NCBI GenBank assembly: GCA_013297655.1
Contig: JAAFHV010000037.1
Coordinates: 1 to 48,380 of the forward strand
DNA length: 48,380 bases
From: Myxococcales bacterium
GTDB lineage: Bacteria; Myxococcota_A; Polyangia; Polyangiales; Polyangiaceae
Direction of reading: 5' to 3'
Below, one piece after another: positions 1 to 48,380 of the stretch. Every line of letters begins with the position of its first letter. Position 1 is the stretch's first letter. The position numbers were made by a program, and so were the translations under genes. The notes under the pieces were generated by a model. That model did no database searches, was not told the DNA's origin, and was given only the letters and a program-made list of their open reading frames with translations.

Positions 1-186
1 CTCGCGCTCCCCCCGTTTTTGGCGCCGGTTGTTCTCGGGGCTCCGTCGGTGTCCGTAGGAGGTCGAGGTGCGCTCGTCACTCTGCGAGAGCGCGAGAGAC
101 CTTCGTCACGTGCGATAGTCGGTGACCCCGCCCTTTTGGGGCTCGCGGGGCCCCGTGCTCTGGGATGCTCGTGCGGCTTGCGTGCT

Positions 187-834
187 TTAGGGGGCGCGCG
201 GGGAGGGGATGTCGGCCGTGGCGCCGGCGAGGGAACGGGCGACCAACGTCGCGATCTCGGCTTGGCTCGGCCGGCCGTCGCGGAGAATGCCGATCCGGTA
301 GAGCATCATCGCCGCGAGCGAATCGAGCAGATACCCGACGTCGAGCTTCTTCGGAGCGTCGCCACGCGCGATCGCCCGCGCGACCAGCGCCCGGGGGGCC
401 TTCCTACGCTCCTCTCGCAGCTCACTCACGAGCTCCCAAAGCTCACGATCGTCGCTCTCGACCAGGATCACTCGGTGAATTGCGCGACCACGCTCCGTCG
501 CCATGCGACGCGCAAGATCGAGGAAATAGCGCGTCAAATCGCGATCGAGTCGACCCTCGTCAGGAAGCGGCGCCGCTCGATTGCCCTCGACCTCGAACGC
601 CGCCTTCACCAGCGCCGCCCGCGTAGGCCACCTCCGATACACCGTCGTCTTCGCCACCCCAGCACGCTCCGCCACCGCCTCGATCGAGAGCGCGCCATAG
701 CCGCGCTCCGCTAACTCCTCGAGCGCCGCTTCGAGCACCGCCGCCACCACCCGCGCGCTCCGCCCCCCCGTTCGTGGAAGAGACCGAGCGTCGCTCTCCG
801 CCGGCGCCGGCAGCGCCCTTCGCTTCGTGCTCAC
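187..834 (-). CDS. TetR/AcrR family transcriptional repressor
   Basis: A 215-residue cytoplasmic DNA-binding regulator. The N-terminal helix-turn-helix lies at about residues 50-72 (SIEAVAERAGVAKTTVYRRW), the classic TetR HTH signature; the rest is a helical ligand-binding and dimerisation domain. The GTG at 834 is chosen over the longer open frame because GGGGGAGA sits about 8 nt upstream and because the longer frame would translate through the palindromic operator at 863-883. Across that operator on the other strand are remnants of a DHA2-type MFS pump, the usual partner and target of such a repressor. I infer autoregulation and loss of the original efflux target. Family call is sure; ligand unknown. 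Confidence 0.88.
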   Translation of the reverse strand: MSTKRRALPAPAESDARSLPRTGGRSARVVAAVLEAALEELAERGYGALSIEAVAERAGVAKTTVYRRWPTRAALVKAAFEVEGNRAAPLPDEGRLDRDLTRYFLDLARRMATERGRAIHRVILVESDDRELWELVSELREERRKAPRALVARAIARGDAPKKLDVGYLLDSLAAMMLYRIGILRDGRPSQAEIATLVARSLAGATADIPSPRAP

Positions 835-862
835 CCCGCGAGTCTCCCCCTTGTTCGCGTAG

Positions 863-883
863 AACGCAACGAGTCGTTGCGTT
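863..883. promoter_or_regulatory. TetR operator, perfect 21-bp palindrome
   Basis: AACGCAACGA, one central G, then TCGTTGCGTT: two 10-bp arms that are exact reverse complements. The site lies 29 bp upstream of the TetR start codon, between it and the decayed MFS gene on the opposite strand, exactly where a TetR repressor would control both. The symmetry is seen directly; binding by this TetR is inferred. Confidence 0.75.
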
Positions 884-989
884 AAGCACCCCCAGAGGTA
901 TCCCCATAAGCGCGCGCTTCCTGGCGTTGGCGAGGTCCAGCGTGTCTGCTGCTCGTCGCGATTACGGCTGCGCACGCGGCCCCCCGCGA

Positions 990-1370
990 GGATCGTCGAC
1001 AAGAGCATCGTCAACATCGCGCCTACCGACATGCAGAGCACGGTCGGCGCCGTCGAGGCTCGCGCCTCCAGAGCGACGCGAGGATTGGGGTAGGTCGTCA
1101 GCAGCTACGCGATCGCGAACGTCGTCGGGTTGCCGGCCGCAGCCTGGCGGGCAGACGTTCGGAAAAGCGGTGCTTCGTCGGCTTCACCGCGTCTTCGGTG
1201 ACGTGCGGGCTCTCGAGGAGCTCACGATGCTGCTGGTTTGCGCGCGTGCTTCATGGGGTCACCGGCGGCAGGCTCGTGTCCAAGCCGCTGTCCATTTCGT
1301 TCGAGACCTTCCGGCAGAAGAGCGTCGCAAAGCGCAGCGCTCTTGGGCATTGTTCTGCGCCGTCGGGGCT
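990..1370 (+). pseudogene. decayed DHA2-type MFS drug-efflux transporter
   Basis: Broken pieces of an EmrB/QacA-like 14-TM pump appear in order. At 995-1057 the frame reads VDKSIVNIAPTDMQSTVGAV, matching the TM1 'LDxSIVNVALPxIQ' motif. After an in-frame TAG at 1091, bases 1094-1150 read VVSSYAIANVVGLPAAAW, matching the TM2 'SYxIANAxxLPLSGW' motif. After a frameshift near 1160-1170, bases 1165-1360 read KRCFVGF... and FARVLHGVTGGRLVSKPLSI..., matching 'FRVLQGxGGGxLxPLSQA'. The rest of the roughly 500-residue protein is absent. A 25-bp dispersed repeat (1057-1081) lies between the first two pieces. The divergent TetR gene is its likely former regulator. The call rests on motif order read by eye. 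Confidence 0.62.
1057..1081 (+). repeat. 25-bp dispersed repeat, single copy
   Basis: GGCTCGCGCCTCCAGAGCGA plus CGCGA. The first 22 bases are identical to the tandem units at 8405-8454, about 7.3 kb away. It sits inside the MFS pseudogene between two recognisable protein motifs, so it may have been inserted there. Confidence 0.7.
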
Positions 1371-1549
1371 CATTGCAGCTCTCGCTGCGCCTCGTGCTTC
1401 TCCGGTGAGCTGAAAAAGGGCGGCGCCGTGGACGCGGGCCCATCGAGCGCGGCGCCCTCGCGTCGCTCGTCTCGCAGCCGCGCTTCCACCGAACGTGGGC
1501 GCCGCCGCGACGCTTTCCTCCGTGGACGCCGCGCCCGAAGATCCGCATC

Positions 1550-2374
1550 ATGCGCGCCATGGTCGAAAGCGCGTACGCCACGAGCCGTTACCGTCCCCTC
1601 GAGATCCCGCACGAGTACGGGCCCAACGTGCGCCTGCTCGACGATCCCCTCGCGTGGACCCAGCTCGCCCGGCTGTGCGCGCGCGACACGGTGCAGCCGG
1701 AGGTGGGGCGCCTGGTTCGTAGCCTCTACGAGAAGCTCGCCGAGGTCATGGTCGCCGCAGAATTTCCCCGCGAACGTGTCGCGGTGCCCACCCGGATGGT
1801 CATCAAGTCACCGGAGGCGGTCTACCGCGGGCTCGCGATCGACTCGGCCACCCAGGTGGTCACGATCGGCATCGCGCGCGCGGGCACCATGCCTTCGCAG
1901 TGTGTCTACGAGCTCTTGAACGAGGTGCTCGATCCGGCGGGCGTGCGGCAAGATCACCTCTTCATGTCGCGCGCGACGGACGCCGAGGGCAAGGTCGTCG
2001 GCGCTACGTGGCACGACGCGAAGATCGGTCGCGACGTAGAAGATCGCATCCTCGTGTTCCCCGATCCGATGGGCGCCACTGGCTCGTCGATCAACAGCGC
2101 GCTCACGCACTACAAAACGCGCCTCGAGGGCAAGCCCAAGCTGTGCATCACGATGCACCTCGTCGTCACGCCGGAGTACATCCGCAACGTGCTCGCGCAG
2201 CACCCGGAGACGATCATCTACGCGCTCCGGCTCGATCGCGGCCTCTCGCCGGCCGACGTCCTCGCCACCGTGCCCGGCAAACGCTGGAGCGAAGAGCGCG
2301 GCCTCGACGAGCACCAATACATCGTGCCCGGCGCAGGCGGCGTGGGCGAGATCCTCAACAACGCCTGGGTCTAG
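1550..2374 (+). CDS. upp: uracil phosphoribosyltransferase-like PRTase
   Basis: A 274-residue type I phosphoribosyltransferase resembling UPRTase, which makes UMP from uracil and PRPP in pyrimidine salvage. The PRPP-binding loop is at about residues 170-181 (VFPDPMGATGSS, with D172), preceded by an 'IGIARAG' segment near 108-114, typical of the family. The C-terminal 'PGAGGVGEILN' resembles the uracil-recognition 'PGxGDxGDR' region but lacks the usual D-x-G-D spacing, so substrate is uncertain. The protein is longer than bacterial Upp (about 208 residues) by an N-terminal extension of about 65 residues. Start is the first ATG in frame; no strong Shine-Dalgarno is visible. No pyrimidine genes are adjacent. 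Confidence 0.75.
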   Translation: MRAMVESAYATSRYRPLEIPHEYGPNVRLLDDPLAWTQLARLCARDTVQPEVGRLVRSLYEKLAEVMVAAEFPRERVAVPTRMVIKSPEAVYRGLAIDSATQVVTIGIARAGTMPSQCVYELLNEVLDPAGVRQDHLFMSRATDAEGKVVGATWHDAKIGRDVEDRILVFPDPMGATGSSINSALTHYKTRLEGKPKLCITMHLVVTPEYIRNVLAQHPETIIYALRLDRGLSPADVLATVPGKRWSEERGLDEHQYIVPGAGGVGEILNNAWV

Positions 2375-2405
2375 CAGGCTGCTGAAAAAGGGACCGAGTC
2401 CGTCC

Positions 2406-2436
2406 GTCCCTCGTCAGGGACTTCCAAGGGGCGTCG
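2406..2436. repeat. REP-like short palindromic element, copy 1
   Basis: Hairpin GTCCCT-CGTC-AGGGAC (2406-2421) followed by a conserved tail TTCCAAGGGGCGTCG. A 27-bp stretch (2410-2436) recurs with about three differences at 5638-5664. Both copies lie in intergenic DNA. Confidence 0.5.
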
Positions 2437-2610
2437 TCCGCGCCGCAAGAGCGATGCGTCGATCCGAGGAGCGCGCGGAGCCTAGTCGGTGCTCGAGCCA
2501 CACTCGACCGAGATCGCGCGCGTGCCCTCGGTGGCCTCGGCTTCGGTCGCCTCGAGGCGCTCGCGCAACGAGCGTCGCGAACCTCGACCGAGCCCCGCGC
2601 GAGGCACGCG

Positions 2611-2740
2611 ACGGAGCGAACGGAGCGCCCCGATGCACGCCGAACGCTCGTTCCACACGCGGGTAGACGCAGAACCACGGAGCCAACGGAGCGCCCCGAT
2701 GCACGCCGAGCGCTCGTTCCACACGCGGATAGACGCAGAA
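2611..2740 (+). repeat. 64-bp direct duplication (two copies)
   Basis: Copy 1 is 2611-2674 and copy 2 is 2677-2740, separated by CC. They differ at three positions (GCGAA/GCCAA, CCGAAC/CCGAGC, CGGGTAG/CGGATAG). The 66-bp period is a multiple of three, so the minus strand can be read as a 22-residue repeat, but no start or codon support suggests it is translated. Confidence 0.85.
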
Positions 2741-2991
2741 GGACGCAGCGCCGCGCGCCGAGCTTCGCCCCACCTGAACGCATGCGCCTCGCCAGCGACC
2801 TGGGAGTGTGCGGAATTCCCGACAAAATCCGCACTTGACGCCACGCCGCGGAGACAGCAAAAACCCTTGCGCAGTGCACCAGGTTTGGGGTTCGCGTTGC
2901 CGCGAAACCTAGGTATAAACGCCGCCCCGGACCTGCGCCTGTCGCGGGTCCACCGTCCCGCAAAGCCCCGTTGCCCCCCGTGGAGGCCATC

Positions 2992-4281
2992 GTGACCGAG
3001 AAGGTAGAGATCAAGATCCAGGATGCGACGTTCGAGGCGCCCGTCGTGGTGGGCAGCGAGAACGAACGGGCGATCGACATCGGGAATCTGCGCGCCAAGA
3101 CGGGATTCGTCACGATCGATCCCGCGTTCATGAACACCGCGTCCACCAAGAGCGCGATCACCTTCCTCGACGGCGAGCAAGGCATCCTCCGCTACCGCGG
3201 ATACCCGATCGAGCAGCTCGCCGAACACTGCGAGTTCGTGGAGGTCGCGTACCTCCTCATCTTTGGTGAGCTCCCGAACGAAAAAGAGCTCCTCCGTTGG
3301 CGCACGCTTCTTACGCGTCACTCGCTCATCCACGAGGACATGAAGCACTTCTTCGACGGCTTCCCGTCGACCGCGCACCCGATGGCGGTGCTCTCGGCGA
3401 TGGTCTGCTCGCTCTCGACGTACTACCCGGAAGAGGTCGATCTTTCGAACAAAGAGCAGCTCGAGATCACGTACGCGCGCCTCATCTCGAAGATTCGTAC
3501 GATCGCGGCGTTCGCCTACAAGAAGTCGATCGGGCAGCCCTTCGTCTACCCGCGCAACGACCTGAAGTACTGCGCGAACTTCCTCAACATGATGTTCAGC
3601 GTGCCGGCGGAGCCGTACACGGTGGACCCGGAGACCGAGAAGGTCATGAACCTTCTCCTCATCCTCCACGCCGACCACGAGCAGAACTGCTCCACGTCGA
3701 CGGTGCGCCTCGTCGGCAGCTCGCGCGCGAACATCTTCGCGAGCATGGCGGGCGGCATTCTGGCGCTCTGGGGCCCGCTCCACGGCGGCGCGAACCAGGA
3801 AGTCATCGAGATGCTCGAAGCCATCCAGAAAGATGGCGGCGACGTGAAGAAGTACGTCGAGCTCGCGAAGGACAAGAAGTCGAACTTCCGCCTCATGGGC
3901 TTCGGTCACCGCGTCTACAAGAACTTCGACCCCCGCGCGAAGATCATCAAAGCCGCCGCCGACAAGGTGCTCTCCAAGCTCGGCATCGAAGATCCGCTCC
4001 TCGGGATCGCGAAGCAGCTCGAAGAGGCCGCCCTCCAGGATCCGTACTTCGTCGAGCGGAAGCTCTACCCGAACGTCGACTTCTATTCGGGCATCATCTA
4101 CCGCGCGCTCGGCTTCCCGACGAACATGTTCACCGTGCTCTTCGCCCTCGGCCGTTTGCCCGGTTGGGTCTCGCACTGGAAAGAGATGATGGAGGATCCC
4201 ACGACCAAGATCGGTCGCCCCCGTCAGATCTACACCGGCGCCCCCGCTCGCGATTTCGTGCCGCTCGCGAAGCGCGCCTGA
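2992..4281 (+). CDS. gltA: citrate synthase (type II)
   Basis: Condenses oxaloacetate and acetyl-CoA to citrate, the entry step of the TCA cycle, in the cytoplasm. The GTG at 2992 is chosen because GGAGG lies 5 nt upstream (2982-2986); it gives 429 residues beginning MTEKVEIKI, the usual length for the hexameric Gram-negative type. With this start the catalytic residues fall at H264 (WGPLHGGANQE), H306 (MGFGHRVYKNFDPRA) and D363 (PNVDFYSGI), almost the E. coli numbering, and the HADHEQNCSTSTVR segment is intact. An open frame extends to a TTG at 2971 but has no better ribosome site. A hairpin downstream may terminate transcription. Confidence 0.96.
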   Translation: MTEKVEIKIQDATFEAPVVVGSENERAIDIGNLRAKTGFVTIDPAFMNTASTKSAITFLDGEQGILRYRGYPIEQLAEHCEFVEVAYLLIFGELPNEKELLRWRTLLTRHSLIHEDMKHFFDGFPSTAHPMAVLSAMVCSLSTYYPEEVDLSNKEQLEITYARLISKIRTIAAFAYKKSIGQPFVYPRNDLKYCANFLNMMFSVPAEPYTVDPETEKVMNLLLILHADHEQNCSTSTVRLVGSSRANIFASMAGGILALWGPLHGGANQEVIEMLEAIQKDGGDVKKYVELAKDKKSNFRLMGFGHRVYKNFDPRAKIIKAAADKVLSKLGIEDPLLGIAKQLEEAALQDPYFVERKLYPNVDFYSGIIYRALGFPTNMFTVLFALGRLPGWVSHWKEMMEDPTTKIGRPRQIYTGAPARDFVPLAKRA

Positions 4282-4299
4282 TTTCCTAGCTCACCTGCC

Positions 4300-4330
4300 C
4301 GCGGGACCCTCGCTCGTCGAAGGTCCCGCG
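4300..4330 (+). terminator. possible hairpin terminator after gltA
   Basis: CGCGGGACC (4300-4308) pairs exactly with GGTCCCGCG (4322-4330) across a 13-nt loop, 19 bp after the citrate synthase stop codon. There is no long T-run after it (CTGCATTTCG), so an intrinsic terminator is possible but not proven. Confidence 0.45.
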
Positions 4331-4561
4331 CTGCATTTCGAAACGATCACGATCACCGGCCGTTCGACGCTCAGTCGCGTCACGTCGTGCCCGTCACGAA
4401 ACCCCGACGAGCTAGGGAACGGCGAAAGCAGGCGGCCCCCGCGATGAACCCTGGGGGACCGATGCTCGGTTCCACGACCGGCCGCGTCGGTCGGGCCGCC
4501 CCCGCGCGCGCTCACGCTCTGCAGGAAGACCGAGGCGGAAAAAGCGTATGACGGATACCCC

Positions 4562-5527
4562 ATGACCATGCTCGCTCGGTGCTCTCTGGTTGGTTGCCTC
4601 GTGCTCGCGGTCGTGGCCTGTGTGCCGCGCAAAGACACGAGCGCGCCGTCGCTCGAGAAGGCAAACCAGGAAGCCGCCGCGAACGCCGCCGCGGCCGACC
4701 CCTCCAAACCGCAGGGCAAGCGTCACTTCGGTGCGCACCGCGCGGGCGCCGAGGTCGTCGCGTCGAAGGGGGACCTCGATCCCCTCAAGGTGAAGTCGCT
4801 CGGCATACGCGAGAAGGAGTGCACCGCTGGCACCGCCGAGTCCTGTTACAACGCAGGAAAAGCCTACCGCGACGGCCAAGGCGCGCTCGTGGACGACCGC
4901 AAGGCGAATGCCCTCTTCAAGATCGCGTGCGACAAACACGTCGCCGACGCGTGCAACGACCTCGGCTGGCAACTGGACGCGGCGAAGGGCAGCACGGAGG
5001 ACCGCGCGGGCGCCAACGCGGCCTACAAAGCCGGCTGCGAGTATGGCTCCGGCACCGCGTGCGGCAACCTCGCCATTTCGTACGAGAACGGGCAGGGCGT
5101 CGCGGTCGACTTCATGATGGCGAAGACCCTCTACGAGAAGGGCTGCAACGGGAAGTACGGCTCCGCTTGCAATGGGCTCGGCGTGCTCGCCGAGTCGGGG
5201 AAGATTGGCAAATATCCGACGCCCCCCTACAAGCTCTACGACAAGGGCTGCACCCTCGGCGCCGCGGAGAGCTGTGCGAACTTCGGTATCGCGAACGACC
5301 AGGGCGAGGGCATCCCGGAGGACGCCCGCCGCGCTGCCACCCTCTACGAGAAGTCGTGCAAGATGGGCGATGGCTTCGGTTGCTCGCTCCTCGGCTCGCT
5401 CTACGAAGAAGGTCGCGGCGTCGCCGAAGACCTCGAGCGCGCCGCCGAGCTCTACAAACAAGGCTGCGACGAAGAAGACGCGTGGGGCTGCGACCAGCTC
5501 GCGGCGCTGAAAAAAGCTCCGCGCTGA
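4562..5527 (+). CDS. Cys-rich Sel1-repeat lipoprotein
   Basis: A 321-residue exported lipoprotein. The signal peptide ends in a lipobox at residues 17-20 (VVAC, acylated Cys20). After a short A/P-rich linker come about seven Sel1-like (SLR) repeats of about 36 residues from residue 85 on, each with paired cysteines spaced as in the HcpA/B family, e.g. ESCYNAGKAYRDGQG and GFGCSLLGSLYEEGRG. Such repeats form disulphide-braced alpha-alpha superhelices that bind proteins or peptidoglycan. Stands alone on its strand. Partner unknown; a beta-lactamase activity sometimes attached to Hcp proteins is not inferred here. Confidence 0.88.
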   Translation: MTMLARCSLVGCLVLAVVACVPRKDTSAPSLEKANQEAAANAAAADPSKPQGKRHFGAHRAGAEVVASKGDLDPLKVKSLGIREKECTAGTAESCYNAGKAYRDGQGALVDDRKANALFKIACDKHVADACNDLGWQLDAAKGSTEDRAGANAAYKAGCEYGSGTACGNLAISYENGQGVAVDFMMAKTLYEKGCNGKYGSACNGLGVLAESGKIGKYPTPPYKLYDKGCTLGAAESCANFGIANDQGEGIPEDARRAATLYEKSCKMGDGFGCSLLGSLYEEGRGVAEDLERAAELYKQGCDEEDAWGCDQLAALKKAPR

Positions 5528-5845
5528 GCGAGTCTCGAGCGATCGCGGCGTGGCGCTTCGACGAGGTTCGCCTATCGTAGCGTCGCTCCGACCGACCTCG
5601 GCTTACCGTAGAGCACCGAACCGGTTGAACCCTGTCGCTCGTCAGAGACTTCCAGGGGCCGTCGGCATTTAGCGGCGTGCCTGCTGCGCGTCGTTGCTCA
5701 ACAAGGGGCGTCGTCGTCGCGCCCACCGCAGCTCGCTCACCCGTGCGGAATCCTCGGTCCTTCAACGGGCTTCTAGGGGCTCGTTCGCCAAAACCGCGAG
5801 AAATGGGGCGCTTATGGGGGGAGCGCCTGCGGAGGGCGGCGCGGA
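5528..5845. other. intergenic region with second REP-like element
   Basis: About 320 bp with no gene. Bases 5638-5664 repeat the 2410-2436 element (CTCGTCAGAGACTTCCAGGG and following bases). The hairpin seen in copy 1 is imperfect here, with one mismatch in the stem. The region ends with GGAGGG (5831-5836), which serves the next gene. Confidence 0.5.
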
Positions 5846-7120
5846 GTGCTAGCCCATGGGCCCATGGCCTCGCCTCGACTGAGATCGCTCCAACACCTCG
5901 ACACACGCGCCGTCGCGCTCCCGCACGGGACGGAGGTGACGACCCGTGTGGAGCGTGTGGTCGGCGAGCGGCGAGTGCCGCAAGGGTCGGTCGGTCGCGT
6001 GACCAAGATCGAAGGCGATGCGGTGGACGTCACGTTGGTGGGCGTCGGGGTCGTTCGTTATGCCCGCGACGAGGTGATCCCGCGGCGGGTAGGACAGGCC
6101 CTTTACGCCGTTCGGCGCGCCGATGCGTGGCAGCTCCTGCGCCCGTGCGTGGTGCTGGAGAGCACCGTTGGGTCGCGCGCGTGGGGCCTCGCGGACGAGG
6201 GCTCCGACACCGACTTGCGCGGCGTATTTGCCTATCCGTTCACCCTCACCACCGGCCTCGTGGAGCCCCCCGAGGACCTGGTGAGCGAGGACGGGAGCGC
6301 TACGTATTGGAACGCGAAAAAAGCGATGATGCAGGCGCTGCGGGCGGACCCCAACACGCTCGAGATGCTCTTTTTGCCGAACGCGCGGGCGTGCGATCCG
6401 ATCGGGGAGTGGCTCTTGGCGGAGCGCGACGCGTTCGTGTCGCGCGAGATCCACGGTACGTTCGGGCGCTACGCGCTGGGGCAGCTTCGTAGGCTGTCGC
6501 AAGGTATGCGCCTCCACGAGCATCGCAGCCTGTTGCTCGGGTGGCTGCGCGAAGATCCGTCGCTCGACTTGGACACCGTGGCGGGCAAGCTCGCCGATCG
6601 TTCGGCCCGCGAGTATCCGTCGCGTAAAGACGCCGTCGCGCAGGCGAAAGAGCACGTAAAGCAACTCTACCGATCTCTCTGCGACCAGGGGCTGCTCCCG
6701 GAGAGCACGTTCGTCGCGCTCGTCGCGTTCGCGGGGGCGGGCGCGGCCGACCTCGAGCTCTCGCGCGAGCTGCGACCGAAGAACGCGTACAACCTGCTTC
6801 GCCTCTTGGCCCTCGCCACGTCGTGGCTCGCGGAGGGCACTCCCACCTTCGAGGCCAAAGGGGCATTCCGCGAAAGGCTGCTCGCGATAAAACGAGGGCA
6901 AGTGGAGCTCGATACGATCTTGGCGGAGGCGGAGGCGATGGTGCCCATGTTGGAAGCCGCAAGAGAGAGCTCCAAGCTCCCCGAGCGGGCCGACATCGGC
7001 AGGGTCGACAAGCTCCTTCGCCGCGTGAACGAGGAGGTCGCGCGGAGGTTCGCGAACGCGGTAGACGGGCCCTTCGGCGCCGGCGCCCCCGAAGCCCCGA
7101 TCGCGGAGTGGGCCGATTGA
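5846..7120 (+). CDS. RlaP-like (COG3541-type) predicted nucleotidyltransferase, long paralogue
   Basis: A 424-residue protein of the polymerase-beta nucleotidyltransferase superfamily, resembling the RlaP/YcgL group (PF10127) linked in other bacteria to RNA repair. The active-site signature is at residues 109-125 (GSRAWGLADEGSDTDLRGV, acidic pair D121/D123). Residues about 20-85 form a separate small beta-rich domain not present in the shorter paralogue. The helical C-terminal half continues past residue 250 (YRSLCDQGLLP, ELRPKNAYNLLRLLA). GTG at 5846 is preferred because GGAGGG lies 9 nt upstream; ATG at 5864 is the alternative. A second family member starts at 8563, with a divergent metzincin gene between. 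Target RNA or protein unknown. Confidence 0.8.
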   Translation: MLAHGPMASPRLRSLQHLDTRAVALPHGTEVTTRVERVVGERRVPQGSVGRVTKIEGDAVDVTLVGVGVVRYARDEVIPRRVGQALYAVRRADAWQLLRPCVVLESTVGSRAWGLADEGSDTDLRGVFAYPFTLTTGLVEPPEDLVSEDGSATYWNAKKAMMQALRADPNTLEMLFLPNARACDPIGEWLLAERDAFVSREIHGTFGRYALGQLRRLSQGMRLHEHRSLLLGWLREDPSLDLDTVAGKLADRSAREYPSRKDAVAQAKEHVKQLYRSLCDQGLLPESTFVALVAFAGAGAADLELSRELRPKNAYNLLRLLALATSWLAEGTPTFEAKGAFRERLLAIKRGQVELDTILAEAEAMVPMLEAARESSKLPERADIGRVDKLLRRVNEEVARRFANAVDGPFGAGAPEAPIAEWAD

Positions 7121-7144
7121 GTCGCCGCGGGACGCGCGAAATGG

Positions 7145-8347
7145 CTACTTGTGGAGCCCTTCGCGGGTGAGCTTGGTGAGCGTCTCGCACTCGCCGATCG
7201 CGCGATCGTAGGCAAACGCCGCCATCGCGACGCGGCACTTGAGGTCTTGCACCGTGAAGCTCTTCCCGCGGCTCGCGAAGAGGGCCTTCCCCGCTTCCCA
7301 CGCGGCGGCGGGCTCGTGCTTGGTGAGCAGCGCCTCGACGCGTCGATACGTATCCCGGTCGCCCGCGGCGAGCTCGCGGAGGTCTTCGTCGGTCGCGGGA
7401 GGTGCCGTGTTCGCGTTCGCGCTCGAGCTGGTGTCGGCGCTCGCGACCGTGGGCGAGGGAGAAGGGGAGGGGGCAGTCGTGGGGGCGCGAAGGCTCGTGA
7501 GGAGTGCACGCATCTCGTCGCGGTCTTTGGCGACGAAGTCTCCACCGGAGCCGACCTTGTCGAGCGAGGCGAGGAGATCGCGCGCGAGCTCGCTGGAGCT
7601 TGCTTCTTTGGCGGCCCGGTGTCGAAGCGTGATTTCGACGAGCGCGGCGTTCTGGGGGCTGAAGCCGCTTCGTTCGTTGGCGTAGGCGGGGTTCATCACG
7701 CTCGGCGCGGCGTCGTCGTGGATGGCGCCGAGGGTGTGGCCTATCTCGTGGAGCAGCAGCGCGGCGGCGCGGTGCTTTCGGCGCCCTTTCACGAGGCCTT
7801 CGCGCTCTTCGGCCGAGAGCTCGTCGAGGTTGCGTTCGATCGCGTCGACCTCGTCGGCGCGGGCAGGGGCGCGGAGCACGAGGTGATGCCCGAGCAACGT
7901 GGCGTAGCCGAGCTCGTGGAACGACGCGCTCGCGCGGGGGAGCGAGCCGAGGAGCCCCACGTGGAGATCGAGCGGGCCCGCCTTTTCTTTGGACTCGAGC
8001 GCGGCGAGGGCGGTCTCGACGCGGTCCTCCGCGGTTTCCCATGCCGCGAACGAGTCGACCCGAAAGGTGACACCGAGACCCGAAAAAACGCGATTGACCT
8101 CGTTCACTGCTTCTTGGAACTGGCGCGGCGCATCGACCACTTGCGCCGTGTAGCGCGGAGTGGCGAGCACGTGCACCGAGATGGTGACGGGAGTGACGGC
8201 GCCGGTGGAGGCGATTCGTTCGAGCTGCGGAGGGGCGGCGCGCACCATCGCGCGCTGTTGTTCGCCTTTTGCCTCGCCCCACTGCGAATTGAAGCACGCC
8301 ATCGTGAGGAGAAAGAAGGTACTCCCGAGGACGTGCCGCGCGCGCAT
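7145..8347 (-). CDS. metzincin-type zinc metalloprotease lipoprotein
   Basis: A 400-residue predicted exported lipoprotein (lipobox LTMAC, Cys18). The zinc site is a full metzincin signature HExxHxxGxxH at residues 200-210 (HEIGHTLGAIH), with a Met-turn SVMNP at about 217-221. Matrixin/archaelysin-like folds share this layout. Residues about 305-345 form a low-complexity P/S/T/A linker before a helical C-terminal region of about 55 residues. ATG at 8347 is chosen because the longer open frame to 8545 merely translates the 25-bp tandem repeats and lacks a signal peptide. It lies between two nucleotidyltransferase paralogues, in the opposite direction. Substrate unknown. Confidence 0.87.
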   Translation of the reverse strand: MRARHVLGSTFFLLTMACFNSQWGEAKGEQQRAMVRAAPPQLERIASTGAVTPVTISVHVLATPRYTAQVVDAPRQFQEAVNEVNRVFSGLGVTFRVDSFAAWETAEDRVETALAALESKEKAGPLDLHVGLLGSLPRASASFHELGYATLLGHHLVLRAPARADEVDAIERNLDELSAEEREGLVKGRRKHRAAALLLHEIGHTLGAIHDDAAPSVMNPAYANERSGFSPQNAALVEITLRHRAAKEASSSELARDLLASLDKVGSGGDFVAKDRDEMRALLTSLRAPTTAPSPSPSPTVASADTSSSANANTAPPATDEDLRELAAGDRDTYRRVEALLTKHEPAAAWEAGKALFASRGKSFTVQDLKCRVAMAAFAYDRAIGECETLTKLTREGLHK

Positions 8348-8404
8348 GGCAAGGAGCCTATCGCGGACGACGAACGATTGCGCGCGAAGTTTGGAGTCAC
8401 GTGA

Positions 8405-8479
8405 GGCTCGCGCCTCCAGAGCGACGTTCGGCTCGCGCCTCCAGAGCGACGTTCGGCTCGCGCCGCCAGAGCGACGCGA
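8405..8479 (+). repeat. three tandem 25-bp repeats
   Basis: Units at 8405-8429, 8430-8454 and 8455-8479; the first two are identical (GGCTCGCGCCTCCAGAGCGA plus CGTTC). The third differs by one base in the core (GCCGCC) and at the end (CGCGA), and a fourth partial unit starts at 8480. A single copy recurs at 1057-1081. The array separates the divergent metzincin and nucleotidyltransferase genes, so it sits in their shared promoter region. Confidence 0.9.
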
Positions 8480-8562
8480 GGCTCGTCGAGTGCACGGGAG
8501 CGCGACGTTCGGCGCGCGCGGCCCCTTGCGTCGCGGTGGGGGCATGCAAGAAGCTATGGGCC

Positions 8563-9366
8563 ATGCACACCGTCGAACACGCGACGCTCGCGAGCCTGGT
8601 CTCGCCGCACGAAGCCACCGTCGCCGCGCGCGCCCTCGAAGAGGCGGCCTCGCGGCACGGCAATCGGCCGGTGGTGGTGCTCCTCAGTGGCGCGCACGCT
8701 TATGGGTTTCCCTCGAAGGACAGCGATCTCGACTTGAAGGGCATCCACGTCGCTCCCACGGTGTCGTTCCTCGGCTTGAATGAGGCAGTGAGCACGGTCG
8801 ATTTTACGACCGTCGTCGAAGGGGTGGAGCTCGACTACACGTCGAACGAGATTGGCCACGCGCTCCACGGGATCCTCTCCGGGAATGGCAACTTCATCGA
8901 GCGTGTTCTCGGTCGCGCGCAGGTGGTCACCTCGCCGCTGCTGGCCGAGCTCGTGCCCCTCGTGGAGCGCTCGCTGAGCCGCAGGCTGCACGCGCACTAC
9001 CGCGGGTTCTGCCTGTCGCAGCAGAAGCTCTTGGCCAAAGATCTCACCGTGAAGAAGCTGCTCTACGTCTTGCGTACGGCGCTCACGGGCATCTTCGCCC
9101 TCGAGACGGGCGCAATCGAGGCCGACCTCGGGCGCCTCGCGGAGCGGTACCCGATCCCGCGTTTGCAGGAGCTCGTGACGCGAAAGGTGACGGGCGAGAA
9201 CGTGGGACTCGGCGAAGACGAGGTGCGCGAGTTCCAACCCCACGTCGACGCGCTGATGGCGCGCCTCGACACCGCCCGTGCCTCGAGCGTGCTCCCCGAG
9301 CTGCCCCCGAACGGCGCGGAGATCGAGGCGTGGCTCGTCGCGCTGCGGGTAAAGCTTTTGCCCTGA
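8563..9366 (+). CDS. RlaP-like predicted nucleotidyltransferase, short paralogue
   Basis: A 267-residue second member of the same nucleotidyltransferase group. The signature is at residues 42-60 (SGAHAYGFPSKDSDLDLKGI, acidic pair D55/D57). The helical region following it has the family pattern HAHYRGFCLSQQKLL and VKKLLYVLRTAL. It lacks the N-terminal beta-rich domain and much of the C-terminal extension of the 5846 gene. ATG at 8563 is chosen because the longer frame back to 8401 is translated tandem repeat; the ribosome site is weak. Divergent from the metzincin gene. Both copies keep the catalytic acids, so both may be active. Confidence 0.8.
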   Translation: MHTVEHATLASLVSPHEATVAARALEEAASRHGNRPVVVLLSGAHAYGFPSKDSDLDLKGIHVAPTVSFLGLNEAVSTVDFTTVVEGVELDYTSNEIGHALHGILSGNGNFIERVLGRAQVVTSPLLAELVPLVERSLSRRLHAHYRGFCLSQQKLLAKDLTVKKLLYVLRTALTGIFALETGAIEADLGRLAERYPIPRLQELVTRKVTGENVGLGEDEVREFQPHVDALMARLDTARASSVLPELPPNGAEIEAWLVALRVKLLP

Positions 9367-9418
9367 TTCGGCGCGAATTTTCGAGATCGGGAGGCACGTC
9401 ATCGTGTAGCCGTAGATC

Positions 9419-10594
9419 ATGAGCATTCGTCTGCGCGGTTGGTTCGTTGGCCTCGGTCTCGTCGCGATGGGCGTTGGAGCTGCGTGCAAGAAGGACGAGC
9501 CCCCGGCCCCCGCGCCCGCTCCCTCGGCCCCTCCGTCGCCGACGGCCTCCGTCGCCCCCGCGAGCGCCACCAGCTCTGCGAAGGCCGCGCCGGCGAAACC
9601 TTCGAGGGACAAAACTCCGATACCCAAGTCCGTGGGGCAAGCGTATGCAGCGGGGCTGAAGAAGGGCCGCGCGGAGACGCTCGCCAAGCGCTACGACGCG
9701 GCGATCGCGGCCTTCGACGAGGCGCTCAAGGCGCTCCCCGGCGACGCGCGCGCGCTATCGGAGCGTGGGTACGCCAAGTTGGTCGCCGGCAAGACGGAAG
9801 AGGCCAGAAAGGACTTTACCGAGGCCCTCGCCGCGACCAAAGAGCCAAAGCTGCTCGCGCAGATTCACTACAACCTCGGGCTCGTCGCCGAGAAGCTCGG
9901 GAAGGCAGACGACGCGAAGGTCTCGTTCGCGCGGTCGAACGCGCTCGCTCCGTCGAAGGCCGCGGCCACGAAAGCGGGGGCCTCGGTCTGTGCTGCGCTG
10001 GTGAGCTTCGTGCCCGGCGGCGCGAAGGTGGTCAAAGACTACAAGGGCATGTTCGACGCGATCGCGGTCGCATCGAAGGCCACCTCGAAGGTCGCGAGCG
10101 AGAGCGCCGCGAAGGAGGTGCTCGCCTCACGAATCGACGAGAAGGAGCGCGCGAACGTGGTGAGCTTTCCCCCCGACGACGACGCGACGGAGTGGCAACT
10201 ACACCCGTACCTGAAGACACCAGAGGGCTTCTTGGTCGCGACCGACGCGGCTTCTTCGTATTACGATATGCCGTGCGGGGGGGAGGTCCACGCGAAGGTG
10301 CAGGAGTCTTCTGGGCTCACCCTCGTGCGCGTAGAGCACGGGCCGGGGATGCGAATCCCGGTTTGCGAGACGGACGCGGGGGAGCTCGAGGCGTGCGGCG
10401 ACGGCGCGATGCCCGTGACGTCGGCGTGTGGCACTTCGGACGTGGAGACCACCATCGTCGTGTTCGATCTCGCGAAGAAGAGCGCCGTCGCGCGCGTGTC
10501 GTTCTCGGCGGACAACAAAGTGCCTACGGTGACCCTCGAAGGCCGCAAGCTCAAAGTCGACGGCGCGGGTTGTTCGGTCGTTCACGACCTTTGA
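9419..10594 (+). CDS. TPR-containing lipoprotein
   Basis: A 391-residue predicted lipoprotein with Cys23 in the lipobox (VGAAC), then a long P/A/S linker (about 27-65). Residues about 75-185 contain three TPR-like helical pairs (AKRYDAAIAAFDEALKALPG; ARALSERGYAKLVAGKTEEA; AQIHYNLGLVAEKLGKADDA). The C-terminal half is a beta-rich region with several cysteines and no recognised family. It is convergent with the prepilin peptidase gene and 52 bp downstream of the nucleotidyltransferase. Likely a periplasmic scaffold; function unknown. Confidence 0.85.
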   Translation: MSIRLRGWFVGLGLVAMGVGAACKKDEPPAPAPAPSAPPSPTASVAPASATSSAKAAPAKPSRDKTPIPKSVGQAYAAGLKKGRAETLAKRYDAAIAAFDEALKALPGDARALSERGYAKLVAGKTEEARKDFTEALAATKEPKLLAQIHYNLGLVAEKLGKADDAKVSFARSNALAPSKAAATKAGASVCAALVSFVPGGAKVVKDYKGMFDAIAVASKATSKVASESAAKEVLASRIDEKERANVVSFPPDDDATEWQLHPYLKTPEGFLVATDAASSYYDMPCGGEVHAKVQESSGLTLVRVEHGPGMRIPVCETDAGELEACGDGAMPVTSACGTSDVETTIVVFDLAKKSAVARVSFSADNKVPTVTLEGRKLKVDGAGCSVVHDL

Positions 10595-10652
10595 GTGAGC
10601 GCGTGCCGTGTCTCGAGCCTCGCGGTCGTGTGCTGACGACGGCGCGCGAGCG

Positions 10653-11615
10653 CTACCCGAGCAGGAGGCGCAACCAACCGTCGTAGTCGCGCACGATGCG
10701 CTCGCCGAAGAAGAGGAACTCGAACCAGCCGAGGACGAGGAACGGACCGAACGCGAGCGCTGACTGCATCACGTCGCCTTCGCCCTTCTCGTCGACGTCG
10801 TTGAGGAGGTCCTCCTCGAGGATCTTTTTGGCCTCTTCGTCGCCTTCTTCTGCCATCTTTTGGAGCTCGCGGCGCTCTTCGATGACACCCTCGGGGAGGG
10901 CGAGCTTTACTCCGAAGAGCCGTAGCCCGAGGGCGGTGACGGACCCCTGAACGGAGCCCGCGAGCAGCACGAAGAACGCGCCGCGCCAGCCGAACCACGC
11001 GCCGGCGAGCATGAGCAGCTTCCAGTCGCCCATGCCGAGCCCGCTCCTGCCGCGGATCGCTTTGTAGACGCGGTCGAACCCGGCGAGCAGCACGAACGAG
11101 CCGATGCCGCTCACGAGCGAGTCGACCAGCGAGAACCCCCGCAGCGTCGCGGTGAGGGCGCCGACGATGGCTCCCCCGATCGAGATGCTGTCCGGGATGT
11201 ACATGAAGTCGAGGTCGATGAACGTGGCGGCCACGAGGGCGAGCGACACGGCGAACGTCGCGCCGTAGACGGCGAGGGCGCGCTCGAGGGGCCACTCCGA
11301 CGCTCGTTGCAGGATGCACGTTTCGACGAGGGCGAGGCCGATCCCGCCGCCGATGGCTTCGACGAGGGGGTAGCGGGGGCTCACCTTCACGCCGCAGCAG
11401 CCCGCCTTGCCTCCCATGAGGAGGTACGAGAGGAGGGGCACGTTGTTCCACGGCCGGATCGGGGTTTTGCACGCGGGGCAGTGCGAAGCGGGCTTCACGA
11501 CGCTGAGCTCGCGCGGGACACGATGGATCACGACGTTGAGGAAGCTGCCCCACAAGAGGCCGAAGAGCGCGCCGAACAGGCGGAAGAACCAGGGGGGCAC
11601 GACGGCGATCGACAT
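10653..11615 (-). CDS. pilD: prepilin peptidase / N-methyltransferase (PilD-like)
   Basis: A 320-residue inner-membrane aspartic protease that would cleave and methylate type IV pilin or type II secretion pseudopilin leaders. The N-terminal methyltransferase segment GSFLNVVIHRVP (23-34) is followed by CPAC (46-49) and a second Cys site AGCCG (71-75). The segment SPRYPLVE is intact. Catalytic aspartates lie in IDLDFMYIPD (133-142) and GLGMGDWKL (192-200), and there are about seven or eight TM segments. A charged insert at about 245-282 before the last TM is unusual. ATG 11615 is used; the longer frame adds about 99 Arg/Pro-rich residues with no membrane character. No pilus genes are in the window. 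Confidence 0.9.
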   Translation of the reverse strand: MSIAVVPPWFFRLFGALFGLLWGSFLNVVIHRVPRELSVVKPASHCPACKTPIRPWNNVPLLSYLLMGGKAGCCGVKVSPRYPLVEAIGGGIGLALVETCILQRASEWPLERALAVYGATFAVSLALVAATFIDLDFMYIPDSISIGGAIVGALTATLRGFSLVDSLVSGIGSFVLLAGFDRVYKAIRGRSGLGMGDWKLLMLAGAWFGWRGAFFVLLAGSVQGSVTALGLRLFGVKLALPEGVIEERRELQKMAEEGDEEAKKILEEDLLNDVDEKGEGDVMQSALAFGPFLVLGWFEFLFFGERIVRDYDGWLRLLLG

Positions 11616-12046
11616 TCGGCCGTTCCACGATACCAGAACCGGTCCCGGCCATCGCGCGCCGTGCACCGGGCGGGAGCGGCGAGTGGGGGACGGCCGGTTC
11701 GAGCGGGGATTTCTTGGGAATCGGAGGGAGGTGAGGCGAGCGTTTCGCTGTCGCCGAACGTTCGCGCGACACGAGGTGCAAGAAACCTTCCTTTGTTCCT
11801 TGAACCCTGGGGGCCAGGGGCTATACCACCCGCCGGACGGGGCTCCCGTTCGGTGGGCGAACGAAGGCAGGCGAAATTGGGGGGCCGGCGTACTAACGAC
11901 GCCGAGTCGCATGTCAACGACGGCATTATCGTGTATGATGGAAAATCCTGGACCCTCTGCGGCAGCACCCTCCGCGCCAGATCCATCCGAGGCTACTTAC
12001 GAAGGGCCGGAGCTTCGCGCCGGACTCTGAAAGTGTGGAGAATTAC
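11616..12046. other. divergent intergenic region, promoter candidates
   Basis: 431 bp between the divergent prepilin peptidase and lipoprotein genes. TATGAT at 11934-11939 is a plausible -10 box for the lipoprotein gene, with no clear -35 and a long leader of about 100 nt. A small hairpin CCCTGG-GGG-CCAGGG lies at 11805-11819. No gene was recognised. Confidence 0.35.
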
Positions 12047-13645
12047 ATGAGAATTCATAAGGGCATCTTGGCGGTTTCGGCGCTCGGCCTCTTCGTCGGC
12101 GCGCTCCAGGCCTGTGCGACTGACGTCGTCGACGTCGTGGACGAGGACAGCGGCGTCACCCCCCCGCAAGACGCGGCGAAGGCCGACACGAGCACGAACC
12201 GACCGGACACGTCGGTTCCGCCCCGTGACACGGGTACCCCCGACACGTCCCGCCCGGACACGAGCACCCCCACGGATGCGACCACGGCGGACGCTGCAGA
12301 CAGCGCTGTCGGCCCGCGGCCCGGCGAGCTCTTCGACCCGCTCGCTCCGGTCGAGGGCGCGAACTGCCCCGCTGGCGTGCCGCTGAACGGCGTCGTCGAG
12401 CGCCGTTGCGGAAAGTGCGGGACGCAGAAGGCGTTCTGTGAGGCGCAGGCCGGTGGCGGCGCGAACAAGATCGGCGTGTACAGCGCTTGCTCCGGCGAGA
12501 AGACCGCGGCGAACGCTTGCCTCCCACGGGAGCGCATCGTCTCGGCGTGTGGCTTCTGCGGAACGCAGGCGAAAGAGTGCGACACGTCCTGCTCGTACAT
12601 CGAGGGCGCGTGCCAGGGCCAGGTCGCGGGCGGCTGTGTCGCCGGCGAAGTCAGCTATGTCGAAGGCGTTTGCAACGGCGCCGGTCAGACGCCCACGGAC
12701 GTCCGCAAGCAGACCTGCTCGGCCTCTTGCGCCCTCGGCGCGCCGGAGCCCTGCGCCCCGCGTCCGATCCCCGAGCTCATCGTCTCGCAGACGGCCGCTG
12801 CGACGGTCTCCACGGAGAACGAGACCATCGGTACGATCGCTCGCCTCAGCACCGGAGCGTGCCCGGTCACGGCCTCCGCCACGGTCACTTCGTACCAGTG
12901 GGTTCGCGTCAAGAATGACGGCGCAGACTCGGTGAACGTGACGATCACGAACGTGGCGCCCATGGGCGGCACCAAGTCCGACACGGTCTTCACCACCTAC
13001 CCCGGCCCCAACCTCCCCGCCGATCGCCTCCAGTGCACCGGCTCGGTGACGGACTTCCCGGAGTCGGTCACGCTCAATATCCCCGCTGGCGGCTCGGTTA
13101 TCGTTCACCAGAACGCGTTCTCCGGCACCGGGAAGCTGAAGTTCAAGCTCGACGTCAAGACGAACTTCATCGGAGCGGAAGTGCCTCCGACGATCGACCA
13201 CACCATCGATATCGCTCCGGTGATGGGCGGCAACGTCACCCAGGCGCTCACGTTCTCGGCGACGAAGGTGAGCGACCGTCTCGTGATGGCGATTACCGGC
13301 AACAGCGCCTGCCCGCGCACGCTCTCCGGCACGCTCGTTCCCTACCGCTACATTCGCGTCAACAACCCCGGCGCTACCGCGCGCACGGTCGACCTCGAAA
13401 TGCTCGACAACGAGGACGAGGTCATCGCGTACTACGCGGGGGCGACGGTGCCCACCGGCGCAGCACGCCTTGCCTGCACTGGGTCGACGAACGACACGTG
13501 CGCGGGCGGCGGCACCAACGGTGACGCGGACGCTTGCCTCAACAACGTGAGCATTCCGGCGGGTGGCTCCATCCTCGTCTGGGCGGCGCACTACAGCGAG
13601 ACGAACTTCGATCCGAACTCGCTTCGCGTGACGACCAAGAACTGA
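12047..13645 (+). CDS. large Cys-rich lipoprotein with duplicated C-terminal domain
   Basis: A 532-residue predicted lipoprotein. ATG at 12047 is fixed by GGAG 6 nt upstream and gives a signal peptide ending LQAC (Cys23). Residues 30-90 are an unstructured D/T/P linker with PDTS repeats. Residues about 107-236 are Cys-rich with two CGxCGTQxxxC motifs (121-131 and 168-178). The rest is two related beta domains of about 125 residues. Both carry ACPxT...Y-W/R-RV-N, a late CTGS, and NIPAGGS or SIPAGGS near the end, so they look like an internal duplication. A strong terminator follows. Surface or outer-membrane role likely; function unknown. Confidence 0.85.
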   Translation: MRIHKGILAVSALGLFVGALQACATDVVDVVDEDSGVTPPQDAAKADTSTNRPDTSVPPRDTGTPDTSRPDTSTPTDATTADAADSAVGPRPGELFDPLAPVEGANCPAGVPLNGVVERRCGKCGTQKAFCEAQAGGGANKIGVYSACSGEKTAANACLPRERIVSACGFCGTQAKECDTSCSYIEGACQGQVAGGCVAGEVSYVEGVCNGAGQTPTDVRKQTCSASCALGAPEPCAPRPIPELIVSQTAAATVSTENETIGTIARLSTGACPVTASATVTSYQWVRVKNDGADSVNVTITNVAPMGGTKSDTVFTTYPGPNLPADRLQCTGSVTDFPESVTLNIPAGGSVIVHQNAFSGTGKLKFKLDVKTNFIGAEVPPTIDHTIDIAPVMGGNVTQALTFSATKVSDRLVMAITGNSACPRTLSGTLVPYRYIRVNNPGATARTVDLEMLDNEDEVIAYYAGATVPTGAARLACTGSTNDTCAGGGTNGDADACLNNVSIPAGGSILVWAAHYSETNFDPNSLRVTTKN

Positions 13646-13665
13646 GCCCTTGAGGGCACCGCACG

Positions 13666-13704
13666 GCCCCGGCAGATCCGATCTGCCGGGGCTGTTCTCT
13701 TTTG
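13666..13704 (+). terminator. intrinsic terminator
   Basis: A perfect 12-bp stem (GCCCCGGCAGAT at 13666-13677, ATCTGCCGGGGC at 13681-13692) with a 3-nt CCG loop, followed by the T-rich stretch TGTTCTCTTTT. It lies 20 bp after the lipoprotein stop codon and isolates that gene from recD2. Confidence 0.9.
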
Positions 13705-13777
13705 TGGTGTGCCGACTCGCGCGCGCAGCAGCAAACGGCGGCAGCAAACGTAGCCGTAGCGTAGTCTCCCATCCCGC

Positions 13778-15973
13778 ATGATCACCCTCGAAGGCGAGGT
13801 CCTTCGTACCTCCTACGAGAGCGAGGCGAGCGGTTTCCGCGTCGTTCGTATCGGCGTGGTGGGGCGGGACGAGCCGGTCACGCTCGTGGGGGTGTTCCCC
13901 CGCGTGTACTCCGGGGCCACCGTGCGCGCTTCGGGCACGTGGGAAAAAGACTCCACCCACGGGGAGCAGCTTCGGGTCACCGGCGTGTCCGTCATCGAGC
14001 CGAAGACCGCGGCGGGGCTCGAGAAGTACCTCGGCTCCGGGGTCGTGCCGGGCATCGGCCCTTCGTTCGCGAAGCGCATCGTCGAGGTGTTCGGCCAAGA
14101 CACCCTGCGCGTGCTCGACGAGACCCCAGAGCGCCTCTTCGAAGTGCCGGGGCTCGGCAAAAAACGAATCGAAGCGGTGGTGTCGGCGTGGCGCGAGAAC
14201 CGCGCCCTCCACGACGTCATGGTGTTCCTCCAGTCCAATGGAGTGTCGCCCGGGCTCGCCGCGCGCATCGTCAAACGCTACGGCTCGCGCTCCGCCCAAA
14301 TCGTCGCCGACGAGCCCTATCGCCTCGCGCTCGAGGTCACCGGAATTGGCTTTCGTACCGCCGATAGAATCGCCGAGTCGGTCGGCGTCGCGCGTGACTC
14401 CCCCCTTCGCCACCAAGCGGGCCTCTTGCAAGTGCTCCGCGAGGAGACCGAACGCGGTCACACGTTTACCCACGAAGAGGCCCTCCTCACCGCCACCCGC
14501 GAGCTCCTCCAGGACGACGTGCCAGACGCCGATCTCGCGCGCGCCGTCGGGGCCCTCGTCCTCGGGAAACACGCTTATGTCGACGCACCTCCCGCCTCAC
14601 GAAGCGCACGTCACGTGTATGTTGCAGACGTGCTGGAGGCCGAGGCGCGCCTCGCGCGGCGCTTCATTTCGCTCGTCACGAGCCTCCCCCTGCGCACGCT
14701 TCGCCTAGACGAAGAAGAGCTCGCCGAGGTGGCGCGCGCCGCGCAAGTCACGCTCTCGGACGAGCAGCTCATGGCCCTCCGCGCGGTGATGGACGCGCCG
14801 GTGCTCGTCGTCACCGGCGGGCCCGGCGTGGGCAAAACCACGCTCTTGCGCGCGATTTTGGCCCTCTTTCGAAAGGGGCGCTTGATGGTGCGGCTCGCGG
14901 CGCCCACCGGGCGCGCCGCCAAACGCATGAGCGAATCGACCGGCGCAGAGGCGCTCACGATTCACCGCTTGCTGGAGGTCGATCCGAAGTCGCACACCTT
15001 CAAACGAAACGAAGAGGCGCCCCTCGAAGGCGACGCGTTCGTGGTCGACGAGACGAGCATGGTCGACGTTCGCCTCGCCGACTCGCTGCTCCGCGCGATC
15101 CCGGATGGCAAGCGGCTCGTGCTCGTAGGCGACGTGGATCAGCTCCCGAGCGTGGGCCCCGGTAACGTGCTGTTCGATCTCATCGCCTCCGGCACCGTGC
15201 CCGTCGTGCGCCTTACACGCATTTTCCGCCAGGGCGACACGAGCCGAATCGTGCTCGCCGCCCACTCCATCAACCGCGGCGAGCTGCCCGAATCGGCCGA
15301 ACGTGGCGACGAGAGCGACTTCTGGGTCGTGCACTCGAAAGACACCGCCAGCACCGCGCGCATCGTCGCCAAGCTGGTCACCGAGCGCATCCCGCAGAAA
15401 TTCGGGCTCCACCCCGTACGCGACGTGCAGGTGCTCACCCCGATGAACAAGGGCCCCCTCGGCGCCATCGCGCTGAACCAATCGCTGCAAGAGCTCTTGA
15501 ACCCAGGCACCGGCGGCATCCACCGCCGCACGCGCACCTTTCGCGTGGGCGACAAGGTGATGCAGGTAAAAAACAACTACGACACCCAGGTCTACAACGG
15601 CGACGTCGGCATCGTCAGCGCGCTCACCGAAGGCGACGCCGGGCTCATCGTGGCCTATGGCGATCGCACCGTCACCTACGAGCCCTCGAACCTCGACGAT
15701 CTCGTGCTCGCGTATGCATGCACCATACACAAGTCGCAAGGCAGCGAGTATCCCGCGGTGGTGATCCCGCTCTCGTCGTCGCACTTCGTGATGCTCGCGA
15801 AGAACCTCGTCTACACCGCCGTCACGCGCGGGCGGCAGCTCGTGGTGCTCGTGTGCGAGCCGCGCGCGCTCTCCCTCGCGCTCTCCCCCGAGCGGTGGCG
15901 CGAAGATCGTCGAACCGGCCTCGCGTGGCGGCTCGTCCACGAGGGCGCGCGCGATCGCCACCGGGATCCCTGA
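13778..15973 (+). CDS. recD2: RecD2-like SF1B 5'-3' DNA helicase
   Basis: A 731-residue ATP-dependent DNA helicase of the RecD2 type, found in bacteria independently of RecBC. The N-terminal OB-like region (1-75) and the helix-hairpin-helix segments GVVPGIGPSFAKRI (about 88-101) and VPGLGKKRIEAV are followed by a Walker A GGPGVGKTT (347-355). Then come motif Ia APTGRAAKRM, motif II VVDETSMVD, motif III GDVDQLPSVGPG, and near the C-terminus the UvrD_C_2 segment TIHKSQGSEYPAV and YTAVTRGRQLVVLV. All motifs are intact and the length is typical. No recB or recC is nearby. Confidence 0.95.
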   Translation: MITLEGEVLRTSYESEASGFRVVRIGVVGRDEPVTLVGVFPRVYSGATVRASGTWEKDSTHGEQLRVTGVSVIEPKTAAGLEKYLGSGVVPGIGPSFAKRIVEVFGQDTLRVLDETPERLFEVPGLGKKRIEAVVSAWRENRALHDVMVFLQSNGVSPGLAARIVKRYGSRSAQIVADEPYRLALEVTGIGFRTADRIAESVGVARDSPLRHQAGLLQVLREETERGHTFTHEEALLTATRELLQDDVPDADLARAVGALVLGKHAYVDAPPASRSARHVYVADVLEAEARLARRFISLVTSLPLRTLRLDEEELAEVARAAQVTLSDEQLMALRAVMDAPVLVVTGGPGVGKTTLLRAILALFRKGRLMVRLAAPTGRAAKRMSESTGAEALTIHRLLEVDPKSHTFKRNEEAPLEGDAFVVDETSMVDVRLADSLLRAIPDGKRLVLVGDVDQLPSVGPGNVLFDLIASGTVPVVRLTRIFRQGDTSRIVLAAHSINRGELPESAERGDESDFWVVHSKDTASTARIVAKLVTERIPQKFGLHPVRDVQVLTPMNKGPLGAIALNQSLQELLNPGTGGIHRRTRTFRVGDKVMQVKNNYDTQVYNGDVGIVSALTEGDAGLIVAYGDRTVTYEPSNLDDLVLAYACTIHKSQGSEYPAVVIPLSSSHFVMLAKNLVYTAVTRGRQLVVLVCEPRALSLALSPERWREDRRTGLAWRLVHEGARDRHRDP

Positions 15974-16355
15974 GCGCCGCACGCCGTCCGCGGTAGCGCC
16001 GTTCACATCGTCCGCGTCGTCGCCACGGTCCGCATCGTCTGCACCGCTTCTGCCGTCTGCGTCCTCGGGGCTTGCCACGACGATGCGCCGTCCCAAGGAT
16101 GGAGAACGCGGCGTGCGGCTCGAGGCGTCGCCGAAGGCTTTCAAGGAAGATCGCGGGGAGGTGGCGCGTTGGCGAGGCGAGCCGCGCGGGAGGATTTGCG
16201 CCGGTTTTGCGCGGCCGTTCGGCGCGCGTCGAAGGGAGAGACCTTTTCCGCCGATTCGCTATGCTGCACCTGTTGCGAGATGCGTGACGCATCGAACCGT
16301 TCCGTCCCTCGCGGGACCTCGAAGGTCGTGGTCGAAGGTCCGAGCGAAAGCCACC
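15974..16355. other. intergenic, no gene seen
   Basis: 382 bp between recD2 and the membrane protein gene. The first 110 bp is a loose CGTCGTC/CCGTC-type low-complexity stretch. An open frame from 16083 continues into the next gene but is Arg/Pro-rich and not membrane-like, so it is not called. Confidence 0.4.
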
Positions 16356-16877
16356 ATGTTCCTGAAACGACTCCTCATCGGTATGGTCCTCGGCATGATC
16401 CTCGGCGGGGTGGTCGCGGCCATCCTCGTGCAAGGGCTCGGCCTCGCCGTCACTACGGGCTCCACCGCCGTCGTCGCGTACCTCGCGGCAGGCGCCACCG
16501 GCCTCGTCACCGGGCTCGTCGCCGGCAAGCCCGTGTGGGCAGCGGAGGGCAAAATCGAAGCGGGCCTCAAGAGCTTCTTCGGCATGTTGCTCGCGCTCGG
16601 CGGGCTCTTCGCGCTCCGCACGTGGGTGCACGTCCCGGTGAACCTCGAGGCGCTCAAGGCCGGCGCTGGTGAAATCGGCGCGCTCCCCGCGGTGTACCTC
16701 CCCGTGCTCGCCGGTGTGCTCGGTGGGTTCTTCGAGCTCGACAACGACACGAGCGAAGACAAAGAGAAAAAAGAGGGCGAAGGCGCGAAGGTGCGCGTCG
16801 CCGCCAAGTCGGAAGACGAAGCGCTCGCAGAGGAAGAAGACCTCGAGGACGAGCCCGCCGCCAAGAAGCGCCGCTGA
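16356..16877 (+). CDS. small inner-membrane protein with charged tail
   Basis: A 173-residue protein, not recognised by family. Residues about 5-30, 34-58, 72-90 and 108-127 are hydrophobic, glycine-rich membrane segments. The C-terminal 45 residues (from DNDTSEDKEKKEG on) are almost entirely D/E/K and cytoplasmic-looking. ATG 16356 is chosen because the signal-anchor begins there; upstream residues in the long frame look non-coding. Its stop is 7 nt before the GTG of the deacetylase gene, so the two are probably co-transcribed and may act together at the envelope. Confidence 0.7.
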   Translation: MFLKRLLIGMVLGMILGGVVAAILVQGLGLAVTTGSTAVVAYLAAGATGLVTGLVAGKPVWAAEGKIEAGLKSFFGMLLALGGLFALRTWVHVPVNLEALKAGAGEIGALPAVYLPVLAGVLGGFFELDNDTSEDKEKKEGEGAKVRVAAKSEDEALAEEEDLEDEPAAKKRR

Positions 16878-16884
16878 GCGAACC

Positions 16885-17673
16885 GTGTCTCCTGCGCGGG
16901 TGATTTATTTCGCGGCCACGGTGGGTGTGCTCGCGGTGCCAGTGTGGAGCGTGGTGCACGAGCCGCTTCCCTTGGGCGCGCTCTTCGCGATCGTCACGGG
17001 CTACGCCGCGGTCACGTGCCTCGGCGTGTTCTTCCTCGGCCTCCGCATGTACACCAACGCGCTCCTACGCGGCCCCTCCGGCGCGCGCGGCGTGGCGCTC
17101 ACCTTCGACGACGGGCCGCACCCCACCTACACGCGAAAAGTGCTCGACGCATTGGACGCAAAGGGCGCGAAGGGCACCTTCTTCGTTATTGGGCGAAAGG
17201 TGGAGGAGCACCCCGAAATCGTGAAGGAGATCATCGCTCGTGGGCACACTGTGGGTCTCCACTCGTATGCCCACGATCGCCTGTTTTCGCTCCGCGGGCC
17301 GAGCGTGGTTCGGCGCGATTTGCAAAAGGCGATCGCGGTTCTCGAGAAGGTCACCGGCGAGCGCGTGCGCCTCTTTCGTCCGCCGATCGGGCACACGAAC
17401 CCGATCATCGCGCGGGTGGTGGAAGAGCTCGATCTCGACGTCATCGGCTGGAGCGTAGGCGCCCGCGATGGCCTCGCCGGCACCACCGCCGCCGACGTGC
17501 TCTCCCGTGTCATGCCGAGCGCAAAAGACGGCGCGATCGTACTTCTCCATGATGCGCCGGAGCGGGGAGAGAGAGAGCCCGCGGGGGTGAGTGCGCTGCC
17601 GGAGCTGCTCGAGAAGCTGGAGGCCGAGCGCCTCGACGTGGTGCCTTTGGCTTCGTTCCAGGAGCGGGTCTGA
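16885..17673 (+). CDS. membrane-anchored polysaccharide deacetylase (NodB/CE4)
   Basis: A 262-residue predicted carbohydrate esterase family 4 enzyme, removing N- or O-acetyl groups from peptidoglycan or an exopolysaccharide. Two N-terminal membrane segments (about 5-22 and 31-53) anchor it. NodB motif 1 TFDDGPHP has D75/D76, motif 2 HSYAHD has H126/H130, motif 3 is RPPIGHTNP (165-173), and LLHD is at 220-223; all metal and catalytic positions look intact. GTG 16885 follows the membrane protein stop by 7 nt; GTG 16900 is an alternative. Length is typical for the single-domain type. Confidence 0.88.
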   Translation: MSPARVIYFAATVGVLAVPVWSVVHEPLPLGALFAIVTGYAAVTCLGVFFLGLRMYTNALLRGPSGARGVALTFDDGPHPTYTRKVLDALDAKGAKGTFFVIGRKVEEHPEIVKEIIARGHTVGLHSYAHDRLFSLRGPSVVRRDLQKAIAVLEKVTGERVRLFRPPIGHTNPIIARVVEELDLDVIGWSVGARDGLAGTTAADVLSRVMPSAKDGAIVLLHDAPERGEREPAGVSALPELLEKLEAERLDVVPLASFQERV

Positions 17674-17700
17674 CGCGGCTTCGTGTGGTAGCTTTTCCCC

Positions 17701-18282
17701 ATGGCCCAGGCGGCGACGGCCCACATCGACTTCGAGGACTACTTCGCGAGCGAGGTCTCCGCAGAGCGTGACGCTCTTAGACACGAGTGGTTCGATGGCG
17801 TTGTCTACGCGATGTCCCGCGACACGCCAGAGCACGGCAGAATCACCGCCCGCACGATCTGGGCTCTTCGGAGCGCGCTTCCCGCAAACTGTGAAGTTTA
17901 CTCCTCCGACACGATGCTCTTCATCGACGCGGCGAGTCTCTCCACGTACGCCGACGCGACGGTCATCTGCGGCCCTGCGGAAACCTTCACGGTCCAGCGC
18001 AACGGGCGCTCGCTGGGTGAAGCGATTACGAACCCTACGGTGGTGATCGAGGTTCTGTCCGATTCGACCGAACGCTACGACCGCGACGGCAAGTTCCAAG
18101 CGTACAAGCGAATCGCCTCCCTCGAGGAATACGTGCTCGTCTCGCAGGACGAACGCAAGGTCGAAATCTTCCGCCGCTCGAACGGCTACCGCGGCGATAC
18201 CGCCAAGCCCGGCGAGACGTTCGTGCTTCACGGGGTCACGATCGCCGTCGACGATATCTACGGTCCCCCGGTCGCCGAGTAG
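17701..18282 (+). CDS. Uma2 family (DUF820) putative endonuclease
   Basis: A 193-residue protein of the Uma2 family, a PD-(D/E)XK-fold group expanded in cyanobacteria and myxobacteria. The family pattern is complete: YADATVICG (about 81-89), NPTVVIEVLSDSTERYDRDG (the metal-site E-V-L-S and the following R/K), KFQAYKRIASLEEYVLVSQD, and VEIFRR. Function is unproven, although a nuclease fold is predicted. ATG 17701 is the only good start. It stands 27 bp after the deacetylase and is convergent with the histidine kinase. Confidence 0.88.
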   Translation: MAQAATAHIDFEDYFASEVSAERDALRHEWFDGVVYAMSRDTPEHGRITARTIWALRSALPANCEVYSSDTMLFIDAASLSTYADATVICGPAETFTVQRNGRSLGEAITNPTVVIEVLSDSTERYDRDGKFQAYKRIASLEEYVLVSQDERKVEIFRRSNGYRGDTAKPGETFVLHGVTIAVDDIYGPPVAE

Positions 18283-18311
18283 GGCGGCGCCTTTCACAGT
18301 TCATCTAAGCG

Positions 18312-19826
18312 CTACCGAGCCCGCAGCTTGCGGCTCTCTCGCCCGATCGCCTCCGGGCTCCCCGCTGGCAACGTGATCGTAAACCGTGCACCCTGCACGT
18401 AGCTCTCGTCGATCGCGATCTTTCCCCGCGCCGACTCTACGAGCCCGCGGCACACGGCGAGGCCGAGGCCGGTGCCTTCGCCTACGTCCTTCGTGGTGAC
18501 GAAGGGCTCGAACACCTTCGCGCGAAGCTCTACCGGTACGCCGGGGCCGGTGTCCTCCACGTCGATGCGCACGCCTCCCCCTTCGGGCCTCGCGACCACG
18601 CGCACCTCGCGTGGCTCTTCGGTCTTCGACTCCAGCGCTTGCCCCGCGTTCATCACCAGATTGAGCACCACCTGGAGCAGGCGCGGCCCCGCGATCGCGG
18701 CGAGCGGAGTGCCATCTTCGGTTCGTACGGTGAGCTTCGTATCGCGAAAGGCCTTTTGCGGGAGGGCGAGGGAGCTCACGTCGGCGAGCACGTCCGACAC
18801 GATGCACGACGAGGTGCCTTCGCTCGGCACGCTCGCCTCCGGGCGCGCAAAATCGAGGAGATCGCGCAAGATGCCGTGAATGCGCTCGGTCTCTTTTTGC
18901 ATTCTCGCGATGAAGTCTTGGCGCTCGTCTTCTGGCATGTCCTTGTCGGCGACGAGGGAGAGCATGGCGAGCACCGCCGCGAGGGGATTGCCAATCTCGT
19001 GCGCGAGCCCCGCCGAGAGGCGCCCCACGCTCGCGAGCTGCTCACTCCGCGCGAGCTGTTCGCGTGCTTCGGTGAGGTTCTTCGTGAGGCGGGTGAGCTC
19101 GTCTACTTTGGAGCGGAGGGCGCTCTCGTCCTCGAGCAGCTTCGTCGCCATCGCGTCGACCGATTGGCCAAGCTCCACGATCTCGCGCGCGCCCGCCTTC
19201 GGCACCTCCAGCTTGCGCGATCCGCGGGCCACCTTCTCCGTCGCGCGGGAGAGCACCTCAATAGGCTTCACGAGGACACGCGTCAGCGCGAAGTACGCGA
19301 ACGTGAGCAGGAACGCCGCGAACACGAGCATGTAGAGCGCAAACACCTTCACGAGCGGGCCGGCGTTCACCGCCTCTTCGTCGGTGGACACGCGCACCAC
19401 GACGGCGAGCTCGCCGGCGGGCAGCACCACGTCGAACACGCGCCCACGCGCCCCGTGCTCGGGCCGCGCCGACTCACGAAACGGCGGGACGGGCGCGACG
19501 ATGCGCGCGAGCTCCGAGGCTTCACCTGCGCCGGCGACACGCTTCCCATGCGCGTCGAACACGGCCACCGCGCGCGCGCCGTCGTCTCCCACGTCGGCGG
19601 CGACGACCGCGTCGAGCTCGCGTCCACTCGGAGCCTCCGCCGCTTGCACCACGTGCGCGGCGACCGCGCGCCCGAACGACCGCGCCGACTTCTCGCGCGA
19701 CGCGAGGAGCGTGGCCTGCGTGACCCCGGCGATCGCGAAGAACAGCGGCACGTAGGAGAGCAACAGCACCCCTGCGAGCGAGAGCACGATTTGAAGGCGT
19801 AAGCCGGGACCGGGGGAACCTGTCAC
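18312..19826 (-). CDS. orphan sensor histidine kinase
   Basis: A 504-residue membrane histidine kinase. TM1 is about 12-34 and TM2 about 160-182, enclosing a periplasmic sensor of about 125 residues. A HAMP linker (183-235) and a coiled coil (235-265) follow. The dimerisation box SAGLAHEIGNPLAAVL carries the phospho-accepting H276. The ATPase domain has the N-box LNLVMNAGQAL, G1 DTGPGVP and G2 GEGTGLGLAVCRG. NtrB/PilS-like in H-box style. No response regulator is adjacent, which is common in myxobacteria. Upstream lies the left direct repeat of the 2.5-kb island. Confidence 0.92.
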   Translation of the reverse strand: MTGSPGPGLRLQIVLSLAGVLLLSYVPLFFAIAGVTQATLLASREKSARSFGRAVAAHVVQAAEAPSGRELDAVVAADVGDDGARAVAVFDAHGKRVAGAGEASELARIVAPVPPFRESARPEHGARGRVFDVVLPAGELAVVVRVSTDEEAVNAGPLVKVFALYMLVFAAFLLTFAYFALTRVLVKPIEVLSRATEKVARGSRKLEVPKAGAREIVELGQSVDAMATKLLEDESALRSKVDELTRLTKNLTEAREQLARSEQLASVGRLSAGLAHEIGNPLAAVLAMLSLVADKDMPEDERQDFIARMQKETERIHGILRDLLDFARPEASVPSEGTSSCIVSDVLADVSSLALPQKAFRDTKLTVRTEDGTPLAAIAGPRLLQVVLNLVMNAGQALESKTEEPREVRVVARPEGGGVRIDVEDTGPGVPVELRAKVFEPFVTTKDVGEGTGLGLAVCRGLVESARGKIAIDESYVQGARFTITLPAGSPEAIGRESRKLRAR

Positions 19827-19885
19827 GAGGGCAAGAGTGCCACCGTTTGGGTGGTGTGTGGGAATATGGGGGATGGGAGCTAGGT

Positions 19886-19918
19886 GGGAGCGGGCTTCGT
19901 GGGGGAAAAAGCGGCGGG
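19886..19918 (+). repeat. 33-bp direct repeat, left end of island
   Basis: GGGAGCGGGCTTCGTGGGGG followed by AAAAAGCGGCGGG. It matches 22387-22419 with a single difference. Weaker similarity extends about 20 bp further left in both copies (a run resembling ATGGGGGATGGG). The two copies enclose atypical DNA. Confidence 0.85.
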
Positions 19919-20233
19919 AGGTGTTGGCTACCTGTGGAGCTGTGGTCGCTGAGAGCGAACCGCCGTTCGGGCGTCCCGTTGCCGCGATCGTCGAGCGCGC
20001 GGTGGCGCTCGCCGGCCAACCGAGAATGTCGGCGGGCTCTTTCGGACATCTGAAAGTGACTTCGTTGGCCGTGGGCGAGCGGGTTCCGCACGGGCAATTT
20101 CTGGCTCCTCGGAGAGCCTAACGGAAAGCCGATTTGCGAGGCCATCCGCAACGGCCTCGGTATAGTTGAAGCCACCATGATTGTTCCAGGCGCCTTGCGG
20201 GACGGACGGTCACCGGGGGTTGAGGGGTCTGAA
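19919..20233. other. no gene seen; possible promoter near 20161
   Basis: About 310 bp at the left of the island. TATAGT at 20161-20166 could be a -10 box for the next gene. No convincing coding sequence was found on either strand. Confidence 0.3.
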
Positions 20234-20644
20234 ATGAGTGCCGCGTTATTCGCTAGGTTGCGCGAGCTCACACTAGAGCAGTTGGTGGATTGTCCCTCGT
20301 GGGTTCGTTCGCGATCGGATGCCGTGCCAATCGAGCAGACGGTGGACGGTTGGTATTGCCTGCTTGGGTCAGGTGTTGTGGCACATCTTGCCGAGGGCGT
20401 GGGCGACGAGACCGAATCCGACAGGCGTAGCGTGGCGCTCGTGGGGAGTCTTGCGATGCGTATTCCCTTGGCGACATGGTTCCTGCGATGCGTGAGTAAC
20501 GCAGTCGTGTGCGAACACTGTGCCGGTGCAGGTTCGCCACGCGGCCTCGACGAGCCTACCGTACGCCTGACGTGCTCCTGCGGCGGGCTGGGCTGGACTC
20601 TCGCGGTCGATAGCCAAGAAAAGCCCACTCCGACGCTGCCGTAG
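20234..20644 (+). CDS. hypothetical protein with zinc-ribbon-like cysteines
   Basis: A 136-residue protein of no recognised family. ATG 20234 is supported by GAGGGG 6 nt upstream; ATG 20177 in frame is possible but has no ribosome site. Near the C-terminus are CEHCAGAG and, 13 residues on, CSCGGLGW, a four-cysteine arrangement that could bind zinc. The N-terminal part is helical (SAALFARLRELTLEQLVDCP). Codon bias is weak compared with flanking genes, suggesting transferred DNA. Function unknown. Confidence 0.5.
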   Translation: MSAALFARLRELTLEQLVDCPSWVRSRSDAVPIEQTVDGWYCLLGSGVVAHLAEGVGDETESDRRSVALVGSLAMRIPLATWFLRCVSNAVVCEHCAGAGSPRGLDEPTVRLTCSCGGLGWTLAVDSQEKPTPTLP

Positions 20645-20666
20645 CCCGAGGCCGACTTCACCGATC

Positions 20667-20846
20667 ATGCCGCAGCGCCCTGCCGAGAAGAAACGCGCGC
20701 CTATCTCTCGACGAACGGCGCAAATCGCCCGCACGGCGGACGGGCAGGTAACGCACCAGTGCATGTACGACGGCATCGGCCTAGGCGCCGAAGCACGGGA
20801 AGCACTGAGCCAATTCTACCGCGCCGGATGTGCGGGGGCATCGTAG
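20667..20846 (+). CDS. possible 59-residue small protein
   Basis: A short frame from ATG 20667 to TAG 20844-20846, reading MPQRPAEKKRAPISRRTAQI and continuing with MYDGIGLGAEAREALSQFYR near the end. The N-terminus is strongly basic; the rest looks helical. It begins 22 bp after the preceding stop codon on the same strand. The nearest Shine-Dalgarno-like GAGG is too far (about 15 nt). It may be a real small gene of the island or a chance frame. Confidence 0.3.
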   Translation: MPQRPAEKKRAPISRRTAQIARTADGQVTHQCMYDGIGLGAEAREALSQFYRAGCAGAS

Positions 20847-20973
20847 CTGGCGGCTTCTTGCTTCCCGTGCTCGCCCCCTCGACCTTCGGAGCCAGCGTGA
20901 TGTCGCACGCGGTTGGTTGCTCGGCTGATGGCGCATCGCGCAGACCTCGAGTATAATCGACGGCAGTGAGCTT

Positions 20974-21489
20974 ATGGCAAAACGCCCCGCGACCCGGCTG
21001 GTTCTCTCAAGCTCTCAGTCGGCGGGGTGGGTCCTCGTCGGCTCGATGAGCTTTCCACTCGTGGCCGCTCTGCCGGTGTGCGTTTGGGCACTCTTTGCGA
21101 CCGCGCCAGTGCCACTCACCTTCTCGCAGCGCGTCTCCGATGCCTTGGTATCCATCCCACTGGTAGCGATGCTGGTCGCCGTGTTCGAGGCCCCTGGCGC
21201 GCTGGTGGCGTGGCTGCTGCTTGTTTCCGCTTCGATGCTCCGTCAGCAACGTTCTGGTGGCGGCTTCCCGGCTACGTTCCTCGCGCTCGGCGTCATGGTG
21301 ACGGTCTTCGCTTTCGTGCTCGTCGGTGAAGGACCCTTTGTGCATCATCTCGCTTCGGCAGTGGAGCTGGCTCCCATAGCGCCAGTGCTTCTTCCGATCG
21401 GGTTCGTGGGGGTCCTCGCGTCGCCGCTGCTCTTCAAGGCACGAAGGCGCCGACTCCGCGCGCTGGTTCGATTGGGCCGCACTCCGTAG
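20974..21489 (+). CDS. hypothetical four-TM membrane protein
   Basis: A 171-residue integral membrane protein not recognised by family. Hydrophobic segments lie at about 18-42, 58-85, 100-118 and 130-152, and the tail is Arg-rich (KARRRRLRALVRLGR), suggesting an inside C-terminus. A perfect TATAAT at 20952-20957 lies just upstream of ATG 20974, too close to leave more than a very short leader, and no good -35 is visible. It sits inside the direct-repeat-bounded island. Confidence 0.55.
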   Translation: MAKRPATRLVLSSSQSAGWVLVGSMSFPLVAALPVCVWALFATAPVPLTFSQRVSDALVSIPLVAMLVAVFEAPGALVAWLLLVSASMLRQQRSGGGFPATFLALGVMVTVFAFVLVGEGPFVHHLASAVELAPIAPVLLPIGFVGVLASPLLFKARRRRLRALVRLGRTP

Positions 21490-21514
21490 ATGCACGAAGA
21501 GGTATCAAATCTAC

Positions 21515-21605
21515 GGCGAAGAGGGCTCACGGCGGAGGAAGATTTCTCGCTCGCCGCAGCAGAGCTGCTACTTCTTATGAATGCCGCTCGTGCACGCGGT
21601 AGATA
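21515..21605 (+). pseudogene. degenerate fragment of the DUF924 gene
   Basis: About 90 bp align with 22825-22914 of the downstream DUF924 gene at roughly 80% identity with small indels. Shared words include GGCGGAGGAAGA, TCGCTCGCCGCAGC, GCTACTTC and TGCACGCGG. The chance frame from ATG 21490 reads GLTAEEDFSLAAAELLLLMN against GLEAEEDRSLAAAERYFLYM in the intact gene. The remaining DUF924 sequence is not found around it, so this is a clipped duplicate, not a gene. Confidence 0.75.
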
Positions 21606-21845
21606 TAATGCCGGGTACCTGACGAAGTGGGAGACGAGCTGGCGCATGGTATTCCGTTGGCTGGTCGCGTCGAAATGACGATCGCTACTAGGCCCGCTCG
21701 CTGGGACGAGGAAATCGGCTGCGCAAGTGGATTTGCGACCCGAGATGCCACGGAACCCTGCTCTGCGCGTTCTGCCCTACGCCGGGAATACGGGATGGTG
21801 AATGCAAGTGACTTTCTTTATTGGTGAGAGCCGTAGGGTGACAGG

Positions 21846-22277
21846 ATGAGTGACAAGATTGACATCGTTGGAGAGGTTGGAGAGGCATGGGCTCGCGCGA
21901 TCGTTCGGATTCGCGACGAGAGTCTGGAAGTAGCAGACAGCGCCCTCGCGGAGGCGAGAGTTCAGGAGCAGATCTCGGCGGCCGTGGCCGGCGGGGGCAC
22001 TGCTCTCGATGTCGTCGTTCCTGAAGTTGTCGACTGCGTCATCTTGCAACTATTGCATGCAATCGATCACAAAACGCTTCGGCTTGCGCTAATGGACGAG
22101 CAAGGCAACGCGCACGACCTATATACTATATCCGACGACTTCTGTGGCGGTTCGATGGTGGGATCATTCTTGGCCGAGTGGTTGAAAGCGTACGCTACAG
22201 GACGCGTCGTAGATCGCTATCCCGGCGTCGACTGGAACGCTGAGCTCGCTAAGATCGTCGGGCCGAAGGAGAAATGA
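21846..22277 (+). CDS. hypothetical protein, immunity-protein-like size
   Basis: A 143-residue acidic, soluble protein. No family is recognised with confidence. The central run VVDCVILQLLHAIDHKTLRL, then ALMDEQGNAHDLY and a C-terminal SFLAEWLKAYATGR, gives an alternating helix-strand pattern seen in small immunity-like or hypothetical proteins. ATG 21846 is preceded by a modest AGG. Less biased codons than the flanks. Last gene of the island; no toxin is visible beside it. Confidence 0.5.
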   Translation: MSDKIDIVGEVGEAWARAIVRIRDESLEVADSALAEARVQEQISAAVAGGGTALDVVVPEVVDCVILQLLHAIDHKTLRLALMDEQGNAHDLYTISDDFCGGSMVGSFLAEWLKAYATGRVVDRYPGVDWNAELAKIVGPKEK

Positions 22278-22386
22278 TCAGTCGAACAATTTGAACCCGG
22301 CGGCTGGCGCGAACTGTTGAGAGGGCGAGTCAGCATCTCTCGAGCTATCGCTTTACCTCATTATGGGGATGGGGTACTAATTCGGA

Positions 22387-22419
22387 GGGAGCGGGCTTCG
22401 TGGGGGAAGAAGCGGCGGG
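22387..22419 (+). repeat. 33-bp direct repeat, right end of island
   Basis: GGGAGCGGGCTTCGTGGGGG followed by AAGAAGCGGCGGG, one base different from 19886-19918. It lies 116 bp upstream of the DUF924 start codon. Confidence 0.85.
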
Positions 22420-22534
22420 GGGGGGGCGGGGCTCACGCCATACAATTGCCTTACTGCGAAGCGACGACGAGCCACCGTCGAATGTCGACGCCCGGCCTCT
22501 TGTACCCACCCGCTGCTTCCGCTACGCCGTCGGG

Positions 22535-23119
22535 ATGAGCGAAGCGAACGAAGTGCTCGAGTTCTGGCTTGGCCCCGAGGCGTCGCGGGAGGCTCCCGCT
22601 GCCGACGTGGTGGGCCGTTGGTGGAAGAAGGACCCGGCGTTCGACCGCGAAATCGAGGCTCGCTTCGGCGAGGCGGTGAAGGCGGCCAAGGCGGGCTCGC
22701 TCGCCCCGTGGACCAGCACACCGCGCGGGCGCCTCGCCGTCGTGATCTTGCTCGACCAGTTCACGCGCAACATCTACCGAAACAGCCCGAGCATGTACGA
22801 CGGTGATGTCTACGCGCTCGGTCTCGTCGAAGCGGGGCTCGAGGCGGAGGAAGACCGTTCGCTCGCCGCAGCGGAGCGCTACTTCCTTTATATGCCGCTC
22901 ATGCACGCGGAGAACCTGAAGGCTCAGGACCGCTGCGTCGAGCTCTTCGATGAGCTCGTGAAGGTGGCGCCTACGCTCGGGGATGCCGCCAAGTACGCGC
23001 GCGCCCACCGCGACATCGTCGCCCGGTTCGGCCGCTTCCCGCACCGAAACGTTCTCCTCGGGCGTGCGTCGACAGATGAAGAGACGGCGTTTCTGTTGGA
23101 GCCCGGTTCGTCGTTCTGA
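22535..23119 (+). CDS. DUF924 family protein
   Basis: A 194-residue soluble all-helical protein of the DUF924 family (TPR-like fold, function unknown). Family hallmarks are VLEFWLGP at the N-terminus, the WWKKDPAFDREI segment, GRLAVVILLDQFTRNIYRNSP in the middle, ERYFLYMPLMHAE, and HRDIVARFGRFPHRN near the C-terminus. ATG 22535 gives the usual start; the longer frame from 22400 runs through the direct repeat. A degenerate fragment of this gene lies upstream in the island. Confidence 0.93.
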   Translation: MSEANEVLEFWLGPEASREAPAADVVGRWWKKDPAFDREIEARFGEAVKAAKAGSLAPWTSTPRGRLAVVILLDQFTRNIYRNSPSMYDGDVYALGLVEAGLEAEEDRSLAAAERYFLYMPLMHAENLKAQDRCVELFDELVKVAPTLGDAAKYARAHRDIVARFGRFPHRNVLLGRASTDEETAFLLEPGSSF

Positions 23120-23200
23120 ATCGGGTCGAGCGCCGGGGGGGAGCTCGTTTCCTAACCAACCGCGCGCCGACTGGAGCTCTTGAATGTCCGTGGGCGACGG

Positions 23201-24247
23201 TCAGCCACGGGACGCATCGGCTCGTGCGCGCGCACGGCCTTCGTCGCGTTCTTTGGGACTCCGTGATGGTGACGGCATCTCAGGCGGGATTGCTGGAGCC
23301 TTTCGGGCGTGCGAAGGGGGCGTGCCGAACCACCTGCGCCATGCGCGCGTGAAGGACGCTTGCTCGTCGAAGCCTACCCGCGAAGCGACCTCACCCAAGG
23401 TCAGCGAGCCTTCGCGCACCAGCGCCTCCGCTTGGTCGCGGCGAGCCTCGTCGAAGAGGAGCGTCAATGACGCCTGACTGGCAGTCAGCTTTCGCTGCAA
23501 CGATCGCTTGGAGAGCCCGAGCGCGGGCGCAAGCTCGGGCAAGGTCAATCGCGCCGGCAGCTTCTGCACGATGAGGGCTCGGACGGCCACGAGCAGCGCG
23601 TCGCACGAGCGCTGATCTACCCCCACCATCGACTGGAGCGTTCGAAGCAGCCGAGGATCGGCGTTGCGAAGCGGTGTGCCCCAATCGCTCGCCGAGAGAT
23701 GCACCGCTGCACGACGTGCCCCGAAATGCACCTTCGGCGACTCCAACAACGCCATCCAGCGCGGATGCTCACGACGCGGAGGCTCGGAGACCGTGAGCTC
23801 GAGCACGGGGATCGAAAGCGGACGACTCGCGAGCTGACGCATGCGGTTGATCAAGATGCCGAGCACGAGAAGATCGCTGTGTTGCTCTCCGGGATACGGA
23901 GGATGGTTGACGATACGAACGCGACGTACGCCGCCGCGAACACGATCGACGTGAAGCTGCACACCCGGAGCGACGAGGGGGAACATCTCCTGCGTCACCG
24001 TGAGCGCTGCGCCGACCGAGGCGGACGATGCCGCCAGGTAATCGACGACCCCCATACTGCCCAACGGCATTGCCCGCCCCACCTCGAAGGGCAGCGTGCC
24101 GCGCCCCGCCTTCGCGATGGCGCGCGCCCAAAGCAAGGCGAAGGTATCGTCGTCGACGATGGGCCCGATTCGTAACTTGGATGCGTCGACCCCCAGGTGC
24201 CCGAGTTGTTCGACGACGGCCGCCGCGGCGGTAGGGGAGACGGGCAT
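23201..24247 (-). CDS. AraC family transcriptional regulator
   Basis: A 348-residue regulator with an N-terminal arabinose-binding-like effector domain (about 1-215, as in the OruR/AraC_binding_2 type) and a C-terminal double HTH. Helix pair one is LTLPELAPALGLSKRSLQRKL; pair two is LTLGEVASRVGFDEQASFTRAWRRWFGTPPS, followed by a polar tail. ATG 24247 is chosen since the longer frame would cover the operator-like repeats upstream. It is divergent from the GNAT gene with 79 bp between, so it probably controls that gene and itself. Confidence 0.92.
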   Translation of the reverse strand: MPVSPTAAAAVVEQLGHLGVDASKLRIGPIVDDDTFALLWARAIAKAGRGTLPFEVGRAMPLGSMGVVDYLAASSASVGAALTVTQEMFPLVAPGVQLHVDRVRGGVRRVRIVNHPPYPGEQHSDLLVLGILINRMRQLASRPLSIPVLELTVSEPPRREHPRWMALLESPKVHFGARRAAVHLSASDWGTPLRNADPRLLRTLQSMVGVDQRSCDALLVAVRALIVQKLPARLTLPELAPALGLSKRSLQRKLTASQASLTLLFDEARRDQAEALVREGSLTLGEVASRVGFDEQASFTRAWRRWFGTPPSHARKAPAIPPEMPSPSRSPKERDEGRARARADASRG

Positions 24248-24265
24248 GATGACGAGTTTGCCACA

Positions 24266-24302
24266 TGGCGCGCGCCGACAAAAGTGTGGCGCGCGCCGAC
24301 AA
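24266..24302. promoter_or_regulatory. tandem 16-bp operator-like repeats
   Basis: TGGCGCGCGCCGACAA occurs at 24266-24281 and again at 24287-24302, exactly 21 bp apart, i.e. two helical turns on the same DNA face. AraC-family activators typically bind such direct half-sites. Location between the AraC and GNAT genes supports the role; binding is inferred. Confidence 0.7.
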
Positions 24303-24326
24303 GTGCCTCGACCTACGTTCGACACC

Positions 24327-24959
24327 ATGAAAGCAAATGAGCTGCTCGCGCGTGCCTTTCACGAGGACCCGTTCATGACCTGGGCGGAGCCCGACCCGGC
24401 GCGCAGGCCGCGCACGCTTTCGCGTGTGTTCGCCGGCACCTTGGCCTACGCACGGCGGAGCGGCGGCACGCTGTACGATCCTGCGATCGGATCGGTGGAT
24501 TGGCGTGACGCGAAGGCCGCACATATGGGACACCTCTCGGTCGCGACGTCGGGCGCGTGGAAGGTCGCGCTGGCGGCCCCGCCTTCGGTTTGGCTGCGAT
24601 TGGCGTCACACGAAGATGGCGCGATGGCGCGGATAAGGCAGTTTCTCACGCCTGGCTCGGTGTACCTCTGCACGTTGGGTATCGAGCCCTCGGTCGCCGG
24701 CCATGGCCACGGAAGTCGCCTCTTGCATCTGGCGCTCGCGACGCAGGCCGAGCGCTGGTCGACGTGCGTGCTCCGCACCGAGCAGCCGCGCAACGTCTCT
24801 TTTTACCTGAAGAACGGCTTCCGTCAGGTCGACGAATACGTTGTCCCGGCGAGCGGGCTGCGCACGTGGATCTTCTCCCGACCGCTGGCGGCTCGAGCGC
24901 CCGAGGCCTCGAATGACACGTCGGTCCGAACGCGCGTCCTCGAAGAACGCCACCGTTGA
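24327..24959 (+). CDS. GNAT family N-acetyltransferase
   Basis: A 210-residue acetyl-CoA-dependent acetyltransferase. The CoA-binding motif A is at about residues 110-135 (VYLCTLGIEPSVAGHGHGSRLLHLAL, with the Q/RxxGxG/A equivalent G-H-G-H-G-S). Motif B is NVSFYLKNGFRQVDEY at about 154-169. The N-terminus (NELLARAFHEDPFMTWAEPD) matches the group acting on small molecules or drugs. ATG 24327 follows the operator repeats. Likely controlled by the adjacent AraC regulator; substrate unknown. Confidence 0.87.
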   Translation: MKANELLARAFHEDPFMTWAEPDPARRPRTLSRVFAGTLAYARRSGGTLYDPAIGSVDWRDAKAAHMGHLSVATSGAWKVALAAPPSVWLRLASHEDGAMARIRQFLTPGSVYLCTLGIEPSVAGHGHGSRLLHLALATQAERWSTCVLRTEQPRNVSFYLKNGFRQVDEYVVPASGLRTWIFSRPLAARAPEASNDTSVRTRVLEERHR

Positions 24960-25097
24960 TCGCGTCGCGTGCGCGAGATCTCACCCTCGCGGCGCGGCTC
25001 GTCGAAGCACGTTTCGCCGGGCCCTCCCGCGGCTGAATCAATCGATGTCAATGGAGGGCCACCCTTCGCGCGCCCTGGATTCGACGATCGAGCCCCG

Positions 25098-25745
25098 TCA
25101 GTCGTCCGTGTCGATTTCTTCGTACGGGGTAGTCGGGCTCATCGAATCTGGGTCGAAGTCGGGAAAGAGCGCGGCGATTCGAAGGATGTTCTGCTCGACC
25201 CAAGTGTCGCCGGTACGCGGGCCGGTCGCGAGCGTGAGCCAGTAGCTCGCCCCGCGGGAGCGCAACAAGAGCTCGAGCCACTGCTCGTAGGAGAGCCCGG
25301 TCGGCGTGAGGCTCTCTCCGCAATAGTGGTAGTGCACGGTTGCAGGGGCTTTGCTCGGGACCGGATAGAGTACGGCATAGGCTTCGCTCACGAAGCGGTC
25401 GATGGGTCGAATGCGCGTGAACGGGTGATTGGGGCTCTCGTCGACCAGCCAATCGAACCAGAGCTCGTCTTCGTGCCCTGCGTGGTCCCACACGTCGGTC
25501 ACGCTCGGAAGGTGAATGGCCCCTCCGTTGCCGTTGCTGCCCGCCACCTCGTAGGCGATGTCGACCGTGGAGAGCTCCGAATAGAGCTCGGTCATGCCCT
25601 TTGGCCACGCCGCGCCCGCGACCTGCTGTGCGGCCGCGAGCACGGTGGGGTCCGTCGGGGGCCCGAGCTTCGCTTCGGTGACCGTCACTTCCGGACGGGT
25701 GGAGAGCTCTCGGACCAGGGCCTCGAAGCGATTTCGCCAGGACAT
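25098..25745 (-). CDS. hypothetical protein, SMI1/KNR4-like
   Basis: A 215-residue soluble acidic protein. The layout suggests the SUKH (SMI1/KNR4) superfamily, which includes many immunity proteins: an early helix, then WPKGMTELYSELSTVDIAYEV, GAIHLPSVTDVWDH, and a late FDWLVDESPNHPFT. The family match is by general pattern only. C-terminus is rich in D/E/T. Convergent with the GNAT gene; no toxin gene lies nearby. Confidence 0.55.
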   Translation of the reverse strand: MSWRNRFEALVRELSTRPEVTVTEAKLGPPTDPTVLAAAQQVAGAAWPKGMTELYSELSTVDIAYEVAGSNGNGGAIHLPSVTDVWDHAGHEDELWFDWLVDESPNHPFTRIRPIDRFVSEAYAVLYPVPSKAPATVHYHYCGESLTPTGLSYEQWLELLLRSRGASYWLTLATGPRTGDTWVEQNILRIAALFPDFDPDSMSPTTPYEEIDTDD

Positions 25746-26067
25746 GGGTCGGAGGGTGGCGGAGTCCGGTGGGGACTGTCAATCCGACACGACGGTGCGC
25801 GCGGCCGAATCGAGGGACGCGGGGGTTGTTCACGTTTTGGGTGTGGCCAGCACGAAGCGGCGAACCTCGCGGCCAGGAGACGAGGGGGGAGCCGAGCAGG
25901 TATCGGAGTCGCCGTGTCACCCGGTCTGGGGACACCTGGGGCGCTCGGTTTCGTCGGCCGTCGGCGCGTAGAAATCGTGCGACCGCGTGTCGATTCGTGC
26001 GCCTCAGCGGGCGGGTCTCCGTGTCTCAGGTGCGGCGAAACGGAAACCGCCGCAAAGGAGAATCCCC
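25746..26067. other. divergent intergenic, no gene seen
   Basis: 322 bp between the SUKH-like gene and the small lipoprotein. Apart from the strong ribosome-binding site AAAGGAG at 26054-26060, nothing specific was recognised. Confidence 0.4.
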
Positions 26068-26628
26068 ATGTTCAAGAAGGTATCGCTCTCGCTCACCGCG
26101 CTCGCTCTCGTCCTCGCTTCCGTCGCGTGTGCGGCGCCGACCGACGCGAGCGCAGCGGCAGAAGGCACCAGTGACGAGGCGGTGGGCGAGACGCAGCAAG
26201 CGCTGTGCGTGATACCCCTCTCCCCGCCCACGGCGGTCGCGCGGATCCAGGGCATGCCGCGCACGGTGTCGTCGGGTGGCTATTCGTACGGTACCGGCTC
26301 GTGTGACCACTACGCGGTAGGATTCAACGAGCTCTCCAACACGGCCTCGAAGACCGCAATCGCAGAGACCTCACTTCCGAGCGAGCTCTGCAGCGGGTCG
26401 AAGGTCTCCCTCACGGTGTGGAAGCGGACCGGGGGTGGCGCCTGGGTGAACGCGGGATCGAGCAGTGCGAACACGCAGGTGGTGCCGGACCACGGCTGCA
26501 TCGGTGGCGCCTCGGTGTCGGTCGGCAACGCGACGGAGGTTATCGTTCGCGCTCAGGTTCGCGCCTACGAGAGCTCTGGCACGTTTGGTCAGTATACGAA
26601 CCGGGCGGTGACGGTGCGCCTCCAGTAG
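26068..26628 (+). CDS. small secreted lipoprotein
   Basis: A 186-residue predicted lipoprotein. ATG 26068 is fixed by a perfect AAAGGAG 7 nt upstream. The signal peptide ends LASVAC (Cys21), followed by a short A/T/D/E spacer ending in ETQQAL, a common pre-domain sequence in secreted myxobacterial proteins. The remaining about 140 residues form a beta-rich domain with four cysteines (CVIPL, GSCDHYAVGF, ELCSGS, HGCIGG) that probably makes two disulphides. No family recognised; likely a surface or secreted protein. Confidence 0.8.
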   Translation: MFKKVSLSLTALALVLASVACAAPTDASAAAEGTSDEAVGETQQALCVIPLSPPTAVARIQGMPRTVSSGGYSYGTGSCDHYAVGFNELSNTASKTAIAETSLPSELCSGSKVSLTVWKRTGGGAWVNAGSSSANTQVVPDHGCIGGASVSVGNATEVIVRAQVRAYESSGTFGQYTNRAVTVRLQ

Positions 26629-27050
26629 ACGTTTGCGGAGCGCAACGGCCGCGAGCGACCGCACGCGGGGAGGCGCGGTCGTACGCGTTCAGCCAAGTCT
26701 TGGCGGACTCGGTCGAGGAGGGGAAACGACAGATTGTGATGAACGACCCATGCGAGCCACTCGCAGGTCACGTCCGAGCGCCGAGCGGGCTTTCGTTGCT
26801 TGCTCAGCGCTGCGCTGCGGCGCTCGCCGCCGCTCCTCGAGCCGGGCGACTTGGGCGATGACCGAGCGATGAGGGTGCGCTTCGCGCGGCTGGATGAGCG
26901 CGTCGTCGTCAGGAAGGCCGCAGCGCCGAGCGTGCGTACATGTACGTGGTTCGCGGTCCGCTCGCCGGGACGATCGCGCTTACACGCTCCGTTGTTCTCG
27001 GCGAGAGACAAGAGCGTGGAGGCCGCTTCGTCGAGGTGGAACGAAACGCG
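26629..27050. other. intergenic, no gene seen
   Basis: 422 bp between a plus- and a minus-strand gene that converge here. A minus-strand frame around 26700-26790 reads CEWLAWVVHHNLSFPLLDRV, which looks protein-like, but its flanks do not, so at most it is a gene remnant. No terminator was recognised. Confidence 0.3.
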
Positions 27051-28328
27051 TTAATTGCGCGCGCGCGAGCCGGTTGCGAAGAATCCAATCTCCAGGCGGA
27101 AGCGGCGAAGCGCGCGTTGTGTCTTTGGTGCGGCCTTCGGCGGAAAGAACGCCGCGAGCACGTCGTAGTCGCCGGGAGGCACGTCCAGCGGCTCGTGTTC
27201 GTCCTCACCCGAGGTCACGCTCCGTAGAACGAGCGGACCGCGGACGCGCAATGGAAAGACGACGGTCTGGACGGCGCTGGGCGGGAGCGCTGCCGGTGCG
27301 CTTCCCCCGAGCGTCACCTCGGCGTCGACGTATTCGGTGTCGCTCGGTGTCACGATCCCGGCTTTGGTGAGGAACAACGAAACGCCGCGCTCGCTGTCGC
27401 CCTTCTTTTGGAAGTACACCTGATCGCGCTCGGCGGCGTCGAGCTCACTCGGCTCCAAGTGAACTTGTGAGTATTCGCAGGTGACGCGGCGCTTTTGGAG
27501 CTTTGGCGTCTTCTTGGTAGGAGCCGGCGCCGCATTCGCGAGAGTGATCGTGGCATCGACGACCGCGTCGAGGTGAGTCGCGAGCTCTTCTGGCGTCGCC
27601 TTCTCCAGCGGCCGAAAGAAGCCGCGGACCATCTCCTTCGCGAGCGTGGGATGGCACACGAGCTCGTAGAGCGAGCGTTCACGGACGATGCGCTCGCCCT
27701 GAGCGACGAGCCAACGCTCCGCGCTCGTTCGTTCACCGAGCCGGAACGCGAGATCGAGCGCGACGATGATCTCGGCGCCGTAGCCCGCGCCGCGTTCGGA
27801 GGACGGCCAATCGGCGAGCAGCGCATCCATGAGCGCGAGCGCTTCGCGGTCTTTCTCCGGAGACATCGTGTCCGGATAAACGAGCGCCTGGATCTCGGTC
27901 CATCGTCCGATGGCGTGCCACGGATCGGTCCTCGGCTTCGTGCGCCAATCGAGCGAGTCGTTCTTGGTATACGCATTCATGGCGACGCGGCGCCGCACGC
28001 CGAGCTCGATCGCGACGACGCGCTCGTCGTGAGTGCCTCCAGTCACGAGCGCCCACTGATGCGTGGGCTCGCCTTTGCCGAGGTCTCCGAAACCGGCGGC
28101 CGCGCAGTATACGTCGACGGCGTGCGTGGAGAGCGCGTGCACCGGGCTCTTCAGCGGTGGAAGGCTGTAGAGTGCATCGAGCAAACGACGCGCCCGCGCG
28201 ACGTCACCGGCGAGCGCCGCGATCGAAAAGGCCTCGAGAACGAGCCCGTGCGCCTTCGCGGGCTTCGTCTTGGGGAGCGCTTTCGTGATGCGTTCGAGGG
28301 CGGCGATCGACGGCGCTTTCTTCGGCAT
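27051..28328 (-). CDS. hypothetical protein, helical N-half and beta-rich C-half
   Basis: A 425-residue soluble protein of no recognised family. Residues 5-75 and 140-260 are helical with TPR-like alternation (FSIAALAGDVARARRLLDAL; AEIIVALDLAFRLGERTSAE). From about residue 300 the sequence becomes beta-rich (RVTCEYSQVHLEPSELD... and VQTVVFPLRVRGPLVLRSVT), ending in PPGDYDVLAAFFPP and an Arg-rich tail. ATG 28328 is taken over the longer frame because it begins with the basic KKAPSIAALERIT. A TPR-like adaptor is possible. Confidence 0.6.
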   Translation of the reverse strand: MPKKAPSIAALERITKALPKTKPAKAHGLVLEAFSIAALAGDVARARRLLDALYSLPPLKSPVHALSTHAVDVYCAAAGFGDLGKGEPTHQWALVTGGTHDERVVAIELGVRRRVAMNAYTKNDSLDWRTKPRTDPWHAIGRWTEIQALVYPDTMSPEKDREALALMDALLADWPSSERGAGYGAEIIVALDLAFRLGERTSAERWLVAQGERIVRERSLYELVCHPTLAKEMVRGFFRPLEKATPEELATHLDAVVDATITLANAAPAPTKKTPKLQKRRVTCEYSQVHLEPSELDAAERDQVYFQKKGDSERGVSLFLTKAGIVTPSDTEYVDAEVTLGGSAPAALPPSAVQTVVFPLRVRGPLVLRSVTSGEDEHEPLDVPPGDYDVLAAFFPPKAAPKTQRALRRFRLEIGFFATGSRARN

Positions 28329-28514
28329 GGAGGTTGAGTATAGAGGGTCGAGGATGTCACACGCCATGCGAGCGACGCGTACGTGACGAGCGCGGAGGAC
28401 GAGGTGACCAGGTGAGCGCTCTCGCTCGAGGTCCGGGACGTGAGACCTGCTTGTAAGCTACACTGAGCCAATGAGTGACCTGGCTCGAAAGCTCTCTCGC
28501 GCGGTGGTGCTCTC

Positions 28515-29048
28515 GTGACGCGGTCTGGGCGCTCCGTCCGGTCGTTCATGGTCAGAGCCGTGCGAGGCGCCACGCCTACGGCCCTCGTCGCTCGCGTCGG
28601 GATTGGCCTAGTGGCATTCGTCTCGCTCTCGTGCCACGCGGCCGAGGCCCCGGTCAACAAGGGGCCTGTGCCCGAGCACGTGCGCTGCAACTCTCGCGAG
28701 GGTGGCTTCGATGGGCCCAGCGAGCTGAAGAGCGCGGCCGAGCGCGATGCGTGGGTGGCGCAGCACGGCGCGTCGATCGGCGAGCGCCTCCGGGGGGACT
28801 GCGCCGAGAAGTTCGTCGCGTTCGTCGAGTCGACCGACTTTTCTACGCACACGCTCAGGTTCGATAATGGCTATTCCGCGGGCCTGCCATTCCCCGAGAG
28901 CGACGACGGCCACACGCTAACGCTGGCGGCTGGACGTGTGTGCGGCGGTGCGTACCCCACGTCGTCGACCCAGGTAGTTCGGATTCCAAAGGGCCGCACG
29001 GTGCGCGTCCAAGCGCGCGGCGGAGAGTGTCCGCGCGACGTTCCGTGA
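28515..29048 (+). CDS. small lipoprotein
   Basis: A 177-residue predicted lipoprotein with a long basic N-region and lipobox VSLSC (Cys40 from the GTG at 28515; ATG 28548 is an alternative start that shortens the N-region). The mature part has four further cysteines and a central ERDAWVAQHGASI helix, ending in a beta-rich stretch. A 15-codon frame (28471-28518) overlaps the GTG start in a GTGA arrangement. Function unknown. Confidence 0.68.
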   Translation: MTRSGRSVRSFMVRAVRGATPTALVARVGIGLVAFVSLSCHAAEAPVNKGPVPEHVRCNSREGGFDGPSELKSAAERDAWVAQHGASIGERLRGDCAEKFVAFVESTDFSTHTLRFDNGYSAGLPFPESDDGHTLTLAAGRVCGGAYPTSSTQVVRIPKGRTVRVQARGGECPRDVP

Positions 29049-29212
29049 GGGCGCACGCTCGGAGCCTTCGAGCGGTCGCTCGCTACGTTCCAGAACGGAG
29101 CTCGCTCACGTCTGCGGGCGTTTCGAGGTCGCCGAGCACGCGGATCGTCCTTAGACCGGGGCGCTCAACGAGGAATGTACCGCGTCCAGAATCGAAAGAC
29201 CTCTTCGTTGAG

Positions 29213-29344
29213 CTATTTTGCCCAAGACCGCCGTCGCAAGACCGGCAAGATCAGGCCAACGACGATTGCGCCCAACCCAAGGGCCAGCGCGATGGAAGAC
29301 AACTCCCTCCGAATCCTTTCACCCAATCTGTTGCGCAGTTCCAT
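29213..29344 (-). CDS. 43-residue single-TM membrane protein
   Basis: A very short gene starting ATG at 29344 with a near-perfect GGAGGAG ribosome site 5 nt upstream. It reads MELRNRLGERIRRELSSIAL, then a hydrophobic ALGLGAIVVGLILPVL and a basic tail RRRSWAK. One TM helix at about residues 17-36 is flanked by positive charges. It starts 13 bp after the stop of the YiaA-domain gene, so the two form a mini-operon. No family recognised. Confidence 0.7.
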   Translation of the reverse strand: MELRNRLGERIRRELSSIALALGLGAIVVGLILPVLRRRSWAK

Positions 29345-29357
29345 GAGGCTCCTCCGA

Positions 29358-29591
29358 CTACCGGTACGGCAGCCCATCTTTGCCGACGACGGCAGAGGCC
29401 TCGTGGTTGTCGCGAAGCGTCTTCGCCAAAGTGAACGCCGATGCGACGCTGAAGAGGAAGCCCATGCCGAGAAAGCCCCGGTGCCAGATGTCGAGCGGGA
29501 GGTAGCAGATGCCGACGGTGGTGACCACGATGGCCATCGCAAACGAAGTCCACACCTGAAAAATCCACGCGGGCGTGTCTTTGGATCTCAT
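29358..29591 (-). CDS. YiaA/YiaB two-helix domain membrane protein
   Basis: A 77-residue inner-membrane protein. It matches the YiaA/B domain (PF05360) over most of its length: FQVWTSFAMAIVVTTVGICY, a central LPLDIWHRGFLGMGFLFSV, and the hallmark FTLAKTLRDNHEA. Two TM helices are predicted (about 13-32 and 39-57). Function of the family is unknown. ATG 29591 has AGAGGAA 6 nt upstream. A palindrome GCTCCG-AA-CGGAGC (29610-29623) lies just upstream of the ribosome site and might regulate it. Divergent from the sigma-54 activator at 29718. Confidence 0.87.
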   Translation of the reverse strand: MRSKDTPAWIFQVWTSFAMAIVVTTVGICYLPLDIWHRGFLGMGFLFSVASAFTLAKTLRDNHEASAVVGKDGLPYR

Positions 29592-29609
29592 CGCATTCCT
29601 CTTTCGGTA

Positions 29610-29623
29610 GCTCCGAACGGAGC
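29610..29623. promoter_or_regulatory. possible operator or leader hairpin
   Basis: GCTCCG, two A, CGGAGC: perfect 6-bp inverted arms 18 bp upstream of the YiaA-domain start codon. Role inferred from position only. Confidence 0.3.
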
Positions 29624-29717
29624 ATTCCCGTCGCTGGTGCATACGCCATGCCGTGCGCGCCCTGGGCGGAATTCTCGGCGATTTTGTCGTGGCGGATCGC
29701 TAGGTTCGACATCGTGT

Positions 29718-31151
29718 ATGCTCGATGTACACATGCGTGACACTCCAAGCACCCTTCGCGCGATCGCCGATATGGCGTGCGCAAACCCCTTTGGGGAAGA
29801 ACGCGAGCGGTTGGAACGCCAAGTGGGCGCCGCGCCGCGCGGAGCTACCAGAGGCGACGTGTTCGCCCGCAGTCTTGCTCGGGCAAGCAGCGTCGTGACG
29901 AACTGGAGGCGGAGCGAGCGACATTCGAGCGCAGCCAACGACGCGTACGAGCGCGCGGCGTTCTATGTGGTGTTTCACAGGTTCTCCGGCGAGATCGACG
30001 CTCACATCAAGAAGCAGCGGGCGAGCGAAGCCATCGTGCGCCCTGACTTCGTACCGGGTCTCTTGAGCGCGTTCGAGTCGCTCGGCCTATCCGACGCGAG
30101 GGCCCGTGAGCGGATCTCCTTGGCCTTTCAGCTTCGGCGCGCATTCGTGGCGATCGACCGTTCGGTGACAGGCGCGAGCGCCCCCACGCAACACTTGCGC
30201 GAGGCATTGTGGAACAATATTTTTACACACGACCTCGGTCTCTATGCCAACACTTTGATGGGGCGTATGGAGGACTTCTCCACTATCCTTCTCGGGCCAA
30301 CGGGGACAGGAAAGGGCGCCGCCGCTTCCGCGATTGGGATGGCCGGCTACATTCCGTGGAACGCGAAGTCGGGCCGCTTCGACGAGAATTTCGCCAAAAC
30401 TTTCTTGCCGCTGAACCTCTCGGAGTACTCCGCGAACCTGATTGAGTCCGAGCTGTTTGGTCACGAAAAAGGTGCCTTCACGGGCGCGATCCAGAGGCGA
30501 GCGGGCGCGTTCGAGCGCTGCAGCGCGATGGGCTCGGTGTTTCTCGACGAGATTGGTGACTTGGACCCCACCGTTCAGGTGAAGCTTCTCCGCGTTCTGG
30601 AGGCCCGGCAGTTCACGCCCGTGGGGGGGGCCGAGCCTCGCCGATTCTCCGGGCGCATCATCGCGGCGACGCACCGCTCGCTCGAGTCGCTACGCACGGC
30701 GGGGCGCATGCGGCACGACTTCTACTACCGACTCTGTTCGGACGTGATTCACCTGCCGACCCTGCGCGAGCGACTCGACGCCGATCCCGCAGAACTGACC
30801 CTTCTTGTCTCGCAGCTCGCGACCCGCATTCTTGGGGTGCCCTCGCACGCACTCGCGGCCTCGATCGAAGCCACCATCGCGGAGAAGCTGCCGCGAGAAT
30901 ACGCCTGGCCCGGGAACATTCGCGAGCTCGAGCAATGCATTCGCCGTATCTTGCTGACGCAGAGGTACACCGGCGATCCGCTCGCACTCGGGTGGCAGGA
31001 GGAGGAGAAGAAGATCGACGGGCCCTCCGCGCTGGTTATGCGCGCCCAGATGCTCTACCGGGAGAGTCGCAACTATGGCGCGGTCGCTCGCGCACTTGGG
31101 ATCGATCGACGCACGGCCAAGAAGTACGTCGATGCACCTTGCCCCGCGTGA
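29718..31151 (+). CDS. sigma-54-dependent activator lacking a known sensor domain
   Basis: A 477-residue bacterial enhancer-binding protein. The AAA+ domain is complete: Walker A GPTGTGKG (193-200), the sigma-54-contacting ELFGHEKGAFTGA (245-257), Walker B VFLDEIGDLD (274-283), and the arginine-finger region near MRHDFYYRLC. The C-terminal HTH (about 441-472, YGAVARALGIDRRTAKKYV) is Fis-like. The N-terminal 170 residues are helical and show no FHA, GAF, PAS or receiver signature, so the input is unknown. Start is ATG 29718, or ATG 29733 five codons on. Divergent from the YiaA mini-operon, a possible target. Confidence 0.9.
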   Translation: MLDVHMRDTPSTLRAIADMACANPFGEERERLERQVGAAPRGATRGDVFARSLARASSVVTNWRRSERHSSAANDAYERAAFYVVFHRFSGEIDAHIKKQRASEAIVRPDFVPGLLSAFESLGLSDARARERISLAFQLRRAFVAIDRSVTGASAPTQHLREALWNNIFTHDLGLYANTLMGRMEDFSTILLGPTGTGKGAAASAIGMAGYIPWNAKSGRFDENFAKTFLPLNLSEYSANLIESELFGHEKGAFTGAIQRRAGAFERCSAMGSVFLDEIGDLDPTVQVKLLRVLEARQFTPVGGAEPRRFSGRIIAATHRSLESLRTAGRMRHDFYYRLCSDVIHLPTLRERLDADPAELTLLVSQLATRILGVPSHALAASIEATIAEKLPREYAWPGNIRELEQCIRRILLTQRYTGDPLALGWQEEEKKIDGPSALVMRAQMLYRESRNYGAVARALGIDRRTAKKYVDAPCPA

Positions 31152-31189
31152 CGGGCAGAGCTCGCGACAGCAGAGATCCCCTTGCCAAC

Positions 31190-31290
31190 GTCGGTCGGAC
31201 TCTCCCCGTCCCGTCAACGTCGGTCGGATCTCTCCCGGTCGGATCTCCCCCGTCAACGTGGTCGGATCCTTCCCCGGTCGTGTCCCTGGA
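31190..31290 (+). repeat. imperfect tandem repeat, GTCAACGTCGG family
   Basis: Three loosely repeated units of roughly 25-35 bp, each containing CAACGT-(C)GGTCGGA followed by a C/T-rich stretch. GTCAACGTCGGTCGGAT at 31213-31229 recurs perfectly, inverted, at 34851-34867, and its first 11 bases recur at 32773-32783. It lies between the sigma-54 activator and the next gene. Confidence 0.65.
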
Positions 31291-31320
31291 GCTCCTCGAC
31301 AGGCCCCATTCGCACCCGCG

Positions 31321-31854
31321 CTACGGGCCGAAGTCCCGCCCCCAGTAGATGACGTCGACGCCGCGTTCCCCGAGCCCGAACACGAGCGGCGCGACGCCGT
31401 CCACCACGATGTCGTCCCGACGTTCCTTCGCGCCGGGCAACGCTGCGTAGGTTGTGCGCACCGCCTGGCGCGAGCTCCCGATCCCGATGCCCTTGCTGGT
31501 CTTCAGGGGGGAGGCACTGCCGACGACCATCGCGCAAACGCGGAGCTGTACGGCGCTGCTCGGTGCGCAGAAGCCTACGAGGGTGTCGTGTCCCTTCCAG
31601 TACGCGCGGGCGGTGCTCCCGCCGGCGCTCTCTTCGTGCCGATTGCTGCGCGAGGACGGCCGACCGAGGAGCGCGTCGACCTCCGGGCTACTCATTCCCA
31701 TCCGGACGCCGCCGATCGACTCGACCGCGGCCGGCGTGCTCGAGCCATGGGCGCGTCTCGGCCGAGCGTGCGCCGAGGCCGAGGCGATCAGCCCAGCCGC
31801 GAGGACAGCCAGAACCACTGACACGTCGGCAAGGCGGAGGGAGGCGGTCCGCAT
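31321..31854 (-). CDS. secreted hypothetical protein
   Basis: A 177-residue protein with an N-terminal signal sequence (basic start, hydrophobic VVLAVLAAGLIASASA, then AHA-type cleavage near residue 30). Two pieces resemble the start of a small 'bacterial lipocalin/SmpA-like' repeat: VRMGMSSPEVDALLGRPSSR, and later SKGIGIGSSRQAVRTTYAAL. Both have the G-M/I-S-x2-V-x5-G pattern, suggesting an internal duplication. Two cysteines may pair. ATG 31854 is chosen to give a signal peptide. Not assigned to a family. Confidence 0.6.
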   Translation of the reverse strand: MRTASLRLADVSVVLAVLAAGLIASASAHARPRRAHGSSTPAAVESIGGVRMGMSSPEVDALLGRPSSRSNRHEESAGGSTARAYWKGHDTLVGFCAPSSAVQLRVCAMVVGSASPLKTSKGIGIGSSRQAVRTTYAALPGAKERRDDIVVDGVAPLVFGLGERGVDVIYWGRDFGP

Positions 31855-31933
31855 GAAGCAGCGGCGAGGCACGACTTCGTCATGTCACAGCTTTGGGCGT
31901 GGGCAAAAGAAGCAACACGACGTAAACGATGCA

Positions 31934-32755
31934 TCATTGGGTGATCACGGCGTCCAGCAGCTTCTTCTCGCCCGCGGGGTCGGTGCCATTCTTCTGCTCG
32001 ATCTCCACGCCGATGCGCGCCCCCGTGGCGTCCTCGAGCTTTGCGCCCCCCGGCGTGATGGTGTCGCCCACGTGGGTGGAGATGGACGCCTTGCGTAGCG
32101 CGACTTCGACCGAGAACGACGACGAGCTGCGGTTGCCCGTGAAGACCTTGGCCTTCAGGGCCTCGTCGAGCGCCTTATCGTCGGCGATCGAGGTGATCTT
32201 TTTTCCGCCGATGCTCTGGTTGCTCTTGTCGTAGATAGCATCGAGGATGGCCTGCGCGTCGGCGATCTTGCCTTCGAAGCCGGCCGTGATGATCAAGCTC
32301 GTGGTGCCGGCCGTGACGAGGACGGCGTTCGCGTAGGTGTAGGGACCGATCTCGTAGGTGCCCTCGTTCTTCTTCTTCTTCTTCACCGGCAGCTTTCGCT
32401 CGATCTTCACCGAGGCGGGGCGCTCGCCGTACGTGCACGTGACCGCGCGGCCCACGAAGGTTGCCTGGCCGCAGCCCATGATTTGTTTCCAGCCGAGCGG
32501 CTTCATCGCCTTATCGAGCTCGCTGATGTTGTCGAGCGAGAAGTCGGCGAGCGCCACTGCGCCAATCTTCGCCTTTGTGCCTCCGCCGGCGTCGCTCGAC
32601 GTGAGGGTCGCCGAGCTCACGGCCGAAGCGCTCGTGGTCGACGCAGACGCATCAGCCTTCGTATCGTCGCCTTCGGTCTTCCGACAGCCCGCGAGGAGCA
32701 GGAGAGAGAGGGAGAGCGTCGCGACGAGGGCCGTCGTCTTCGTGAGGAGCTGCAT
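31934..32755 (-). CDS. lipoprotein, unknown function
   Basis: A 273-residue predicted lipoprotein with lipobox LLAGC (Cys24), an S/T/A/D linker (about 27-60), and a globular region with two related halves. The first has LSLDNISELDKAMKPLGW-like helix and TCTYGERPASVKIERKLP strands; the second has YANAVLVTAGTTSLIITAGF and later strands. A KKKKK stretch is at about 126-130. No family is recognised. ATG 32755 (after two extra codons) fits the signal peptide. Confidence 0.75.
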   Translation of the reverse strand: MQLLTKTTALVATLSLSLLLLAGCRKTEGDDTKADASASTTSASAVSSATLTSSDAGGGTKAKIGAVALADFSLDNISELDKAMKPLGWKQIMGCGQATFVGRAVTCTYGERPASVKIERKLPVKKKKKNEGTYEIGPYTYANAVLVTAGTTSLIITAGFEGKIADAQAILDAIYDKSNQSIGGKKITSIADDKALDEALKAKVFTGNRSSSSFSVEVALRKASISTHVGDTITPGGAKLEDATGARIGVEIEQKNGTDPAGEKKLLDAVITQ

Positions 32756-32944
32756 GACCAACGTTTTACGCCGTCAACGTCGGAACCTTCCCTCGTTGGA
32801 ATTGGCCGTTGTGCGCCCGAGGGCGAACGCTCCCGCTCACGCCCTCCCTCGCCGAGGTACCGCGCGATGCCAACGCGCTCGCCATGCGCGGCTACGAGGC
32901 GCCGCTCGTCCAGTGCTGCCGCGCGCCGCGGCCGGCCCGTGCGC

Positions 32945-33058
32945 TTAAAGCGTAGGGGAGAGATGGGCAGGTATCCAAGTGTCTAGTTGTTGCCGTCGGC
33001 GAAAGCGTATGATGCGGTCGTGGAGCCAGATGACCTCAGTGAGGCTCAAGTACCTCAT
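32945..33058 (-). pseudogene. truncated Doc-family (Fic fold) toxin
   Basis: The frame begins ATGA-overlapped with the antitoxin stop (ATG 33058-33056) and reads MRYLSLTEVIWLHDRII, the standard N-terminus of death-on-curing toxins, then diverges into unrelated sequence and stops after 37 residues. Full Doc proteins have about 125 residues with the HxFx(D/N)GNKR motif, which is missing here. So the toxin is broken and only the operon junction remains. Confidence 0.8.
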
Positions 33059-33249
33059 GCCAGGCGGCGGTAGAGCTCGGCGTTCTTGAGGAGGAGTTGC
33101 TCCGCGTGCGCGCGGAAGTCCTCGGCTGGAGAGGAGAGGACGTCGGCGACAGCAGCACGAGCGAGCTCTTCCGGCGCAACGCCGAGCGTCTTTGCGCGAG
33201 AAATGAGGGCCTCGGACAGTGCGTCGGAGAGATGGAAGGCGAGCTTCAT
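33055..33249 (-). CDS. Doc-partner antitoxin (orphaned)
   Basis: A 64-residue antitoxin-like protein: MKLAFHLSDALSEALISRAK, a middle LGVAPEELARAAVADVL, and the C-terminal LLLKNAELYRRLA. The ending 'KNAELYRRLA' and the ATGA overlap with a Doc-like start are typical of antitoxins paired with death-on-curing toxins. The N-terminal half is probably a ribbon-helix-helix-like DNA-binding part. As the toxin is truncated it may be a relic or an anti-addiction remnant. Confidence 0.8.
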   Translation of the reverse strand: MKLAFHLSDALSEALISRAKTLGVAPEELARAAVADVLSSPAEDFRAHAEQLLLKNAELYRRLA

Positions 33250-33356
33250 GCGGGGAGTTTAGCGAACGGGCGTGGGGGCCCCGCCGTCCTTTCACTAAAC
33301 CTCGAGGAGAGCCAGAAAAGATCATAACCGCACCCGCGCGCGTGCACTCAGTGTGC

Positions 33357-34541
33357 ATGCCACTGCCCTCGCTTCGACTCGCGCTCGGCCTCGTCGGCGC
33401 GCTCTCGCTCCTTCTCGCCACCGCGGCTTGCTCGGCCTCGGACGCTGTCGGCTCTACGCCGAGCGACGCGGGCGCGGACGTGGGCGCCGACCATGACGCG
33501 AACGCGCGCGATCCGGTCGTGCTCGTGACGCCGACGTTCGACACGCCACGCGCCATCTACGGCCTCGCGCCCGGTCCGGAGGGGTCGCTCCTCGTGACGA
33601 TGGATGGCCCACTCTCCGGAGTGAACCTCGCCCGACTCGACGGCGACGGGAACGTCATGTGGGTTCGGCCCGTCGGGTACGGATCTGCCGTCGCGACCGC
33701 GGCGCCCGATCGCATCGTGGCGCAAGAGGTCTACGGTCAAGACGGCCGGCCGACCGGCCCTCGGCTGATCGTCTTCGACGCCAAGGGCACCGAGGTGACC
33801 CGGCTCGCCCTCCCCATCGATGGGTTTCTGCGTTCGCTCGAACCCGTGCCCGGCGGCGGCGTCATGGGAATATCGATCGAGCAGAGCGGCGACGTGGTGC
33901 TGGTCTCGTGGGACGGAAAAGCGCCCGCGGTGACGACGCGGGTGCTCACAATCGACAAAAATCGGCACTTCTATGACCCCGAGGCGCTCGCCGTCGACGG
34001 CCTCGGCGTGGGTTGGCTCTCCTCCCAGGGGCGTCTGATGCGCATCGCGCCGGGCGCGCTCGGGACGGAGATCGACGCCGCGTCGGTGTTCGGTGCGCGG
34101 CTCCTCGCGCGACCGGAGGGGGGAGTCGTGGCGCGGATCGACTCGGGGTTCGGCCTCTTCCGCGCGGACGGAACGCCTGAATCGACTCAGACGGGGAACG
34201 CGATCGGCCTCTTTCGCGCCGCCGCCTATGGCGCCGGCAAGGTCGTCGCTTTCGGTCTCTCGAACTACGCGAGCGCGCCGCCTTCGAAGAACCAGTGGGC
34301 AAACACGCTCGCGATCGTCGATGGCCCGAGCAACCGCGACATCACGTTTCGGTTCTCCAATCTCGCCAAGATGCAAGCTGCCACCTACGCGGGGGGCAGG
34401 TTCTGGGTCGGCGGCGCAATGAGCGGCTCGTTGACCGTCGGTAAACGCACCATCGAGGCGCCGGACGACCTCGCGGGCGCGTGGCTCCTCGGCTTCACCG
34501 ATTTTACGTCTCTCGGGACGTCGATGACGTCGGGGCGATGA
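33357..34541 (+). CDS. lipoprotein with beta-propeller-like body
   Basis: A 394-residue predicted lipoprotein (lipobox LLATAAC, Cys25), with a D/A/S linker to about residue 50. The body is a series of beta strands with repeated G-x-x-D/N-x-W/V-R and 'GPRLIVFDAKGTEVTRLALP', 'SWDGKAPAVTTRVLTI', 'LLARPEGGVVARIDSGFGLF' blades. This is the look of PQQ/NHL-like propellers seen in secreted myxobacterial proteins, though no specific family is assigned. ATG 33357 follows GTGTGC; no strong ribosome site. Confidence 0.75.
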   Translation: MPLPSLRLALGLVGALSLLLATAACSASDAVGSTPSDAGADVGADHDANARDPVVLVTPTFDTPRAIYGLAPGPEGSLLVTMDGPLSGVNLARLDGDGNVMWVRPVGYGSAVATAAPDRIVAQEVYGQDGRPTGPRLIVFDAKGTEVTRLALPIDGFLRSLEPVPGGGVMGISIEQSGDVVLVSWDGKAPAVTTRVLTIDKNRHFYDPEALAVDGLGVGWLSSQGRLMRIAPGALGTEIDAASVFGARLLARPEGGVVARIDSGFGLFRADGTPESTQTGNAIGLFRAAAYGAGKVVAFGLSNYASAPPSKNQWANTLAIVDGPSNRDITFRFSNLAKMQAATYAGGRFWVGGAMSGSLTVGKRTIEAPDDLAGAWLLGFTDFTSLGTSMTSGR

Positions 34542-34722
34542 CACGCAGACAGCCGAGGTCGGTCTCCAGCTCGTCGTGGATTTACCGACGCGCGCGATCC
34601 GGTCGAACGTCGGCCTTCACCTCGCGAGTTTCCGTCCGCCGAACCGTATCCTGACGGTCCCTTGTCGAGGACGAGAGTGGCGCCTCGCGGGCGCGCGGAA
34701 GCGCTCGCGAGAGGAGGCCACT

Positions 34723-34850
34723 ATGGCAGAGCAGAAGACAGGTGGACTGAGGCGTTGGAGTGAGGCCGAGGCGCGACAGGTGCTGGCGAGTTGGGAGACG
34801 AGCGGGAAGAGCATCGGGGCGTTCGCGCGCACGAAGGCGCGCAGATGGAA
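34723..34850 (+). pseudogene. IS66-type OrfA (TnpA accessory) remnant
   Basis: ATG 34723, preceded by GAGGAGG, reads MAEQKTGGLRRWSEAEARQV, then LASWETSGKSIGAFARTKAR, which resembles the small IS66-family accessory protein (WSxExARxVLxxWxxSGxSxxxFAR). The similarity ends abruptly near 34845 where the dispersed repeat 34851-34867 begins; the frame then stops at 34866. OrfB and the transposase are absent. Family call by pattern only. Confidence 0.55.
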
Positions 34851-34867
34851 ATCCGACCGACGTTGAC
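34851..34867 (-). repeat. dispersed 17-bp repeat at a gene breakpoint
   Basis: ATCCGACCGACGTTGAC, the exact reverse complement of GTCAACGTCGGTCGGAT at 31213-31229. It sits precisely between the truncated OrfA and the truncated SnoaL-like gene. Confidence 0.7.
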
Positions 34868-34872
34868 ACTAA

Positions 34873-35280
34873 GTCGTTGCCCGCGATCTCGTCCAGTTCA
34901 CGAGCAAGGCCGCGAAGTCCGACCCGGCGCCGAGCTACGACGCCATCCTCCGCGCGAACCTCGAGCGCGTCTTCAACGAGCGAGACGACGCGAAGCGCTC
35001 TGCAGCGGTGGACGAGCTCTTCGTCGAGGAGCCCGTGATGTACGAGCCCGATGGGATCGTCAACGGACGCGCTGCGATCGTCGCCGTGGCAGGGGAGCTC
35101 CTCCGCCGTTTTGGTCCGACGTTCCGCTTCCTACCGCAGGGAGCCGGCGTGGGGCACCACGGCATGGGCACGCTTCGCTGGAACGCAGGACCGGACGGCG
35201 GCCCGACGACCGTGACCGGCTTCGACACGGCCGAGATCGTAGGTGGCAGGATCGCAAGGCTCTGGGTGTTGCTCGGTTGA
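34873..35280 (+). pseudogene. 5'-truncated SnoaL/NTF2-like protein gene
   Basis: The frame open from 34873 reads APSYDAILRANLERVFNERD, then the typical SnoaL-like pattern: DELFVEEPVMYEPDGIVNGR, AAIVAVAGELLRRF, HHGMGTLRWNAGP, FDTAEIVGGRIARLWVLL. There is no ATG, GTG or TTG before GTG 35008, which would cut off the first helix, and a TAA at 34870 blocks upstream extension. The sequence just upstream is the dispersed repeat and an IS remnant, so the start was probably lost. A shortened protein from 35008 is possible. Confidence 0.65.
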
Positions 35281-35284
35281 CACC

Positions 35285-35665
35285 TCACCAACGCCGAGCC
35301 TTGGCCTTCGCGCTGACGAGCGTGCAGGTGACCACGGGCCTGACCTCTCGCGAGGGGGACCCGATTCTGATCACCACCTCCACCGACGTGCGGGATGGGA
35401 CTTTGACTTCGACGGGGGCAGGATCGACCTCCGTGGCGACCGAACACGTCGCTTCGGCGGGGCAGGCGCTGTCGAGATGAACGACGTGAGCGTACCCAAC
35501 CGCTCCGAGCCTTGCTTCCCCCGAGACGCGAAGGCAGCTCGAGACCGGTGGCGCTGCGCCTGCGTCCGCTTCGCACGGTGCTGCGAGCGAAAGGGCCGCC
35601 AATGAGATTCCCGCCGAAACACCGAGAGCGCGAAGACCCCTCGAAGACGATCCGCTCCGCACCAT
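35285..35665 (-). CDS. small secreted protein, unknown function
   Basis: A 126-residue protein with a signal peptide (MVRSGSSSRGLRALGVSAGI then a hydrophobic run to about residue 32). The mature part is a single beta-rich domain with cysteines in SSCLRVSG, DSACPAEATCSVA and VVTCTLV, likely two disulphides. ATG 35665 is chosen to give a signal peptide. Its stop codon is 4 bp from the stop of the convergent SnoaL-like remnant. Not assigned to a family. Confidence 0.6.
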   Translation of the reverse strand: MVRSGSSSRGLRALGVSAGISLAALSLAAPCEADAGAAPPVSSCLRVSGEARLGAVGYAHVVHLDSACPAEATCSVATEVDPAPVEVKVPSRTSVEVVIRIGSPSREVRPVVTCTLVSAKAKARRW

Positions 35666-35845
35666 GCCTGCACTATGGGGCCGCCCGCTCGAAACGCCAG
35701 CCACGTGGGCGCTCGCTGCCGACCGTCGGCTCGCGGCCGAAGCCACCTCGGCAGGTGCTCAGGGCAAGTCCATGCAGCCATCGGGCGGGGTCGCGCGGCG
35801 GCCCTTGGTGCGGCCCAACCGAGCCGCCGCGCTGGTCATTCTCGT

Positions 35846-36991
35846 TTACTCACTTCGCGGTCGAAGCGGGGGCCGGCCACGTGCCCACATATGGCGCGTG
35901 CCTTCGTGGAGCGCGTCGTAGATGGCGTCGCGTATCGCGTTCGCTTCGTCGTGGGTGCGGGTGCGCTCGAGATCGCGGAGCACCACGCGCAGGAGCACGT
36001 TCTTCTGTGCGGCGTTCATCCCGAGGCGCTCGATCGCGACGGCAGGGAGCGAGTCGTGAGCGGTCTCGCTCATCACGCGAACCTCCTCGATCGACGACGA
36101 CGCGGCGCCGAGCGCCAGCCGAACGCGGTCACCGAGCTCCTCCGGCGTGACCGCGCACGCGACCGCGATCGAGAGATCGCGCGCCACCGCCGGCATCGAC
36201 GACACCGGCACCCACGGGAGAAGATCGAGCATTTGGCGCGCCACGCGCGGCTCGGCCGAGCGAAGTAGACGGATGTCGGGGACGCCCTTTCGAATCATGA
36301 GACACCGGTCGAGCCCGATCCCCATGGCGAGCCCAGTGAGCCCCTGTTTTCCCAAGCCGCACTCGGAGAGCACACGCGGCGACGCGATTCCGCACTCACC
36401 GATTTCGACCCACTCTCCCTCTACCCGTACGTCGAGCTGGATCCCTCGCTCGGTGTACGGGTGCGGCGAGGGAGTGCACCGAAGCTCGCGCCCGGGCGCG
36501 ACGACGGACGCCACGACGTGCGCCATTTCGCGCAAGTCCGCGTCGTCGAGCGCCACGCGAGCGATCCGCCAGAGGTCGAGCTGATGCGGCTCTCCGCTGT
36601 GCAAACGATCGATCGTGTCGCGGCGATAGACGATGCCGGGACAGACGAGGAGCACGTCGTGCACTTGCTCCCTCGAAAGAGTACGCAATAGTGGCGGGAT
36701 CATCGCCGAGGTTTGTGTCCGAAGCAGACGGTCGGGGCCGACGTAGCGCGTATAGCGACAGTCGCGGGCGATACCTTCTTTTGGATAATGCAGTGAATCG
36801 TAGTTGTCGGCCACGGTGACAACCGCGTGCGCGCGGTGGGTGCGGACCGGGATCGACCACGATTCGGCGAGGGCAGCGACAGCTTCCGAGACGATCTGCT
36901 GGATAGCGTGAGGGCCCGCTTCGGGATCGGTGAGATCACGAATGGAAAGGGAACGCGCGCGCTCCTCGGAGCTCATGACGACGATGGACAT
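35846..36991 (-). CDS. PheS-like class II ligase with FDX-ACB domain
   Basis: A 381-residue protein resembling monomeric mitochondrial-type phenylalanyl-tRNA synthetase, or the PheS-related 'mystery ligase' group (SrmL; name recalled, not checked). The class II core keeps motif 2, LLRTQTSAMI ... GIVYRRDTIDRLH (R123/R124), and motif 3, GLAMGIGLDRCLMI with PDIRLLRS (219-244). Residues about 263-370 form a ferredoxin-fold anticodon-binding-like domain (SSMPAVARDLSIAVA ... EEVRVMSE), normally at the end of PheT. ATG 36991 has GAGG 7 nt upstream. It lacks the N-terminal coiled coil of bacterial PheS and no pheT follows, so it is a paralogue of uncertain substrate. Confidence 0.8.
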   Translation of the reverse strand: MSIVVMSSEERARSLSIRDLTDPEAGPHAIQQIVSEAVAALAESWSIPVRTHRAHAVVTVADNYDSLHYPKEGIARDCRYTRYVGPDRLLRTQTSAMIPPLLRTLSREQVHDVLLVCPGIVYRRDTIDRLHSGEPHQLDLWRIARVALDDADLREMAHVVASVVAPGRELRCTPSPHPYTERGIQLDVRVEGEWVEIGECGIASPRVLSECGLGKQGLTGLAMGIGLDRCLMIRKGVPDIRLLRSAEPRVARQMLDLLPWVPVSSMPAVARDLSIAVACAVTPEELGDRVRLALGAASSSIEEVRVMSETAHDSLPAVAIERLGMNAAQKNVLLRVVLRDLERTRTHDEANAIRDAIYDALHEGTRHMWARGRPPLRPRSE

Positions 36992-37316
36992 GGAAAAACC
37001 TCGACGTGACGAAATGGGATGACGCCGACACCCGCGTACGAAACACGGGCCGGCGAGCGAAGGGGTCCCCCTCGTCCGAGGTGAGGTGCGGGCGTGTGCT
37101 AAGCCACGAAAAACTGCCGCGACCCGACCAGGGACGGGGGGCAGCAAAATCGACGACTCGTCACGTGCGAACGCATGCTTCGGAGCCTAGCGCGATCGCG
37201 GGCCGATGCACGTGGCAACCGAACCGACCGTCATCGAACATCCCGCGCGGCGTGACCCAAGTCCGTTTGCGGCTGCTGTCCGTGAGCGACCACATCGGCG
37301 TGATAGGCTCGCCCGT
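36992..37316. other. divergent intergenic, no gene seen
   Basis: 325 bp between the ligase and the next plus-strand gene. No gene, clear promoter or terminator recognised. Confidence 0.4.
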
Positions 37317-37784
37317 ATGGCCTACGCGTTCAGCCTCACCGGGACCCGCCGTGGGCCGGATCGCGAAGCGATAAGTCCCTTTACGGGGAAGCCTGCGATG
37401 TTTCCGACGTTCCTGATGAGTGACGAGGAGCGCGCTGCGGTGCTTGCGGTCATCTCGCGGCACGGCGGTGCGATCGCCGACCGGCGCGGGTCCGTCGTTC
37501 TGCCCGGCGCCGAAATCACGTTCCGCGACCTCGACGGCCCGAGGTTCGGAGTGTCGATTACCGGCGCGATCGAACCGGCGATCGCGGTCCTGTTCGAGAT
37601 CGCGACCGCCGGCCGGCTCGTGGTCATGAACGACCACGAGAAGTGCGACGAGCCCGTGCCCGTGGTCACGACGGCGGAGGCGGCGGCGCAGGCGAAGGTG
37701 TCGGGGCCCGACCGCGACCAGCCGGAGCTCGTGACCGAGATCGACCGCTTCCTCCGCGCGCTCCTTCCGGGATACGACCGGTAG
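37317..37784 (+). CDS. hypothetical protein
   Basis: A 155-residue soluble protein, not assigned to a family. The N-terminal AISPFTGKPAMFPTFLMSDE and the central GAEITFRDLDGPRFGVSITG look like an alpha/beta domain. The C-terminal part ends ELVTEIDRFLRALLPGYDR. The size and 44-bp spacing to the next small gene suggest co-transcription. ATG 37317 is preferred to the longer frame, which is Arg-rich. Confidence 0.6.
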   Translation: MAYAFSLTGTRRGPDREAISPFTGKPAMFPTFLMSDEERAAVLAVISRHGGAIADRRGSVVLPGAEITFRDLDGPRFGVSITGAIEPAIAVLFEIATAGRLVVMNDHEKCDEPVPVVTTAEAAAQAKVSGPDRDQPELVTEIDRFLRALLPGYDR

Positions 37785-37828
37785 GCACTGGCAGCGCCCA
37801 CGCGCGGTACAAAGGATAGAGTGGAGCG

Positions 37829-38263
37829 ATGAGCGACTACCAGAAGGTGACGGTCAAACAGGTTCGCGGCAACGAGATCACCATCGAGGTGGTCGAGAAT
37901 TCGAGCAGCCGCGCGCTCTCGAGCATCTTCGACACCGGCGCCGACCGGGGAATCGATGGCGCGGACGAGGCGAGTGCGGAGGATTGGCTGAAGATTGGCG
38001 CCATGCTCCTCCTCGACGAAAAAGCACGCAGCGGCGACGTGAGCCCGGTCGATGAGGACGCGATCGAGCCGAGCCAGTTCGTGTCTCGTGTCGAGAAAGT
38101 CGAAGCGACCGTGCTGGGCCGCGGTGACTCCCGGAATCCGTACTACCGCGCCGTACTCGTCGTGGAGCTGAAGGAGCCCGAACACGCCGCCGTGTTCGAG
38201 GAGGGGCAGTCGTTCGGCGCGGTGGCAGATCTCGGCGGTGACTTCGACAACCTGTTTGACTGA
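37829..38263 (+). CDS. hypothetical acidic protein
   Basis: A 144-residue acidic protein with no recognised family. Pattern: YQKVTVKQVRGNEITIEVVE at the start, then helices around SAEDWLKIGAMLLLDEKARS and a late beta section RNPYYRAVLVVELKEPEH. D/E-rich, no signal peptide. Starts 44 bp after the previous stop codon. Confidence 0.65.
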   Translation: MSDYQKVTVKQVRGNEITIEVVENSSSRALSSIFDTGADRGIDGADEASAEDWLKIGAMLLLDEKARSGDVSPVDEDAIEPSQFVSRVEKVEATVLGRGDSRNPYYRAVLVVELKEPEHAAVFEEGQSFGAVADLGGDFDNLFD

Positions 38264-38368
38264 GACCGCAGCGAGCGTCGACGCGTCGCGCGTGTCTCGG
38301 TCCCAAAAGGCCTGTCCCCGGACGACGACTTGTGTCCCACCCTCGCCGCGTCCTACGCTCATCTCATC

Positions 38369-38653
38369 GTGCGACCCACCCCCTGGCTCTTCCTTGCCGT
38401 CGTCGGGTGCAGCGGCGCGACCGCGTCGCCGGATCGCCCGGCCCCCTCCGCGAGCCCTGCGCCCACTGCGACGGTCTCGCCGGTTCGACGGACGAGCGAT
38501 GGCCACTGCGCGCCGCAGCCACGCGCCGGGACCCCGTGCGCGCCTGGCGAATCCTGGTGCGTGCTCGATTGGGGCAAGCCGGGTGGCCACAGCAACGCGC
38601 TCTGGTGCCGTGGCGGCGTGTGGCACATCGAGGAAGAGGCGAACCTACCTTGA
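38369..38653 (+). CDS. small lipoprotein
   Basis: A 94-residue predicted lipoprotein. GTG 38369 is chosen because it starts the signal peptide MRPTPWLFLAVVGC (Cys14); the longer frame starting with TTG at 38330 disrupts it. The mature part has a P/S/A linker and four cysteines (GHCAPQP, TPCAPGESWCVLDW, ALWCRGG). Ends 43 bp before the F1-alpha-like gene. Confidence 0.65.
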   Translation: MRPTPWLFLAVVGCSGATASPDRPAPSASPAPTATVSPVRRTSDGHCAPQPRAGTPCAPGESWCVLDWGKPGGHSNALWCRGGVWHIEEEANLP

Positions 38654-38696
38654 ATAAAGGCATCGATTTTTTCGTGCCGCTCCCCAAGCTCGAGGA

Positions 38697-39977
38697 GTGA
38701 CGAAGCCCGTGCGGTTCGCCACGCGAGCGCTCATCCGGGCGGAGGGGGTTGCCTACGGAGACCGCCTGGAGGTTGGCGGCGAGCCGGCGCTGGTCACGGG
38801 CCTCTTGCGCGATGGCGTGGAGGTGGCGCCGCTCGGCGCGCGCGAGCTGGCCACCGCTGGAGAGGTCCGGCGCGTCGGTCCCCTCGAGGTGCCGACCGGT
38901 GACGATCTCGTGGGGCGCACCATCGATGGCCTTGGAAGAGCGCTCGACGCTGGACCGCCGGTTGCGCAGACGCATCTCGCACCGCTCTTCCATCGAGCGC
39001 CGAATGTCGTCGCGGCGCGGCCCGGGGCGCGACTCTCGCTCGGCGCGATGGTGTACGATCTCCAGCGCATGGTCGCCTCGGGGACGAGCATCCTCGCATG
39101 GGGTCCTCACGAGGTATTGCTGCACCTCTTGCAGCATCACGTGGCGTGTGAGCGCGTCGTCGTGGTGGCGACGCTCGACCGCGGCGCGGCGACACGGTTC
39201 GAAGCCTGCCGCGCAGACCTCCGCTGCGTTCACGTCGTCGCCGATGGCTCACCGGCGCAGCCATGGCTCGTACCTCTGACCGCGGTGGCCATCGGCGAAG
39301 GGCTACGCGCCCGCGGTCGCGACGCAGTGGTCGTCATCGACGGGCTCGACGCGTGGAGGCCGAGCGTGGGGCAGTTTCCGGAACGAGGCGCGTGGGACGC
39401 GCAGCTCGAGCAGCTCGCGTCGCGCGCGTACGCCACCGAGCAAGGCAGCCTCAGCATCATCGGGTTCACGCGTGACGCGCGCGCGATGCGCGGCGCCGCG
39501 TTCGACGAGTGTCTCGACCTCGGGCTGGCGTTTCGTGGCGAGGTGCCCGCCACGGGAACCAAGATCGCTCGACCGCCGATCCGAAATCCCTGCCGCGCCA
39601 GGCTCGGCCGGGTCATCCTGACTGCCGGACCGAACCTCGAAGCGCTCGAAGCGTCGGTCGCCCTTGGTTGCCCCGTGCATCCCAGCGTCAAGGAAGACAT
39701 CGTCGACGGCCGACTCTTCCGCGAGTTTCTTCGATACCGACCCGGCGCACCGGTGGACTCGGTGGAGCAGTTGTTGGTGCTGCTTGCGGCGGTCTTCGCT
39801 TGCGAGAAGCCGCGACTACCCGCGAAAAAGGTGGGCCCTTTTCTGGAGACGTTCCTCACGACCGTCCGCACCCACGAGGCGGTGCGGCTGCAGGCGGTTC
39901 GCGCAGCCAGACGCCTCACCGAGGAAGATTCACGCGCCTTCTTTGCTTGGACCAAGCGCGCGCTGTCAGAAGCGTAG
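38697..39977 (+). CDS. F1-ATPase alpha-subunit-like protein without a P-loop
   Basis: A 426-residue homologue of the F1/FliI alpha family. The family hinge VGRTIDGLGRALDAGPP (72-88), the APNVVAARPGARLSLGAMVYD stretch (101-121), the Walker B-like VVVIDGLDAWRPSVGQ (211-226), the late SLSIIGFTRDAR, and a helical C-terminal domain as in AtpA are recognisable. At the expected P-loop the sequence is SILAWGPHEVLLHLLQ (131-146) instead of GDRQTGKT, with no GKT/S, so ATP binding by this site is unlikely. Shorter than AtpA (about 510). No other ATP synthase gene is adjacent. GTG 38697 or GTG 38709 are possible starts. Confidence 0.72.
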   Translation: MTKPVRFATRALIRAEGVAYGDRLEVGGEPALVTGLLRDGVEVAPLGARELATAGEVRRVGPLEVPTGDDLVGRTIDGLGRALDAGPPVAQTHLAPLFHRAPNVVAARPGARLSLGAMVYDLQRMVASGTSILAWGPHEVLLHLLQHHVACERVVVVATLDRGAATRFEACRADLRCVHVVADGSPAQPWLVPLTAVAIGEGLRARGRDAVVVIDGLDAWRPSVGQFPERGAWDAQLEQLASRAYATEQGSLSIIGFTRDARAMRGAAFDECLDLGLAFRGEVPATGTKIARPPIRNPCRARLGRVILTAGPNLEALEASVALGCPVHPSVKEDIVDGRLFREFLRYRPGAPVDSVEQLLVLLAAVFACEKPRLPAKKVGPFLETFLTTVRTHEAVRLQAVRAARRLTEEDSRAFFAWTKRALSEA

Positions 39978-40281
39978 GTGGATCAAGGCACTCTTCCACG
40001 CGTCGGCTGGGCTCGCCGGAGTGGCGGTCCGCACCTTGAAGGTTTCCCGATGGCCCCGACGAGGCGGTTTCGGCCCTGGCGCGGAGGTTGCCAAACTCCA
40101 GCAGTGGTTCGTGACGCGCACATCTTCCAGGAACCCGACCGTGTGGTCGTCATTGTGCGCCCAATAGCGAAGTCGCCCCCCCTCCCCCGCAGTCGCGCGG
40201 ACTCGAAGAGTCGCAGCCCCGAGCCCTAGAGAAGTTGCGCCATGAGCCCCACCACGCCGCTCATGCGGTTCAGCACTGCGC
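39978..40281. other. intergenic; possible gene remnant on minus strand
   Basis: 304 bp between convergent genes. A minus-strand frame ending at 39966 reads GRLRYWAHNDDHTVGFLEDV then RVTNHCWSLATSAPG, which looks protein-like, but it overlaps the F1-alpha-like stop region and has no clear start, so it may be an eroded C-terminal fragment. Confidence 0.3.
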
Positions 40282-41130
40282 TCACTTCGGCCTGCTTTGA
40301 CGCTCAATCGACGCGGCGAACATGCCGAAAGCGGGCCACGCTTGCGCGAGGTAACGGTGGAGATGGGCAGGCACGCCGCGTGCGCGCTGCGCGGCCAAAG
40401 CGGACTTATCCGCGTCCCCACGCCGCCGCCACGCATAGGCGACCATCAACCAACGGAGGAGCGGTCGCCCGGGGTGCGCTCCGGCCGGCGGCGTTTGCGA
40501 CGCGAGCGTCTCTCCGAGGTCGACGGCGACGACGGGATCGCCGGCGAGCGCCTCGAGCATGAGGCGGACGCCGTCGTTCTCGGGATTGGGGAGCTGCGCC
40601 GCGACGACCGCGCGTGCTTTGTCGGCGTCCCCGAGCGCGATCAGTGCGATCGCCATCCTTCGCGCGAGCGCGCCGTCGTGCTCCCGAGGGAGCGCGCCCG
40701 AGGTCTCGACCGCGCGAATGAGCACGACCGCACGCTCGGCATGACCGGCGAGGGTCGCGGCGAGGGCGAGCTCGAGCGCGACCACCGCGCGCGCGGCGGG
40801 GAGGGCAAGCGGTTGCTCGAGCGCGAGGGCGAACCTTTCGCCCGCCTCCTCGAGGGAGCCGTCGGCGAGGAGCGCGTTGCCCCGTCGAAGGTGGTCCGTC
40901 AACTTCAGCGCCGCGCGATAAACGACGGCGAGGAACGCGACCGTCGACGCGTTGACGGCGAGGATCACGGGCAAGGGGACACCGACCTGCATCGCCGCGA
41001 GCGTTCCGACCGCGATCCCGATCGCGAACGCGGCGCGGGCTCGCGCAAGGTTTCGCCCGAGCGCGCCCGTGAGCAACCCGGGTTTTGGTAGCCGTGATGC
41101 CGCCAGGCGCGTTCGCTCGTCGAGGTCCAC
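40282..41130 (-). CDS. membrane protein with TPR-like cytoplasmic region
   Basis: A 282-residue protein. Two adjacent hydrophobic segments at about 33-50 and 52-73 form a hairpin in the membrane. After these, residues 75-280 are alpha-helical with TPR-like pairs (LRRGNALLADGSLEEAGERF; LELALAATLAGHAERAVVLI; RMAIALIALGDADKARAVVA). No family assigned. Starts with ATG 41130; start site uncertain as no strong ribosome site is seen. Confidence 0.65.
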   Translation of the reverse strand: MDLDERTRLAASRLPKPGLLTGALGRNLARARAAFAIGIAVGTLAAMQVGVPLPVILAVNASTVAFLAVVYRAALKLTDHLRRGNALLADGSLEEAGERFALALEQPLALPAARAVVALELALAATLAGHAERAVVLIRAVETSGALPREHDGALARRMAIALIALGDADKARAVVAAQLPNPENDGVRLMLEALAGDPVVAVDLGETLASQTPPAGAHPGRPLLRWLMVAYAWRRRGDADKSALAAQRARGVPAHLHRYLAQAWPAFGMFAASIERQSRPK

Positions 41131-41198
41131 GGCCCCATTCTACGTCGAACCGCCGTCGAACCTTCCAGTCCCGCTCAGAGCCATGTCGGCTCGAAGCC

Positions 41199-41369
41199 GT
41201 GAGCGTGCTCGACTGGTTTCAGAAGGCGTCCGAGGCCACCCGGGCCGAAGCCACCGACGCCTGAGCGCCCGACGCGTACTTCAGCATCGTCGCCGTCGGC
41301 TCCAAGGGCACGGGGCACATCGCATTCGACGACTCAGGGGTCTCGTTGTCCGTGGGCGACGAAGGCTGA
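41199..41369 (+). pseudogene. small gene interrupted by an in-frame TGA
   Basis: From GTG 41199 the frame reads SVLDWFQKASEATRAEATDA, a TGA at 41262-41264, then APDAYFSIVAVGSKGTGHIA and FDDSGVSLSVGDEG to a second TGA at 41367-41369. Both parts are in the same frame, have strong third-position GC, and look like one small protein of about 55 residues. Either the gene is broken by a single nonsense mutation, or the TGA is read through. No SECIS-like element was looked for in detail. Confidence 0.45.
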
Positions 41370-41396
41370 GCTGGTGCGCGGGGCGTGGTCCTTCGG

Positions 41397-43595
41397 CTAC
41401 GGGGCGAGCGGGATGTCGGCCACGTCTTTGCCGAGGGCGGAGAGGCGCTGCACCTTGAGGCGGTCTTTGGCCATCGAGTAGACGAGATCGTCCAGGAAGA
41501 CGCTCCGCTCCACCTGCGACGTGGCGCGGCTCCACCACGTGCCGCACCCTACGTTCCCGCCCGCGTGGGCCACGCCGCCGAGTCGCTCGAACCCACGGGT
41601 GACGCCGACGCGGTACACCGAGAGCCCCGAGAACGCCACCGTCGTGCCGCTCACGCCGTCGCCGCCGCCCTCGCACCGGGTGACGGGGAGCGCGAGCAGG
41701 CCGCGCTCGGGGAGGTAGTTGAACGCGAGGTGGTTCGTGGCCGCGGCGGAGCTCGAGCCACGGTCGCCGATCTTCTCGCGGTGGAGGAGCTTGGGCTCGG
41801 TGGGCTTCGTCACGTCGAAGAGCTGGAGCAGGAGTCCGTCGAAGTACGCGTAGTCCCCGTGGTCGTTCGCGTCGAAGCCGACCGAGAGCAGGTGGTCGCG
41901 GTCGATTCGGTGCAAGTACGTGGAAAAGCCCGGGATCTTGAGCTCACCGAGCACCTTGGGGGCGCGCGCGTCGGCGAGATCGATCACGAAGAGCGGGTCC
42001 GTCTTTTTGAACGTGACGAGGTACGCGCGGTCGTCGTCGAAGCGGATGGCGCGCAGATCTTCGCCCTTGGCGAGGTGCTCGAGCGCGCCGACGCGGGCGA
42101 GGTTTCCGTCTGCCCCTTGGCGCAGCACCACGACCTGGCTCTCGACGTTCGGGCTCGGCACGCGCCCGCGGGTGGTCGCGATCCGGAGATCGCCGGCGCG
42201 CTCGTCCATCGCGAAGGGGTTGAGCACGTGGCCGGGCACGGCGCCGCTGCCGAGGTAGCGCGTGGCGTCTGGGCGCGCGCCGACGCGGAGCTTGTGGATC
42301 TCGGTCGCTTCGTCGCCCGAAGCCTCGCTCGAGTACCACATCGCGCTCGTGCGGCGCAGGCGGTGAGTCGCCACGTAGAGGGCGTCGCCGGAGGCGTACA
42401 CGGTGCCGGGGCGGCTCCGGATGGTGGACGTGGTGGCGGGGGCGGTGGCGTCGTTCATGTCGAACGAGACGACGCTGGTGAAGGTGTGCGAACGATCTAA
42501 GCGGCTCTCGAGGAGGCCGGCGCAGAGCTCTTTCGTAGTCCCGAGGTCGGTGATCGTGGGGAGCGAGGTGGACGCGCGAATCACGCGCTCGTTCTTGGCG
42601 CGGAGGGCAAAGAACTTCTTTTGGAGCACCTCCTCGCGGATCCCGCACGCGGGCACGTCGTCGGGCCAGGTCTGCACGGCGTCGTCGGAGAGATCGCCGT
42701 CGGCGACGACCGCGTGGACCGTGGGGCCGATCCTGCGCGCCGTCATCAGGGAGCCGGTGAGGCCGATCGTGCGCACCTTCTTGGGGGCGGCGCGGTCTTT
42801 GAGGTCGAACGTGAGGAGGGTGGTGGAGGTGCCGTCGCCCGCGATTGCGCAGTCGTACCCGTAGGTGCAGCGGTCGACCCCGCGGGCGCTCGAGACGAAG
42901 ACGACCGCGCGGTCTCCCTCGACGACCATGTCGCGAGGGAACCCCGGGAGGCGGGTGACGGACACGGGCTTCGCGGTGAGCGCCTCCACGATCCGGAGCG
43001 CGCCGCCGGCGACCATGTACACGTAGCGGCCGTCGGTTTTGACGATGTCCGGCTCGTCCACGCCCCCGACCTGGACGTTGGTCTTCGAGACGATCGTCGC
43101 GCTGCCGACGGCGGCGCCGTGGCCGATCGTGCCGATCGAGCCGAGGCCGATGCCCTCCCCGTACCCGCCCCCACCCGAGCCGATGCCGTAGAGCGCACAG
43201 TTGCCCTCGCGCAGACAGCGCTCACGCTCTTTACGTTCTGCCTCACGGCGCCGGTCCTCCTCCCAGCACGCGGGCTGCCCGTCGTGCCATTCCTTGTACC
43301 GTGCATCCATTTCGGCCCGCATCGCAGCGATACGGCTCTTGATCATGTCGCTATGCTCGGCGCAGCTCGAGGCGCGGAGCCGCGCGTCCGTGAGGGGGAC
43401 GTTCGGGCGCATCGGGGGCGACTCGGCGCGGGGCGCGGCCGAGGGCGCGGCGGACGCGGGAGCGGCGGCCACGGGCTTCGAGGCGCCGCCGCTCGGGGAC
43501 GGCGCGGAGGGCGCGAGCGGGGAGACGAAGGGGGAGCACGCGACCAGCGCGACGGGGAGCGCGACGGGGAGCGCGAGGAGCCAGCGGAGCTTCAT
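41397..43595 (-). CDS. secreted COG4880-type beta-propeller lipoprotein
   Basis: A 732-residue predicted lipoprotein with lipobox LVAC (Cys20), a P/S/A linker, a coiled-coil Cys-containing segment (SRIAAMRAEMDARYKEW), and a G-rich hinge. It is followed by the C-terminal beta-propeller domain (PF09826-like). The hallmark GGVDEPDIVKTDGRYVYMVA is present, then repeated blades such as AVVADGDLSDDA, TSVVSFDMNDATAP, LVTFKKTDPLFVIDLADARA, FSTYLHRIDRDHLLSVGFDA and VFLDDLVYSMAKDRLKV. Such proteins are exported and of unknown function; some are suspected proteases or copper binders. ATG 43595 starts the signal peptide. Confidence 0.88.
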   Translation of the reverse strand: MKLRWLLALPVALPVALVACSPFVSPLAPSAPSPSGGASKPVAAAPASAAPSAAPRAESPPMRPNVPLTDARLRASSCAEHSDMIKSRIAAMRAEMDARYKEWHDGQPACWEEDRRREAERKERERCLREGNCALYGIGSGGGGYGEGIGLGSIGTIGHGAAVGSATIVSKTNVQVGGVDEPDIVKTDGRYVYMVAGGALRIVEALTAKPVSVTRLPGFPRDMVVEGDRAVVFVSSARGVDRCTYGYDCAIAGDGTSTTLLTFDLKDRAAPKKVRTIGLTGSLMTARRIGPTVHAVVADGDLSDDAVQTWPDDVPACGIREEVLQKKFFALRAKNERVIRASTSLPTITDLGTTKELCAGLLESRLDRSHTFTSVVSFDMNDATAPATTSTIRSRPGTVYASGDALYVATHRLRRTSAMWYSSEASGDEATEIHKLRVGARPDATRYLGSGAVPGHVLNPFAMDERAGDLRIATTRGRVPSPNVESQVVVLRQGADGNLARVGALEHLAKGEDLRAIRFDDDRAYLVTFKKTDPLFVIDLADARAPKVLGELKIPGFSTYLHRIDRDHLLSVGFDANDHGDYAYFDGLLLQLFDVTKPTEPKLLHREKIGDRGSSSAAATNHLAFNYLPERGLLALPVTRCEGGGDGVSGTTVAFSGLSVYRVGVTRGFERLGGVAHAGGNVGCGTWWSRATSQVERSVFLDDLVYSMAKDRLKVQRLSALGKDVADIPLAP

Positions 43596-43893
43596 GGGGG
43601 CCTCCGACCGACGGGGGCCGCACAAGTTCCGCGCGGGGAAAAATGCCGCTGCGGGGGGAAATTTCTAGGGGGGTCGGGGCGCGGCCTCTTCGAATTTTCG
43701 GTACACGTGTCTCACGCCTCGGGCGGCGTAGGCACCACCTCCTCGGGAGAGATCTCAGCGCGCGTATTCGCGTATCCAGAGCCTGCCGATCTTCGGAAAG
43801 GCCAGCAGCCCGCGAGCGCGCATGCGGACCAAGTGCGACGATCGCTGGCGTACGCTTCTGGACGAGCGCGCGGCGCGCCCCTAGAGATCTCTC
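43596..43893. other. divergent intergenic, no gene seen
   Basis: 298 bp between the beta-propeller and lipoprotein genes. No conserved gene or site recognised. Confidence 0.4.
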
Positions 43894-44490
43894 ATGGCAA
43901 GGCACCCCCGCTCCCTCGCGCTCGCCATCGTCGTGTTGGTGGTGGGCGCTTCCGCCGTCGGCTGCGTGCCCCAAACCACCGTCCGCGCGCAAAACGAGCC
44001 CGTGAAGGTCGCCCCGAACGCGGCCACGCTCGTGCTGGTCTATCCCCCCGTTGCGGACGAAGGTGCCCCGGCAATGCCGCTGCTTCAACGCAACGGTCGA
44101 GGGGTGTGGTTTCGCTTCACCGTCGGCACCGCCCAGCCAATCGCCGACCTCGACGCGGGGAAGTACAGCGTCGTTCGACTTCCGCCCGGCGCACATACGA
44201 TCGTCGCAGCCGCGTGGGCCTGCACCGTCGGCGACTGCGGCGTAGCGGTGCTGGACGCGCTCGTTGCGCCCAACAAGCTCTACGTCGTGCGTCTCGGGTT
44301 CAAGCCCCAGGTGACGCTCGAGCCCATCGTCGGATACGACCTCACGGCGCTCTCGCGCTATCAGCGTCTGAGCCTTGATCCGTTTCGCGAGTCTCACTGG
44401 ATCCTCGACTCCGGAAGCCGGAGGCAGATCGTCGCCGACGGCGTCTCCGCCATCCGCCAAAGCGGCCGGAGGACCTTCCTCGCGGACTGA
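43894..44490 (+). CDS. lipoprotein, unknown function
   Basis: A 198-residue predicted lipoprotein (lipobox AVGC, Cys24), then a single beta-rich domain: VKVAPNAATLVLVYPPVADE, GVWFRFTVGTAQPIADLDAG, KYSVVRLPPGAHTIVAAAWA and NKLYVVRLGFKPQVTLEPI. The SVVRLPPGAHTIVA segment is like the 'PxGxH' turn of small DUF2846-like periplasmic domains, and this may be a distant member. A CTVGDC pair might form a disulphide. Stop is followed at once by non-conserved sequence. Confidence 0.72.
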   Translation: MARHPRSLALAIVVLVVGASAVGCVPQTTVRAQNEPVKVAPNAATLVLVYPPVADEGAPAMPLLQRNGRGVWFRFTVGTAQPIADLDAGKYSVVRLPPGAHTIVAAAWACTVGDCGVAVLDALVAPNKLYVVRLGFKPQVTLEPIVGYDLTALSRYQRLSLDPFRESHWILDSGSRRQIVADGVSAIRQSGRRTFLAD

Positions 44491-44830
44491 AGCTGAGCAC
44501 GGTTGCACCTTCGCGATCGACGCCACGTGACGATCGAGCAGCACGAGCATGCGCCGGTACGCGTTGTCCATCGCGACGAGAGCGGCCACCTCGACGGGCT
44601 TGCCGAGGAAGGGGAGAGCCCGCCTCACGCCGCACGCGTGGCTGTTCATCGCGGCGTACTCCGGATCCGCCTCCGGCAAGAGCTTGGTCGCGGTCGGGAG
44701 CGCGAGGTCGTCGAACGTCTGCGTTCTGCTGCTGGCGATATGAGTAAGCGCGCAGCGCGCCCGAATACGCCTGTCAGCAGCGACGGTGAGTCGGGGCTCT
44801 GGAATCTCAGGGCAAGGCGCGCTCTCGAGA
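44491..44830. other. intergenic with protein-like fragment on minus strand
   Basis: 340 bp with no complete gene. On the minus strand about 44500-44730 reads FDDLALPTATKLLPEADPEY, then ACGVRRALPFLGKPVEVAAL and AMDNAYRRMLVLLDRHVASI. Third-position GC is strong, as in real genes here, but it has no valid end other than overlapping the lipoprotein gene antisense, so it is probably a truncated remnant. Confidence 0.35.
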
Positions 44831-45364
44831 TTAAGGAGAGGCAGCACCTTCGCTCCACGGAATGGCCCCGATCTCGAGGAACATGGGCACCGGCTCAGGG
44901 CGGTCCCCAAGCTGACCTTGGAGCACTTCCAGCACCGTGAATCCGTACCGCTGATAGAACGAGATGGCTTGTGGCTTCGCGTCCACCACGACACCGATGC
45001 ACCCGAATTCGTCGGCCATCGAGCGAGCGAGCACGAGCACGGCCTTGAGAAGCGTGAGCCCAACTCGCCGTCCTTGTGCCCTCTTGTCGACCGCCAGCCG
45101 AGCGAGTCGCAGCACCGGCAACGGGTAGCGAGGCAACCGGCCCTGCTTCGCGGGCGGTAGGTCCTGCACCTCGATCTGCGCTGGGGAAACCGTGGCGAAC
45201 CCGAGCAGCGCTCCGTCCTCTTCCGCCACGTAGGTGGTTCCGACGTGGTGCTTGAACTGGTTCTGCCCCGCGAAGCGCCGGAAGAATCGATCGAGGTCCA
45301 CGTCACCGCTCTCAAAGGAGTTGCGATCGTCCTGCGGTCGAAGCTTTCGAACGGCGAGCGCCAT
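44831..45364 (-). CDS. GNAT-type toxin (TacT-like)
   Basis: A 177-residue acetyltransferase of the toxin type. The start ALAVRKLRPQDDRNSFESGD is typical of the AtaT/TacT-like toxins that acetylate aminoacyl-tRNA. CoA-binding motif A is LARLAVDKRAQGRRVGLTLL (about 86-105), motif B is AISFYQRYGFTVLEV. It starts 1 nt after the stop codon of the RHH antitoxin, forming a two-gene module. Toxicity is inferred from family and gene order. Confidence 0.88.
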   Translation of the reverse strand: MALAVRKLRPQDDRNSFESGDVDLDRFFRRFAGQNQFKHHVGTTYVAEEDGALLGFATVSPAQIEVQDLPPAKQGRLPRYPLPVLRLARLAVDKRAQGRRVGLTLLKAVLVLARSMADEFGCIGVVVDAKPQAISFYQRYGFTVLEVLQGQLGDRPEPVPMFLEIGAIPWSEGAASP

Positions 45365-45365
45365 T

Positions 45366-45635
45366 CTACTTCCCGAAGAGCGCGCGCATGGCCTTCGTGG
45401 GTCGACGGGGCTTGGTGACGCGCCCCAGGATCTCCAGTCCGCTCTCCTGTGACACGACCAGCCGAGCCGGGATGATCACATCCAGGGGCAGTTCGCGGAG
45501 CGCCTGCAGATGATGGAGCAACGCTTCCTCGATGAGATACGCCTTCTTGAGGCCGTGCGCTTCGGCGTACCGTTCGAGCGCGTCTTTGGTCGAGTCGGAA
45601 ATGAACGCTGAAACCTGTGTCTGACCGGCCGGCAT
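45366..45635 (-). CDS. ribbon-helix-helix antitoxin
   Basis: An 89-residue DUF1778/RHH-type antitoxin partner for the GNAT toxin. The N-terminal QTQVSAFISDSTKDALERYA and GLKKAYLIEEALLHHLQALR give the strand-helix-helix DNA-binding fold. The C-terminal RVTKPRRPTKAMRALFGK is the toxin-neutralising tail. ATG 45635 is chosen because the upstream extension is not conserved-looking. Direct repeats overlapping the start codon probably form its operator. Confidence 0.85.
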   Translation of the reverse strand: MPAGQTQVSAFISDSTKDALERYAEAHGLKKAYLIEEALLHHLQALRELPLDVIIPARLVVSQESGLEILGRVTKPRRPTKAMRALFGK

Positions 45636-45650
45636 GTAGAAAAATGTAGA
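45634..45650. promoter_or_regulatory. possible RHH operator, direct repeats
   Basis: ATGTAGA at 45634-45640 and again at 45644-45650, exactly 10 bp (one helical turn) apart. One copy overlaps the antitoxin start codon, a typical place for an autoregulatory RHH operator. Confidence 0.5.
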
Positions 45651-46213
45651 CGAGCACCCGCCGCTGTCAAGGCGTGGCGGGTCGGCGGGCGACGACCCAC
45701 GCACCACACGTCCCGTGCAGCGCATCGCCGAGAGGCGCCGGGGGCACCCCTGCGGGGGCGTGTTGGGCGCTCAGGCCAGCGGCACCTCCGCCACTGTCGA
45801 AGTCGCCTGTCATTGCCGACCGCTTCGAGGCGTAGGTGGCTCGACTTCGGCATCGAGGCATCCATCGTCGAACAAGATCCGCGGTCGACCGTCAGCAAAG
45901 ACCTCACCGATGACCCTCGGTCGGTCGCCGCGCAGGGCTCTCGGGTGCCGGGAACGTGCCTGGAGCCACGCTCGCGAGGGATTCGAAAGCCCGGATGGGC
46001 GCCTGCTCGTCGCGCTCTCAGCGCGGCCGCGAGGCGTTCGATGTGGCGCGTCGTTTACCGGGGCGTGCTAAGCCCCGCGAACGGCCGTGGAAATCGACGA
46101 CGTTCCTGGACTCGCGCACGAGGCGCCGGTTCACGTCGCCGAGATGTATCCCAGGTTCGTGACTCTGCGTCGACGTGGTGTACATAGGTCGCACTCTTGA
46201 AGGAGGCTTCCCC
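45651..46213. other. intergenic, possible remnant on minus strand
   Basis: About 560 bp without an assigned gene. On the minus strand 45831-45950 reads GDRPRVIGEVFADGRPRILF, then DDGCLDAEVEPPTPRSGRQ and a stop; it looks like a C-terminal protein fragment with no matching start. No other feature recognised apart from the AGGAGG serving the next gene. Confidence 0.3.
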
Positions 46214-46726
46214 TTGGACAGTGTGGAAAATCTAGACGGCCGAGAAACAACGAACGCTAACGTGATCACAAGGGCAAAAGCTCTCCTCGTGCTCGCTCTC
46301 TTGAGCGCTTGCGGCGCGTCCACCGTGACCGAGCCCCTCGGCAGCGACGGCGGAGCCATCCTCGACTCCGCAGCGGGCACAGCGCCGAGCGACGGTGCCT
46401 CGGTGGGAGACGGGCCCGACGTATCGATCGACGCGGGAGCCATCGACGCCCCCGCGGACGGGCGCACCCGGCCGCTCCGCGTCGACGGCAACCCTCAAGC
46501 GCCGCGTAGCTGCAACGCCCTGTGCGGGGAGCGCGGGCTTATATGTAAAGGGGATCCCCAGTTGGGGAACTCCGGAGCGGGTGGGCTCGTGATGACATTC
46601 GGCAGCGACGGAGGAGAGCCCTGCACCCAAGTAGGCTACTGCGACTCTACCCCAGCGGCACGCTCAGACTGCTCCCGCACCCCCGGGTTCCACCCGCTCG
46701 TCTCGTATTATTGCCTTTGTTACTAA
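46214..46726 (+). CDS. small Cys-rich lipoprotein with TTG start
   Basis: A 170-residue predicted lipoprotein. TTG 46214 is supported by a perfect AGGAGG 7 nt upstream (46201-46206), whereas GTG 46262 just before the hydrophobic stretch has none. This leaves a long N-region before the signal core (AKALLVLALLSAC, lipobox LSAC at Cys36). The D/A/S/G-rich linker is followed by a small domain with about nine cysteines (SCNALCGERGLICKG, EPCTQVGYCDST, YYCLCY). Function unknown. Confidence 0.7.
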   Translation: MDSVENLDGRETTNANVITRAKALLVLALLSACGASTVTEPLGSDGGAILDSAAGTAPSDGASVGDGPDVSIDAGAIDAPADGRTRPLRVDGNPQAPRSCNALCGERGLICKGDPQLGNSGAGGLVMTFGSDGGEPCTQVGYCDSTPAARSDCSRTPGFHPLVSYYCLCY

Positions 46727-47021
46727 CGCCAGCACAGGCGGGTGGCCTGAACCGTTCCTCGAGAATTCTTGGAGACGAGACCGTTTGGGAGAAAGCTGTC
46801 CCAATTCCCATTCCCCTCGATCACGATCGAGCCGTAACCGCTGCGGTCGCGAAGAAGAGCGCGCCGCCCGCCGCGGCGGGCCATTTTGACCGACACTGTC
46901 GCGAGGAATCAAAGCTTGTGCGGCGTACCTCGCTCCCCTGTCGCACTCTCGAAGAGCACGACGATCTCGGATAAACCAGCGTCGAGGCCGCGCAACGTGA
47001 GCGGCTGGCCTCCGCCTGGAT
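46727..47021. other. convergent intergenic with short palindrome
   Basis: 295 bp between convergent genes. GCCCGCCG-CGGCGGGC at 46866-46881 is a perfect 16-bp palindrome followed by ATTTTG, a possible terminator for either gene. On the minus strand 46909-47030 reads LNPGGGQPLTLRGLDAGLSE, then IVVLFESATGERGTPHKL and a stop, a protein-like fragment overlapping the end of the next gene in another frame. Confidence 0.35.
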
Positions 47022-47606
47022 TCAACGCGAGCGTTCGAGCGCGTCGAGGAACGCGAGCGTGCTTTCGAGGCCCTTCGCGTAGGAGACGTCGGTGCGCTGT
47101 CGGCAGTTGTAGTCTTGGCCGAAGTATTCGGTCCGCGTGCCGGAGCGGGTCACGATGAGGCTCACCGCGGGGCCGTCGTTGGCGCACGGCGTGGGCATGG
47201 GTACCTGCCGCACCTGCGCGAGGAGCGCGGAGAGATTTTGGGCCTCCGCGGGCTCGAGGACGAAGGTGCTCGCGCTGTCTTCGCGGGTGACGGTCACGGA
47301 CGTGGGCGAGGGGGCGAACGTGAACGCTCGTGTGTTGCCCCCGCCGGGGGGAGCGCCCAGGGTGCCGCCCTTGATCGTGATCTCCGTCGCCGCCGCGAAG
47401 ATGCCGGGATCGGGATCGGGCTCGGGCAGGCTCGGAGGGCCGGACGGCTTCGTCGGCGGGGTCTCGGCCGAGGCCCCGGGCACACTGCCCGGAGAGCCAG
47501 GCTCGCTCGTGGCGGCGGGCGGAGTGGGCGCCGGGCTCGGGTCCGCCACGATGCCTCCACACGCCGACACCACGACCGCTACGCCCAGGATGTGCCAATT
47601 CCGCAT
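47022..47606 (-). CDS. lipoprotein, unknown function
   Basis: A 194-residue predicted lipoprotein (lipobox VVSAC, Cys16), with a P/S/T/A-rich linker to about residue 65. The rest is a single domain: IKGGTLGAPPGGGNTRAFTF, STFVLEPAEAQNLSALLAQV, VSLIVTRSGTRTEYFGQDYN, ending in a helix LESTLAFLDALERSR. Two cysteines (TPCANDG, YNCRQRT) probably pair. No family recognised. ATG 47606 gives the signal peptide; the much longer open frame is Arg-rich upstream and rejected. Confidence 0.75.
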   Translation of the reverse strand: MRNWHILGVAVVVSACGGIVADPSPAPTPPAATSEPGSPGSVPGASAETPPTKPSGPPSLPEPDPDPGIFAAATEITIKGGTLGAPPGGGNTRAFTFAPSPTSVTVTREDSASTFVLEPAEAQNLSALLAQVRQVPMPTPCANDGPAVSLIVTRSGTRTEYFGQDYNCRQRTDVSYAKGLESTLAFLDALERSR

Positions 47607-47861
47607 GCCATCCCCTAGGCAAGCCGCGATCCAATGCAATTGGCGCGATTTCGCGAGTGTATCGTGTGCCCTCGTGTGCCTGTGGACGGAGTTCGGGTGC
47701 GGTTGTCGCGGCGCTCCTCGAGCTGGCCGAGCTCTGCTCGTCCTCGGTCCGTCGCGCGATCCGCTCGGAGCGGACGCGTTGGCCATTTCGAGCACGATCG
47801 CGCTCGTCGAGAAGGCAGCAGCACACGACGACGACGCTTCGTCGCGTGGTATTGCTCTCGC

Positions 47862-48380
47862 ATGCCGCTCGAGCAGACAAAAACGTCGATGTCGTTTGCC
47901 TTTGCCGCATGCGGGCTTGCGCTTTGTGCGGTGGTCGCCTGCGGGTCGACGAGCCAGGGCCTCGATGCCGGCGTCGAAGAGGCGGGGGCTTCCGACACGG
48001 GGATCGCGGACGTCGTGGCCTCGGACGCTTCGTCGCGCGACGCAGCCAATGCGGACGGTGCATTCGTGCCCAAGTCGAGAGTCATCGTCCGAATGAACGG
48101 TGGCGCGGCCGCCGACTGTGCAACCGTTCCGTCGGTGGCTATCGGGGACTTTGGGGACGCCACCATGGGGGTCGCCCCGACCCCGGTCGAAGACGGAGAA
48201 CGCCAAGCCGGCAAAGTCGTCACCATTCAGTGTCGAGTTGCTCCGGACGGAAGTGGATACGCGTTCGAAGGCAACGTGGCTGTCGATGGAGACGTCACGC
48301 TCTCCCTTCGAGGAGCTCTCGACACCGGGGGCAAGGGAAATGCGACCGCGTTCTCGCTCAAACGGTCGGTGGCTGGACGT
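47862..48380 (+). CDS. lipoprotein gene, cut by window end
   Basis: An open frame of 173 codons without a stop to the last base. ATG 47862 (or ATG 47889) begins a signal peptide, MSFAFAACGLALCAVVAC from the second start, lipobox AVVAC. Then comes a D/A/S-rich linker (SDTGIADVVASDASSRDAAN) typical of the lipoproteins in this window, and a beta-rich part VPKSRVIVRMNGGAAADCAT with later GYAFEGNVAVDGDVTLSLRG. The C-terminus lies outside the window. Function unknown. Confidence 0.72.
   Translation, partial: MPLEQTKTSMSFAFAACGLALCAVVACGSTSQGLDAGVEEAGASDTGIADVVASDASSRDAANADGAFVPKSRVIVRMNGGAAADCATVPSVAIGDFGDATMGVAPTPVEDGERQAGKVVTIQCRVAPDGSGYAFEGNVAVDGDVTLSLRGALDTGGKGNATAFSLKRSVAGR

Follow-up and report, generated by a model that had tools for sequence, protein, structure and literature searches.

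The two RlaP-family nucleotidyltransferases described here, termed R1 and R2, probably constitute an ancient two-gene module of RNA repair, which in this genome would act in trans with an RtcR-controlled RtcB/RtcA pathway. Both are encoded in the window, i.e., the whole stretch of 48,380 nucleotides that was analyzed (contig C301 of a 9.9 Mb Myxococcota genome), where R1, a metzincin gene and R2 were recovered as three intact reading frames. R1 (418 aa; 5864..7120, + strand) and R2 (267 aa; 8563..9366, + strand) match PF10127 with 70.6 and 81.3 bits, respectively, both above the Pfam cut-off of 23, so that the original prediction of two RlaP-like genes was confirmed, and they are the only PF10127 matches in the whole genome. 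Judging by the starts of homologues, R1 most likely begins at ATG 5864 and not at GTG 5846; R2 begins at ATG 8563, and the start listed for its open reading frame (8401) falls within an intergenic repeat. This repeat consists of tandem 25-bp copies located between the start of the protease gene and that of R2 (8393..8523, no strand assigned), and it belongs to a dispersed intergenic repeat family with 28 sites genome-wide (0 with the reversed control).

A scan of one genome per species returned 80 R2 loci from Myxococcota, Planctomycetota, Chloroflexota, Cyanobacteriota, and other phyla. R1 adjoins or is fused to R2 at 67 of these loci, 57 of which have the order R1>R2 in the same direction, and several of the remaining 13 lie at contig edges; the pair is also carried by Deinococcus plasmids. 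Where both genes occur on one contig in genomes of the window's order, they usually lie next to each other on the same strand, either overlapping or separated by a short gap (the distance is about 0.8 kb in G130). In a tree of the RlaP cores, the R1 and the R2 sequences separated into one clade each (supports 100/99 and 98/89, from 125 columns only), both clades spanning Myxococcota, Planctomycetota, Chloroflexota, Cyanobacteriota, and Deinococcus. R1 and R2 are distinct paralogues that form an ancient and widespread pair. In addition, single frames with two RlaP cores, the R2-like one followed by the R1-like one, were found in two Myxococcota (G300 and G194; L123:409-2232 and L124:409-2424). 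A tally based on Pfam only gave two PF10127 copies on one contig in 44 of the 105 genomes of the phylum among the matches listed, a figure that is too low as a measure of pairing, since R1 gives weak scores and several seemingly single-copy genomes hold both types on inspection. Some genomes have R1 with no detected R2. Apart from the rtc-linked cases described below, no flanking genes of the pair were conserved in Myxococcota beyond closely related genomes, and a search with Rfam beside the pair found tRNAs only (in L104, plus one in L247).

The predicted structures are of high confidence (pLDDT 92 for R1 and 95 for R2). Both enzymes had been described as keeping a GSxxxG...DSDxDxxG signature, which is present in R1 (GSRAWGL...SDTDLRG) and also in R2 (GAHAYGF...SDLDLKG), except that GS is GA in the latter. 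The additional N-terminal beta domain noted for one enzyme was recovered with high confidence in the R1 model as a small barrel (residues ~16-77; 5909..6094, + strand), preceding the GSRAWGL/SDTD core. It aligned with SH3, Tudor and KOW domains at Z 7-9 (in the best cases ~55 residues aligned with an rmsd of 1.1-2.5), the VIA-align matches including the N-terminal part of Hpy99I (Z 9.1), the Tudor domain of PHF1, the KOW domain of Spt5, NusG, and L21e. This barrel fold is common to many RNA- and protein-binding modules. In R2, G43 and the metal-binding carboxylates D55, D57 and D91 are kept in all 43 aligned homologues, and in R1 G103, S104, D115 and D117 are kept in 49 of 49. The R1 position in register with D91 of R2 is S145, the register being taken from secondary structure and sequence alignment and not from atomic coordinates; this third-carboxylate site holds Ser (33), Gln (5), Thr (2) or Glu (1) in 41 of the 49 homologues and Asp in the other 8. 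Loss of catalysis in R1 is put forward only as a hypothesis, because the register is not coordinate-based and because an adjacent aspartate (D143), which might substitute for the third carboxylate, is common. Shorter-type R1 proteins keep Asp at the third position, and an inactive R1 would therefore not be general.

The original prediction had suspected a link of the pair to RNA repair. This link holds, and it is seen in operons of two kinds as well as in co-occurrence with RtcR. On three Deinococcus plasmids, Hen1 is annotated ahead of two RlaP genes, with overlapping starts, and these are followed by Pnkp in two of the plasmids and by a Pnkp remnant in the third; the order Hen1-R1-R2-Pnkp recurs in a planctomycete MAG. 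The second kind was found in Myxococcota: R1-R2 lies downstream of RtcR and in the same direction in G035, G039 and G009 (all of the window's order), RtcA-RtcB facing RtcR>R1>R2 in the first two, and RtcR>R1>R2 adjoining a Ro60 gene and tRNA genes in G009. Furthermore, a Myxococcales MAG holds R1 (with the N-terminal domain), R2, RtcR, Ro60, RtcB and RtcA inside 9.4 kb. For most Myxococcota, no RNA-repair gene lies next to the pair. The statement that no RNA-repair enzyme accompanies the genes here holds for the region examined around them and fails for the genome, other contigs of which encode RtcR (C67), RtcB-RtcA (C506) and further RtcBs, four RtcB loci in total. No full Pnkp scored above the cut-off in this genome, and a strict pattern search found no -24/-12 consensus in the window.

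Several further observations were made at these loci. The Deinococcus taeanensis plasmid has kept Hen1 and both RlaP genes, and Pnkp is only a remnant there (L152:6925-7192). In G009 (L104:1-3664), eight tRNA genes flank the Ro60-like gene that adjoins R2-R1-RtcR, i.e., a tRNA array is located within an RNA-repair locus. An unnamed protein of ~230 aa with no Pfam match is encoded both in the Pnkp operon of Deinococcus ficus (L153:6711-7424) and in a myxobacterial RtcB operon (L187:6967-7641), and is possibly a further RNA-repair part. One locus (L101, in G041) was considered as a candidate for Pnkp-Hen1 beside the pair and was discarded, its Pfam matches being a beta-CASP nuclease and a PPDK-like protein.

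Of the 144 genomes surveyed in the order, 47 carry both RlaP and RtcR, 13 carry RlaP alone (i.e., no RtcR was found in 13 of the 60 RlaP-bearing genomes), 7 carry RtcR alone, and 77 carry neither. The resulting odds ratio is 40 (p 1.5e-18) and, at the level of genera, 26 (p 3.6e-8), both p values ignoring phylogeny, with genome size and genus corrected for only roughly. For GH18, an unrelated family used as a control, the odds ratio was 3.3 when paired with RlaP and 3.2 when paired with RtcR, values that show the background arising from genome size and kinship. When the genomes were divided by size, the association held in the 2-7 Mb and 7-9 Mb classes and did not reach significance at 9-14 Mb, a range in which RlaP and RtcR are both present in most genomes.

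The gene located between R1 and R2 (7145..8347, − strand) has the features announced for an exported HExxHxxGxxH protease on the opposite strand, namely a lipobox-like LTMAC, the zinc site HEIGHTLGAIH and the Met-turn SVM (SVMNP); this predicted lipoprotein metzincin just passes Reprolysin_5 (PF13688; 29.1 bits vs. a cut-off of 27). The three genes had been proposed as a possible distinct system, and its members, the secreted metzincin and the two nucleotidyltransferases, would then act together. They are adjacent in the window, and a shared control region is conceivable because the protease and R2 share a 215-bp gap, but this gap contains the dispersed repeat, and the predicted compartments are unlike (the protease exported, the RlaP proteins cytosolic). 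The survey of relatives that the proposal called for found R1 in 56 of the 144 genomes, R2 in 54, and the metzincin in 16 (window genome included); the metzincin homologues of the 15 other genomes are never beside RlaP, no fetched R1-R2 locus other than the window has a protease between or beside the two genes, and the presence of RlaP is not associated with that of the protease (p 0.11). What survives of the proposal is the RlaP pair as a conserved unit; the triplet as a single system is rejected by this survey and seems to us extremely improbable. The protease is an unrelated gene now located between R1 and R2, outside the RlaP unit, and the simplest reading of the compared loci is that it arrived inside an older R1-R2 pair. 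Such an event could also have left the window pair as a decaying remnant, its operon split by the protease and R2 drifting. R2 has a long terminal branch in the tree of cores (0.59 vs. 0.05-0.15 in close neighbours), and in G120 both R1 and R2 are broken by stops and frameshifts (L098:8178-9662), in a genome that retains RtcR and RtcB. Nevertheless, the reading frames of both window genes are open, their GC3 values (0.84 and 0.88) are coding-like and the conserved catalytic residues are kept, and we regard decay as unlikely; since R2 is off the R1 operon and has this long branch, the pair may be loosening, with R2 possibly relaxed after its separation from R1.

Other functions of the intact pair were weighed on the basis of fold and context. 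The PDB sequence search found no relative of R1 or R2, and by structure the nearest solved folds of R2 are AadA (Z 10.2, top) and HalB (Z 9.8), the latter also matching the R1 core (Z 9.1); the substrates of pol-beta nucleotidyltransferases with a similar fold are drugs, proteins or signalling nucleotides, which counts against assigning the pair to RNA. One alternative is a role in anti-phage defence, in which the pair would synthesize a second messenger (a nucleotide or an oligonucleotide), as do HalB of the Hailong system and CD-NTases, and R1 would serve as the regulatory subunit; the CARF-like sensor domain of RtcR (PMC7790460) would suit such a role. The likeness to HalB is, however, common to the entire pol-beta superfamily, the pair has no conserved effector gene as a neighbour, PADLOC and NCBIfam returned no convincing match for either protein (in PADLOC, none to defence), and the linked genes encode RNA-end enzymes, all of which make a signalling role improbable in our judgement. 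The top rank of AadA for R2 would fit, instead, the adenylylation of a protein or small molecule, as by AadA or GlnE, with the linkage to RNA repair being incidental. We give this little credence, as independent operon contexts in two RNA-repair systems together with the RtcR association are hard to get by chance.

We therefore return to RNA repair, for which the evidence points most likely to a two-subunit RNA-end nucleotidyltransferase that would feed the RtcR/RtcBA pathway, with R2 as the catalytic subunit. According to a published prediction, RlaP enzymes replace the nucleotides that an RNA has lost before it is ligated (PMC7824862). In the proposed sequence of events, a ribotoxin or RNase would cleave a tRNA or another structured RNA, and the exposed end would then lose nucleotides by trimming. 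RtcR would detect the broken RNA, leading to the induction of repair, and the R1-R2 pair would bind the damaged molecule, R1 supplying the SH3/KOW-like barrel together with a core for nucleotide binding, in which the third metal ligand is usually missing. The lost nucleotide(s) would be added by R2, whose three-carboxylate site is complete, and RtcB would then seal the RNA, a step that the Pnkp/Hen1 enzymes might perform instead in other bacteria. This model builds on family membership, conserved pairing, fusions, RNA-repair operons, the co-occurrence with RtcR, and residue conservation, from which we infer a physical complex, the division of labour, the substrate and the nucleotide added. It has to accommodate the Myxococcota pairs with no RNA-repair neighbour, the RlaP genomes with no RtcR, the R1 genes with no detected R2, and the third aspartate of shorter-type R1 proteins. 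A stricter version, in which R1-R2 is an obligate heteromer with R1 as a catalytically altered, RNA-gripping partner and R2 as the enzyme, and in which the pair is an undescribed RtcR/RtcBA component common to Pnkp/Hen1 systems, is offered tentatively and is rather less than probable. If the model is true, a nucleotide-restoring step would be added to bacterial RtcBA repair, whose substrates remain debated, and this step would account for the mending, and not merely the resealing, of RNA from which bases were lost after cleavage; because two different ligase systems reuse the pair, it can be tested directly as a general part of RNA repair.

Comparison with known systems places part of these findings on familiar ground, as the link between RlaP and RNA ligases is already known. 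No description of the fixed R1/R2 pairing, the R1 barrel, the asymmetric active sites or the tie to RtcR in Myxococcota was found in the literature searched, which did not extend to the main RlaP paper (10.1093/nar/gkw722), and an earlier description of the tandem pair could exist. With the RlaP family (PF10127, "RNA repair pathway DNA polymerase beta family", i.e., RNA-ligase-associated pol-beta nucleotidyltransferases), R1 and R2 share membership above the cut-off, the link to RNA-repair enzymes and the predicted restoring role; they differ in the presence of two fixed paralogues, separable into R1 and R2, in the SH3/KOW-like domain of myxobacterial R1, in the third carboxylate missing from most R1, and in that the Myxococcota pair usually does not adjoin a ligase. 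HalB and AadA resemble them in having a pol-beta core with a helical domain by fold comparison, but lack a sequence match and have a different genomic context. The bacterial Pnkp/Hen1 system is joined to the pair in the Deinococcus plasmids and the planctomycete MAG through the Hen1-R1-R2-Pnkp order, unlike in the window genome, where no full Pnkp scored above the cut-off. Finally, the RtcR-RtcB-RtcA (rsr-yrlBA-rtcBA) operon as described has no nucleotidyltransferase pair (PMC7790460) and its parts are on separate contigs in the window genome, whereas in several Myxococcota the genes for RtcR, RtcB, RtcA and Ro60 adjoin the pair, with which they also co-occur.
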